Shown piece by piece: positions 1 through 40,530 of a stretch of 40,530 nt of DNA (position 1 is its first letter; every line of letters begins with the position of its first letter). The translations under genes were made by a program, and so were the position numbers. This stretch comes from a virus: positions 1 through 40,530 of the IMG/VR virus record IMGVR_UViG_3300025131_000113; one strand, 5' to 3'. Below the pieces are notes generated by a model that was given only the letters and a program-made list of their open reading frames with translations, was not told the origin of the DNA and made no database searches.

Positions 1-78
1 CCCAGTTGTCGAGGCGATATTTATAACCTTAAAACCATTCTCTGAACGAACGGCTCCGTTGAAAGTTGTGTTAGCCAT
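1..78 (-). CDS. Partial structural protein gene downstream of the capsid gene
   Basis: The first 26 codons of a gene that runs off the left edge. It begins MANTTFNGAVRSENGF and has a strong ribosome binding site (AAGGAGG on the minus strand at 86-92) seven bases before the ATG. It follows the major capsid gene but is separated from it by a hairpin terminator, so it may have its own expression level. Small proteins with this kind of N-terminus are common after the capsid gene in marine phages. I cannot name a function; a virion component is an inference from position. Confidence 0.75.
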   Translation of the reverse strand, partial: MANTTFNGAVRSENGFKVINIASTTG

Positions 79-89
79 TTGGCTACCTC

Positions 90-122
90 CTTACAAAGGT
101 CTTTGCCCTAGAGTCTTGTAAG
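90..122 (-). promoter_or_regulatory. Inverted repeat overlapping the ribosome binding site
   Basis: CTTACAA (90-96) and TTGTAAG (116-122) form a 7-bp inverted repeat. Read on the minus strand, the 3' arm contains the first three bases of the AAGGAGG ribosome binding site of the gene starting at 78. It could tune translation of that gene. The stem is short, so this is tentative. Confidence 0.3.
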
Positions 123-168
123 CGTCTGCTAGGCCAGTCGCTAGGGCTATAAAATCCTAGATGATAGA

Positions 169-194
169 AAGGGGGAGGGTTGCCCCTCCCCCTT
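169..194 (-). terminator. Terminator after the major capsid gene
   Basis: A perfect 11-bp stem (169-179 with 184-194, G/C rich) closed by a four-base loop that reads GCAA on the minus strand, a stable GNRA tetraloop. It is followed by a weak T-rich stretch (TTTCTATC). It lies just after the capsid stop codon and before the next gene, so it probably ends or attenuates the head transcript. Confidence 0.8.
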
Positions 195-200
195 GATCTT

Positions 201-1109
201 TTATGCGCCAGGAGATCCAAATACGCAACGTGGATCCGACCACCCAAAGCTATAACGCTCGCGGGCTTTAAACCTCACATTACCAGTATCGAAATCACCT
301 TCCATCTTAGTGGACATCGGCATCCGCTCAAAGTGGATAAATCCTCTTGGAGCATCGGTTTTGATAAACCATGCGTCAGTATCCGTAAGATAGTGGTTAA
401 CGACATAGCCTTGCGGAAGCATTCCCATGTTCCGCGTAGCATTAATGTCATTATCCGCCGTACCTGGACGAAGAGTGGATTCAAGAAGACGATCCGCCAC
501 GAACTGTAGCGCGGGAGGAACAACCATCTTTTGGCCACGTACCGAGACTTTAAGGCCGCGCTCATCGACAAAAGCTGCGATGTCAATAAGAGCATTCTCA
601 AGGCTCGTTTCGTTCAAGTCAGCAGCCGTGCTAGGCTCGTTGCGAAGATCATTGTTATTCACAAGAGGATGATCCGTAGCACAAAGCTCCTTAGCATCGC
701 CGCCCGTATACGAGCTATCAAAAGCATTATTCAAGGTAGCTGCACCCTTCACCTGTTTGGTGTTGGCCATGCTACGCGCCAAAGCTTTCGTATAACGGGA
801 TGCTAATCGGTCATAGAGATTATCCTCGATTGCTTCTTCCGTAATGGAGAAAGCAAGCGCGATAGTCTCATGCGTATACCTCGCAGTATACGCTTCTTGC
901 GCATCATCAAATGAAATCGCCGATCCTTCCGATTTGACGGGTGCTGACCCGAAACCGGAAAGCATGACCTCCTCCTCAAATGCGCGTTCTGAGGATTCAG
1001 TATCATAAATCTCGGCAGATTCGTTGTCATACCTGGCGTACTCAAGTCCAAACAAGGCATTGAGGCCAGGCTCTAGCTCTTTAGCTAATTGAGCTCTACT
1101 AATAGCCAT
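201..1109 (-). CDS. Major capsid protein (Mu gpT-like / HK97-fold head protein)
   Basis: A 302-residue protein that should form the icosahedral shell. Length and character fit a phage major head subunit: an N-terminal helical region, a central acidic segment (AAFVDERGLKVSVRGQ) and a C-terminal stretch rich in aromatic and basic residues (KARERYSFGWSDPR) like that of Mu gpT-type head proteins. The ATG at 1107-1109 has a GGAGGG ribosome binding site. It follows a decoration-like protein and the scaffold, the standard order for a head module, and is followed by a strong terminator. The capsid call is firm from context; the exact subfamily is less sure. Confidence 0.85.
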   Translation of the reverse strand: MAISRAQLAKELEPGLNALFGLEYARYDNESAEIYDTESSERAFEEEVMLSGFGSAPVKSEGSAISFDDAQEAYTARYTHETIALAFSITEEAIEDNLYDRLASRYTKALARSMANTKQVKGAATLNNAFDSSYTGGDAKELCATDHPLVNNNDLRNEPSTAADLNETSLENALIDIAAFVDERGLKVSVRGQKMVVPPALQFVADRLLESTLRPGTADNDINATRNMGMLPQGYVVNHYLTDTDAWFIKTDAPRGFIHFERMPMSTKMEGDFDTGNVRFKARERYSFGWSDPRCVFGSPGA

Positions 1110-1122
1110 CTCTCAAACCCTC

Positions 1123-1767
1123 CTATACGCCAGTGGTTGAAGGCGTACCAGCCGCAATAGCACCGTTATTGCTATTGAAGTGGTTATTCAACCTAACAAT
1201 TGCCCCGATACCAGCCGCTGTGAAATCAGCATTCTCTGGATCATCAAGCCAACCCACAATCCGCATTTGCAGAGCGGCTGTGGTGTTAATCGTGCTGATT
1301 GCCAAGCGACCAAGGGACACACCAGTAGCGTCTGTCCCTGTGATAGCCGTTGAGAAGTTTGCATTAGCAAAAACTGCGGCGCGAGCCGTAGCCTTGCTCG
1401 TCCAAGTCGCATCCGTTGCAATAACATAAAGCTGCATTGGATCGTCATTGACGTATGCTTTAACAGGATGATTGGAATCTGCCCCAGAACCAGGCCAGTA
1501 ATTACTCCAAACAGGTTTTCCAGTGGTACTAGACACATACTCACAACCCTGAAACACTCCCAGCATACCAACTGATCCACCAGCCGCAGCGCCTGGAGCG
1601 CCTATATAGCCAGTGGAAAGAGGAATCACAGGTTCGCCGTGATACAGCTTATCTGTGTTGCCGTTCGCAATTTCATACGCGGAGTATTGGGTCATACCAG
1701 TGGAATTAGACGCCGCGCCCTGTTTGCTCAAAGGGCGAAGGCCAAAGCTTCCATTGCTATTTGCCAT
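1123..1767 (-). CDS. Putative head decoration or capsid-associated protein
   Basis: A 214-residue protein, rich in Gly, Ala, Ser, Thr and Asn, with almost no charged clusters. This composition is typical of beta-rich virion surface proteins. It has clear repeats of small residues (for example GAPGAAAGGSVG) and an Asn/Gly-rich C-terminus. It lies 13 bases upstream of the capsid gene and 11 bases downstream of the previous gene, with ribosome binding site AGGAGC. A decoration or cement role is inferred from position and composition only. Confidence 0.6.
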   Translation of the reverse strand: MANSNGSFGLRPLSKQGAASNSTGMTQYSAYEIANGNTDKLYHGEPVIPLSTGYIGAPGAAAGGSVGMLGVFQGCEYVSSTTGKPVWSNYWPGSGADSNHPVKAYVNDDPMQLYVIATDATWTSKATARAAVFANANFSTAITGTDATGVSLGRLAISTINTTAALQMRIVGWLDDPENADFTAAGIGAIVRLNNHFNSNNGAIAAGTPSTTGV

Positions 1768-1778
1768 CTACATTGCTC

Positions 1779-2267
1779 CTAGTCCTCTTCTTTTTGAGGA
1801 CCACCAAAAGTTACACGAGAGTGCCGATCAGGTTTACTGATAGGCATCGCCGGATGTTGTTCACGCGCTAAGTCGTTATCAACAGCCGTCATTTGATTGC
1901 GAGTCATGCTCTGAAAATATTCTTTGCGTTCCTCGACAACCTCAACGGGGATCTTGGCAAGCAATAATCCTCCTACCCCAATAACGCCGGCATGTTTGCC
2001 GTCTTCGATGGTCGGTATCTCAAAGTCTGGGTATTCTTCACCGCGTACCAACTCCCAGCCTTCACGGCTGCGAGCCGCTACATTCTTGCGGTCATCAAAA
2101 CCCATAACTTCTGCCCGAATCCACCTATGGCGAAAACCTTCCGGTGCAGGCGGTGCGTCCAACATGGACGGGGGCTTCCAAGGTTCCCTGCGCGCTTGAT
2201 TTGCGCGTGTGCTGTTACTCCGAGGCGTTCTCGTAGACTTTTGGAGAGCTGTGTTCTCTGTTGTCAT
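1779..2267 (-). CDS. Hypothetical head-module protein
   Basis: A protein of 162 residues starting at the ATG at 2265-2267, preceded by GAGGG; the TTG two codons further upstream overlaps the previous stop and is less likely. The N-terminus is basic and Pro-rich (REPWKPPSMLDAPPAPEGF). A middle segment (RHRWIRAEVMGFDDRKNVAARSREGW, residues about 45-70) is followed by a hydrophobic stretch, VIGVGGLLLAKIPVEVVEER. Its place between scaffold and decoration genes suggests a role in head assembly. I do not recognise a named family. Confidence 0.6.
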   Translation of the reverse strand: MTTENTALQKSTRTPRSNSTRANQARREPWKPPSMLDAPPAPEGFRHRWIRAEVMGFDDRKNVAARSREGWELVRGEEYPDFEIPTIEDGKHAGVIGVGGLLLAKIPVEVVEERKEYFQSMTRNQMTAVDNDLAREQHPAMPISKPDRHSRVTFGGPQKEED

Positions 2268-2269
2268 GA

Positions 2270-3145
2270 TCAATCCCTCACATATTTTGCGTATTCTTCA
2301 AGCGGCACATTGAGCCTTTTTGCAATCGCAACTTGAGAGGGCGTTAATCGCACAGTTTTTCGTCCACTTCTGTTGCGGGATGCGGAAGCTTCGGCTGACG
2401 CAACCTTCTTGCTTCCCCCGTTTGACGAAGATTTCTTACCAAGTTTATGAGGAAACTCGGCAACCATTCTTTTGTCAAGTTCAGCATAATACTCATCGGA
2501 TTGAGGATCAAACCCCTCATCCTCTATTAACCGCCTATGAACTCCAAAAGCGGCATATGTCATAACTTCATCCTGCCCAAACCAGTCATGCGTTGCTGCC
2601 CAAGCTTCTGCTTTAGGATCAGCTTTAGCCGGTGGTTGTGGAGGAGGTACTGGAGTTGTTTGTTGAGGAGCCTGCGTTCGCACTGCTTTTTGCTGCGCAG
2701 CCGCCAATCTTCCCTTCTCAGCGGATAATGCTGCCAACGCTTCTTGCGCTTCGACAATCTTATCTACATCACCATTTTCATGGGCTTCTTTGAGAAGACG
2801 TTTAGCCGAATCAAGCTGGGAGGTTACTCGACCACCAAATTGCTCTTGATATCCTTTATCGAGGGATTCAAGTCTACCCTTTAGCGAATCGTTTTCCTGT
2901 TTGACATTCTGGGCATACTCAACCGCCGTCTGTTTTTGACGTTCTTCTTCCCTAAATCTCTTTGTCAGCTTGTCAATACGGGATTTAACACCGGCGCTGT
3001 ATTCTTCGAGTTCCTCTTCATTTTCTTCTTGAGGAACTTGCTCTGTCTCTTGAGATGTCTCTTTAGAAGCATCTTCTTGTGGAATATCTACATCAACGGG
3101 CGATTCGTCTGAATCACCTACTTCAATGGGTTTTTCCTCTGGCAT
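2270..3145 (-). CDS. Capsid assembly scaffolding protein
   Basis: A 291-residue, strongly acidic protein. The first 50 residues are almost all Asp, Glu, Pro, Ser and Gln. A long predicted coiled coil follows (residues about 55-150, with RIDKLTKRFREEER and QLDSAKRLLKEAHENG), then a Pro/Gln-rich linker, and a basic C-terminus (KLGKKSSSNGGSKK). An acidic head, coiled-coil body and basic tail are the hallmark of T7 gp9-like and other phage scaffolds, which bind the inside of the procapsid and then leave. It sits between the co-chaperonin gene and the capsid genes, as expected. Confidence 0.75.
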   Translation of the reverse strand: MPEEKPIEVGDSDESPVDVDIPQEDASKETSQETEQVPQEENEEELEEYSAGVKSRIDKLTKRFREEERQKQTAVEYAQNVKQENDSLKGRLESLDKGYQEQFGGRVTSQLDSAKRLLKEAHENGDVDKIVEAQEALAALSAEKGRLAAAQQKAVRTQAPQQTTPVPPPQPPAKADPKAEAWAATHDWFGQDEVMTYAAFGVHRRLIEDEGFDPQSDEYYAELDKRMVAEFPHKLGKKSSSNGGSKKVASAEASASRNRSGRKTVRLTPSQVAIAKRLNVPLEEYAKYVRD

Positions 3146-3175
3146 GTCATCATTCCTAATTCCTCCTTCTCCTTT

Positions 3176-3643
3176 CTAGACATGTTTAATATCGTCAGGT
3201 TCCTTAATAGTCGAAATAACCTCGTCATCGTTGATTATACGGACTTCTCCTCCGTCAATCTTGAAACGAGCGCCCGCGTATCTGCCAATGCAGATCCACT
3301 GGCCTTCCTTGCACCATGGGGAACAGTCTGGTCCAAACTTACCTTCATCCTGATACGCCAATGGTCCAACTTTAAGAACATAGGCAACAACAGTTGCCAA
3401 TGCCTCACGATCTCTTGTTTGATCTGGGATATGAATGCCGCCGTCAGTCGTGGCTTTGCCAGCATAAGGCATTACAAGAATACGCCAGCCGGTTGGCTGC
3501 GGAAGACGCTCACTTAGGGATAAATCAAGTAAGGAAGGATCTAAGACCTTATCTTCCTGGTTTACATACGCAGAGGCCACAGCTTCTTTTTTCTGTTTTT
3601 CTTTCTTAGCTATGTGATCAGGAACATATAAAGTCTTGCTCAT
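3176..3643 (-). CDS. GroES-like co-chaperonin (Cpn10)
   Basis: A 155-residue protein whose residues 45-148 follow the Cpn10 fold: a start like LPQPTGWRILVMPY, a mobile-loop region at 62-78 holding GGIHIPD (the I-H-I hydrophobic tripeptide corresponds to the GroEL-contacting loop of GroES), VVAYVLKVGP, then GQWICIGRYAGARFKIDGGEVRIINDDEVI. An extra N-terminal 45-residue basic/acidic extension and a Cys-containing insert (DCSPWCKEG, 106-114) are not in bacterial GroES. T4 gp31 is the known precedent: it replaces GroES so that GroEL can fold the phage capsid protein. The neighbouring scaffold and capsid genes fit this. It overlaps the upstream gene by 4 bases (ATGA). Confidence 0.8.
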   Translation of the reverse strand: MSKTLYVPDHIAKKEKQKKEAVASAYVNQEDKVLDPSLLDLSLSERLPQPTGWRILVMPYAGKATTDGGIHIPDQTRDREALATVVAYVLKVGPLAYQDEGKFGPDCSPWCKEGQWICIGRYAGARFKIDGGEVRIINDDEVISTIKEPDDIKHV

Positions 3644-3834
3644 TCGTCCTCCGTTTTCTGCAACTGATCTTTTATCTCACGCTCAGAGAACTCAAGTCCC
3701 TGAAGTTCTCCGACCAGTTGTTTGTATGTTTCCATGCTCTTTGGGCTACCTTGGAGAATAGCTTCCTGCGTGAGAGATATTCTCTCCTGAATAGCTTTCA
3801 GTAAGGAATACGCGAAAGTTGTCGGATCCGCCAT
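3640..3834 (-). CDS. Small hypothetical helical protein
   Basis: A 64-residue protein, mostly helical, with heptad-like spacing (LLKAIQERISLTQEAIL, then ELQGLEFSEREIKDQL). Its stop overlaps the start of the GroES-like gene (ATGA), so the two are probably translationally coupled. Small coiled-coil proteins of this size are common between portal and scaffold genes. Function unknown. Confidence 0.65.
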   Translation of the reverse strand: MADPTTFAYSLLKAIQERISLTQEAILQGSPKSMETYKQLVGELQGLEFSEREIKDQLQKTEDE

Positions 3835-3837
3835 ACT

Positions 3838-4215
3838 TTAATAAGAACCGCTGAATCTTTTGCCACGAACCGCGCCGCCTTTGGCGTATTTAACAGGGCC
3901 GCGATTGGTGAAGTTCATGCCGCCCTGCCTATAGCCAAGTTCGTCTACAACACCACCCATATTCATACCTTCTGGTATGTCCAAATCTTTACGAGCCTGC
4001 GCTTTCTGTTCAGGGGTCGCATTTTTCAACACCTGTTCTGAATGCGCTTTATCATAAAGATCCGGATCTTCAGAATTCAAAATCCCCATAGATTCCACTA
4101 CGTCTGCACCCGTAGGATTTTTCGGCGCGGAAGCTTTAGCCGCAGCCTTTATACCCGGCTCATCGTAAGAAAACTTTGTCACTTCACCAGTCTCTTCGTC
4201 AGTAACTTCAGGCAT
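3838..4215 (-). CDS. Hypothetical protein with GG-rich C-terminus
   Basis: A protein of 125 residues if started at the ATG at 4213-4215, which has a clean AAGGAG ribosome binding site (4221-4230 region). Longer versions would overlap the upstream gene. The N-terminus is acidic (MPEVTDEETGEVTKFSYDEPG). The C-terminus has repeated double glycines (MGGVVDELGYRQGGMNF, then YAKGGAVRGK). The same GG-x-x-[FY]-x-x-GG style is seen in two giant virion proteins at the right end of the window, so this is probably a virion component. Function unknown. Confidence 0.65.
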   Translation of the reverse strand: MPEVTDEETGEVTKFSYDEPGIKAAAKASAPKNPTGADVVESMGILNSEDPDLYDKAHSEQVLKNATPEQKAQARKDLDIPEGMNMGGVVDELGYRQGGMNFTNRGPVKYAKGGAVRGKRFSGSY

Positions 4216-4228
4216 CAGCAGGTTCTCC

Positions 4229-4474
4229 TTATTTACGGAAACGTATTTTGACGGCAGGACCACCATCATTATCCTTTAAATATTCAATAAGACTATAACC
4301 TCTAAGGCCAGGGCCGGGTGCCGCTCTTTTGATTTCGACTCCTACCCCTTTGGCTTTTCGGGCCACGTGCCGCTTCATCTGGGCTATGCGGACAGCCTTT
4401 CTCGCTTCTCGAGCCTTTTTCTCTGATCTTTCACGCTGTTCACGAGCCGCTTTTAACGCCGCAGTTTCAGTCAT
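4229..4474 (-). CDS. Small basic protein with YLKDNDGG tail motif
   Basis: An 81-residue protein starting at the ATG at 4472-4474, right after the previous stop; an upstream in-frame ATG would overlap that gene. A highly charged, probably helical N-terminal half (AAREQRERSEKKAREARK) is followed by a basic Pro/Gly segment and the sequence SLIEYLKDNDGG. A near-identical motif (YLRENDGG) ends the neighbouring small gene at 4740-4934. The two may be diverged copies. No family recognised. Confidence 0.6.
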   Translation of the reverse strand: MTETAALKAAREQRERSEKKAREARKAVRIAQMKRHVARKAKGVGVEIKRAAPGPGLRGYSLIEYLKDNDGGPAVKIRFRK

Positions 4475-4475
4475 T

Positions 4476-4721
4476 TTACTTTGACCCATTAAAACGGTCA
4501 CGCAAACTGTTTGTGAATTGCCACAGTGCGCTTACATTCTTTTCAGCTTGTTCCATCTTCGCTTCCAGCTTAACCACGCTCACATAGGTTTGCTTTTTTT
4601 CCAACTCTCGAAGGTCGCGTTGTAGCGCCTGAACTTGGGATTGTAAGCGCACGGCTACGACCAACGCGCCAACCACAAAGACTACCAGCGGAAGTAAGGT
4701 TTTGAGAAGATCCAATCCCAC
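4476..4721 (-). CDS. Small membrane-anchored coiled-coil protein
   Basis: An 81-residue protein with one transmembrane helix (residues about 8-25, LLPLVVFVVGALVVAV) and a following coiled coil (QSQVQALQRDLRELEKKQ onwards). The start is GTG, preceded by AGAGGG. An N-terminal anchor plus coiled coil is the layout of i-spanin-type or membrane-tethered phage proteins, but no partner outer-membrane lipoprotein was found nearby. It could also act with the holin gene about 3 kb upstream in the same operon. Role unproven. Confidence 0.6.
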   Translation of the reverse strand: MGLDLLKTLLPLVVFVVGALVVAVRLQSQVQALQRDLRELEKKQTYVSVVKLEAKMEQAEKNVSALWQFTNSLRDRFNGSK

Positions 4722-4739
4722 TCATTCGTCCCTCTTTGC

Positions 4740-4934
4740 TTAGCGTGTTGGCGTGTTCCCGGCTTTACCACCATCGTTTTCTCGTAGATAGGCATCCAGT
4801 TCTCGGCCACTTACATTCTTACGAGCCTCTCCCGTTTTTTTAGCTACGGCTCCTGATGCTCTAGCTTTCGCTCTTTCTTCTGTAACCATGCCCTTTTTGG
4901 GATTTAAGGTTATACGTCTAAGTCCTATTCCCAT
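4740..4934 (-). CDS. Small basic protein with YLRENDGG tail motif
   Basis: A 64-residue, Lys/Arg-rich protein (RRITLNPKKG, AKARASGAVAKKTGEARK) ending in ELDAYLRENDGGKAGN. Its start overlaps the previous stop by one base (TGATG), with AAGGAA as ribosome binding site. It shares the tail motif with the gene at 4229-4474 and, more weakly, with the one at 4934-5248 (FNNNDGKG). Possibly a nucleic-acid binding virion protein, judged only from charge. Confidence 0.6.
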   Translation of the reverse strand: MGIGLRRITLNPKKGMVTEERAKARASGAVAKKTGEARKNVSGRELDAYLRENDGGKAGNTPTR

Positions 4935-5248
4935 CAGAAAGTTCCTTTTCCATCGTTGTTGTTGAAGTAACGGCCACGGACCTGGGACTCGCTACCTTGG
5001 ATTAACTGCTCCGTGTCACTTTCGAGTTCCTTACGGCCCCATTCAACGGGAACATCTTCACTACCAAAGGTGACAACATAGACGTGACCGCCTTCCATGT
5101 ACCCAGCCGCGTCATTCTTCTTTTTCGCCTTAGTCATAAGACCCCTCACTTCCTGCTTTGGAATGTCCATTTGATCTGCCATTTGCGTAATCTTCCCTAA
5201 ATTCGATCTGTTCATGCCCTTTTCCTTAATTTGTTTCACGTGAAACAT
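4934..5248 (-). CDS. Hypothetical protein whose start overlaps a parS site
   Basis: A 104-residue protein if translated from 5248. The first codons read MFHVKQ because the ATG overlaps a perfect parS palindrome. The ATG also overlaps the stop of the upstream 43-residue gene (TAATG), which favours this start by coupling. A second in-frame ATG at 5215 has a better ribosome binding site (AAGGA, seven bases away) and would leave parS untranslated. Residues about 12-50 are helical and resemble a small helix-turn-helix (LGKITQMADQMDIPKQEVRG); the C-terminus ends RGRYFNNNDGKGTF. Function unknown. Confidence 0.6.
   Translation of the reverse strand: MFHVKQIKEKGMNRSNLGKITQMADQMDIPKQEVRGLMTKAKKKNDAAGYMEGGHVYVVTFGSEDVPVEWGRKELESDTEQLIQGSESQVRGRYFNNNDGKGTF
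5232..5247. promoter_or_regulatory. Perfect 16-bp parS (ParB-binding) palindrome
   Basis: TGTTTCACGTGAAACA at 5232-5247 is a perfect palindrome and matches the canonical bacterial chromosomal parS site that CTP-bound ParB loads on. No ParA or ParB gene is in the window, so a host ParB would be the reader. It sits inside the late operon, over the start codon of the gene at 4934-5248, the same arrangement (MFHVK...) seen at parS-bearing gene starts near bacterial par operons. Only one exact copy was found. Confidence 0.75.
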
Positions 5249-5379
5249 TACGCCTTTCTTTTTCGTTTAGCCCCATGCTTCTTGGCCAAATAGGCTTTAT
5301 ACGCTCTTTTAGCCGCCTTTAAGGTCTTATATACAGCACCGCCAAATGTCCACCCGCCTTTCACCTTACGGATAGGCAT
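5248..5379 (-). CDS. 43-residue basic protein between portal and parS gene
   Basis: An ORF of 43 codons that starts with an ATG overlapping the portal stop (TAATG) and ends with a TAA overlapping the next ATG (TAATG). The product begins MPIRKVKGGWTFGGAVYK and ends in a Lys/Arg-rich tail (AKKHGAKRKRKA). Small proteins beginning MP-[IV]-x-KVKGG are familiar in marine phage head modules. The double start-stop overlap and charge pattern support a real gene. Possibly DNA-binding; unproven. Confidence 0.65.
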   Translation of the reverse strand: MPIRKVKGGWTFGGAVYKTLKAAKRAYKAYLAKKHGAKRKRKA

Positions 5380-7772
5380 TAATTGCCGCGCCCCGCCGCT
5401 CCTTGTTGAATGCGCTCTCTATTCACTTCAGCGCGCAACAACGCAATATCTTCTTGAGAATCTATCTTTTCACGTGTCAAATCCTGTCTTTCATCTTCTT
5501 TTTCGACCTCAAACGCAAGTTTCTCGGAAAACTCACTAGCCTTACGCTGTACATCTGCCGCCTTGATATCCAATTCCTTGGAACGTAGCTGAACCAAGGG
5601 ATCGGTTTGCCCTTCTGGCGGTGGCATCAGTGCGGCCATTACTTCATCCGTATACTGAGCAATGTATTGAGCAACCTTGGCCTCAACATCCATCGGCGGC
5701 GGCTGCTGTCCCATTTGCGCTGCCTGTTGCGATGCAACTTGCATCTCAGCCATGGCGACACCTCTCGCCTTGTAGGCAATATGCTCACAAAGATGAGCCT
5801 GAAGAAGGGCAAAAATAGGCGGCGTCGAGGCTGGAATAGGCGTTTTCATAAACAAAATATGCGCCGTCATATGGGCATCATGATCCTGGGTCGGGAAAGC
5901 CTGTAAAGTCTCCTGAATAATGGAACGGGCGTTCTCGATTGCCGGATCTATGGGTTGCGGCGGTTTAGGCGTGGGCAAAAGAGCCTCTATGTTTTGGACC
6001 CCTATTGCCTCGTAAATTCTCCGATATGCTTCATAAAGATTGTGCATTTCCGGATTTGATTGCGCTAATTGTAACTGTGTCTGTGCCAAAGCCAGCCGCT
6101 GCGACATCGAAAAGATGTTGGGATCGGATACAGGAATGACATCAATGCGCTCATCAAAATCGGCCTGCTTGATCATGGCCTCTGCACCCCAGACATTATA
6201 GGGATACATCGGCGGCAGAGACTCGGCAAAAACCTTGCTTAACATACGGAATTCTTGTTTTTGCGCGTAATACAAACGCTTGTGAATTGCGGACATGACC
6301 TTTGAGCCACGCTCGAGAAGCGCTACCGTTGTTCCTACAGCGGCTTGCTGATTCCCATCTCCAACCTGTAAATCAGCAATTGCCGCAAAACGGCGCCCAG
6401 CATCAACAACAAACCCAAGAAGAGCCATTAATGTCTGGCTTGGCTCTTTGTACGGCAGCGGCAGAATACTCTCTCGAAGAGCTCCACCGGGAACATCAAT
6501 ATCGCGAAACTCACCGGGAGACAAAGGCTCGTCAGCATCACGGATGCGAATACCGCGAGCTTTAAAGCCAGCGGGAAGATTAGCAAGTGTTCCAGCATCG
6601 ATTAGCTGCCTTAGAATAGAGGTTGCAGAACGACCTAAACCCCCAATCATGTGCAACAGGCCGAAGCCGTAGAACCCAAGCCCAGGAAGAAATTTGTAAT
6701 GGGAGAAATACTGAAGCTTTCTGTAAAGCTCGTCTCCCTCACGCCAGTTGCGGCGAATAGATAAGATCTTAGAGCTACCCTCATCTATCGTCACAATATA
6801 TGGAAGCTTGATCCCCGTCTGTTCGCCGTCCAACGGACTTACATGCTCAAATCCGGGAAGATCCAACTCGGTATGGATTTCCAAAAGCGTACAGTCTTGA
6901 TCGTCTATGGTCTTATGTATTCCTGAGAGTTCCCGTTCCTTGTCGCGAACCTCATCTTCCTGTTCGTAAGGAACAAGATCTATTTCGCGATAAAACCCTC
7001 CAGCTTGAAACTTGCGGATATCGTTATCGCTCATACGTATGACATGAACTACACGGGATGCCGATGCCAGGTCGGTGGCGTTATAAGGAACAATTAAATC
7101 ATCCGCAGGAACAAACCGCGCAACGGCTCTATCCAGAATATCGTCGTAATAAACCTTCTTGAACGCGCTACCAGCCAGAGGAAGATAAAACAGCAGACGA
7201 TCCATCTCAGGGTCGTATTCCTCCATGACATGGATAATCTGATAATTCATAAACTCTTGAATACGTTGGGACTGTGCTTCCACCTCTGGGGTTGCCGCAC
7301 CGATGACTTGTGTTCTCACCGGCCCTGAACTGGGCAGAAGTTCCTTATAGGCTTGCGCCTGAAATTGCGTAACGGCTTCGGCAATAAGAGGATGTGTTAC
7401 ACCACTCGATCCACGGAAAGGCTCTTCACGCTGCTCGTATTTTATTCCTAGTAAATCCAAACCATCCTTGTAGGAGTCTTCCCAATCCTGCCGGCCACTC
7501 CTGTCTTCCTTATAAAGCCCAACGAGATCGCTGGAAATATCCATGAGAACCCTCTCATCGAGAATTTCCGCCAAATTCGCATCAGGCTCCGCTTGAAGCT
7601 GTTCCTGAATAGCGTCCTCAAAGTTAAGAACAACGGAACCATCTTCCTCTTCCAGCATCTCTGTCGGCTCTTGGATTTCCTCGACCTCAATCTCCTCGTC
7701 GGTCAATCCGCCCAGAGGCATTCCCTGTGAAGGGATTGCGTTGTCCAGTAAAGATGTTTGTCCTCTCGGCAT
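5379..7772 (-). CDS. Portal (head-tail connector) protein
   Basis: A 797-residue protein, the size of podovirus-type portals, which form the dodecameric ring at the unique vertex through which DNA enters and leaves. The N-terminal 80 residues are acidic. The core holds KEDRSGRQDWEDSYKDGLDL, then GSSGVTHPLIAEAV, a stem/wing region with GGLGRSATSILRQLID, and DVPGGALRESILPLPYKEP, all typical of portals. The C-terminal 150 residues are Gln/Ala-rich and coiled-coil forming, as in barrel extensions. It follows the holin and overlaps its stop by one base (TAATG); its own stop overlaps the next start. Confidence 0.85.
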   Translation of the reverse strand: MPRGQTSLLDNAIPSQGMPLGGLTDEEIEVEEIQEPTEMLEEEDGSVVLNFEDAIQEQLQAEPDANLAEILDERVLMDISSDLVGLYKEDRSGRQDWEDSYKDGLDLLGIKYEQREEPFRGSSGVTHPLIAEAVTQFQAQAYKELLPSSGPVRTQVIGAATPEVEAQSQRIQEFMNYQIIHVMEEYDPEMDRLLFYLPLAGSAFKKVYYDDILDRAVARFVPADDLIVPYNATDLASASRVVHVIRMSDNDIRKFQAGGFYREIDLVPYEQEDEVRDKERELSGIHKTIDDQDCTLLEIHTELDLPGFEHVSPLDGEQTGIKLPYIVTIDEGSSKILSIRRNWREGDELYRKLQYFSHYKFLPGLGFYGFGLLHMIGGLGRSATSILRQLIDAGTLANLPAGFKARGIRIRDADEPLSPGEFRDIDVPGGALRESILPLPYKEPSQTLMALLGFVVDAGRRFAAIADLQVGDGNQQAAVGTTVALLERGSKVMSAIHKRLYYAQKQEFRMLSKVFAESLPPMYPYNVWGAEAMIKQADFDERIDVIPVSDPNIFSMSQRLALAQTQLQLAQSNPEMHNLYEAYRRIYEAIGVQNIEALLPTPKPPQPIDPAIENARSIIQETLQAFPTQDHDAHMTAHILFMKTPIPASTPPIFALLQAHLCEHIAYKARGVAMAEMQVASQQAAQMGQQPPPMDVEAKVAQYIAQYTDEVMAALMPPPEGQTDPLVQLRSKELDIKAADVQRKASEFSEKLAFEVEKEDERQDLTREKIDSQEDIALLRAEVNRERIQQGAAGRGN

Positions 7773-8176
7773 TATCTAGCTACCTTTTTATATTTTTCCC
7801 AGCTACGCAAGCCGCCCAAACCCAACATGCCTAATAAAACGGGCATCATCGTGCTTAAATCAAGCGTGGGAAGATGAACCAAGTTCCCTGTCTGTCCCAT
7901 AATAAAAACGGCCATGGGTTGAATCAGGTACGTATAGAACAAAGCAAGCCCGCATGTCCAGCCAACGAAGGGGCGCCAGCCGGCAATAAACATGGATTTA
8001 TGGCTCGCTTCCGCCTTATTTACCTCTAATTGAGCCAGGTCTATAGAGGCAAGATGCTCGGTAAGCTTCGCCTCGATCTCTCTGGTTGCTTTTTCCTTCT
8101 CTTCCTTGTTCGGGAAGAACCTATCCAGAACATCCCCAACAACGGGAAGTAATGCCGGAAGAAGGCTAGCGAACAT
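7772..8176 (-). CDS. Holin, 3-TM (GTA-holin) superfamily
   Basis: A protein of 134 residues from the ATG at 8174-8176, which has a GAGGAA ribosome binding site; it overlaps the upstream gene by 11 bases. The pattern is that of the GTA_holin_3TM family: a short N-terminal hydrophobic segment (LLPALLPVVGDVLDRF), a charged amphipathic linker, then FIAGWRPFVGWTCGLALFY, IQPMAVFI and LPVLLGMLGLGGLRSWEK-like segments (the last reads MMPVLLGMLGLGGLRSW). Members of this family make the membrane holes that release the endolysin at the end of infection. The endolysin itself is at 34049-34495. Confidence 0.8.
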   Translation of the reverse strand: MFASLLPALLPVVGDVLDRFFPNKEEKEKATREIEAKLTEHLASIDLAQLEVNKAEASHKSMFIAGWRPFVGWTCGLALFYTYLIQPMAVFIMGQTGNLVHLPTLDLSTMMPVLLGMLGLGGLRSWEKYKKVAR

Positions 8177-9029
8177 CTTCTGTTTCCTCTTCGGTCTCCG
8201 GCTCCGGCTCATCCCCTAGAATTTTTACGCCATACCCAGCATCTCTAAGGAAAACACGGATCTCAGAGACCGGTCTACTCCACGCCATATGCGATACGAC
8301 ATTTCCCCACCCGTATGCCGATACCATACTCGGCACACCAATCAACTCATAGTGGTTGCGCGGGGAGTATACATACAAGGATCCGCCGGAATTACCGTAG
8401 ATTATCGGGCTGGTTGAGAGGTATAGGGCATTACCGTCCTGATCCCTACCATACCCTGCCAGCAAACCCATCGTCGGAAACGGAGGCTTTCCCAACCCTG
8501 CACCTACAGCATAAACCGTCTGGAAAATCCAGGGGCCATCATCGACATCTTCAGGGTAAATGGCAGCGACATGAGGCATAGGACGCTCCTCATCCTCCAC
8601 CTTCAGAAGTGCCAGGTCGCGGCTCTTGTCGTAAGCCACGATGCTTGCCAAGCGCCCTATGGTCCCTACAGCAGTGGAGTAGTTATTATACTCCCAAAGA
8701 TCTATGTTAACCGGTCTCCTGGTCTCGGTCTCTAGATGTTCCTTCTTCTCGGAATTCCAGACCTTTGAGACCTTTACATAACCTTGGATGACGTGCCAAT
8801 TGGTCAGAACGAAACTTTCGTATTCTCGATCTTCGTTCTGTTTGGAATAAATAACTGTCCCAGATCCTGAACCACTGCCCAATCTCACTAAAACTGTCGG
8901 ATAAAGCATCTCCAAATGCTCTTGCTCCGGCACCACTCCACTTTTCTTGGGATTAGCGAAAACGGGTGCGGAAAAAGTTAGAGCTACAACAATAAGAGAT
9001 GCAGTTGCAATCTTACGGAAAGTACTCAT
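8166..9029 (-). CDS. Secreted trypsin-like serine protease
   Basis: A 287-residue protein with a clear Sec signal peptide (MSTFRKIATASLIVVALTFS, cleavage after APVFA near residue 25). The mature part has a complete chymotrypsin-fold triad: His79 in LTNWHV, Asp138 in KSRDLALLKV and Ser214 in GNSGGSL, with the oxyanion glycine in place. No PDZ domain follows; the acidic C-terminus is short. The fold is that of HtrA/DegP-type and other S1 proteases that act in the periplasm. It sits between terminase and holin genes. It may cleave host envelope proteins or act in lysis or exclusion; a virion-maturation role is less likely because the protein is exported. Confidence 0.8.
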   Translation of the reverse strand: MSTFRKIATASLIVVALTFSAPVFANPKKSGVVPEQEHLEMLYPTVLVRLGSGSGSGTVIYSKQNEDREYESFVLTNWHVIQGYVKVSKVWNSEKKEHLETETRRPVNIDLWEYNNYSTAVGTIGRLASIVAYDKSRDLALLKVEDEERPMPHVAAIYPEDVDDGPWIFQTVYAVGAGLGKPPFPTMGLLAGYGRDQDGNALYLSTSPIIYGNSGGSLYVYSPRNHYELIGVPSMVSAYGWGNVVSHMAWSRPVSEIRVFLRDAGYGVKILGDEPEPETEEETEDVR

Positions 9030-9057
9030 TCCTTAAACCCCAGATTTACATCAAAAA

Positions 9058-9222
9058 TTAGTATACGCCCTTTTCCTTCAAAACAAAGGCAAGAACACCT
9101 ACCGCAATACCAGACATGATTAAATACGGCTGATCTATTAAAATTCCGACACCCATAACTGCAACACCTACCGCAGCATAGGTGGAGGGTTCGCGCACAC
9201 GTCCCATAGCCCATTTAAGCAT
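9058..9222 (-). CDS. 54-residue membrane protein
   Basis: An ORF of 54 codons with an excellent AGGAGG ribosome binding site before its ATG (9220-9222). The product starts MLKWAMGRVREPSTYAA and contains two hydrophobic stretches (VGVAVMGVGILI and LIMSGIAVGVLAFVL) around a short DQPY turn, then a basic tail. Two tiny transmembrane helices and a position next to lysis genes suggest a lysis accessory or pinholin-like protein, but such proteins also exist in phages with unknown roles. A longer ORF in another frame over this region is a shadow. Confidence 0.7.
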   Translation of the reverse strand: MLKWAMGRVREPSTYAAVGVAVMGVGILIDQPYLIMSGIAVGVLAFVLKEKGVY

Positions 9223-9231
9223 TAAAGCCTC

Positions 9232-10692
9232 CTAATAAAATTGACGGGATTGGGTCTTATATACAGGTTCCTCGTCTTTTTCATCACTGTCAAGACGAAG
9301 AAACCCCCCCTTACGATATCTTATTAGAGCCATGCTCATACTGTCGCAGTAATCGTCATAATCGCCATTGGGAAATGCCGCGCATTCCTCAATAACCTCC
9401 TCCGAAAACTTCTTCTCCGGCGCCCAAACCTTCCCTGACTCGAAAATCGGCGCCACCATATGCATCCTGGTGTGCTTATCCTTGCCCTTGGACGGCGTAT
9501 AATTCACCACAGGTATGCCCATCGTCCTCAATTCGTCCGTGAGCGGTGTTCCAGTGGCCTTCGCCTCGATCAAAACCATATCCGGCTCCCAGTACTCGTA
9601 CTCCTGCATGGCCTGAGACTTGAGTTCAGGGAAATCCCACCGCCCCCGCTTCGCATCCATAAGGATCAAATGATCGGCACCGCCCTCATCAGGCTGAAAT
9701 ACCCCCCATGTGGTGATCGCCGAGTAATCCGCCGTCTCCTTCTTGCTAAACGCCGTATCATAACTCTGCATGATGTAACTAACAGGAGGTATGTCGTCCT
9801 TCTCCCACTTGTTCCACCACTCCTTCTTTATTATCGCACCTTCTTCCGCCGTGGGATTCTGCTGCCACTGCGCATTCCACTTGCCCAAGGACAGCGAAGC
9901 CTTGACCCTGAGTAACTCGTCCTTGTTCCAAAACTCCGGCCACAGTACGTTGCCGGACGGCAATATGGCCGGAAACTCCACAACCTCCCATTGATCCGCC
10001 ATGACATCCGAAGCCTGGGACTTGATGAGTTTCCCCGTCAAATCCTTCATGGACCACCGCGTCATTACTATGACAATGGATCCACCCGGCTGAAGCCTTT
10101 GCCTCGGTCCTGACGTGTACCACTCATACGCATGTTCCATCGCACTCTCGGAAAGTGCATCCTGCTCCGAATGCGGGTCATCGATAATAAGCAAATCCGC
10201 ACCGCGACCCGTAATCGCACCTCCCACACCAGCCGCGTAATACTCGCCGCCCTGCCCCGTGTCCCAACGGCCAGCAGCCTTGGAATCAGCGCGTAAATCC
10301 ACATCAGGAAATACCTCCCTGTACCGATCCGTCTCCATTAAATTACGAACCTTACGGCCAAAACGTACCGCCAACTCAGCCGTGTGCGTCGTCTGAATGA
10401 TCTTTAATTGCGGATTCTTGCCAATCAACCATGCCGGCAGCAAATATGACGCAAACTCCGACTTGGTATGACGAGGCGGCAAATTGATGATGATCCGTGA
10501 ACCACGGTTCTTGGACAATCCCTCGAACTGTTCCGCTACCTGTTTGTGATGGGATCCCTCGATAAACCCGTCATATACATGCTTTACAAACAGCATGAAC
10601 GAATCCTGCGCCTTGCCGCGAAGCGAAAGCGTCTTGCGCGCTTCCTCCAGCGCTAATATCTCGCGAAGTACCTCGTCAGGCGCGTTTAGCAC
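9232..10692 (-). CDS. terL: Terminase large subunit
   Basis: The packaging motor: ATPase plus nuclease. From the GTG at 10690-10692 the protein is 486 residues. The GTG has a GGAG ribosome binding site and overlaps the upstream stop by 17 bases; a TTG 42 bases upstream is a weaker start. The Walker-A-like sequence LPPRHTKSE is near residues 71-79, Walker B LLIIDDPH near 167-174, and the coupling motif IVMTRW follows. The C-terminal RNase-H-type nuclease begins with SYDTAFSKKETADYSAI and has LIEAKATGTPL. The small subunit is not next to it but at 16177-16758. Confidence 0.9.
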   Translation of the reverse strand: MLNAPDEVLREILALEEARKTLSLRGKAQDSFMLFVKHVYDGFIEGSHHKQVAEQFEGLSKNRGSRIIINLPPRHTKSEFASYLLPAWLIGKNPQLKIIQTTHTAELAVRFGRKVRNLMETDRYREVFPDVDLRADSKAAGRWDTGQGGEYYAAGVGGAITGRGADLLIIDDPHSEQDALSESAMEHAYEWYTSGPRQRLQPGGSIVIVMTRWSMKDLTGKLIKSQASDVMADQWEVVEFPAILPSGNVLWPEFWNKDELLRVKASLSLGKWNAQWQQNPTAEEGAIIKKEWWNKWEKDDIPPVSYIMQSYDTAFSKKETADYSAITTWGVFQPDEGGADHLILMDAKRGRWDFPELKSQAMQEYEYWEPDMVLIEAKATGTPLTDELRTMGIPVVNYTPSKGKDKHTRMHMVAPIFESGKVWAPEKKFSEEVIEECAAFPNGDYDDYCDSMSMALIRYRKGGFLRLDSDEKDEEPVYKTQSRQFY

Positions 10693-11719
10693 GCTTCCAC
10701 TCCAAATATTCCGCGCCCTGCTCCAAATCCACAAAAGAATGTATGCGGGACGCCGGGTTCGTGTCCTGAGGATCTATTACAAATAGTACAGTAGCCCCAT
10801 ACTTGTCATTATGATACCCGTGCCGAACAGCATAACGATCCAAAAATTTATACCCCCTGGCGCGACCAAAGAAAACCACCCGGCCATCGTCCAACTCCTC
10901 CGTGGATAAACCCCACGTGTGCCGATGTCCGGCCACATATATGTCCGCATCCTCGTCCCATAACGCCGCACGCTTCTGGCCATGCATTACATTGTATATA
11001 GAACTGCCCTTGTGATCGTGCGCAGCGTCAACCCGTACCTCCAAAGAAGGAAATACCAACTTAAACCGAGCTCGCCACTCGATCATGGGTATCTGCTCCA
11101 CGTTTATCGTCTTGAGATACGTCGAAAACTCCGAATGCATCATCTCATGATTACCGTGTAACCATAAAACCCACGGTATCTTCGCATCCCGCAAAAACCA
11201 CCGCGATAAACGCTGCTCCGTGGGCCGCGAAATGTCCTCCTCCGAATAAAGCTGAAGTAACCTCCCGTAACTCCAGTTGTCCGCCGTATCACCAATGTTA
11301 ATCGCCATCACACCTTCCGTCTCCGACATGATCCGTACATCACGCTTCAATAAAGGAATGTTGCAACTCGGACCTAAATGAGGATCCCCAACTACAGCCA
11401 ACCCTATCGGCTCGTCAGACCGTACCTTTATCGGAAACCACCGCTGAGACTTCTCATACGCCAGCTTCTTCTCAAACCGACGCTCCATGTGATCCAAAAT
11501 CTCAGGCGCACTAATGTCGTCGTCGTCAAAAACAGGAAGATCAAAATCAGACTCAGAAGAAATTCGACGCGGAACAAAATCCCGCTCCCGTGCGCGCTTC
11601 ACCCTATGACGCACAGTCCCAACAGGGATATCTAAAAGACGTGCCCCCGCGCTGATGCTACCCTCTTGATCTACCGCATCAAGCGCTTCTTGGCACAAAA
11701 CCAGAAAATCTTTATCCAT
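10676..11719 (-). CDS. HTH-metallophosphoesterase fusion
   Basis: A protein of 347 residues from the ATG at 11717-11719 (TTG at 11731 rejected). Residues about 8-45 form a small helix-turn-helix (GSISAGARLLDIPVGTVRHR). The rest is a calcineurin-like phosphoesterase with all metal motifs: GDPHLG (D112, H114), NIGDTADN (D144), GNHE (189-192), AHDH (234-236) and GHRH (264-267). Such enzymes act on nucleotides or nucleic acids (Mre11/SbcD, lambda phosphatase, DNA-end nucleases). It sits directly upstream of terL, where a small terminase is usual, and overlaps it. A role at packaging or genome ends is an inference. Confidence 0.8.
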   Translation of the reverse strand: MDKDFLVLCQEALDAVDQEGSISAGARLLDIPVGTVRHRVKRARERDFVPRRISSESDFDLPVFDDDDISAPEILDHMERRFEKKLAYEKSQRWFPIKVRSDEPIGLAVVGDPHLGPSCNIPLLKRDVRIMSETEGVMAINIGDTADNWSYGRLLQLYSEEDISRPTEQRLSRWFLRDAKIPWVLWLHGNHEMMHSEFSTYLKTINVEQIPMIEWRARFKLVFPSLEVRVDAAHDHKGSSIYNVMHGQKRAALWDEDADIYVAGHRHTWGLSTEELDDGRVVFFGRARGYKFLDRYAVRHGYHNDKYGATVLFVIDPQDTNPASRIHSFVDLEQGAEYLEWKRAKRA

Positions 11720-11749
11720 GTAACCTACCAATAATCAGTTCTCGTAATA

Positions 11750-11778
11750 ATATCAAGGGTATATGTCACATGTGTAAA
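11750..11778 (-). promoter_or_regulatory. Candidate promoter for the terminase/head operon
   Basis: On the minus strand, TTTACA (11773-11778) and TGATAT (11750-11755) are 17 bases apart, a reasonable sigma-70-like pair about 30 bases upstream of the HTH-phosphoesterase ATG. It would start the whole left-hand late operon. Only a sequence match. Confidence 0.35.
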
Positions 11779-11849
11779 GGAGGATGGGCCAATGACAGAT
11801 ATCCATAATTATATGTCCACGGCACTGTTTACACCCCTCTCCCCCTGAA

Positions 11850-11863
11850 GGGCGCCGGCGCCC
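11850..11863. repeat. 14-bp GC palindrome (copy 1)
   Basis: GGGCGCCGGCGCCC is a perfect 14-bp palindrome in the 265-base spacer between the head operon and the accessory region. Its 12-base core recurs at 15794-15807 at the far end of that region. The rest of the spacer has no ORF; it holds the promoter listed above and the terminator at 11936-11963. Confidence 0.5.
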
Positions 11864-11935
11864 GACCTGGCCGGCCATCGAGGTGCGACCGACATATAGT
11901 TGACCTTCGGCCTAAGTACCTAACCCCGATAGGCC

Positions 11936-11963
11936 AAAGAAAAGGGCGACCCGAAGGCCGCCC
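11936..11963 (-). terminator. Terminator of the 55-residue gene (family copy 1)
   Basis: On the minus strand an 8-bp stem GGGCGGCC / GGTCGCCC closes a TTCG tetraloop and is followed by TTTTCTTT. The one non-Watson-Crick position is a G-U pair on the minus strand but an A-C mismatch on the plus strand, so it works for minus transcription. Nearly the same hairpin recurs at 12850 and 13541. Confidence 0.8.
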
Positions 11964-11983
11964 GAGTTGCGTCTCTGCGTTTC

Positions 11984-12151
11984 TTATGTGTGGGTGCGAG
12001 CCGCGCGGTCGTCCCGGCGGATTTTCTGCAACTCCGCAACTGACTTGCGGTAGTAGCCCTTGGCGGATGCGCTGGCGTCATCGAAGCTCATGCCGTCTTC
12101 ATGGATGCGGGCAAGGATGATGGGGACGATGATGTCGTGTTTCTTAGCCAT
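11984..12151 (-). CDS. Small hypothetical protein (55 aa)
   Basis: A 55-residue protein from the ATG at 12149-12151 with ribosome binding site AAAGGGA. It begins MAKKHDIIVPIILARIHEDG and has a helical, charged C-terminus (VAELQKIRRDDRAARTHT). Its own terminator follows directly. One of several small separately expressed genes in this region. Function unknown. Confidence 0.6.
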   Translation of the reverse strand: MAKKHDIIVPIILARIHEDGMSFDDASASAKGYYRKSVAELQKIRRDDRAARTHT

Positions 12152-12174
12152 GTCTGTTTTCCCTTTCGGTAGTT

Positions 12175-12199
12175 TGGGCGGAGCGTTATGCTCCGCCCA
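12175..12199. repeat. 10-bp stem hairpin between two small genes
   Basis: TGGGCGGAGC (12175-12184) and GCTCCGCCCA (12190-12199) form a perfect 10-bp inverted repeat with a five-base loop. It lies after the stop of the gene at 12207-12620 and before the next gene on the same strand. There is no U-run, so it may be an RNA-stability or attenuation hairpin rather than a full terminator. Confidence 0.5.
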
Positions 12200-12206
12200 T
12201 TGTTGG

Positions 12207-12620
12207 CTATGCTCTTGGCCTAGAAACGACGAACTTGGCACTCACTGGTGTCGTTACCCAGCACTTCTTATATTCGTCGTCGTTTATTAGATTGCGAGTG
12301 AGTAGGTCGGCAATAAATCCATCACCTACAAAATCTGGCGTACTCTTTCTTGGCTTTTGGCCAATCAGCTTAATCGTATCTAAGCCAGTACGCTGTGTGG
12401 CGTCACTGTGCTTGGCGCACAATTTGCCGACCACATATCTATTGTCTGGCAAATCCATCGCCAAAACTTTCGGCGCAAGCCATTTGACAACCTTATCACG
12501 CGCTTTCTTTAACTCAGCGATCTGCTCATCGATTGTCATGATCGCTTGCATGACAGTGTGCGGTGTACCGCAATTGTGCGCGACCAAATCACCGTCGAAA
12601 TACTTGACTTCGATACTCAT
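12207..12620 (-). CDS. Hypothetical protein (137 aa)
   Basis: A 137-residue protein, ATG at 12618-12620, ribosome binding site AGAGGGAAA. The N-terminus reads MSIEVKYFDGDLVAHNCG; a helical charged segment follows (TIDEQIAELKKARDKVVKW, residues about 29-47), then an alpha/beta-looking second half ending SAKFVVSRPRA. No family recognised. A perfect 22-base inverted repeat lies just upstream and may be its operator. Confidence 0.6.
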   Translation of the reverse strand: MSIEVKYFDGDLVAHNCGTPHTVMQAIMTIDEQIAELKKARDKVVKWLAPKVLAMDLPDNRYVVGKLCAKHSDATQRTGLDTIKLIGQKPRKSTPDFVGDGFIADLLTRNLINDDEYKKCWVTTPVSAKFVVSRPRA

Positions 12621-12636
12621 GACGTTTCCCTCTCTG

Positions 12637-12658
12637 GTTAAGATGCGAGCATCTTAAC
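12637..12658. promoter_or_regulatory. Operator-like perfect inverted repeat
   Basis: GTTAAGATGC and GCATCTTAAC, 10-bp perfect arms with a two-base spacer, lie 16 bases upstream of the ATG of the gene at 12207-12620. The symmetry and position fit a repressor site or a 5'-leader hairpin. Between here and 12896 no gene is seen; the spacer holds a GCATAG/CTATGC inverted repeat near 12693 and the GC-rich element listed next. Confidence 0.5.
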
Positions 12659-12785
12659 ATGGAATATGATGGGATAGCCATGTTAATTGGGCATAGGAGC
12701 TATGCGGATATGGCATGGCTGGAGACGGCGCCAGGGCCGCTCGAGGCCGGTAGATTATTGTTTACTATCCGTTACCACGTATAGC

Positions 12786-12847
12786 GCACCGCGCGGCGGT
12801 ACGCCGCAGCGCGGTGCATTAAGACCCGACCCCGACCCGACCCGACC
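12786..12847. repeat. GC-rich hairpin plus CCCGA repeat cluster (copy 1)
   Basis: GCACCGCGC (12786-12794) pairs with GCGCGGTGC (12809-12817), with an inner GGCG/CGCC stem, making a large stable hairpin. Right after it, 12823-12847 is a run of CCCGA/CCCCGA units. On the minus strand this gives four GGG or GGGG tracts separated by TC, a textbook G-quadruplex pattern. Related clusters occur at 13494-13536, 14670-14695, 14751-14768 and 15765-15936, always C-rich on the plus strand. Confidence 0.7.
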
Positions 12848-12849
12848 AT

Positions 12850-12876
12850 AAAAAAAGGGCGACCCGAAGGTCGCCC
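12850..12876 (-). terminator. Terminator of the 98-residue gene (family copy 2)
   Basis: Minus-strand stem GGGCGACC / GGTCGCCC around TTCG, followed by seven Ts. An ideal intrinsic terminator 20 bases after the stop of the gene at 12897-13193, and nearly identical to the ones at 11936 and 13541. Confidence 0.9.
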
Positions 12877-12896
12877 AGTAGGGAGATGAGTGTTGG

Positions 12897-13193
12897 CTAC
12901 GCCGACATGCGCACTCTCGGATCGTCCCGATAAGCCTCAATAAACTCTGGCGAGGCGTAAGTGCATATGGCTTGCGGATCGTCCAGAATTTCGGCGCAAT
13001 AGCCATCGCCTAATTCATCACTTCCGTAAGTATGCGGTGAACTTGTGGCGAGGAACCAGCGTGCATACTGCTTTTCGTTCTTGGCAAGCTGGTACGTTTT
13101 CAGCACCTTCCATTTCCAATTCGCCATCGGGTTCTCAAATACCGCATACGGACTATCCGCTGAGCGGCTCTTGCCTAGTGGGTTCTTTGCCAT
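12897..13193 (-). CDS. Hypothetical protein (98 aa)
   Basis: A 98-residue protein from the ATG at 13191-13193, which follows GGAGGAAATT; the ATG 12 bases upstream lies at the ribosome binding site itself. It begins MAKNPLGKSRSADSPYAVFE and contains WKWKVLKTYQLAKNEKQYARWF and SSPHTYGSDELGDGY. The pattern of conserved-looking aromatic residues suggests a compact domain seen in other phages, but I cannot name it. It has its own promoter (13223-13251) and terminator. Confidence 0.65.
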   Translation of the reverse strand: MAKNPLGKSRSADSPYAVFENPMANWKWKVLKTYQLAKNEKQYARWFLATSSPHTYGSDELGDGYCAEILDDPQAICTYASPEFIEAYRDDPRVRMSA

Positions 13194-13222
13194 AATTTCC
13201 TCCATTTGTTGTTGGCATTAAG

Positions 13223-13251
13223 ATTGTCCCATATTTCATGGGCCAACGCAA
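13223..13251 (-). promoter_or_regulatory. Promoter of the 98-residue gene
   Basis: Minus-strand TTGCGT (13246-13251) and GACAAT (13223-13228) with 17-base spacing. The predicted +1 at 13216 is the first base of GCCAACAAC, a nonamer found at the predicted +1 of three other genes nearby. CCCAT/ATGGG forms a small inverted repeat inside the spacer. Confidence 0.5.
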
Positions 13252-13283
13252 GCGCTACATACCGCATTGTCGCAAATTAAATA

Positions 13284-13517
13284 ATGGGCGATTATGCGGG
13301 CATGGCGGATTTCACGATAGACGACTATGGCGCGGTGGTACTGTTGCGACCGGAAACGGAAGCAGCTCGAGCATGGGTAGGCGACAACCTACACCAACCG
13401 CTGCCCTGGCTGGCCGGCGCGATTGCCATCGAACGATGTTCCGTCTCGCCTCTGCTGCATGATATCGATGACGCGCTACTGACTTGGGGTCCAGCCGACC
13501 CGACCCCGATGCATTGA
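13284..13517 (+). CDS. Small conserved-type hypothetical protein
   Basis: A 77-residue protein on the opposite strand to its neighbours. The core, DYGAVVLLRPETEAARAWV then PWLAGAIAIERCSVSPLLHDI, resembles a small family found widely in phages and plasmids (a beta-strand ending in L-x-P-x-T-x-x-A-x-x-W and a second strand VVERRYI-like). The last residues (GPADPTPMH) are encoded by a CCCGA repeat cluster, so the C-terminus seems to have been replaced or capped by the repeat. No good ribosome binding site. Start may also be the ATG at 13302. Confidence 0.5.
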   Translation: MGDYAGMADFTIDDYGAVVLLRPETEAARAWVGDNLHQPLPWLAGAIAIERCSVSPLLHDIDDALLTWGPADPTPMH

Positions 13518-13536
13518 ACCCGACCCCGACCCGACT
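13494..13536. repeat. CCCGA repeat cluster (copy 2)
   Basis: Two runs of CCCGA/CCCCGA units flank a GCATTGA sequence that serves as the stop region of the upstream plus-strand ORF. The order GCATT-R-A followed by CCCGACCCCGACCCGAC matches copy 1, so a unit of about 25-30 bases is being repeated, not just the pentamer. Confidence 0.65.
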
Positions 13537-13540
13537 GGAC

Positions 13541-13569
13541 AAAAAAATAGGGCGACCTTCGGGTCGCCC
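13541..13569 (-). terminator. Terminator of the 135-residue gene (family copy 3)
   Basis: Minus-strand stem GGGCGACC / GGTCGCCC with loop CGAA and a TATTTTTTT tail. It ends the gene at 13592-13999. Confidence 0.9.
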
Positions 13570-13591
13570 GAGGTTAGGAGGACGGTTTAAT

Positions 13592-13999
13592 TTACCAAGA
13601 GGCTTGGTAGAACACCGACCGAGTCCAATCGCCATCGTCAAGCCACTGTGCCGCGTCGGAGAATATTTTGGCGTTGACTTGAACATCGTCTTTATGCCAA
13701 TCGCTATCACCGAAGAAAAATCCTGCGGTGGGCGGCAACTCATCCTCAAGTATAGCCATGGCAATCTTTCGGCAGTCCTCCGCTTCTAAGGAGACGCGCT
13801 GGCACTCATCCTTGCCATCGGCAAACGTCTGAACGATGTAACCGTGAAGGTTCGGGTGCTTCCGCCAATAGCCTATCTCAAGAACTGTCTTTGAGACGGG
13901 AAAGCCATCCTGCTGCGGCCTAGCCTCATGGTTGTCACCTGTCTTGAGACAAACCTGTGAATTGAAACGCTCGCCTTCTAAATACATATCCAAACCCAT
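13592..13999 (-). CDS. MGLDMYL-type conserved hypothetical protein
   Basis: A 135-residue protein starting MGLDMYL, with AGGAGA seven bases upstream. EIGYWRKHPNLHGYI (residues about 38-52) and LPPTAGFFFGDSD (about 88-100) match a widespread phage and bacterial family of unknown function. In databases I recall the family being given misleading names, so I leave it unnamed. Monocistronic, with its own promoter and terminator. Confidence 0.7.
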   Translation of the reverse strand: MGLDMYLEGERFNSQVCLKTGDNHEARPQQDGFPVSKTVLEIGYWRKHPNLHGYIVQTFADGKDECQRVSLEAEDCRKIAMAILEDELPPTAGFFFGDSDWHKDDVQVNAKIFSDAAQWLDDGDWTRSVFYQASW

Positions 14000-14014
14000 T
14001 TTCATTCTCCTTTG

Positions 14015-14061
14015 GTTGTTGACTTTCACATTGTACCATGTATCATAGACCAGTCAACAAC
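14015..14061. promoter_or_regulatory. Interleaved divergent promoters in an inverted repeat
   Basis: GTTGTTGACT (14015-14024) and AGTCAACAAC (14052-14061) are perfect 10-bp inverted repeats. Plus direction: TTGACT (14019-14024), 16 bases, TATCAT (14041-14046), +1 near 14053. Minus direction: TTGACT (14052-14057), 16 bases, TACAAT (14030-14035), +1 near 14023. Each promoter covers the start site of the other, so firing should be mutually exclusive. Both transcripts would begin GTCAACAAC. Confidence 0.7.
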
Positions 14062-14168
14062 AAAGAGGGTAAGCCAATGACGAAAAGGATCGAATGGTCA
14101 AAGACCCACTTCATAACGCGCGCGACCATCGGAACAGTCAACAACAAAGAGGGTAAGCCAATGACGAA
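14051..14168 (+). repeat. In-frame duplication of a leader and start codon
   Basis: A 34-base sequence covering GTCAACAAC, the ribosome binding site (GAGGG) and the ATG occurs at 14051-14084 and again at 14135-14168. The offset of 84 bases is a multiple of three, so both ATGs are in the same frame. Confidence 0.8.
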
Positions 14169-14550
14169 GTTGCTTTTTAAAGAAAACAAGAACAAGGATT
14201 TGGGGGGAATGCTCGCATGGGCGGAAACACATCGGCGTCGCATTCCTTATACCAAAGACTACACAGACAAACATGGTCTGTGGTTGGTGAAGGATGACGG
14301 CATTTATTTGATGGCTCCAACTGATGAGAAGTATGTGAATCAGAAGGGCGTCGTCAACACCGTGGTTTATGCGCGTGGTTACAAACCAACAAAGGCAAAC
14401 CGCGACACGTTATGGGACAAGACTCACGCGGTATCGTGCGATGATTTCGCGGAATTCATTGCACTAACTCCTGAGATGACCACCCGCGTCATGGAAGGTT
14501 TTCCAATTGAGATTGGTCTCACGAGCAGCCATATTTTAATCACAGTCTGA
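14078..14550 (+). CDS. DUF3085-like protein with duplicated start
   Basis: 157 residues from the ATG at 14078, or 129 from the ATG at 14161; both have the same GAGGGTAAGCCA ribosome binding site because the leader is duplicated. An ATG at 14038 lies upstream of the predicted +1. The core GLWLVKDDGIYLMAP, followed by VVYARGYKPTKANRDTLWDKT and DDFAEFIAL, matches what I know of DUF3085 (a 'GVYLM' strand and a 'VYA-x-G-x-P' strand). The function of that family is unknown. Ends at a strong terminator. Confidence 0.65.
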
Positions 14551-14563
14551 ACAACAAAGGGGG

Positions 14564-14594
14564 CGGGACCGTGGCAACACGGTCCCGTATTTTT
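14564..14594 (+). terminator. Plus-strand terminator
   Basis: A 10-bp perfect stem (CGGGACCGTG / CACGGTCCCG) with a GCAA tetraloop, followed by TATTTTT, 14 bases after the stop of the gene at 14078-14550. Confidence 0.9.
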
Positions 14595-14894
14595 ATGAGC
14601 TCAAGCTTTACAATATGTAATCGATGCGGCCTGGTGCCGGCGGCGCACCGCTGCGCCCGGCAATTAAATCCCGACCCGACCCCGACCCGACCCGATATCG
14701 ATACCACCGGGCGCCGGCTCGAGGCGGTCACCGGGCTGCTCGAGAAGTCACCCCGACCCGACCCGACCTGGTCCGGCAATTATTGGCGCCGGGTTCAAGA
14801 CGAACTGTCCCGACAATGGCAACATGAAACCGCTTGCCACGATATCCCATCCGTGAGAGAATAAGACTGCCAACAACTTAGAAAGGGTAAGCCA
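14595..14894. other. GC-rich spacer with CCCGA clusters and a promoter
   Basis: About 300 bases without a convincing gene; the ORFs that cross it have no ribosome binding site and consist of repeat translation. It holds two CCCGA clusters (14670-14695, with five G-tracts on the minus strand, and 14751-14768) and GGCGCC and CTCGAG palindromes. Near its end there is a promoter candidate: TTGCCA (14834-14839) and AGAATA (14858-14863) with +1 near 14869, the first base of GCCAACAAC. Confidence 0.6.
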
Positions 14895-15629
14895 ATGAAA
14901 CCAAAAATTCGATTCTCAAGATTCTTCAGCACGGACAGTGCTAAAGCTATCAAGGCCGACAAGTTCGGTTATTTGAACGGCATTAATTACATGGCGCAAG
15001 ATGATACCGCCAGCACAGCAGAAAAATATTTCACACTATGCCCGCACTCGACGGCGGGCTGTCGCGCGCTGTGCCTTGGCAAGTATAGCGGCCAAGCTGC
15101 AATGGTGACCGATCTAGAACACGGAACCAATGCCGTGCGCGAAAGCCGAGTGCGCAAAGCTCGATACTTTATGAATGAGCGCAAAGCATTCATGACCGAG
15201 ATGACTTGGCACATTCAAAACTTGGCCAAACAGGCAAAGCGCAAAGGCAAGACACTGGCGATTCGGCCAAACGGTTCCACGGACATTAATTTTGCGGGCA
15301 TTGCGCGGCGCTTTCCAGATACTCAATTCATTGACTACACCAAAAGCTTACAGCGGGTTCTAGATAAGAAACGGCCAGCTAATTATCATATAACCTTTAG
15401 CCTGAGCGAAACAAACAAGGCCGAAGCATTGCAAGCGCTCAAGGCTGGCTTTAATGTAGCTGTGGTATTTGGCCACGGACAGCCGAAACGCTACCTTGGC
15501 CATGATGTAATCGACGGAACCGTGCATGATTTGCGCCACCTAGATCCGTCGCCTGTGATTGTCGGGCTGGATCCGAAAGGCAAAAAAGCCAAGGCCGATC
15601 AAAGCGGGTTTGTCGTCAGGGATTATTGA
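14895..15629 (+). CDS. GP88-type phage protein of unknown function
   Basis: A 244-residue protein with ribosome binding site AAAGGG. The motifs LNGINYMA, LCPHSTAGCRALCLGKYSGQA, VRESRVRKARYFM, IRPNGSTDINF, FIDYTKS, NYHITFSLSE and VHDLRHLDP match a family common in actinophages and other phages, which I recall as 'Gene product 88'. Three cysteines (C-x7-C-x3-C, residues about 49-61) suggest metal or Fe-S binding, and the alternating strand/helix pattern looks like a TIM-barrel. Biochemical role unknown. It has its own promoter with the GCCAACAAC leader. Confidence 0.75.
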   Translation: MKPKIRFSRFFSTDSAKAIKADKFGYLNGINYMAQDDTASTAEKYFTLCPHSTAGCRALCLGKYSGQAAMVTDLEHGTNAVRESRVRKARYFMNERKAFMTEMTWHIQNLAKQAKRKGKTLAIRPNGSTDINFAGIARRFPDTQFIDYTKSLQRVLDKKRPANYHITFSLSETNKAEALQALKAGFNVAVVFGHGQPKRYLGHDVIDGTVHDLRHLDPSPVIVGLDPKGKKAKADQSGFVVRDY

Positions 15630-15703
15630 ACCGCAGCGGCGCGGTGGTTGTTGGCACGCTTCGCGACGCTGCAAGAGGCTGGTTTAAAACCCTTTCCCAG
15701 CCT

Positions 15704-15940
15704 CGGCGCCGGTCAGAGCTACTCCCTAGCCCTGGCCGGCGTTTCTTTTTCTCCAATTCTAAACCCCCGACCCCGGCCACGGGCAGTTCGTAGCGGCGCC
15801 GGCGCCGTCCTTGGACCCCGGCCCTTGAACCCCGACCCCGACCCGACCTCGAGCAATACCAGCCATGACCCCGACCAACCCCGGCCAATCATCCCCCGAC
15901 CAAAGACAATCGCCGGCCAACCCCGACCCGACCCGGCTTA
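15704..15940. repeat. Large C-rich repeat block overlapping a nuclease C-terminus
   Basis: Several CCCGA/CCCCGG clusters (15765-15776, 15829-15849, 15869-15876, 15893-15901, 15919-15936) and the perfect palindrome CGGCGCCGGCGCCG at 15794-15807, the second copy of the one at 11850. The 130 bases from 15630 to 15758 contain no gene. From 15759 on, the block is read through by the nuclease ORF on the minus strand. Confidence 0.65.
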
Positions 15941-16256
15941 AACCATGGACCACGAGCTCCCGACCATGGATCCCGTCAAATAGATATAGGTTCGAGGAAG
16001 AGAGGGGGGAGACTAAGTAGAAACTTACCCCTCCAGATCTGCAGTGCGCGTAATTCCACGCCACCTGGTGTGATGACACATTTACTCTGTTAGAGTTTGT
16101 TATTTTCAATTCAACCCAAAACGGCACGCTATCGGCGCACATGTACACATCTGGAACGCCGCCACCGTAGCGGTTTTCAATCCGCGTCGTGTGCCAATGC
16201 GGGGGTATCTTTTCCTTCAACCTTTTCCACAGGAGTGTCTCCGTCTTTTGTGTCAT
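15759..16256 (-). CDS. VRR-NUC-like PD-(D/E)XK nuclease with repeat-derived tail
   Basis: A 165-residue protein whose first 105 residues form a VRR-NUC/Holliday-resolvase-like nuclease: ETLLWKRLK (E6), GGGVPDVYM (PD at 35-36), PFWVELK (E49, K51) and a conserved Q64 in SSHQVAWNY. These are the catalytic residues of the PD-(D/E)XK fold. Residues after about 105 are Gly/Val/Arg-rich and are encoded by the CCCGA repeat block, so the natural end seems to have been extended. It starts inside the 3' end of the small terminase gene (80-base overlap) with GAGGT as ribosome binding site. Likely substrates are branched or nicked DNA during replication or packaging. Confidence 0.75.
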   Translation of the reverse strand: MTQKTETLLWKRLKEKIPPHWHTTRIENRYGGGVPDVYMCADSVPFWVELKITNSNRVNVSSHQVAWNYAHCRSGGVSFYLVSPLSSSNLYLFDGIHGRELVVHGLSRVGSGLAGDCLWSGDDWPGLVGVMAGIARGRVGVGVQGPGSKDGAGAATNCPWPGSGV

Positions 16257-16758
16257 CTAAGACCTCATATTGGGCATCAATAAACGCTTGAGGATATTCC
16301 TCCCGTAATTTTGAGAGACGATCCTCTAGTTCTTTGCTGCTCATGTTTTCAATCGCATGAAAGTGACTCGTCTCCCGCCGGTCTACCGTCAATCCACCCA
16401 AGGACGAAATAGTCTTCTCAGCATTAATTGCCGCAGAATATTGCTCGCTACCTTCGGCGCCTTCCGATAGCTCACGCAATCTTTTTATCTGGCCCAACAG
16501 AGTCACGCCATATCGACGTTCACGGTCCTCTCTAAGCTCCGATATCAGTTCAGCGACATGAGGGAACAAGGTCGGATCCAGAAGCTTATGCGCTTGGATT
16601 CTGGAAGCACCTTCAGCGTAACCAGCCAACCTGGCGCAAGCGGCATTCGAGCGCGTTCCATCGACATAGTGCCTAGCAAACTCGCGTTGTCGGTTCGTTA
16701 ATTTCCGCCCATGGGTTTCCTCGATCTGGTCGGCTTTTCTATCCAGTACTTTTCCCAT
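16177..16758 (-). CDS. terS: Terminase small subunit
   Basis: A 193-residue protein. The N-terminal DNA-binding part reads LTNRQREFARHYVDGTRSN, AACARLAGYAEGASRIQAHKL, typical of small terminases, followed by a coiled-coil oligomerisation region (PHVAELISELREDRER, GQIKRLRELSEGAEG) and an acidic tail. Small terminases recognise the packaging site and feed DNA to TerL. It is about 5.5 kb from terL, separated by the accessory genes, which is unusual and suggests that region was inserted between them. ATG at 16756-16758. Confidence 0.8.
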   Translation of the reverse strand: MGKVLDRKADQIEETHGRKLTNRQREFARHYVDGTRSNAACARLAGYAEGASRIQAHKLLDPTLFPHVAELISELREDRERRYGVTLLGQIKRLRELSEGAEGSEQYSAAINAEKTISSLGGLTVDRRETSHFHAIENMSSKELEDRLSKLREEYPQAFIDAQYEVLDDTKDGDTPVEKVEGKDTPALAHDAD

Positions 16759-16783
16759 TTAATATGTGTCCTGCTCCGGTGAG

Positions 16784-17095
16784 AAGTGTCATGTGCCTGA
16801 CACTTTGTACATATATACGGCATTTGAGAAAAAGTTTTTCAAAAAAGATAACTCGCGCGCACGACGCACATAAAAATGTGTCATGTAGCAATATTTATTT
16901 TTGTTGTTATTCAGCCACTTACAGACCACCCATTTAGCAAGTGTCCGAAGTGTCATGTATAGTGTCATGTTGACTATTCAATGTTTTCAATGGTCTACGA
17001 ACCACGAACAGTGCTACATGACACTATGACACTTTTTTTCCTCCAAAAAAACTTTTTCAAAAACTTTTTTTTCAAATCGCCCCTATATGTGTCAT
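16784..17095. promoter_or_regulatory. AT-rich divergent control region with TGTCAT iterons
   Basis: The 400-base gap between terS (minus) and the early operon (plus). TGTCAT occurs at 16787, 16879, 16951, 16963 and 17090 in one orientation and at 17018 and 17026 in the other; most copies extend to TGTCATGT or AGTGTCAT. AAGTGTCA/TGACACTT forms an inverted repeat at 16784-16805 at the predicted terS +1. Between 17030 and 17075 are long A and T runs that would melt easily. This looks like a replication origin or a multi-site operator for early/late control. Confidence 0.55.
16813..16842 (-). promoter_or_regulatory. Candidate terS promoter
   Basis: Minus-strand TTGAAA (16837-16842) and GTATAT (16813-16818), 18-base spacing. 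The predicted start of transcription lies at the edge of the AAGTGTCA/TGACACTT inverted repeat, which could act as an operator. Confidence 0.4.
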
Positions 17096-17102
17096 AAACC
17101 CC

Positions 17103-17130
17103 TTGCATCTCCCATCCATCGTGGTACTAT
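17103..17130 (+). promoter_or_regulatory. Early operon promoter
   Basis: TTGCAT (17103-17108), 16 bases, TACTAT (17125-17130), with +1 near 17137 and an AAAGGGG ribosome binding site before the first gene at 17159. One TGTCAT motif lies just upstream of the -35 box. Confidence 0.6.
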
Positions 17131-17158
17131 CTGGGTGAGGCATAAAGGGGAAAACATC

Positions 17159-17356
17159 ATGACAGAGACAAATAGATTTCCAGCTTACTGGAACGGCGAA
17201 GAAACCTGGGCGTCCCGCGTATCCGGCAGATGGTTTGTTGGCGGCGATGTTGCGCCGGGCGGCGAGGATATTTTGATTTTACTGGAAAAGAATGGCGATC
17301 CGGCCTGGTTCAAATTGCGCGGCAACCGTCTCATTTTCGATGATATGGAGCGCTGA
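17159..17356 (+). CDS. Small early protein (65 aa)
   Basis: A 65-residue protein, first gene of the plus-strand early operon, ATG at 17159 after AAAGGGG. The sequence suggests a small beta-rich fold (TWASRVSGRWFVGGDVAP, ILILLEKNGDPAWFKLRGN) with many aromatics. First early genes are often host-takeover factors; no family recognised. Confidence 0.6.
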   Translation: MTETNRFPAYWNGEETWASRVSGRWFVGGDVAPGGEDILILLEKNGDPAWFKLRGNRLIFDDMER

Positions 17357-17359
17357 GAA

Positions 17360-17554
17360 ATGGATAAGGGTTTCAAGTCCGCGTACATCGACAGCCCAGC
17401 AAGGCTAATGGCCGCGCTGACAGAGGTCAAGGTCCGTTGCCCGTCATGCACTGGCGATGGGCATTTGGGCCAAGAAGAGTGTTCCGTTTGCCATGGTGAG
17501 GGAACCATCCCCCGCGAGATGGCGACTTACGAGGCGCAAGCAGATGGATATTAA
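17360..17554 (+). CDS. DnaJ-type zinc-finger miniprotein
   Basis: A 64-residue protein with two CxxCxGxG-type zinc knuckles, CPSCTGDG and CSVCHGEG (residues about 27-49), as in the central domain of DnaJ, but with no J-domain. A single two-knuckle finger should bind one zinc ion. Such miniproteins may bind unfolded proteins or host factors; marine phages are known to carry isolated DnaJ-like cysteine domains. Three bases separate it from the upstream stop. Confidence 0.75.
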   Translation: MDKGFKSAYIDSPARLMAALTEVKVRCPSCTGDGHLGQEECSVCHGEGTIPREMATYEAQADGY

Positions 17555-17765
17555 TTTTGAAACGACGGTCAGGGGCGGGATGCCTGTGACCGTATGTTGT
17601 GTATTTGGTCAGTCGGAACCCGATGTCGGGATTTTCCATCCAGAGATCACCGACATTTGGCTCGAGGTCCGTGGAAAGCGCGCCGAGTGGCTTGAGAAAC
17701 GCGTTACGGACAAGGAGTGGCAACAGCTACTCGCTGAAGCTTATGACGAGGATTTACAGAGATGA
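17544..17765 (+). CDS. Small hypothetical early protein (73 aa)
   Basis: A 73-residue protein from the ATG at 17544, with GAGG upstream; it overlaps the previous gene by 11 bases. It begins MDINFETTVRGGMPVTVCCV and has EPDVGIFHPEITDIWLEVRGKRAEWL, a pattern I have seen in other small phage proteins without known function, then an acidic helical tail. Confidence 0.6.
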   Translation: MDINFETTVRGGMPVTVCCVFGQSEPDVGIFHPEITDIWLEVRGKRAEWLEKRVTDKEWQQLLAEAYDEDLQR

Positions 17766-17932
17766 TGAAACAGAAAGATGATTTTGTATGGGCGCATCAA
17801 ATCCAGAACTCCCGTCTTGAGGTCTGGCGACAGAGCGCCTTCAATAATTTAACCAAACGCTATGGCACGGTTCGACCCCCTTTGCCGCAGCGTTCTTTCA
17901 AAGGGGTCGCGGAGAAATTAGATGGACATTGA
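17762..17932 (+). CDS. 56-residue early protein
   Basis: An ORF of 56 codons starting ATGATG over the previous stop, so coupled to it, and ending inside the next gene (11-base overlap). It begins MMKQKDDFVWAHQIQNSRLE and has a basic Pro-containing C-terminus (GTVRPPLPQRSFKGVAEK). It fills the space between two overlapping genes exactly, which supports it. Function unknown. Confidence 0.6.
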   Translation: MMKQKDDFVWAHQIQNSRLEVWRQSAFNNLTKRYGTVRPPLPQRSFKGVAEKLDGH

Positions 17933-18479
17933 ACAACGTATCGCGAAGCTTGAAACAAACATGAAATGGCTCTTGGAATATGTCGCTGACACCGCGACTC
18001 TTTCGCCAGACCGAGAAGAGCCGAAGGGTGAGATAAGCAACGCACTTGAGAGCGAGAGGCTGAAGGTTCGCCACGAGATGGCGAAGGGCGTAGCTGAGAT
18101 TGTGACAAATGCCGGCATAACCATTGATGATCTTTCCAAGCTTGGCGGAATTGACAAGCGCACTTGGAAGGATTTGTTCAACTGTGCCAAGGCCGAGTAT
18201 GATTACGAGAATCTTGCAGCCGCCAGGCAAGCGGACGATAAATATCGTAGTGGAATTAGCCATCTTGCGACCTCGCTGAAGGGGCTTTTTGTTCTGCGCG
18301 AGGCTCTCAGATGCCTTCCCATGCCTGGTTTTTCACAGGAAGAATTCAACAAGCGCAAGCAATCTGATGCGGCTTGTGAAAAACTGCTTGAGGGGCATGG
18401 CGGGAAGTGCGACGGCTGGGCTTCCAGTTTTAGGACTGCAAAGCTTTTCGCCCAGCAGCAAGGTTATTTAGGGGCTTAA
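17922..18479 (+). CDS. Hypothetical early protein (185 aa)
   Basis: A 185-residue, largely helical protein. The first 30 residues are coiled-coil-like (MDIEQRIAKLETNMKWLLEYV). A middle part, MAKGVAEIVTNAGITIDDLSKLGG, could be a small helix-turn-helix. It carries three cysteines in the second half. No family recognised. It lies 28 bases upstream of the IS110-like gene. Confidence 0.6.
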   Translation: MDIEQRIAKLETNMKWLLEYVADTATLSPDREEPKGEISNALESERLKVRHEMAKGVAEIVTNAGITIDDLSKLGGIDKRTWKDLFNCAKAEYDYENLAAARQADDKYRSGISHLATSLKGLFVLREALRCLPMPGFSQEEFNKRKQSDAACEKLLEGHGGKCDGWASSFRTAKLFAQQQGYLGA

Positions 18480-18507
18480 TTTTCAACCAGAAAGAAGGAA
18501 TGCAGAC

Positions 18508-19377
18508 ATGTCAGACTTTGAGATGCAGATCGACGAGAAGGTCATCGAGCGGCTGCTTTCTGAAGAGAGCGCTCTTCGTGTTCCTGTTCAAAAGTTAGAT
18601 CGCGATCTAGCTAAAGCGGCCAGTTACCTCACGGCGATTGAGGCGAGGTATTTGGTCGATTCCTACTATGCCATGCAAGCTGGGCGCATTCGCGCCAATA
18701 ACCAAATCCGCGCCCTCACGCAGAGCGGCGAAGCGCACGAGATCATTGCTTGGCTTTCGACCGAGAGCCGTGTTCTGGAGGAGGGTGTCAAGCGCACGCT
18801 GGGTGCGTATTCGGCGGACCATCCTGTTGGTAAGAGGATGCGTACCGTCGTGGGCGTTGGGCCGGTTATTGCCGCTGGTTTACTTGCGCACATCGACATT
18901 ACGAGGGCGCCGACTGCTGGTGCGATTTGGCGGTATGCCGGCCTGGATCCAACCAGCGAGTGGAAGAAGGGCGAAAAGCGTCCGCACAATGCTTCGTTGA
19001 AGACGCTTTGTTGGAAGTTGGGCGAAAGTTTCGTCAAGGTTTGCAACCACAAGGATGCGGTTTACGGGAAGCTTTACCAAGAGCGCAAGGAATCGGAGAT
19101 CGCCAAGAACGAGGCTGGCATGTTTGCCGATCAGGCAGCGGCCAAGCTGGAGAAGTTTAAGATCGGCAAGACGACCGATGCGTACAAGGCGTATTCCGTG
19201 GGCAAGCTTCCACCGGCCCATATCCATGCGCGTGCGAAACGCGTTGCGGTGAAGATGTTCTTGTCGCATTTGCACCAGGTCTGGCATGAGGTTGAGTTTG
19301 GCAAGACGGCACCGGTGCCGTATGTGTTTGAGTTCGCAGACAAGGAGCATGTTCACAAGATCGAGCCGAATTGGTAG
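18508..19377 (+). CDS. IS110-type Transposase_20 domain protein without RuvC domain
   Basis: A 289-residue protein. Residues about 1-100 are helical and coiled-coil-like. Residues about 108-180 carry the IS116/IS110/IS902 C-terminal domain: GKRMRTVVGVGPVIAAGLLA (helix-hairpin-helix, GVGP at 116-119), then GAIWRYAGLDP (138-148) and a basic NASLKTLCWKLGESFVKV. The DEDD RuvC domain that gives IS110 transposases half of their active site is absent, so it is unlikely to be a working transposase. A DNA- or RNA-binding role is more likely. Its TAG stop is the first bases of the alternating repeat array that follows. Confidence 0.7.
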   Translation: MSDFEMQIDEKVIERLLSEESALRVPVQKLDRDLAKAASYLTAIEARYLVDSYYAMQAGRIRANNQIRALTQSGEAHEIIAWLSTESRVLEEGVKRTLGAYSADHPVGKRMRTVVGVGPVIAAGLLAHIDITRAPTAGAIWRYAGLDPTSEWKKGEKRPHNASLKTLCWKLGESFVKVCNHKDAVYGKLYQERKESEIAKNEAGMFADQAAAKLEKFKIGKTTDAYKAYSVGKLPPAHIHARAKRVAVKMFLSHLHQVWHEVEFGKTAPVPYVFEFADKEHVHKIEPNW

Positions 19378-19690
19378 AGATCCAGGTTACCAGAGAGAAC
19401 CAAATAGATGGAGAGCGAACCAATTGAGCAGAGAGATCCATCGTCTGAGAGCGAACCAGGTCAGTAGAGAGATCCATTCCCGATGAGCGAACCATCCGAC
19501 CGGAGAGATCCAGGGTACGAGAGCGAACCATTTCCGAAGAGAGATTCATGAGAGGCGAGCGAACCATGGAGTCCGAGAGATCCACATGACACGAGCGAAC
19601 CAGATGCGCTGAGAGATCCATTGAAGGAGAGCGAACCAACTTGCCAGAGAGATTCATTACCGATGAGCGAACCAAGCAAATTGAGAGGCT
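19377..19690. repeat. Array of two alternating 10-bp repeats with 8-bp spacers
   Basis: Seventeen units with an 18-bp period: A = GAGAGATCCA (ends at 19384, 19440, 19476, 19512, 19548, 19584, 19620, 19656) alternates strictly with B = GAGCGAACCA (ends at 19402, 19422, 19458, 19494, 19530, 19566, 19602, 19638, 19674). The 8 bases between are all different. Two A copies read GAGAGATTCA, the first B reads GAGAGAACCA, and only the gap between the first two B-type units is irregular (20 bp). A decayed unit (GAGAGGCT) closes the array. The array begins at the stop codon of the IS110-like gene and ends about 60 bases before the methyltransferase gene. No stop-free reading frame on the plus strand. 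Confidence 0.95.
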
Positions 19691-19705
19691 AATAACATGG
19701 GTATT

Positions 19706-19733
19706 TTGCATTGATGCTATTGAGTAGTCTAAT
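19706..19733 (+). promoter_or_regulatory. Candidate methyltransferase promoter
   Basis: TTGCAT (19706-19711), 16 bases, TCTAAT (19728-19733), 20 bases before the ATG of the methyltransferase gene. It would let this gene be expressed independently of the array upstream. Confidence 0.45.
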
Positions 19734-19752
19734 CGTTGGCTTGCTGACTTAG

Positions 19753-20886
19753 ATGCTGACTACTCTTGATCTGTTTGCGGGGATCGGTGGCTTTGCGCTA
19801 GGGCTCGAAGCCACCGATTTCTTTCGTACAACATGCTTCGTGGAGAACGAACCGTATTGCCAAGCTGTGCTACAGTACCACTGGCCCGAAGTCCCTGTGC
19901 TAGGAGATATAAAGAATGTCCAGAGATCCGATCTCCCAGACCCCAGCCCAGATGTCATTGTTGGAGGATTCCCCTGTCAGCCGTTCAGCCACGCAGGAAA
20001 GCAGCGCGCCCAAGACGACCCCAGACATCTCTGGCCGGAAATGTTTAGACTTATCAGGGAATGCCGGCCCACTTGGGTTATTGGAGAAAATGTTGCTGGA
20101 ATCATCAAGCTGGGCTTGGACGAAGTACTCTCTGACTTGGAGAGCGAAGGCTACGCCACAAGGACGTTTAATATTCCAGCTTGCGCGGTTGGCGCCCCGC
20201 ACATCCGCCAACGGCTCTGGATTGTTGCACACGCCGATAGCCAAGGCGAACCAGATGGCGACACGAGACAAGGGCAGTTGGGGTTCGGTGTGGCCGACGC
20301 CGACAGGTCAGGACAATCCGCAAGTGCGGGGCGTGGGCAAGACAATCGGAACGAAGCGCGGGACGACTTTGGGCGGCGCGGTGAGGATGTGGCAGACGCC
20401 AGTAGCGGACGACAGCGTAGATCGGGCAAAGGGCAAATGGAACAGTCGTGGAGAGCCGAAACTAAGCGCACAAGTGAAACTCTGGCCGACACCGACGAAA
20501 CAGGATGCGAGCAACAACGGCGGTCCAAGTCAGCACAAGAGGAACAGCCTTCCCTTGAACACGGCGGTTCTCTATCCGACGCCGAGCGTCCAAGAACCAG
20601 GATGGAAAAATCTAGAGATAGTGGACAAGGACGGCAATCCGCCGACACACGCCAATCAAAGGTTTTACGACAAGAAGACGGGGCGTGTAGTTCAGAAGGG
20701 CTTGCAGCAAGTGGTGACAGACCCGAAGTCTGGTGGAAAGTTGAACCCCCAGTGGGTCGCGTGGTTGATGGGTTACCCAACCGAGTACCTCAACTCCGTG
20801 CCTTGGGAAACTCGATCATCCCGCAGATCGCGCAAGAAATAGGGAATGCAATTAAGGTGACGTATGAGACAAAAACTTCCGGATAG
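19753..20886 (+). CDS. DNA cytosine-5 methyltransferase (Dcm-like)
   Basis: A 377-residue enzyme that methylates cytosine in DNA with S-adenosylmethionine. Motif I is DLFAGIGGFALGL (residues 6-18), motif IV GGFPCQPFSHAGK with catalytic Cys75, motif VI GENVAG (111-116), motif VIII IRQRLWIVA (151-159), and motif X RALGNSIIPQIAQEIG near the C-terminus. Between VIII and X, residues about 165-325 are low-complexity, rich in Asp, Gly, Arg, Ser and Gln; this is where another reading frame is also open (see the entry at 19916-20842). It probably protects phage DNA from host restriction. Target sequence cannot be read from the protein. Confidence 0.85.
   Translation: MLTTLDLFAGIGGFALGLEATDFFRTTCFVENEPYCQAVLQYHWPEVPVLGDIKNVQRSDLPDPSPDVIVGGFPCQPFSHAGKQRAQDDPRHLWPEMFRLIRECRPTWVIGENVAGIIKLGLDEVLSDLESEGYATRTFNIPACAVGAPHIRQRLWIVAHADSQGEPDGDTRQGQLGFGVADADRSGQSASAGRGQDNRNEARDDFGRRGEDVADASSGRQRRSGKGQMEQSWRAETKRTSETLADTDETGCEQQRRSKSAQEEQPSLEHGGSLSDAERPRTRMEKSRDSGQGRQSADTRQSKVLRQEDGACSSEGLAASGDRPEVWWKVEPPVGRVVDGLPNRVPQLRALGNSIIPQIAQEIGNAIKVTYETKTSG
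19916..20842 (+). CDS. Overlapping WPTP-repeat protein inside the methyltransferase gene
   Basis: A 308-residue ORF in the +1 frame, wholly inside the methyltransferase gene. It has its own ribosome binding site (AGGAGA nine bases before the ATG). Recognisable pieces are YSLTWRAKATPQGRLIFQL, then repeats of WPTPT, WQTPV and YPTPS, and LNPQWVAWLMGYPTEY near the end. As far as I recall, proteins with WPTPT...LNPEWVEWLMGFP occur next to phage cytosine methyltransferases. So both frames look like members of real families. Alternatively this is a frame kept open by the ADAD/WPTP codon pattern alone. Confidence 0.55.
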   Translation: MSRDPISQTPAQMSLLEDSPVSRSATQESSAPKTTPDISGRKCLDLSGNAGPLGLLEKMLLESSSWAWTKYSLTWRAKATPQGRLIFQLARLAPRTSANGSGLLHTPIAKANQMATRDKGSWGSVWPTPTGQDNPQVRGVGKTIGTKRGTTLGGAVRMWQTPVADDSVDRAKGKWNSRGEPKLSAQVKLWPTPTKQDASNNGGPSQHKRNSLPLNTAVLYPTPSVQEPGWKNLEIVDKDGNPPTHANQRFYDKKTGRVVQKGLQQVVTDPKSGGKLNPQWVAWLMGYPTEYLNSVPWETRSSRRSRKK

Positions 20887-21223
20887 ACGATTGGCTGTGA
20901 CGCGCCAGATGGGCGATGAGTATCATGTTTCTTTTGGACTGGATCCACGAAACGGCGCCCTTCGAGAGGTGTTCATCAAGGGATCGAGGATAGGCAGCGA
21001 CATGGAGATGCTGCTTGATGATGCTTCTGTGGTATTATCATTAGCACTTCAGTATGGCGTTCCGGTGGATCAATTAATCCATAGCCTGGACACGGGCCGG
21101 GAAGAGGGAGCCAAATCAATTATAGCTCGAGCGATTGCGGAGATGGAAAATGTTAAAAAGGAGATCGCCGGCGACCAAAAGATTGATGAGAACAAAAAAA
21201 GACTAGACAATATGGATAAATAA
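20864..21223 (+). CDS. TSCPD-domain-like protein
   Basis: A 119-residue protein overlapping the methyltransferase end by 23 bases, with AAGGTG upstream. The core GLDPRNGALREVFIKGSRIG then DDASVVLSLALQYGVPVDQLIHSL (residues about 25-75) fits the TSCPD domain, which is the C-terminal substrate/regulatory domain of B12-dependent ribonucleotide reductases and also occurs as a stand-alone phage and bacterial protein. A role in nucleotide metabolism is suggested but not shown. A Lys/Glu-rich helix forms the C-terminus. Confidence 0.65.
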   Translation: MRQKLPDRRLAVTRQMGDEYHVSFGLDPRNGALREVFIKGSRIGSDMEMLLDDASVVLSLALQYGVPVDQLIHSLDTGREEGAKSIIARAIAEMENVKKEIAGDQKIDENKKRLDNMDK

Positions 21224-21224
21224 A

Positions 21225-21827
21225 ATGGTTTTTGCACATCTCGCACCAGTTGCATTTCTGATATTGGGACTAGCATTTGTCAATCTAATGGTTAACGTAA
21301 CAGCATTAGTATCAAACAAAGACCAAGTTAGGTTCTATTGGCCCCATACAACCTTCTGTTTCATAACCTTCTTTACCATGATATTGTTCTGGTGGACTTG
21401 TTATCCACTAAACAATCTAGACTATTTCCCAAATGAAGGATGGAACTTATTCACATATCTGTTGTTTCTCGCTGTGCCAATGCTCATGTTTATGATATGC
21501 GAGGTAATCACACCTTATAATACTTCTGTGGGGTGTTCTATTGAATATGTGAAACATATTGATCTTAAAGAATATTATTACAAATATCATAGAATTATAT
21601 TAGGTTTAGCACTGACCTTACAAATATGTCTTATTGGGAATTTCTTTGTATTCTATGCTGAAGAGTACTACTCTATTAAAGTATTAGGTAGAGTCATTAT
21701 GCTGTTTATCATGCTACCTATGGTGATCAGTGCCAATAGAAGACTACATGAAATTGGTATGGGGATATTTTTCATAGGATTCATATATACCATCGTGAAG
21801 TATCATATATGGAATGTCTATCTTTGA
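21225..21827 (+). CDS. AT-rich polytopic membrane protein
   Basis: A 200-residue protein with about six transmembrane segments (for example LAPVAFLILGLAFVNLMV, TTFCFITFFTMILFWW, YLLFLAVPMLMFMI, IILGLALTLQICLIG, VIMLFIMLPMVI and IGMGIFFIGFIYTI). Codon use is visibly AT-rich (many ata, tta, aat, tat) compared with all neighbours, which suggests recent transfer from another genome. No ribosome binding site is obvious, but the start lies one base after the previous stop. Unknown function; superinfection exclusion or host membrane modification are possibilities for a lone phage membrane protein. Confidence 0.65.
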   Translation: MVFAHLAPVAFLILGLAFVNLMVNVTALVSNKDQVRFYWPHTTFCFITFFTMILFWWTCYPLNNLDYFPNEGWNLFTYLLFLAVPMLMFMICEVITPYNTSVGCSIEYVKHIDLKEYYYKYHRIILGLALTLQICLIGNFFVFYAEEYYSIKVLGRVIMLFIMLPMVISANRRLHEIGMGIFFIGFIYTIVKYHIWNVYL

Positions 21828-21926
21828 TGGCTTGCGGAAGAATACACCCATGACATCCCAAATATACCCCATATAGTAAAAAGCTTCACTGGTGCGCCCT
21901 AAGAAGGGCAAAGGATCGTATAGGAG

Positions 21927-22106
21927 ATGGCAAAGGAAGCGCGGTCAGGGGGAACAACTCCCACATGCCGATGGTGCGATCAGACCGTGAACCCTGAGTC
22001 ATGTTTCGCGGACATGGTGATAAAGGGAGATGATATGAAGTGGATATGCAATTGTGGGAAAGACGTGACTCAAGAATCCGAGTCTTTAATAGCGTCAAGC
22101 TCGTAG
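21927..22106 (+). CDS. 59-residue zinc-ribbon protein
   Basis: An ORF of 59 codons, starting ATG at 21927 after a TAGGAG. The cysteines are placed as a zinc ribbon: TCRWCDQ (C14, C17), SCF (C26) and ICNCGK (C41, C43). It overlaps tail-to-tail with the HTH gene on the other strand by 37 bases. Too short to be sure, but the Cys pattern and start argue that it is real. The 100 bases before it (21828-21926) show no gene. Confidence 0.5.
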   Translation: MAKEARSGGTTPTCRWCDQTVNPESCFADMVIKGDDMKWICNCGKDVTQESESLIASSS

Positions 22107-22285
22107 CCCATAGATTCCAGCAGGCACTCTACTTTGTAAATCGAAGGCTCTGCGATCTTTCTGCGCTCATAGTTTTCAATTGTACTTGTTCCGATGCCGG
22201 ACATCATGGAGAGTTGTGGACGTGATAAACCCTGCTCTTTCCGTATGGCCATTAAAATATCGGCCCAATGGGTTTTTAGTTTCAT
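22070..22285 (-). CDS. XRE-family HTH regulator
   Basis: A 71-residue protein from the ATG at 22283-22285. Residues about 8-58 form a Cro/CI-type helix-turn-helix: ADILMAIRKEQGLSRPQLSM, then SGIGTSTIENYERRK, then a final helix with ECLLESMGYEL. It is last in the helicase operon. It probably represses a promoter in this region; its operator is not identified. Confidence 0.75.
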   Translation of the reverse strand: MKLKTHWADILMAIRKEQGLSRPQLSMMSGIGTSTIENYERRKIAEPSIYKVECLLESMGYELDAIKDSDS

Positions 22286-22290
22286 ACACG

Positions 22291-22557
22291 TCAATGTTTC
22301 AACTGATCTTCTTCCTCGAAGTCATCCAGGATATCTTCGTAGGTTGCTGATTCATCCCCCGCCATTATTCCCAGTGCCACAGTTAATAGTTTAGCCATAA
22401 GATAAGTCAAGACGGGAAATCCCATCGTAGTAACGCCGTATTCAATCGCTACGCGAAAAATGGCGATGGTTCTAGCCACATGAGAAATATCATATTCCTC
22501 AGACTCGGCAACTTTTCTGAGTCTGTTATAGAGTAGATCTAAATCATTCTCACTCAT
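22291..22557 (-). CDS. Hypothetical protein (88 aa)
   Basis: An 88-residue protein from the ATG at 22555-22557, overlapping the upstream gene by eight bases. It is helical with a hydrophobic middle (ARTIAIFRVAIEYG and FPVLTYLMAKLLTVALGIMA), which could be one or two membrane-associated helices, and an acidic C-terminus (DILDDFEEEDQL). No family recognised. Confidence 0.6.
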   Translation of the reverse strand: MSENDLDLLYNRLRKVAESEEYDISHVARTIAIFRVAIEYGVTTMGFPVLTYLMAKLLTVALGIMAGDESATYEDILDDFEEEDQLKH

Positions 22558-22738
22558 CGTTTCTAACCCTAGCATACATGGCCAACACATCTGCATCCTT
22601 GGGGGATTTTTCGGCGGTATCCACTAGGAATGCTATTTGCTGCGCCGGCGAGCGATGGTTTTCCTTGGCCATATCACCAAGCTTTTCCCAAGTGGGTACG
22701 GGAACGGCAACAGATTTGTATTTTTTAATGTCGGGCAT
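22550..22738 (-). CDS. Ribbon-helix-helix-like small regulator
   Basis: A 62-residue protein with AGGAGA upstream of its ATG. A short basic strand (KKYKSVAVPVPTWEKLG) followed by two helices (DMAKENHRSPAQQIAFLV) is the Arc/CopG layout; such dimers bind DNA with the strand. Its place in an operon with an XRE regulator supports a regulatory role. Confidence 0.6.
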   Translation of the reverse strand: MPDIKKYKSVAVPVPTWEKLGDMAKENHRSPAQQIAFLVDTAEKSPKDADVLAMYARVRNDE

Positions 22739-22739
22739 T

Positions 22740-22928
22740 TTAATCTCCTTTAGGTTTGTGTCCGAAAGGTGGACAGATAGTTACCTTGTTTCGAGACAGC
22801 CATTCTTCTTCTTGTTCTTTATCACTGTCGTCGCTAGGCAAACCGTGCTTTGAAATCCATTTCTGCATTCTTTTTTGGTGGTTCTGGATTTTTATCCAGC
22901 TAGGTTTCTTTTTTCGCCAGCCGCTCAT
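22740..22928 (-). CDS. Small hypothetical protein (62 aa)
   Basis: A 62-residue, charged protein starting MSGWRKKKPSWIKIQNHQKR. Its ATG overlaps the stop of the SNF2-like helicase (ATGA), so it is coupled to it. A single pair of Trp residues and an acidic middle segment (DDSDKEQEEEWL) are the only notable features. Function unknown. Confidence 0.55.
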   Translation of the reverse strand: MSGWRKKKPSWIKIQNHQKRMQKWISKHGLPSDDSDKEQEEEWLSRNKVTICPPFGHKPKGD

Positions 22929-24277
22929 CTAAGCCATTCCCTCAATTCTTCACCCATGACCACGCTGGCAATATCCATTTTGCTTCGCAGAGCCTTCACA
23001 ATTCTTTCATCAATCGTGTTTTCTGCAATTAGATCGATGTACGTAACGTGGTTCGCTTGGCCGATCCGATGCGCCCGGTCTTCGGATTGCATACGCACAG
23101 CCAGGTCGAAGCTGTTGGCGAAATAGATCACGGTTTGGGCTGCGGTTAGCGTGATGCCGTAGCCGCCTGTCTGTGGATTGCCGACGAAGAACCTGGCATC
23201 GCCTTCTTGAAACTGCTCTATGGCGCTGGTTCTTTCGTCATCAGACGTGTCGCCGAAATAAGTAACCGTGGACCGTGGACCGTACTCCTTGGCAAGAGCG
23301 GCTGCAATTCGCTTTACGTCATACCGGAAGCGCGACCAGATAATGACTTTACCTTCGACTTCCTCGAGACAGGATATCAGTTCTTTGAGTCTGTTATCGT
23401 CTACCTCAATGAATTCCCCGCTGTCTGTTTTGGTGTGTCCCGATAGGACTTGCTGCATTCGCAACAACTGGGTCATGACATTGGGAGTGGTCATGAAGTC
23501 ATGCTCGCCAATCTGAGCCAGGGCGAATTCTTTAAGCTCTGCGTATATTCTGGATTGATCTTGGGTTAGCGCCACATCTCTTCGGGTATATATTTTCGCT
23601 GGCAAATCCAAGCACTCTTCTTTCATGACGCGGCTGGAGAAGTCTTTAAGCATAGTGGATAGTTGCTCAAGATTCCGATATCCGACGATCTGATTGAAGG
23701 AATGCGAGCCGACATTACGTTTCTTCATGACGGCGTAGCGGTATTGAAACTGGAAGAAGTTGTCGCCGCAATCTCCAAGAAGTGTCTTATCGAGAAACCG
23801 GCATTGCGCCCACAGGTCCATGGGGCTTTGGGTTACGGGAAAGCCAGTCAGGATGCGTCTGTACTTCGCAAGCGGCGCCAGGTTGATCAAAGCTTTAGTA
23901 CGGCGCGCCTTGGGGGATTTTATTGCTGTCGATTCATCCACGGTCAAGAGAGCTCTTGAATGATCCAAGAAGGTGGTGAGGAAGCGTCGGCCTTTCGATG
24001 TCGAAAGCGCTTCGACATTCATAATGAATATTTTTAGGCTTTCGGATGGTTCCAGTATTTCAAGCAACTCTTCCTTGTGCTTTTTTGTTGGGGAAGGTGT
24101 CCATACAACCAGATCATATTTAACACGATCTGGCATATGGGCTGGTATTTCCAGACGCGCCCAGTTTCTGTAAACGCCCTTGGGCGCCACGACCACGAAA
24201 GCATCTATCTCTTTTCGTTCATAGAGAAGAGCGGCATTGTCGATGCAGACCTTACTTTTTCCCGTACCCATCTCCAT
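22925..24277 (-). CDS. SNF2-like DEAD/DEAH-box helicase
   Basis: A 450-residue superfamily 2 ATPase/translocase from the first ATG. Motif I MGTGKS (residues 3-8), motif II VDEST (around 114), motif III LTGFP (around 143), motif V TGGYGITLTAA and motif VI SEDRAHRIGQ are all present. The codons upstream of the ATG, back to about 24367, encode an in-frame start of the fold (YLFKTTPYQHQEDALEASW), so the true protein is longer, but no ATG, GTG or TTG exists before an in-frame TAG at 24430. A CTG at 24355 or a frameshift may be used. SNF2-like enzymes occur in marine phage replication blocks and remodel DNA-protein complexes. Confidence 0.8.
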   Translation of the reverse strand: MEMGTGKSKVCIDNAALLYERKEIDAFVVVAPKGVYRNWARLEIPAHMPDRVKYDLVVWTPSPTKKHKEELLEILEPSESLKIFIMNVEALSTSKGRRFLTTFLDHSRALLTVDESTAIKSPKARRTKALINLAPLAKYRRILTGFPVTQSPMDLWAQCRFLDKTLLGDCGDNFFQFQYRYAVMKKRNVGSHSFNQIVGYRNLEQLSTMLKDFSSRVMKEECLDLPAKIYTRRDVALTQDQSRIYAELKEFALAQIGEHDFMTTPNVMTQLLRMQQVLSGHTKTDSGEFIEVDDNRLKELISCLEEVEGKVIIWSRFRYDVKRIAAALAKEYGPRSTVTYFGDTSDDERTSAIEQFQEGDARFFVGNPQTGGYGITLTAAQTVIYFANSFDLAVRMQSEDRAHRIGQANHVTYIDLIAENTIDERIVKALRSKMDIASVVMGEELREWLR

Positions 24278-24360
24278 GAAGTAAGCCCATACTCTCTTGT
24301 TCCAAGAAGCTTCGAGAGCGTCTTCTTGGTGCTGGTATGGCGTGGTCTTGAACAGATATT

Positions 24361-24609
24361 TTATGACGCTTCCCCATTGATCGGTTTGATCACGAGATCT
24401 TCCGCCAAGGGCGCCGCCACTAGAATTCTATGTCTTTTCTCAAATCGGGAGCTAACAAGCAAAAGGTTCTTCTGGCGCAAAGCCTCAACCTGTTGCACGG
24501 TTAGATTACTCAGACGTTCCCACACTATTCTGAAATCCGATCCGCGTACCGGCGGGCGATCACAGCGGGCGATGGGAATCCAGTTTGAATCTTTAGCGCC
24601 ATGAACCAT
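24361..24609 (-). CDS. Hypothetical protein, leaderless first gene of the helicase operon
   Basis: An 82-residue protein starting MVHGAKDSNWIPIARCDRPP at 24609. The ATG lies seven bases after a good -10 box, so the transcript would begin at or next to the start codon with no leader; no ribosome binding site is present. Upstream in-frame starts lie before the predicted +1. It contains RIVWERLSNLTVQQVEAL and a hydrophobic C-terminal part. It ends where the missing N-terminus of the helicase begins. Function unknown. Confidence 0.55.
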   Translation of the reverse strand: MVHGAKDSNWIPIARCDRPPVRGSDFRIVWERLSNLTVQQVEALRQKNLLLVSSRFEKRHRILVAAPLAEDLVIKPINGEAS

Positions 24610-24615
24610 GGGACG

Positions 24616-24666
24616 AGTATATCCCATCAAAAATATATTGCAATGGGAAATCATCTGCTTTATAAC
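24616..24666. promoter_or_regulatory. Back-to-back promoters sharing a palindromic -35 box
   Basis: TTGCAA (24638-24643) is its own reverse complement. Plus direction: 17 bases to TATAAC (24661-24666). Minus direction: 16 bases to TATACT (24616-24621), with +1 at the ATG of the gene ending at 24609. One RNA polymerase bound at the shared -35 can only face one way, so the two operons should compete. Confidence 0.7.
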
Positions 24667-24689
24667 TTCAGAGAGAAAGGAGAAAGCGA

Positions 24690-25025
24690 GTGGCCGGCAC
24701 CGTCTTCATCACACAAGAGAACCCCAAGGTAGACACTCTCTCGGCGAGAGATTGGGGTCACCTCGATCCTCTTACATCTCCTTTCGACCAGGTTCATTTG
24801 AATCCTGGGCGTATCGTTTCCCAGTTGCGGCGCAAGCTTCGTCATTACGGTGATGAGGATTGGCTATTGGCATTGGGAGATCCGGCCATTATAGGCATTG
24901 CATTCGCAATAGCTTCGGAATCCAACTCTGGACGTGTCAATCTTCTGAAATGGGATAAGAGAGAGAAGACCTATTATCCTGTTCAGATTACAATACGTGG
25001 CGGAATTGGAGAATTTGAAACCTGA
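24690..25025 (+). CDS. Conserved phage protein of unknown function (111 aa)
   Basis: A 111-residue protein with a GTG start after AAGGAG. Residues about 15-60 (SARDWGHLDPLTSPFDQVHL, PGRIVSQLRRKLRHYGDEDW) and 61-75 (LLALGDPAIIGIAFAIA) are similar to a small protein that opens replication operons in other phages and some bacteria. The exact role is unknown. First gene of the replication operon. Confidence 0.65.
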   Translation: MAGTVFITQENPKVDTLSARDWGHLDPLTSPFDQVHLNPGRIVSQLRRKLRHYGDEDWLLALGDPAIIGIAFAIASESNSGRVNLLKWDKREKTYYPVQITIRGGIGEFET

Positions 25026-25040
25026 CGAGGGAGTACGTTG

Positions 25041-25607
25041 ATGAGTGACGTTTGGGAAGAAATTACCGCTGATGCATCGGCCTTTGAGGGATTGACCAAG
25101 GAAGCTGGAACAGAACTTTCGGGTTTGATTCGCAGGGCAACTGAAATCAACAAAGAGATTTCCAGCCTAGAGGGTAAGTTGAGCGATAAGAAGAAGACCC
25201 GCGACAAGTATCTGTTTGATCTGATACCTAACCAGATGAGAGAGATCGGCCTCGACAAGGTCGAAGTGGATGGCAACACAGTCAGCCTATCTACTTTTGT
25301 ATCTGGAACGATGCCAAAAGACCCACTGCAAAAGGAAATAGCCTTACAGCATCTGACGGATATCGGTTGTTCTGATTTTATCAAGAACGATGTTGTAATA
25401 AGATTTGGTGTGACCCAACACAATGAGGCCAAGTCTCTTCAATCCGAGTTGGATGATAAGGGATTAAACACGACATCCAAGACGTGGGTGGAACCGATGA
25501 CCTTAAAAAAGTTGATACGTGAACGAGTAGAGAATTCTCAGGAGATCGATCTTGAGATGTTTAACGCGAACCTTGGAACGATAGCAAAGATCAAGAAAGG
25601 ATCATGA
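25041..25607 (+). CDS. Replication-module coiled-coil protein
   Basis: A 188-residue protein from the ATG at 25041, ribosome binding site GAGGGAG. It begins with a helical segment and a coiled coil (GLIRRATEINKEISSLEGKLSDKKKTRD-like, residues about 28-55), followed by a strand-rich part (IGLDKVEVDGNTVSLSTFVS) and DFIKNDVVIRFGVTQH, then helices. This arrangement recurs in phage replication operons, usually upstream of an SSB or recombination protein. Function not known. Confidence 0.65.
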   Translation: MSDVWEEITADASAFEGLTKEAGTELSGLIRRATEINKEISSLEGKLSDKKKTRDKYLFDLIPNQMREIGLDKVEVDGNTVSLSTFVSGTMPKDPLQKEIALQHLTDIGCSDFIKNDVVIRFGVTQHNEAKSLQSELDDKGLNTTSKTWVEPMTLKKLIRERVENSQEIDLEMFNANLGTIAKIKKGS

Positions 25608-25610
25608 ACG

Positions 25611-26372
25611 ATGGCTAAAACAAATGGAGCATTAGAGAAGGCGTTTGCCGAAGACAGTGGGGCTGGGTTTGAGGACGTTACTCAATCTGACGTTCAGATT
25701 CCCTTCCTCCGAATCATTCAAGCATTATCTCCTCAGTTGAAGAAAAAGGAGCCGCTTCTTTTCATAGAAGGCGCATCTCAGGGGGATATCTTCAACACGG
25801 TCACCAAGCAGTACTGGGTCGGGGATAAAGGCGTGGCTGTCATCCCAGTACATTTCCAACATAAGTTGAATGAATGGGTTCCGAGATCCCAAGGTGGAGG
25901 TTTCGTTCGGGAGTTATCGGCCACCTCTGAAGAAGTGCGCAAGGCTGTACGGGACAAGGATGTCGGCATGGAAGTTCTGGAGAACGGCAATGAGTTGGTT
26001 CGGACGGCCACGCATTATGTGAAAATCGTGCATGAGGATGGATCTCTGGAAAGCGCGATGCTCGACATGAAGAAGACACAATTGAAAAAGTCCCGTCTTT
26101 GGTTGAGCATGATGACGATGCAAAAGCATAACGGTGCGACATTACCCAGCTTTGCTAATATGTATCGTCTGAAGTCAGTCGAGGAAGACAATGACCGAGG
26201 ATCATGGCATTCATGGTCTATATCTCTCGAAGGGCCGGTTCCATCAATGGAGGTTTACACAGAAGCCAAGGAGATGCATGGCACGATTGGCCGTGGAGAA
26301 TTGAGGATTGCGCCGCCGCCTCCTGAACAATTGACCGTCAATCCAGATCCTGACGACAGCATCCCATTCTAG
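25611..26372 (+). CDS. SSB-like single-stranded DNA-binding protein
   Basis: A 253-residue protein. Residues about 27-100 have the look of an OB-type or phage single-strand binding domain (DVQIPFLRIIQALSPQLKK, GDIFNTVTKQYWVGDKGVAV). The last residues, DPDDSIPF, copy the acidic DDDIPF tip through which bacterial SSB recruits partner proteins. It follows the coiled-coil protein and precedes the primase gene. It should coat the single strands made by the helicases and polymerase. The main domain is not certain; the acidic tip is clear. Confidence 0.65.
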   Translation: MAKTNGALEKAFAEDSGAGFEDVTQSDVQIPFLRIIQALSPQLKKKEPLLFIEGASQGDIFNTVTKQYWVGDKGVAVIPVHFQHKLNEWVPRSQGGGFVRELSATSEEVRKAVRDKDVGMEVLENGNELVRTATHYVKIVHEDGSLESAMLDMKKTQLKKSRLWLSMMTMQKHNGATLPSFANMYRLKSVEEDNDRGSWHSWSISLEGPVPSMEVYTEAKEMHGTIGRGELRIAPPPPEQLTVNPDPDDSIPF

Positions 26373-26417
26373 AGGAGGTTGAATCCCCCGTGTAATGCGG
26401 GGGATTCCTTCGCTATG
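26373..26417 (+). promoter_or_regulatory. Possible split ribosome binding site bridged by a hairpin
   Basis: AGGAGG (26373-26378) is 36 bases before the primase ATG (26415), too far for normal initiation. Between them AATCCCCCG (26382-26390) and CGGGGGATT (26398-26406) form a perfect 9-bp stem with a 7-base loop. Folding the hairpin leaves about 11 bases between ribosome binding site and ATG. T4 gene 25 is a known example of a split site of this kind. Confidence 0.6.
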
Positions 26418-27947
26418 GGTACGCAAGAGAAGCGCTTTTTTGATCTTTTTAACGGTCATACCGGAGCGCATGGGCAAACATCTATTCTGAACACGCAGCG
26501 GCGCGGCAAGCAAGAAGCTGATTATATAATCATCCGCGAGCCGTTGACCGTGGAGCTTGTGCGCGAGCATCTGGACGGCAAGCGTGGCGTAGGAACTATT
26601 CCTATCGATGAAACGAACATGTGTTCGTATGGAGCCATCGATATCGATGATTATGATTTAGATCTTGCGGCTCTTTATTCCAAAGTCATTAGACTAAAAC
26701 TCCCCCTCATTACATGTCGCTCTAAATCAGGCGGCGCTCATTTATACCTGTTCATGTCCGAGAAAATTGCGGCATCGGAGATGCGCGATAAACTGGCGGA
26801 ATTTGCGGCGGCGCTTGGCTGGGGTACATGCGAGATATTCCCTAAACAAGAAATACTCCTCGCGGATCGGGGGGATGTCGGTAGCTTTATTAACCTACCG
26901 TACTTCGGCGAATACACGACACGTTATGCGCTGACTGAAAACAACGGCAGTCTGAGCCTTGATGAGTTTTTAGATAAGGCGGAAGACGCAAAGATATCCT
27001 TAAAGGATCTTGCCTCGATCTCTATTGGTGGTGATGCAACAGTTCTCCCGCAAGGACCACCTTGTCTACAGCAGATAACAGAATTGGGTATTCCGGAAGG
27101 TGGAAGAAACAACACGCTTTTGAATGTAGGCATCTATTACAAGATGGTCGATTCGGAGAGTTGGAAGGAACTCTTGGAAAAGCATAACCAAGAATATTGC
27201 ATTCCTTCCCTGCCAGCTAAAGAGATCGTCAAGATTCAAGAACAGTTGGAGAGGAAGGATTATTACTACACATGCAAACAGGAACCCCTGCATTCCCATT
27301 GTAACAAAGCGCTTTGCAAGACGAGAAAATACGGTGTCGGCAATGGCGAGACGGCGCCCACACTGAGTGGATTGACTGTTGTGGAATCTGAGCCGCCCGT
27401 GTGGTTTCTGGATGTTAATGGTATGCGCTTGGAGTTATCGACCAAGCAGCTACAGATGCAAGTAGAGTTTCAACGTGCGTGCATGGAACAGATATACAAG
27501 ATGCCGGCAAAGATGAAGGAGGGCGATTGGCGTGATCTGGTAGATGTAATGCTCGACAGCGCGACACGCATTTCGGTCCCAGAGGAGTTAACGCAGAAGG
27601 GACAGTTCCTGGAACTACTGGAACAATTCTGTGCGGGAAGATTCCAAGCGCACAGCCCAGAGGAGTTGATTACGGGCAAGCCTTGGACAGAGGACGGCAT
27701 TACGTATTTCAAACTCGGCGCCCTACAGGAGTTTTTGAAACGCAGTAATTTTTTGGTCTATACACGCGGACAGATAACGGAGCGGCTCAAGGAACTGAAC
27801 AGTGGCAAGATATCCGACAAGAGGTATTCGTTCATGGATGATCAGGGTAAACAAATAGCTATCCGAGTGTGGTTTGTTCCAGAGATGAAGCGTGGGGATG
27901 TGGAACTTCCTGACGTTACTTTCGAGCCAGAGGATGTTCCGTTCTGA
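26415..27947 (+). CDS. Archaeo-eukaryotic-type primase
   Basis: A 510-residue protein from the ATG at 26415. The catalytic core of AEP primases is visible: YGAIDIDDYDLDL (metal-binding D-x-D near 76-78), SKSGGAHLYLF (S-x-G-G-x-H, near 103-113), and a lysine/Glu-rich strand with CEIFPKQ. A Cys cluster further on (CKQEPLHSHC, then ALCKTRKYGVG) is typical of TOTE/phage primases and may bind metal. The C-terminus ends EPEDVPF, an SSB-like acidic tip. It should lay primers for the family A polymerase at 29741. Translation start may depend on the hairpin listed above. Confidence 0.8.
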   Translation: MGTQEKRFFDLFNGHTGAHGQTSILNTQRRGKQEADYIIIREPLTVELVREHLDGKRGVGTIPIDETNMCSYGAIDIDDYDLDLAALYSKVIRLKLPLITCRSKSGGAHLYLFMSEKIAASEMRDKLAEFAAALGWGTCEIFPKQEILLADRGDVGSFINLPYFGEYTTRYALTENNGSLSLDEFLDKAEDAKISLKDLASISIGGDATVLPQGPPCLQQITELGIPEGGRNNTLLNVGIYYKMVDSESWKELLEKHNQEYCIPSLPAKEIVKIQEQLERKDYYYTCKQEPLHSHCNKALCKTRKYGVGNGETAPTLSGLTVVESEPPVWFLDVNGMRLELSTKQLQMQVEFQRACMEQIYKMPAKMKEGDWRDLVDVMLDSATRISVPEELTQKGQFLELLEQFCAGRFQAHSPEELITGKPWTEDGITYFKLGALQEFLKRSNFLVYTRGQITERLKELNSGKISDKRYSFMDDQGKQIAIRVWFVPEMKRGDVELPDVTFEPEDVPF

Positions 27948-27964
27948 CTGAAACCACAACATAC

Positions 27965-29467
27965 ATGGGACCACCCGGCTGCGGTAAAACGCAAACCGTC
28001 TCCAACCTGGTACGAAACTGTATCGAGGACGGAATCCCCCCAGAGCGCATCGCCTGTGTGTCGTTTACCAGGAAAGCCGCAGCGGAAAGCCGGCAACGTG
28101 TGTGCAAGGACTGGGGGATAGAGGAAGACATGCTTCCTAATTTCCAAACGCTTCACTCCATAGCGTTTCGGGAAGGAGGGTTTACGACCAGGGATGTTAT
28201 TCGGTCAAGTGAATTGAAAGAGATAGGGGACCAAATTGGTCTTATATTCGGAAAGAGCAAGAGCAACAGGGCAGAGAGCGATTTTGATCAAGTAGGTTTG
28301 GCGGAAGGGGATCAACTTCTCGGCGTTTATTATCTGGCGCGGAATAAAAGGATATCGCTTGAGGAAACTTTTGCAAAACACGCTCACCCTGATATGTCGT
28401 GGTCTGTACTCAAGCGTCTCGTAAACGCCTATGAGGATTTCAAGCGCGTCAGACACAAGATAGACTTTACGGACATGATTGAGCAGTTCGTAGAACGCGC
28501 AATGCCCTTGGACATTGATGCTCTGTTCGTTGACGAGGCCCAGGATCTCTCCACCCTGCAATGGGAGATGATTAATATCTTACAGAAACAACCCAGAATC
28601 GTGGTTTTTGTTGGGGATGACGATCAAGCCATCATGGATTTCCAGGGTGCGGATGTGCAAGCGTTCCAGAATGCATCGCCTAATAAGATAGTTCTGCACC
28701 AATCCCACAGAGTACCTCGTTTGATATGGAAAGAAGCGCAGACCATAGTCCGTAGGATCAAGGGCCGCGAACCAAAGGTCTGGTATCCGACAGAGCAAGA
28801 AGGTCGTATCCAGTGGCATCAAAACGTATTGGATGTCCCTTTGCATTCCGGCAATTGGACAATCATGGCTCGAACCAACCGCTTGGTATCGGCATATGCC
28901 AAGATGCTGCGGGATGAAGGTTTTGTATATAGCCGAAAAGGTCATCCCAGCATTGCGCCCAAGACCTACGATGCGATGATGGATTGGGAGTCATGGACGA
29001 GGGGCGAATCCTTGTCGGGACCGCAGATCCGCAATGTTTATTCCTATATGAACAACGCATACGAGAAGGGCTATGGACCACGGTCCAAGAACCTTCAAGC
29101 GTTGACTGAGGATGATTTGATCACGATGGATGAAGCCATGGGTACACTGGGCTTGCTGCGCGATAAAGAATTGAGATGGCATGAGGCTTTGGATAAGATT
29201 GATCTTGAAACCAAGACATATGTTCTTAACGCTCTCAAGCGCGGTGAAAATGTAAAGCATCCCCGTATAAACCTTAGTACGATCCACGGCATGAAGGGCG
29301 GCGAGTGCGACAATGTGTTAGTAGTTCCTGATCTCTCTTATGCGGCGGCTGGAAAGCTAAAGAGAGGAGGGAATGTGGAGCATAGGGTGTTTTATGTCGC
29401 GGTCACACGGGCAAAGAAAGAACTCCATGTTATGGCACCTATGACAAATCAGTATTACGACTTATGA
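27965..29467 (+). CDS. UvrD/Rep-like superfamily 1 helicase
   Basis: A 500-residue helicase from the first ATG. Motif I GPPGCGKT (2-9), Ia FTRKAA, II VDEAQD, III GDDDQAIMDFQGA, IV QSHR, V STIHGMKGGE and VI VFYVAVTRAKKEL are all present. The ATG cuts off the first strand of the fold; the in-frame codons LTETTTY begin at a CTG (27944) that overlaps the primase stop as CTGA and has AGAGGA upstream, so that CTG may be the real start. It should unwind DNA ahead of the polymerase or in recombination. Confidence 0.85.
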   Translation: MGPPGCGKTQTVSNLVRNCIEDGIPPERIACVSFTRKAAAESRQRVCKDWGIEEDMLPNFQTLHSIAFREGGFTTRDVIRSSELKEIGDQIGLIFGKSKSNRAESDFDQVGLAEGDQLLGVYYLARNKRISLEETFAKHAHPDMSWSVLKRLVNAYEDFKRVRHKIDFTDMIEQFVERAMPLDIDALFVDEAQDLSTLQWEMINILQKQPRIVVFVGDDDQAIMDFQGADVQAFQNASPNKIVLHQSHRVPRLIWKEAQTIVRRIKGREPKVWYPTEQEGRIQWHQNVLDVPLHSGNWTIMARTNRLVSAYAKMLRDEGFVYSRKGHPSIAPKTYDAMMDWESWTRGESLSGPQIRNVYSYMNNAYEKGYGPRSKNLQALTEDDLITMDEAMGTLGLLRDKELRWHEALDKIDLETKTYVLNALKRGENVKHPRINLSTIHGMKGGECDNVLVVPDLSYAAAGKLKRGGNVEHRVFYVAVTRAKKELHVMAPMTNQYYDL

Positions 29468-29748
29468 CAATAGATTCTTTACTGAAGACAATAGGAAATC
29501 TTCTCAACGGACCCAGAGCAAAGTCTCATGGTAATTTTGTGGATCTCCATGAGCGTGTGGCGGAACTGTGGACGCCCGTACTTAAAAACGGACCAGTAAC
29601 CGCTGACAAAGTGGCTTTGTGCATGGCACTTTTGAAAGTCGCCAGGGACGAGGTTGGTGAGTTCAACGAGGACGATTGCATCGATGGCGCGGCCTACATG
29701 GCTCTATGGGCATTGCTCGTAGCTCATAGGAACAAGACAAGTGATTGA
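29464..29748 (+). CDS. DUF6378-like protein
   Basis: A 94-residue helical protein. GNLLNGPRAKSHGNFVDLHERVAELW (residues about 11-36) then TADKVALCMALLKVARDEVG and DDCIDGAAYMALW fit the small helical phage family DUF6378, which resembles MazG/dUTPase-type folds by secondary structure. Its ATG overlaps the helicase stop (ATGA) and it overlaps the polymerase start by eight bases, so the three are coupled. Confidence 0.65.
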   Translation: MTIDSLLKTIGNLLNGPRAKSHGNFVDLHERVAELWTPVLKNGPVTADKVALCMALLKVARDEVGEFNEDDCIDGAAYMALWALLVAHRNKTSD

Positions 29749-31666
29749 GGATATCTTTGACGAAACGATTTGGACGCCACCAGACTCTCTTCCAGACCTT
29801 TCTTCCGAAAAGCTCATAGCCATAGATGTGGAAACCCGCGACCCAAACCTGAAGACGTTAGGACCGGGTTGGGCGAGGAACGATGGGGAACTGATCGGCA
29901 TTGCGGTTGCTGCGCAGGGTTGGCATTCCTATCTCCCTATTGGGCATTGGGGTCGTGGCAACATGGCCAAGGATTTGATCGTCCGTTGGATGAAGGATCA
30001 ACTGAAGCATGGCATGGATGTTGTCTTCCACAATGCGCAGTACGACCTTGGATGGCTTCTGACGGAGGGGATAGAAATAAAAGGCCGCATACTCGATACG
30101 ATGATCGCGGCGCCGCTACTCGATGAAAACAGGTTCAGCTATTCTCTTAACGCCTTATCTGCCACGTATCTGGGAGAGCGCAAGCAGGAACAAGATCTAA
30201 GGCGAGCCGCAGGCCAGCATGGTGTGGATGCCAAGGCAGAGATGTGGAAGCTGCCGGCGGCACGAGTAGCTCTATACGCGGAAACAGATGCACGTCTGAC
30301 ATTCGGATTATGGGATATCCTCCATAAGAAGCTGTTGGATGACGGATGCTCGAAAATATTGGAGATGGAGCTTTCCCTTTTGCCTATCGTATTTGAGATG
30401 CGGCGCCGTGGCGTAAGGGTGGATGTGGAAAAAGCTAATGAAGTGAAGGATATTCTCACCAAGAAAGAGAATGTTCTACTCAAAGAAGTTCACGATGAAA
30501 CCGGGGTTGACCTCGAACCTTGGAACTCAAAGAGTTTACAAGCGGTCTTTGATAAATTGGGTCTGAAATATGAGAAAACATCCAAAACAGAAGCCGCCAA
30601 GTTTACCAAGCATTTTCTCAAGACCCATAAGCATCCGGTTGCCAAGAAGATACTTGAGATCAGAGAGTTCAACAAAGCGAATACGACCTTTGTTGATACC
30701 ATTCTTCACCATCAGCACAATGGCCGTATTCATTGCCAGTTTAACCAGTTGCGCTCAGATGACGGTGGGACTGTGTCTGGACGATTCTCCTCCAGCCATC
30801 CTAATTTGCAGCAAGTTCCCGCTCGACACCCTGTGATCAAAGAAATGATCAGGGGTTTATTTCTTCCAGAAGAGGGATGCCAATGGGGGAGTTTCGACTA
30901 CAGCGCACAGGAACCTCGATGGCTAATGCATTATGCATCCCTGACACCGGCAACAAAGAACAACGAGAAAGTCAAGGAGATCGTCGCTCGCTACCAATCG
31001 GACACTCTGGATTTCCACCAGATGGTTGCAGATTTGGCCGATATCGACCGTCCACGGGCCAAGACAATAAACTTAGGCATCATGTATGGAATGGGTCTTA
31101 AAAAGCTGGCATCCGTACTGGGAGACATCCCATTTGAAGAAGCCAAGGCGCTAAGGGCGGAATATGATGAAAAAGTGCCGTTTATCGCTGATCTTGCGGC
31201 GGCTGTGATGGGCGTAGCATCGCACAGAGCCGTCATACAGACCTTAATGGGCCGTAAATGCAGGTTCCCGATGCGCGAAAAGAACGCTTTCAACACATTT
31301 TTCAAACCCATACATGTCGATACTCTCGAGCAGAATTGGCGGGAGATCATGGCGATGCCCTTGGAAGAGCGGCCTACAGAATGGCAGTTTAAGAATCCAA
31401 CCCTACACAGGGTCGCGTTTACCTATAAATCGCTTAACAGACTGATCCAAGCTTCAAGTGCGGATCAGACCAAGGCCGCCATGAAAGCGTGCGTTGACCA
31501 CGGACATTGGCCCATGCTTACCGTTCATGATGAGTTATGCTTTTCGATTGAAAGCGATGATCAGGTCAAAGAGATCAAGCATCTGATGGAGAATTGCGTT
31601 CCAGGGTTATGCATTCCATCTAGAATTGATGCTGGACTTGGAGCGACGTGGGGATCCGCTAAGTAA
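29741..31666 (+). CDS. polA: DNA polymerase family A with 3'-5' exonuclease
   Basis: A 641-residue replicative polymerase with a GTG start. The proofreading domain has DVET (29-32), FHNAQYDLGWL (96-106) and YAETDAR (179-185). The polymerase domain has motif A SFDYSAQEPRWL (384-395), motif B RPRAKTINLGIMYGMG (437-452) and motif C TVHDEL (594-599). At the position of E. coli Phe762 there is Leu445 (KTINLG). It is shorter than E. coli Pol I, with no 5' nuclease domain, as is usual in podoviruses. Last gene of the replication operon; its end overlaps the end of the convergent virion gene by eight bases. Confidence 0.9.
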   Translation: MIEDIFDETIWTPPDSLPDLSSEKLIAIDVETRDPNLKTLGPGWARNDGELIGIAVAAQGWHSYLPIGHWGRGNMAKDLIVRWMKDQLKHGMDVVFHNAQYDLGWLLTEGIEIKGRILDTMIAAPLLDENRFSYSLNALSATYLGERKQEQDLRRAAGQHGVDAKAEMWKLPAARVALYAETDARLTFGLWDILHKKLLDDGCSKILEMELSLLPIVFEMRRRGVRVDVEKANEVKDILTKKENVLLKEVHDETGVDLEPWNSKSLQAVFDKLGLKYEKTSKTEAAKFTKHFLKTHKHPVAKKILEIREFNKANTTFVDTILHHQHNGRIHCQFNQLRSDDGGTVSGRFSSSHPNLQQVPARHPVIKEMIRGLFLPEEGCQWGSFDYSAQEPRWLMHYASLTPATKNNEKVKEIVARYQSDTLDFHQMVADLADIDRPRAKTINLGIMYGMGLKKLASVLGDIPFEEAKALRAEYDEKVPFIADLAAAVMGVASHRAVIQTLMGRKCRFPMREKNAFNTFFKPIHVDTLEQNWREIMAMPLEERPTEWQFKNPTLHRVAFTYKSLNRLIQASSADQTKAAMKACVDHGHWPMLTVHDELCFSIESDDQVKEIKHLMENCVPGLCIPSRIDAGLGATWGSAK

Positions 31667-33947
31667 GTTGTTGAGGATATCGACTGGCTAAATATTTTTC
31701 AGCTTGTGCTAGGGTCACGCCAGTCGCATCGGCTAATCGCTGAGCGTCATAGAAAGATGATGTGGCATCCTCTAGAGTCTCAGTCGCCGTTGGCGGAACC
31801 TGTAATCCGATATCTACCGATGGTATCGGTGGTAAGGAAATTCCGGGACCGAGGTTTGAAGGCCGTCCGCCGTATACAGTTTCTTGGCCTTGAACGGCAC
31901 CGGTGTCCGTCGCCGGCGGCGCAGCTTCTACAGCCTCAGCCTGATCGAATTGATCGCCTATATACCCTGTAAAGCTAAAGTCACTCAAGCCAAGGGGGTC
32001 TCGGCTGAACCCCATTTCCTGGCTAACGTCTCCCGCCACCTCCCCCAGTGTTGTACCCAAAGCTTGTTCCGCAAGTCCCATAAGCCCAAGCGATGGTTGT
32101 TCGGGATTAGTCAATCCATACGCTAGGGTCATTGCCGTTGCGGGTAATGATAAAGCGGGACTTAGCATACCAAGCCCTGTCGTGCCTAAACCCAGAACAG
32201 CCGTTCCAAGAGGAGATTCGGGATCACCGATGGGACCGATGTCTGGGTTTCCGGTAAAGGTGGCGTTAAATTGGCTCAGGGACATTGCATCAATATCCGA
32301 CTTTGAATACTCCTTCCCTGTTGAATTATCAATATATCCCAAGGTTTTATTACCGAGAGCGTCTGTCTCACCTATGGAGGCGGATAAATTGGCTTTGGAA
32401 GTGGCCCCGGGTGCCATTCCTGTCGCTGCGAGTGAGCTACGAAGAGATGCAAGGGCTTTACTCAAAGAATAGTCGAGAGATTTTGGGTTTTTTTGCATTT
32501 GTGTCGTAACTTCAGCTTCAGCATCTGCCACCGCCTGCGCCAATGCAGCGTTATGAGCAGTTACTGCCGCTGTTTGTGCGTCTGTCGCTGGATCACCAAG
32601 GCCGAACTTGCCGTGACCTCCAGCACCTGCCGCAGCCGCAGCAGCAGCACCTGACGGACTTGAATGACCCGGCGCTCCCGATCCAGCCCAAAAACTAGCA
32701 ATCCCACCAGGACCGCGATACTGGCCGCCGGTTGGCGTTACGCCGCCACCTTGCGCTCTGAGAGTGGAAGCTTCTTCAGGGGTAATGTAGGCAAGCATGT
32801 GCTGCTGTCCGCCAAGAACCGGATTCTTGGGCAATGAGGCTATGCCGCCCTCTTGGAAAGGTTGCCTGGCACTTATTTCCGTGCCTTCGTATCGTCTTTG
32901 ACCGCCAGGACCGAACGGTACTCTATCGGCTGGTGTTTCCGTAACGGCAAAGGAACCTAATTCCCTCCCTACCTCATTCGCCTTTTCCAGTATTGAATTT
33001 ATACCGCGTATGGCCGAAGGCTGGGATAACCAATAATCTGTATCCCCACCCGTATATTTTAATAATGATTTATCGTCATTTGTTTTGGTTTTGACTATTT
33101 CCTGTCTCACAAACCCATCATCATCAAACTGCTCCTCCCCATCTATGGTAAGAGGTTCAGTCATCGGTATGGCAGAAAGATCCTCCGTGTGGGCATGTAT
33201 TAAGCGCACCCACATTTCTTCATTCAAATTGTCAGAAAATCTATCTCCATATTCGCTGGGAAACTGAGGAAGTTTAAAATCAGGGTCTGCTTGACGAATT
33301 CTTCCAAGACCAGCGTGCATCCATTCGTGTGTCGGCGTTCCTTCCACAATAACCTGTGGGCCAAACTCTTCATCGAAGGTTTCTGCCGCAGTTATCACAC
33401 TTCCGCCTGGATCATCTAATAGCTCCGGTCTATCCGATCTCCTAATTAAATATTTTTTACCAGGAGAAAGGTTTTCGTAAGCGTGTTCTGGAGGTGTGTA
33501 GCTCCCTCGAAAGCTCATGTTTCTCATATCTGCCGTGGCTGTCTTTTCGAGTGTCGCGTCCCTTCCTATTAACGCTAGAGGGTTCTGCCTGTTTGGAAAC
33601 CTTCCAGCTTCGCGCATCATATATTCTGCGTCAGTCACTGGAACAGGTTCGCCGTCCACCGTCCTAGGTCGACCAGGATTCAACAAAGGATCTCTTTCGC
33701 CACCCGGCAGCACAGAGCGCTCCAAGAGCTCTGACGTAGCTAGATACTTCTCATCTGGCCACTCCTCCCCAGGAGGTGGTCTTCCCGCCAACACTTCGTC
33801 TTCAAGATATTGCTGCCTGTTTATTGCAGATCGTTCTGCCTGAGAATTATCCGGCTTGGGAGGATTTGGCAAAAGGACTGGCGCCATAAAATCCGGGGTT
33901 TTTGTGTTGGATTGGGCCAGAACTTCTGAGACTGTCACATCAGCCAC
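31659..33947 (-). CDS. Large virion protein with HExxH metallopeptidase domain
   Basis: A 762-residue protein with a GTG start preceded by AAGGGGAG. Residues 200-260 contain TPTHEWMHAGLG (HEWMH at 207-211, a HExxH zinc site) followed by NEEMWVRLIHAH (a possible third ligand Glu243/244), the arrangement of a zincin peptidase. The rest is Gly/Ala/Ser-rich, with FQEGGIASLP (residues near 368) and an Ala/Gly stretch (SGAAAAAAAGAGGHG), and several hydrophobic segments near the C-terminus. Position and size suggest an internal or ejected virion protein; a peptidase domain could help DNA entry. The virion role is an inference. Confidence 0.7.
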   Translation of the reverse strand: MADVTVSEVLAQSNTKTPDFMAPVLLPNPPKPDNSQAERSAINRQQYLEDEVLAGRPPPGEEWPDEKYLATSELLERSVLPGGERDPLLNPGRPRTVDGEPVPVTDAEYMMREAGRFPNRQNPLALIGRDATLEKTATADMRNMSFRGSYTPPEHAYENLSPGKKYLIRRSDRPELLDDPGGSVITAAETFDEEFGPQVIVEGTPTHEWMHAGLGRIRQADPDFKLPQFPSEYGDRFSDNLNEEMWVRLIHAHTEDLSAIPMTEPLTIDGEEQFDDDGFVRQEIVKTKTNDDKSLLKYTGGDTDYWLSQPSAIRGINSILEKANEVGRELGSFAVTETPADRVPFGPGGQRRYEGTEISARQPFQEGGIASLPKNPVLGGQQHMLAYITPEEASTLRAQGGGVTPTGGQYRGPGGIASFWAGSGAPGHSSPSGAAAAAAAGAGGHGKFGLGDPATDAQTAAVTAHNAALAQAVADAEAEVTTQMQKNPKSLDYSLSKALASLRSSLAATGMAPGATSKANLSASIGETDALGNKTLGYIDNSTGKEYSKSDIDAMSLSQFNATFTGNPDIGPIGDPESPLGTAVLGLGTTGLGMLSPALSLPATAMTLAYGLTNPEQPSLGLMGLAEQALGTTLGEVAGDVSQEMGFSRDPLGLSDFSFTGYIGDQFDQAEAVEAAPPATDTGAVQGQETVYGGRPSNLGPGISLPPIPSVDIGLQVPPTATETLEDATSSFYDAQRLADATGVTLAQAEKYLASRYPQQLT

Positions 33948-34062
33948 CGGCCATCTCCCCTTGGCAGCAGTCGCCGTCAGCTACGCATTTGCAATCGGCG
34001 CACTGGTAATGTCCGTGAACAAAGACCTTGGGCTTTGCGCAACCGCACTTAGGACAAGGCAT
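33940..34062 (-). CDS. 40-residue zinc-binding miniprotein
   Basis: An ORF of 40 codons starting MPCPKCGCAKPKVFVHGHYQ with eight cysteines, in pairs: CPKCGC, CADCKC and DCC. It overlaps the endolysin end and the start of the large virion gene, as expected for a coupled gene. Small Cys-pair proteins of this kind are common in marine phage late operons. Probably a zinc-ribbon; role unknown. Confidence 0.65.
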   Translation of the reverse strand: MPCPKCGCAKPKVFVHGHYQCADCKCVADGDCCQGEMAGG

Positions 34063-34495
34063 CCCAGCTTCGTCCGTCAAATCGTTTGGCTTGTTTTCTG
34101 TTTCCTTGTCCAACATAACTGCAATGCACCCATCCAGAGTTTGGTTGGCCTTCCTTGTAGAATTCTAAAATAAGCTGGTCATAAAGAAGATTATCCATGA
34201 TCCACCGTGCAAGGTCCATGTTGGCTACACCAGGAACCTCGAAATCCACTGCCTGTCCCGTGGTATGTTGCGACCTATCAGAGGATCCCAGTTCCCGGTT
34301 CAGTGCCAGGCACCGATAGCCGCTGGATGGCGTTATAGGTATCTCGTAATGGCGCCGCACAGGCTCAAGGATGCTCGTACAGATAACCTTCAGGTTTTGT
34401 ATGCTCTCCTTGTCTGGTTCATTCTTTATTCTCTTGCGATCCGCCACCTGAGATTTGGTCAATTCCCATAGTGAGAAATGCTCAGATAGCTTCAT
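34049..34495 (-). CDS. Endolysin, M15-type D,D-peptidase
   Basis: A 148-residue protein from the ATG at 34493-34495, which overlaps the upstream stop (ATGA). The peptidase M15_3 motifs are present: SGYRCLALNRELGSSDRSQH (H and zinc-ligand region), GQAVDFEVPG (D) and GWVHCSY (H). These enzymes cut cross-links in peptidoglycan and release progeny with the help of the holin (7772-8176). No signal peptide, so it is holin-dependent. Confidence 0.85.
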   Translation of the reverse strand: MKLSEHFSLWELTKSQVADRKRIKNEPDKESIQNLKVICTSILEPVRRHYEIPITPSSGYRCLALNRELGSSDRSQHTTGQAVDFEVPGVANMDLARWIMDNLLYDQLILEFYKEGQPNSGWVHCSYVGQGNRKQAKRFDGRSWDALS

Positions 34496-37400
34496 TGAGG
34501 AGTTAGACCCATTATTTGCCGGCGTACCCTTTCTCTTTCTACGGCAGATGCTGTGTTTATATTTGAAGGTCCAGCCTTTGCCCAATCCTCATAAGAGACA
34601 GGAATTTCCCTGGCCCTACGTAGTCCTAGAACATCTCTTCTGGCTTCTCGTTGCGTGTCTTCTCTTTCTGGAATTTGCCTACTCTGAGATATAATTTGCT
34701 TTTCAGTTTCTTCTTCCATTTCACCGAAGATTCCACTTCCTGCCACAATAGCTGACTCCGTAGCTAGAAGTGAGCCTATCCTGTTTATAGCGTAGCTTGT
34801 TTCACCAGCCTGCCTAGATGCTGCAAGGGATGGTAAATCAGCACCCGCAGCAATGGCTTTTTCATATTCTCGCGCTCTCATTCTAGGAGATGTTAATAGT
34901 TTAAGAATGCCTCTATTCCGTAATGCCCTGGATAATAAAATAACGCCACCCGCAGTTCCGGCAGCGGCTACCCATTGTCCAGAAGCAATCATACTTACCA
35001 TGGCTACAGCGGCAGGGGCGGCAGCGATTCCACCAAACCCCTTAATGGCAACATCTGAAACATCAATGGCATCATCAGCCAGACGCGTTAAAGATTTAAC
35101 CACATCTACACCAAGAATGGTGTTTAATGCGCCATTTTTATTCTGTACCATAATAGTATCTTTGAGGGCTTTACCCCACGCACCGCTCTGCATTGTTGTC
35201 TCATTCAGTGGAGTCTTCCCAAAAGAATTATATATTAGATTGTTGACTACCATGTCTTTCACGCCGCCAACTTTTTCTAACTCCGCATCTCCCACAACAT
35301 TGGCTAATTTTTTATAGGAAGCTGGATTGCTCAAAAGTTTTGGAATGAGATCAGAGGGATTAGTTATAGTTCCTTTTTGAATTGCGTTTAAAACAGCATC
35401 GCCAGATTCTGAAACAGCCCTGTCAGAAATCTCTCTCAACCCTTGTATTCGGGCTTTCAGTGGTTGATTGACCATTGTTGGAATGGCATCGAATAACTGC
35501 TTTTTAGTTGCATCGTCAGCTAAACCAATAAGTCGGAAAGCATCCATGGCTTCTCTCATGCTGGGCGCAGTTTCTGCACCAAACAGCGTGTTCTGCATAT
35601 CGTCTCCCAGCGCTTTGAATCTTGTCGCAAATTGGCCTGGGCTGAACTCACCTATATTATCCAGAGATTCCCTTCTAGTGTTGTCCAACCATTCTTTAGC
35701 GACAGAATTACGTACAGATTCCCTGATTAGTTTGGGATCTGTACCAGCGCGGGACAGATAGATAAAATTATCCAACTCTTTAAGGTAAGCATCTTTCTCT
35801 AGAACCTTGAACACATCATCCGCCGGCAACTCATCAATCCATGGTGAGATTTTAGGAAGAATTCCTTTAAACCCAGACTCCTCGATAAGATTTGAAGCCT
35901 GCCTGAACTGGTTACCGTCCACTAAACCCCTGACTCGTTCAATGGCCTCAGTGGCCCCTGGTTGTACTATTCTTTGGGATAATGTCGAATTGGGGGTGAT
36001 AGCATCAAGATACATTTTTAATTTTGGAACATTACCTTCCTCAACCAGAACTCTTAAAATATCCCTATTGCTGTTAAATAATTTATCTTTGGTTTTTTTC
36101 ATTATGGTATTTACAGCAACATTATTGAATTGTTCTTGCCCCTCTCCAAACAATTTATTGGCTGCTCTCCACTGTGCCAAGCCTTGGCGCAGAGCTTCTT
36201 TCTCTCCAGGGACAAGTGCTTGTGTGTAATGCTGCCCCCCTATTTTTTTACCAGCGGCATCCACGGCACCTTTTGGATGTCTTAAAACTTTGAACCCTCT
36301 CGCCAAATCTAGAGAAAGTTTACTAAACTCCCCATCTAATATCCCATCTATAGCCTTTATTATTTTTCCGATTCCAGCTTGGGCGGAATTAGCAACAAGA
36401 TCAGGATCTCCTTTGGAAAGACGTAGCGTGGCCTTCAATTGCTGTAATTGACCTATAGGCAATTCCCCCAATTCCTCCAATTTATTGAACAAAGTACCCT
36501 TGTATTCTCCAAACGGATTTTCCTTTTTGAGACTCTCAATCACTTTTTTAATGGGTTGAATGGAAAAAACGCCATCTGGACCCATGGTTTTAGTGGCTAT
36601 GTCATATAGATTATTGGATTCTTTCCTGAATAAAGTGGAAACAAGTTGAAGTGCCTCAGAATATTCTCCCGGAAGCCTTTCGGATGCCACAAATTTAGCT
36701 TCATAACGAGCGAGTTCTGTTTTAACAATATCATCAAGATGTTGCTTGGTGATTTTAAAGGCTTGCTCTGGGTCTGCCAGTTTTTGACCTATCAAATTAG
36801 CAATGAAGTGATCGTTCTCATATAATAATTTTACCGCGTCTTGTTGAGAAACAATTCCGTCATCCACATCCTTTAAAAGTTTTGTTATGAATTTAACATT
36901 ATCTTCTCCCACTCTGGGATTCGGCATAATCTTTTCATTTACCGCAAGCGCACGGGCCGCTAGAGCTTTGCCAGCCGCCGCTTGCACGCTGGGTCTAGCT
37001 CCGGCTGCTATCAGTTGTTTAAATCTGGATCTCGCTTCTTCAGTGGCTAAACGACGAGCTTTCTTTCTAGTCATTCCAGTTGCGACAAGCTGTTCTATTC
37101 TCTGAGAGGAAACTTGTGGTCCCGGTCCTTTGAGCAATCTCCCAATGCCTTTTGCAACCAGTCGGCCACCACCCTCGAAGAAAGCATTAAGCACACCCTC
37201 AGTGGCGATCATTCCGGCAACCTCGCCAGCCGATTGACGATTTAATCCCTGCGCCCATTCAACCCCTTCATCAGCAGCCTTTGCCAAAGCTGCTGCACCA
37301 CCTACAATGGCCATTCCGGGGATAAACCCGACTCCTGTTGCGGCTATGCTGGCACCAATTGCAGCTATAACTGACGGACCAGATTCTCCTCCAACATCTA

Positions 37401-37818
37401 TAATGTCTTGCCATGTAAATCCGGGCTCATCTAGATAAATCGATCCAGAATCGGCCAGATTATATCTCTCTCGTATTTCAGGAGCGACTTTAGACTGATC
37501 AATAACAAATGTATCTTCTTCAACTCTGCGGCTACTGCCTTCGCCAAGAAGTTTATTTAAAAGATTTTGTTTTTCTTCATCATTATCCATACGAGCCAAT
37601 TGATACCGTAGCCATGTATCCGTAACTTCGCCTTCGGGATCTTCTACAACAGGCTCATCGACCTTCACCTCTTCTGTCACTACACTATAATCAAAAGGCT
37701 CATCGGTATCTGAAGGGGATAACTTCCTGAGACGATCAAGCTCTTCCTCTGTAGGCGTATCACCAGCAATTTTAACTGGAATAACCCCTTCCGGAGTATT
37801 GATGTTAATAACACCCAT
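34492..37818 (-). CDS. Very large internal virion (ejection) protein
   Basis: A 1108-residue protein. The acidic N-terminal 60 residues (INTPEGVIPVKIAGDTPTEE, resembling a short virion domain) are followed by a Gly/Ala hydrophobic segment (about 150-190), long helical Ala/Leu/Lys-rich stretches and a second hydrophobic segment near 965-1000 (GGIAAAPAAVAMVSMIASG). Large helical proteins with membrane-like segments next to tail genes are usually packed in the head and injected to form a channel, as T7 gp16 does. No enzymatic motif was seen. The next gene down is the endolysin. Confidence 0.65.
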   Translation of the reverse strand: MGVININTPEGVIPVKIAGDTPTEEELDRLRKLSPSDTDEPFDYSVVTEEVKVDEPVVEDPEGEVTDTWLRYQLARMDNDEEKQNLLNKLLGEGSSRRVEEDTFVIDQSKVAPEIRERYNLADSGSIYLDEPGFTWQDIIDVGGESGPSVIAAIGASIAATGVGFIPGMAIVGGAAALAKAADEGVEWAQGLNRQSAGEVAGMIATEGVLNAFFEGGGRLVAKGIGRLLKGPGPQVSSQRIEQLVATGMTRKKARRLATEEARSRFKQLIAAGARPSVQAAAGKALAARALAVNEKIMPNPRVGEDNVKFITKLLKDVDDGIVSQQDAVKLLYENDHFIANLIGQKLADPEQAFKITKQHLDDIVKTELARYEAKFVASERLPGEYSEALQLVSTLFRKESNNLYDIATKTMGPDGVFSIQPIKKVIESLKKENPFGEYKGTLFNKLEELGELPIGQLQQLKATLRLSKGDPDLVANSAQAGIGKIIKAIDGILDGEFSKLSLDLARGFKVLRHPKGAVDAAGKKIGGQHYTQALVPGEKEALRQGLAQWRAANKLFGEGQEQFNNVAVNTIMKKTKDKLFNSNRDILRVLVEEGNVPKLKMYLDAITPNSTLSQRIVQPGATEAIERVRGLVDGNQFRQASNLIEESGFKGILPKISPWIDELPADDVFKVLEKDAYLKELDNFIYLSRAGTDPKLIRESVRNSVAKEWLDNTRRESLDNIGEFSPGQFATRFKALGDDMQNTLFGAETAPSMREAMDAFRLIGLADDATKKQLFDAIPTMVNQPLKARIQGLREISDRAVSESGDAVLNAIQKGTITNPSDLIPKLLSNPASYKKLANVVGDAELEKVGGVKDMVVNNLIYNSFGKTPLNETTMQSGAWGKALKDTIMVQNKNGALNTILGVDVVKSLTRLADDAIDVSDVAIKGFGGIAAAPAAVAMVSMIASGQWVAAAGTAGGVILLSRALRNRGILKLLTSPRMRAREYEKAIAAGADLPSLAASRQAGETSYAINRIGSLLATESAIVAGSGIFGEMEEETEKQIISQSRQIPEREDTQREARRDVLGLRRAREIPVSYEDWAKAGPSNINTASAVERERVRRQIMGLTPQ

Positions 37819-37836
37819 TGTGTAATATACCTTTTG

Positions 37837-40434
37837 TCACGTAGTCAGATCATATTTAAAGAAGTCTTTGCCTTTTCTTTTTTCTATTTGCTTTTTAGAC
37901 TCTTCTACTTTGGATATGTCGGCTGGAGCTAAATCCGCAGATCTACCAAATCTAGTAGCTATTCTCATAGCTTCGTTATCTACTTTTATAACTGCTCTGT
38001 CGATACTGTCATTGAGTTCGTCTAGAGCCTTGTAAATAACACTGGGATTCGTAGCCATAATGGCTGCGTTAAATCCTGTTACCGTATACATGGTCTGCCC
38101 AGTATCTCGATTGATATCTACATCAACCGAAAACCCAAGAGTTCTTGCAACTCTGGCACGGTCGGCATCGGATATGGTTTTTCCGCTTTCCCCAAGAAGA
38201 ATTGGAGCTATTTCCGCTAATATAAGACGGGCTTCAATTTCAAAGTGTCTTGTTTGACTAAGATCCCCCCCAATTAACGCTCTTCCAAAACGGGCCAATT
38301 CTCCTTCGCCGCCGCCGAAACCTACTAGCGCGTCGCCAATTCTCTCTTTAAATCCCCCTATGCCAGTAAGCCTTTTTAAATCATCTCTATTGGCCAGTTT
38401 CAATATCCGATCAGATAAACTGGTAAGAGGCGCTCTACGTGAACTCCAAGCGTGATAGACAGAATTCCAATTTCCAGGCGTTAATATATCTTCGGGCATT
38501 AATCCGCTACGAATTCCAGCGATATCGGCAGGAATAAAGGAAATAGTTGTTCCTTCGTCTCGGCCAAAAGCAAAGATTTTAAGCTCTTTGGGCGTACCGC
38601 CAAGTTCATTTAGCTGTTTTAATGTCAACTCACCAGGTTCTCCGCTAAGATCATCGAGTGATACGGTAGCTGGTTTTACTTCAACAATTGGCACACCTGC
38701 ACTTTGTAGCCTTCGTGCTTCCATGTCAGTTAAAGCAGGCCAAGACATAAGTTTCGGAACAACGAAAGACCCTTCTTCAGCATTTGGATCCATGACTTTG
38801 TTATCAACAAGAGATGGTTTTATCGTTATGTAGTTCTTTCTTGTCCTGTTTTCCTTGTCTATTTCTGCCTGTTGCGCTCTCTGCTCTTTCAGAATGCCTA
38901 TTTTTGCTCCCCGTTGCTCTGCTTCAATACCACGTATGAGCGTCCGTTGATCACCTTCCCTAGAGAGTTTTGTCTCAATAGCCAGTTTGGCAATGGTCAT
39001 TTCCCGTTCGCGCTCTTTTTCTTTCTGCGCTGCTTTAAAGTTCATCATTGCCGGCAATGCTTGTTGGATGCCTTGCCCCACATTGACCCAAGCATTTCGA
39101 TCTTTTCCAGCAGCTATGGATGCTCCTAACATCAAGAGAAGAAGACCTTCCATTTGTGGATCGTCTTTTGTCCTCGGCAAGAGAACATCTATCTCTTCTG
39201 CCATTTTTTTAGCATCAAATGATTCACCTCTTGCCGCCGTTAAAGCGTCACGGAAAACATCATCAACAGTTTGATTAACAACAGTTGCTGGAATATTGGG
39301 ATTATCTGGAGATTCCCCAGTTGATGACACCCATTCTTTAAGTGAGACTAGAGATTTTTCCCTTTCTTGTATTTCATACGCTACTCGTGCTGCTTTCATA
39401 TTCGCTTGAGAACTGCCCCTCGGAGCATACTGCTCCTCGCCGCCTGGTCTACCAACAAGCGCCGCGTCTTCTCCAAGGCCCATTGTGCCAACGTCAATGT
39501 CTGCATCCGTGAGATCTGCGGGGAGTTCTTCTTTGTCTGGTGATATTATTTCTTCTGCGGGTTGGGCGGCTGGTGCTTCATCCTTGGAAAGAAGGTCAGG
39601 GGTAGGTTGGTGAAAATTCTCATCTTCATAATCGTAGAGGATATTATCGGGAACTTGATCCAGTGTTTGTGGGAAGACAGCAATTCCTTCCGGGTCATAA
39701 TAAATTCCGCGTTCTAAAACAGATGCCTTACTAACTTGGTCTGCGGGTATTATCCCCACTCCCTCCTCAGTATCAAAAGCTGCTGGAGCAACGGCGGGCT
39801 CTATTTCCTCTTCTGCAAGAAGTTGCTCTGACAAAAGCTCTGGTCTGTTTGGATCGGGACCAGATAGCGGTGGTCCTGCTTCTTCAGCGGCTTGAATTAT
39901 TCCCACTCCCGGATCTTGAGCTAAGATCGCATTTCTCTCGGCTTCAGACGGCATTGTTTGGTCGTCAGAAGATATAACACGTGGGGCTTCCGCCACTTGT
40001 ATGCGCGGCTTAGGAATTGGTAAACCGCGTTCCTTTGCTGCATTAGCAACATCAGCATAAATCGGATTGTTGGGATCTAATCTCTGTAATAACGTAATAA
40101 CTTCCTCATTCGACGTATGAAGCCCCCCTGGTGTTTCATACATTTCGTCTGGTTTAATTGAAAGAGCATATTGAACTTGCCTTCTAAGATCATTAGCCCC
40201 TCCCTCACGAAACTTGGCTATTCCACCATCGGCCATGGACAGTGTAGGACCGCCTTGCGGATTAATGGCATCGTTCGCAACTGCATCTACCAAGGGCTGG
40301 GAGGATGCAAGAATGCCCATAGGCTGCATGTTGGCCATAGGATTGCCCGCGCCAACCATCCCGCCACCCTGGAACAATTTCCGGTTAGCAAGGACCGACC
40401 TTAGAGGACGATTATGCAGTGATCTGCGCATCAT
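37837..40434 (-). CDS. Large virion protein with GG motifs
   Basis: An 865-residue protein. The first 80 residues hold LFQGGGMVGAGNPMA and ADGGIAKFREGGAND, motifs shared with two other proteins here. The next 200 residues are very acidic and Pro/Glu-rich; the middle has a hydrophobic stretch (EGLLLLMLGASIAAG), then a coiled coil (KAAQKEKEREREMTIAKL, residues about 490-530). The C-terminal half looks alpha/beta and basic at the end. Internal or tail virion protein by position and composition. Its ATG overlaps the upstream stop (ATGA). Confidence 0.65.
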   Translation of the reverse strand: MMRRSLHNRPLRSVLANRKLFQGGGMVGAGNPMANMQPMGILASSQPLVDAVANDAINPQGGPTLSMADGGIAKFREGGANDLRRQVQYALSIKPDEMYETPGGLHTSNEEVITLLQRLDPNNPIYADVANAAKERGLPIPKPRIQVAEAPRVISSDDQTMPSEAERNAILAQDPGVGIIQAAEEAGPPLSGPDPNRPELLSEQLLAEEEIEPAVAPAAFDTEEGVGIIPADQVSKASVLERGIYYDPEGIAVFPQTLDQVPDNILYDYEDENFHQPTPDLLSKDEAPAAQPAEEIISPDKEELPADLTDADIDVGTMGLGEDAALVGRPGGEEQYAPRGSSQANMKAARVAYEIQEREKSLVSLKEWVSSTGESPDNPNIPATVVNQTVDDVFRDALTAARGESFDAKKMAEEIDVLLPRTKDDPQMEGLLLLMLGASIAAGKDRNAWVNVGQGIQQALPAMMNFKAAQKEKEREREMTIAKLAIETKLSREGDQRTLIRGIEAEQRGAKIGILKEQRAQQAEIDKENRTRKNYITIKPSLVDNKVMDPNAEEGSFVVPKLMSWPALTDMEARRLQSAGVPIVEVKPATVSLDDLSGEPGELTLKQLNELGGTPKELKIFAFGRDEGTTISFIPADIAGIRSGLMPEDILTPGNWNSVYHAWSSRRAPLTSLSDRILKLANRDDLKRLTGIGGFKERIGDALVGFGGGEGELARFGRALIGGDLSQTRHFEIEARLILAEIAPILLGESGKTISDADRARVARTLGFSVDVDINRDTGQTMYTVTGFNAAIMATNPSVIYKALDELNDSIDRAVIKVDNEAMRIATRFGRSADLAPADISKVEESKKQIEKRKGKDFFKYDLTT

Positions 40435-40530
40435 GGATTCCCGCCAGTACTAAATATGTCGCCAAATGGATTACCCAGAGCTCTCTGTAGGCCGAGGGCT
40501 CCGACCCCTGCGCCTATGGCTTGCGAGAGA
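40431..40530 (-). CDS. Partial virion protein C-terminus
   Basis: The last 32 codons of a gene that enters from the right edge. The tail reads GVGALGLQRALGNPFGDIF then STGGNP and stop. Its TGA overlaps the start of the next gene (ATGA), so it belongs to the same operon. The Gly-rich helical ending is typical of marine phage virion proteins. Not enough for a family call. Confidence 0.65.
   Translation of the reverse strand, partial: LSQAIGAGVGALGLQRALGNPFGDIFSTGGNP

What the first reader, a model, noticed from the sequence alone, without database searches (positions are those of the whole stretch)
19377..19690. Strictly alternating two-repeat array with 8-bp unique spacers
Seventeen 10-bp repeats of two types (GAGAGATCCA and GAGCGAACCA) alternate A-B-A-B on an 18-bp period, each followed by 8 bases that differ every time. 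Only the gap between the first two B-type units breaks the period. The repeats are almost invariant while the spacers are not, so selection acts on a paired-motif scaffold. It is not a CRISPR array (repeats and spacers far too short), and no known phage iteron set I know of alternates two motifs like this. Possible readings are a two-protein or heterodimer binding array (centromere- or origin-like), an RNA with interspersed variable segments, or a decoy array for host factors.
Basis: seen in the sequence. Interest (0 to 1): 0.95.

Follow-up and report, generated by a model that had tools for sequence, protein, structure and literature searches.

The report
Phage TIGR-TasA guide RNA array
The strange alternating repeats are a TIGR array, a recently described CRISPR-like bank of tiny paired guides that sits next to its guide-binding protein (TasA) in a phage from environmental DNA; related phages suggest that each pair of guides spells one continuous 16-letter stretch of protein-coding DNA, which hints at what these systems target.

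Summary
In detail: 17 ten-base repeats of two types at 19375-19674 with 8-nt spacers, plus a truncated 18th at 19683-19687. The array starts inside the stop codon of the 289-aa "IS110-like" gene. The interpretation changes. The gene is not a transposase. By sequence (TasH E=2.7e-13, TasR 1.3e-9) and by fold it is a Tas protein without a nuclease domain (TasA), and the array is a dual-repeat TIGR array (Faure et al., Science 2025): edge GAGAGATCCA, spacer A, loop GAGCGAACCA, spacer B, 36 nt per guide. My parser found such an array near the tas gene in 151 of 159 loci screened; no control phage segment came close. Known kind, new member. Beyond the published account: (1) repeats are fixed while spacers carry almost no shared information, and guides are shared between arrays as whole edge-A-loop-B units; (2) over 1469 guides from 129 arrays, spacer B followed by the reverse complement of spacer A reads as one contiguous coding stretch (reading-frame coherence z=5.0, 0/2000 permutations; junction dinucleotide z=3.2). 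Off-register and other-orientation controls are flat. So natural guides appear to match uninterrupted 16-bp protein-coding DNA, with the geometry measured in vitro. I did not identify the actual targets.

The parts
18508..19377 (+). tasA: 289-aa Nop-domain TIGR-associated protein without nuclease domain (PHROGs calls the family 'transposase')
   Evidence: PDB TasH 2.7e-13 and TasR 1.3e-9 by sequence; AF2 model all-helical, Foldseek best hits all TasH/TasR; Pfam Transposase_20 only, no RuvC/HNH/DEDD hit; phrog_4285 full length
19375..19384 (+). first edge repeat, TAGAGATCCA, overlapping the tasA stop codon
   Evidence: sequence; matches the published '5'-truncated edge repeat' start
19375..19687 (+). 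dual-repeat TIGR array: 8 edge and 9 loop repeats with 8-nt spacers (one of 10 nt), then a truncated edge GAGAG
19385..19430 (+). irregular first part: spacer GGTTACCA, loop-type GAGAGAACCA, 10-nt spacer AATAGATGGA, loop GAGCGAACCA, spacer ATTGAGCA; looks like two units fused by deletion (inferred)
   Evidence: ATTGAGCA and AATAGATG each occur as intact spacer B in L010
19431..19466 (+). predicted 36-nt guide unit: A=TCGTCTGA, B=GGTCAGTA
   Evidence: shared with L027 (3 differences in 16)
19467..19502 (+). predicted guide unit: A=TTCCCGAT, B=TCCGACCG
19503..19538 (+). predicted guide unit: A=GGGTACGA, B=TTTCCGAA
19539..19574 (+). predicted guide unit: A=TGAGAGGC, B=TGGAGTCC
19575..19610 (+). 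predicted guide unit: A=CATGACAC, B=GATGCGCT (predicted target GATGCGCTGTGTCATG)
   Evidence: same unit in L027 with one difference
19611..19646 (+). predicted guide unit: A=TTGAAGGA, B=ACTTGCCA
19647..19682 (+). predicted guide unit: A=TTACCGAT, B=AGCAAATT
19683..19687 (+). 3'-truncated edge repeat GAGAG closing the array
   Evidence: sequence; matches the published array end

Best explanation
A phage-encoded TIGR-TasA system. Shown here: the gene is a nuclease-less Nop-domain Tas protein, and the array that begins in its stop codon is a dual-repeat TIGR array (edge GAGAGATCCA, loop GAGCGAACCA, 8-nt spacers, 36-nt unit). Inferred from the published systems: the array is co-transcribed with tasA and cut within the edge repeats into 36-nt tigRNAs; a TasA dimer holds one tigRNA by the box C/D-like ends of the two repeats; spacers A and B pair with opposite strands of a contiguous 16-bp DNA site (B followed by reverse complement of A) and bend it. 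With no nuclease, TasA should act by occupying or bending the target, for example blocking transcription or replication of a competing phage or a host gene. That last step is the least certain.
For: TasH/TasR are the only PDB sequence hits; all 11 Foldseek hits at E<=0.001 are TasH or TasR, IS621 comes next at E 0.07. The array matches the published definition: two alternating 8-12-nt repeats, ~9-nt spacers, 36-nt unit, truncated edge at both ends. My parser finds such arrays near the tas gene in 86 of 90 and 65 of 69 loci, control maximum score 17. The last base of the two repeats agrees in 129 of 130 scorable arrays (A/A 108, G/G 21, A/G 1), as expected if one symmetric dimer reads both. Isolated shared guide pairs lie in the edge-A-loop-B register: 40 (plus 17 with one unclassified repeat) against 5 outside the window clade, 3 against 0 within it. 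Natural guides show the published geometry: coding-phase coherence z=4.98 at gap 0 only, replicated in two sets (z 3.2 and 3.8), junction dinucleotide z=3.24 only for B|rc(A).
Against: No transcription or processing data. No strong terminator after the array and no sigma-70-like promoter found. No natural target was identified in 1.76 Mb of Tas-phage contigs or by five scans of IMG/VR, one of them a mixed-pair control. Box D here is GA(G), not the UG of TasR arrays. The guide-geometry statistics come from the family; the window clade alone (89 guides) is too small (z 0.7).
Confidence: 0.93

Rival explanations
1. IS110/IS1111 transposon with a bridge-RNA region; the array is a relic or part of its ends.
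For: Pfam Transposase_20 and PHROGs 'transposase' hits; the Nop/Tnp domain is shared with IS110.
Against: No DEDD catalytic domain: no Pfam hit, all-helical model. TasH/TasR score far better than IS621 in sequence and fold. The gene keeps its array in 151 of 159 loci, and bridge RNAs are single units, not arrays.
Confidence: 0.02
2. A DNA-level binding array (iterons, centromere or decoy) for a two-faced or heterodimeric protein.
For: Regular 18-bp spacing, near-invariant motifs, no strong RNA fold (z +1.5).
Against: Does not explain why spacers are inherited in edge-A-loop-B pairs or why paired spacers read as contiguous coding DNA on opposite strands. The array is tied to a tas gene in nearly all loci.
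Confidence: 0.03
3. Coding sequence of a repetitive protein (184-aa minus-strand ORF 19157-19711).
For: 36-nt units keep frame; one minus frame is open across the window array and one or two are open in some relatives.
Against: All three minus frames have stops in L027, L010 and L012; 9- and 10-nt spacers break frame; spacer columns carry 0.01-0.20 bits, so no amino acid pattern.
Confidence: 0.01
4. A TIGR-TasA system whose guides regulate the phage's own genome or its integration, rather than other genomes.
For: TasA-induced DNA bending has been suggested to help integrases (Faure et al., Discussion).
Against: No guide hits its own record at gap 0 with spacer B exact and at most one mismatch in spacer A, and no exact-match excess exists in Tas phages as a group.
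Confidence: 0.15

Closest known systems
TIGR-TasA (dual-repeat TIGR arrays with nuclease-less Tas; e.g. Flavonifractor plautii FpTIGR; Faure et al. 2025, PMC12045711)
   Same: Nop-only protein, adjacent array of two alternating short repeats, 36-nt unit, truncated edges at both ends, matching ends of the two repeats
   Different: 8-nt rather than 9-nt spacers; box D is GA(G); unit fusion near the start; no clear terminator; from an environmental phage of unknown host
SpTIGR-TasH of Salicola phage CGphi29
   Same: phage-borne, 8-nt spacers, homologous Nop domain, array downstream of the gene
   Different: TasH carries an N-terminal HNH nuclease; repeats AAGACAACCA/AAGCGAGCCA
TIGR-TasR (PDB 9mty)
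   Same: Nop fold and tandem-spacer guide geometry
   Different: RuvC nuclease, 9-nt spacers, UG...CCA repeats
IS110-family bridge-RNA recombinases (IS621)
   Same: shared Nop-like RNA-binding domain; Transposase_20 hit
   Different: DEDD catalytic domain, single bridge RNA, mobile ends; weaker match (E 0.07)
CRISPR arrays
   Same: fixed repeats with variable spacers
   Different: two 10-nt repeats and 8-nt half-spacers; no cas genes among the neighbours examined

Membership tests
TIGR-Tas | Nop-domain Tas protein next to the array | tested here: met
TIGR-Tas | two distinct alternating 8-12-nt repeats with short (8-12 nt) variable spacers, about 36-nt unit | tested here: met
   10-nt repeats, 8-nt spacers, period 36
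TIGR-Tas | array starts and ends with truncated edge repeats | tested here: met
   TAGAGATCCA at 19375, GAGAG at 19683
TIGR-Tas | rho-independent terminator after the array (described as typical, not obligatory) | tested here: not met
   none found by a simple consensus scan within about 200 bp
TIGR-Tas | box C/D-like ends shared and covarying between the two repeats | tested here: met
   last base concordant in 129 of 130 scorable arrays; both window repeats GAG...CCA
TIGR-Tas | 36-nt tigRNAs produced and bound by Tas | not testable with these tools
   needs small-RNA sequencing
TIGR-Tas | paired spacers address opposite strands of one contiguous target | tested here: met
   statistically, across 1469 family guides; window clade alone underpowered
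TasA subtype | no RuvC or HNH nuclease | tested here: met
   no Pfam hit; all-helical model with no nuclease fold
IS110 transposase | N-terminal DEDD/RuvC-like catalytic domain | tested here: not met
IS110 transposase | mobile ends and insertion-site duplication | not tested
   no evidence of transposition sought beyond shared synteny in close relatives
CRISPR | 25-36-nt repeats with spacers of similar size | tested here: not met
tasParB operon variant | parB-like gene in operon with tasA | tested here: not met
   no ParB domain in the neighbouring ORFs examined

The most novel reading that the evidence does not exclude
Natural TIGR guides are split copies of contiguous 16-bp stretches of protein-coding DNA: spacer B is the left half on one strand and spacer A the right half on the other, with no gap. 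Guides turn over as whole edge-A-loop-B units while the flanks stay 84-90% identical. Phages would then hold a rapidly changing, possibly captured, record of coding targets, although no adaptation genes are known.
Probability: 0.7. Interest if true: 0.8.

Novelty: new member of a known kind. Interest (0 to 1): 0.55.

Why it matters
The discovery paper states that genuine targets and the origin of TIGR spacers are unknown and saw no obvious covariation of spacers A and B (PMC12045711). The analysis here finds the expected linkage in natural arrays: the two spacers join into contiguous coding DNA in exactly the order inferred from in vitro cleavage. That gives a rule for reconstructing the 16-bp natural targets, says they are largely within genes, and makes target identification a matter of searching co-sampled phage and host sequence. 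It also suggests that many environmental phage genes now filed as transposases (phrog_4285) are RNA-guided Tas proteins.

Tried and rejected
Rfam scan of the window: nothing. RNA fold of the array: not more stable than shuffles. Targets inside Tas-phage contigs: no exact-match excess over control orientations and gaps. Five IMG/VR scans for guide targets: four used conserved guides, one a deliberately mixed control pair. Window guide 5 gave five GH24-like lysozymes at gap 1 and an L027/L010 guide gave at least 22 members of one protein family (motif NKQILEGYQILNVLSG; looks like the pyrimidine-dimer glycosylase family, from memory, not searched) at gap 1, but the mixed control also gave a cluster of five and gap 1 is the wrong phase for the family, so I treat these as conserved-motif coincidences. 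A guide shared by distant arrays L423/L462 gave no family-level cluster. No 3-base periodicity of differences between homologous spacers. A stop-codon-only version of the coherence test shows no signal (z 0.24); simulation gives z 1.9-2.6 for it if 30% of guides are coding and about 4 at 100%, so this counts mildly against a large coding fraction. A codon table from unrelated phages gives a weaker signal (z 2.0).

Full report
What is there. It has 17 ten-base units, edge type GAGAGATCCA and loop type GAGCGAACCA, with 8-nt spacers from 19375, where the first edge overlaps the stop codon of the upstream gene, to 19674, then a last spacer and a stub GAGAG at 19683-19687. One place is irregular (two loop units in a row with a 10-nt spacer at 19403-19412). 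The motif occurs nowhere else in the window. In the close clade, repeat columns are nearly invariant and all 16 spacer columns carry at most 0.2 bits. A chain parser scores this array 220; 219 control pieces of other phage contigs never exceed 17.

What the gene is. ORF 18508-19377 hits Pfam Transposase_20 weakly and a PHROG labelled transposase, which explains 'IS110-like'. Against the PDB its only hits are TasH (2.7e-13) and TasR (1.3e-9). The AlphaFold2 model (pLDDT 79.6, pTM 0.74, all helical) matches TasH and TasR in the first eleven places (E 1.7e-6 to 7.9e-4), IS621 only at 0.07. There is no RuvC, HNH or DEDD domain, so it is TasA-type.

What the array is. The TIGR-Tas paper (PMC12045711; [quoted passage not shown] the window fits each point except that no clear terminator was found. 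The published Salicola phage CGphi29 TasH array and an unannotated array in Microcystis phage Mvi-JY20 look alike.

Relatives. Sequence scans gave 119 and then 471 viral relatives (80 loci kept each time) and 9 in bacterial genome records. Arrays were found in 86 of 90 and 65 of 69 loci. Repeats diverge between clades, but their last base agrees within arrays (A/A 108, G/G 21, A/G 1), as for one symmetric reader. Flanks of the window and L027 are 84-90% identical in DNA, yet only two of the window's guides recur in L027: guides turn over much faster than the locus.

Register. Isolated guide pairs shared between arrays fall in the edge-A-loop-B register (40 plus 17 with one unclassified repeat, against 5 in other clades; 3 against 0 in the window clade). 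Thus the pair, the predicted tigRNA, is the evolving unit. The edge is GAGAGATCCA in the window clade and GAnCGAGYCA-like in the others.

Natural guide geometry. From the published 3' overhangs and C-5 rule I derived the target as B followed by reverse complement of A. I then asked whether this concatenation reads as one piece of coding DNA, using a codon model of the Tas phages and permuting A among units of the same array. For 1469 deduplicated guides from 129 arrays the coherence is z=4.98 at gap 0 (0 of 2000 permutations reach it), -2.4 at gap 1, -2.5 at gap 2; off-register pairs give 0.4, 0.3, -0.2 and same-strand pairing 1.1, -1.7, 0.3. The signal was first seen in a smaller set and replicated in guides from an independent scan (z 3.76; first set 3.19). 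Simulated coding 16-mers behave the same way, and the observed size matches roughly a third of guides with Tas-phage-like codons. The phase alone would also allow rc(A)-NN-B (z 4.94), but the junction dinucleotide supports B|rc(A) contiguity (z 3.24, 0 of 1000; rc(A)|B -1.7; B|A -0.7), with a gain (0.0114) close to simulated full contiguity (0.0124). Cautions: a stop-codon-only model shows no signal, an unrelated codon table gives a weaker one, a direct gap-0-versus-gap-3 contrast is only z 1.2, and the window clade alone is underpowered.

Targets. No exact-match excess appears in 1.76 Mb of Tas-phage contigs, and the clusters seen in IMG/VR scans are matched by a mixed-pair control or lie at the wrong gap. 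So the targets are probably other genomes, not identified here.

Conclusion. A new member of the known TIGR-TasA kind, with family-level evidence that natural guides match contiguous coding DNA. Identity and anatomy are shown here; transcription, processing, binding and biological role are inferred from the characterised relatives.

Noticed in passing
window 18508-19377 (phrog_4285): PHROGs labels this Tas family 'transposase, integration and excision'; many phage genes so annotated are probably RNA-guided Tas proteins.
   Followed up: partly
L024:4699-5019 (Microcystis phage Mvi-JY20, PP438412.1): Unannotated dual-repeat array (ACGAAACCC / ATGCGAGCC) downstream of a Tas homologue in an isolated phage with a known host, followed by a hairpin and T-run; a good experimental system.
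   Followed up: partly
L014, L015; L068, L076, L078, L080: Tas homologues with no clear array by my parser; L014/L015 are about 72% identical to the window protein but their array is gone or degenerate.
   Followed up: no
L045, L046; L037, L059, L106; L038, L039: Arrays with unit lengths of 34, 35 or 38 nt instead of 36; in L045/L046 the parser alternates 6- and 8-nt spacers.
   Followed up: no
L047, L066, L085, L391, L423, L436: Very long arrays (96 to about 130 half-units, i.e. some 50-65 guides).
   Followed up: no
window 19753-20886: C5 cytosine methyltransferase gene right after the array, kept in L027 and, partly, L013 (75-84% identity).
   Followed up: no
L423 unit 12 and L462 unit 83: Nearly the same guide (AGTTCGAC/TTGCAGCC vs AGTTTGAC/TTGCAGCC) in arrays of phages with different repeats; possible independent targeting of one site.
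   Followed up: partly
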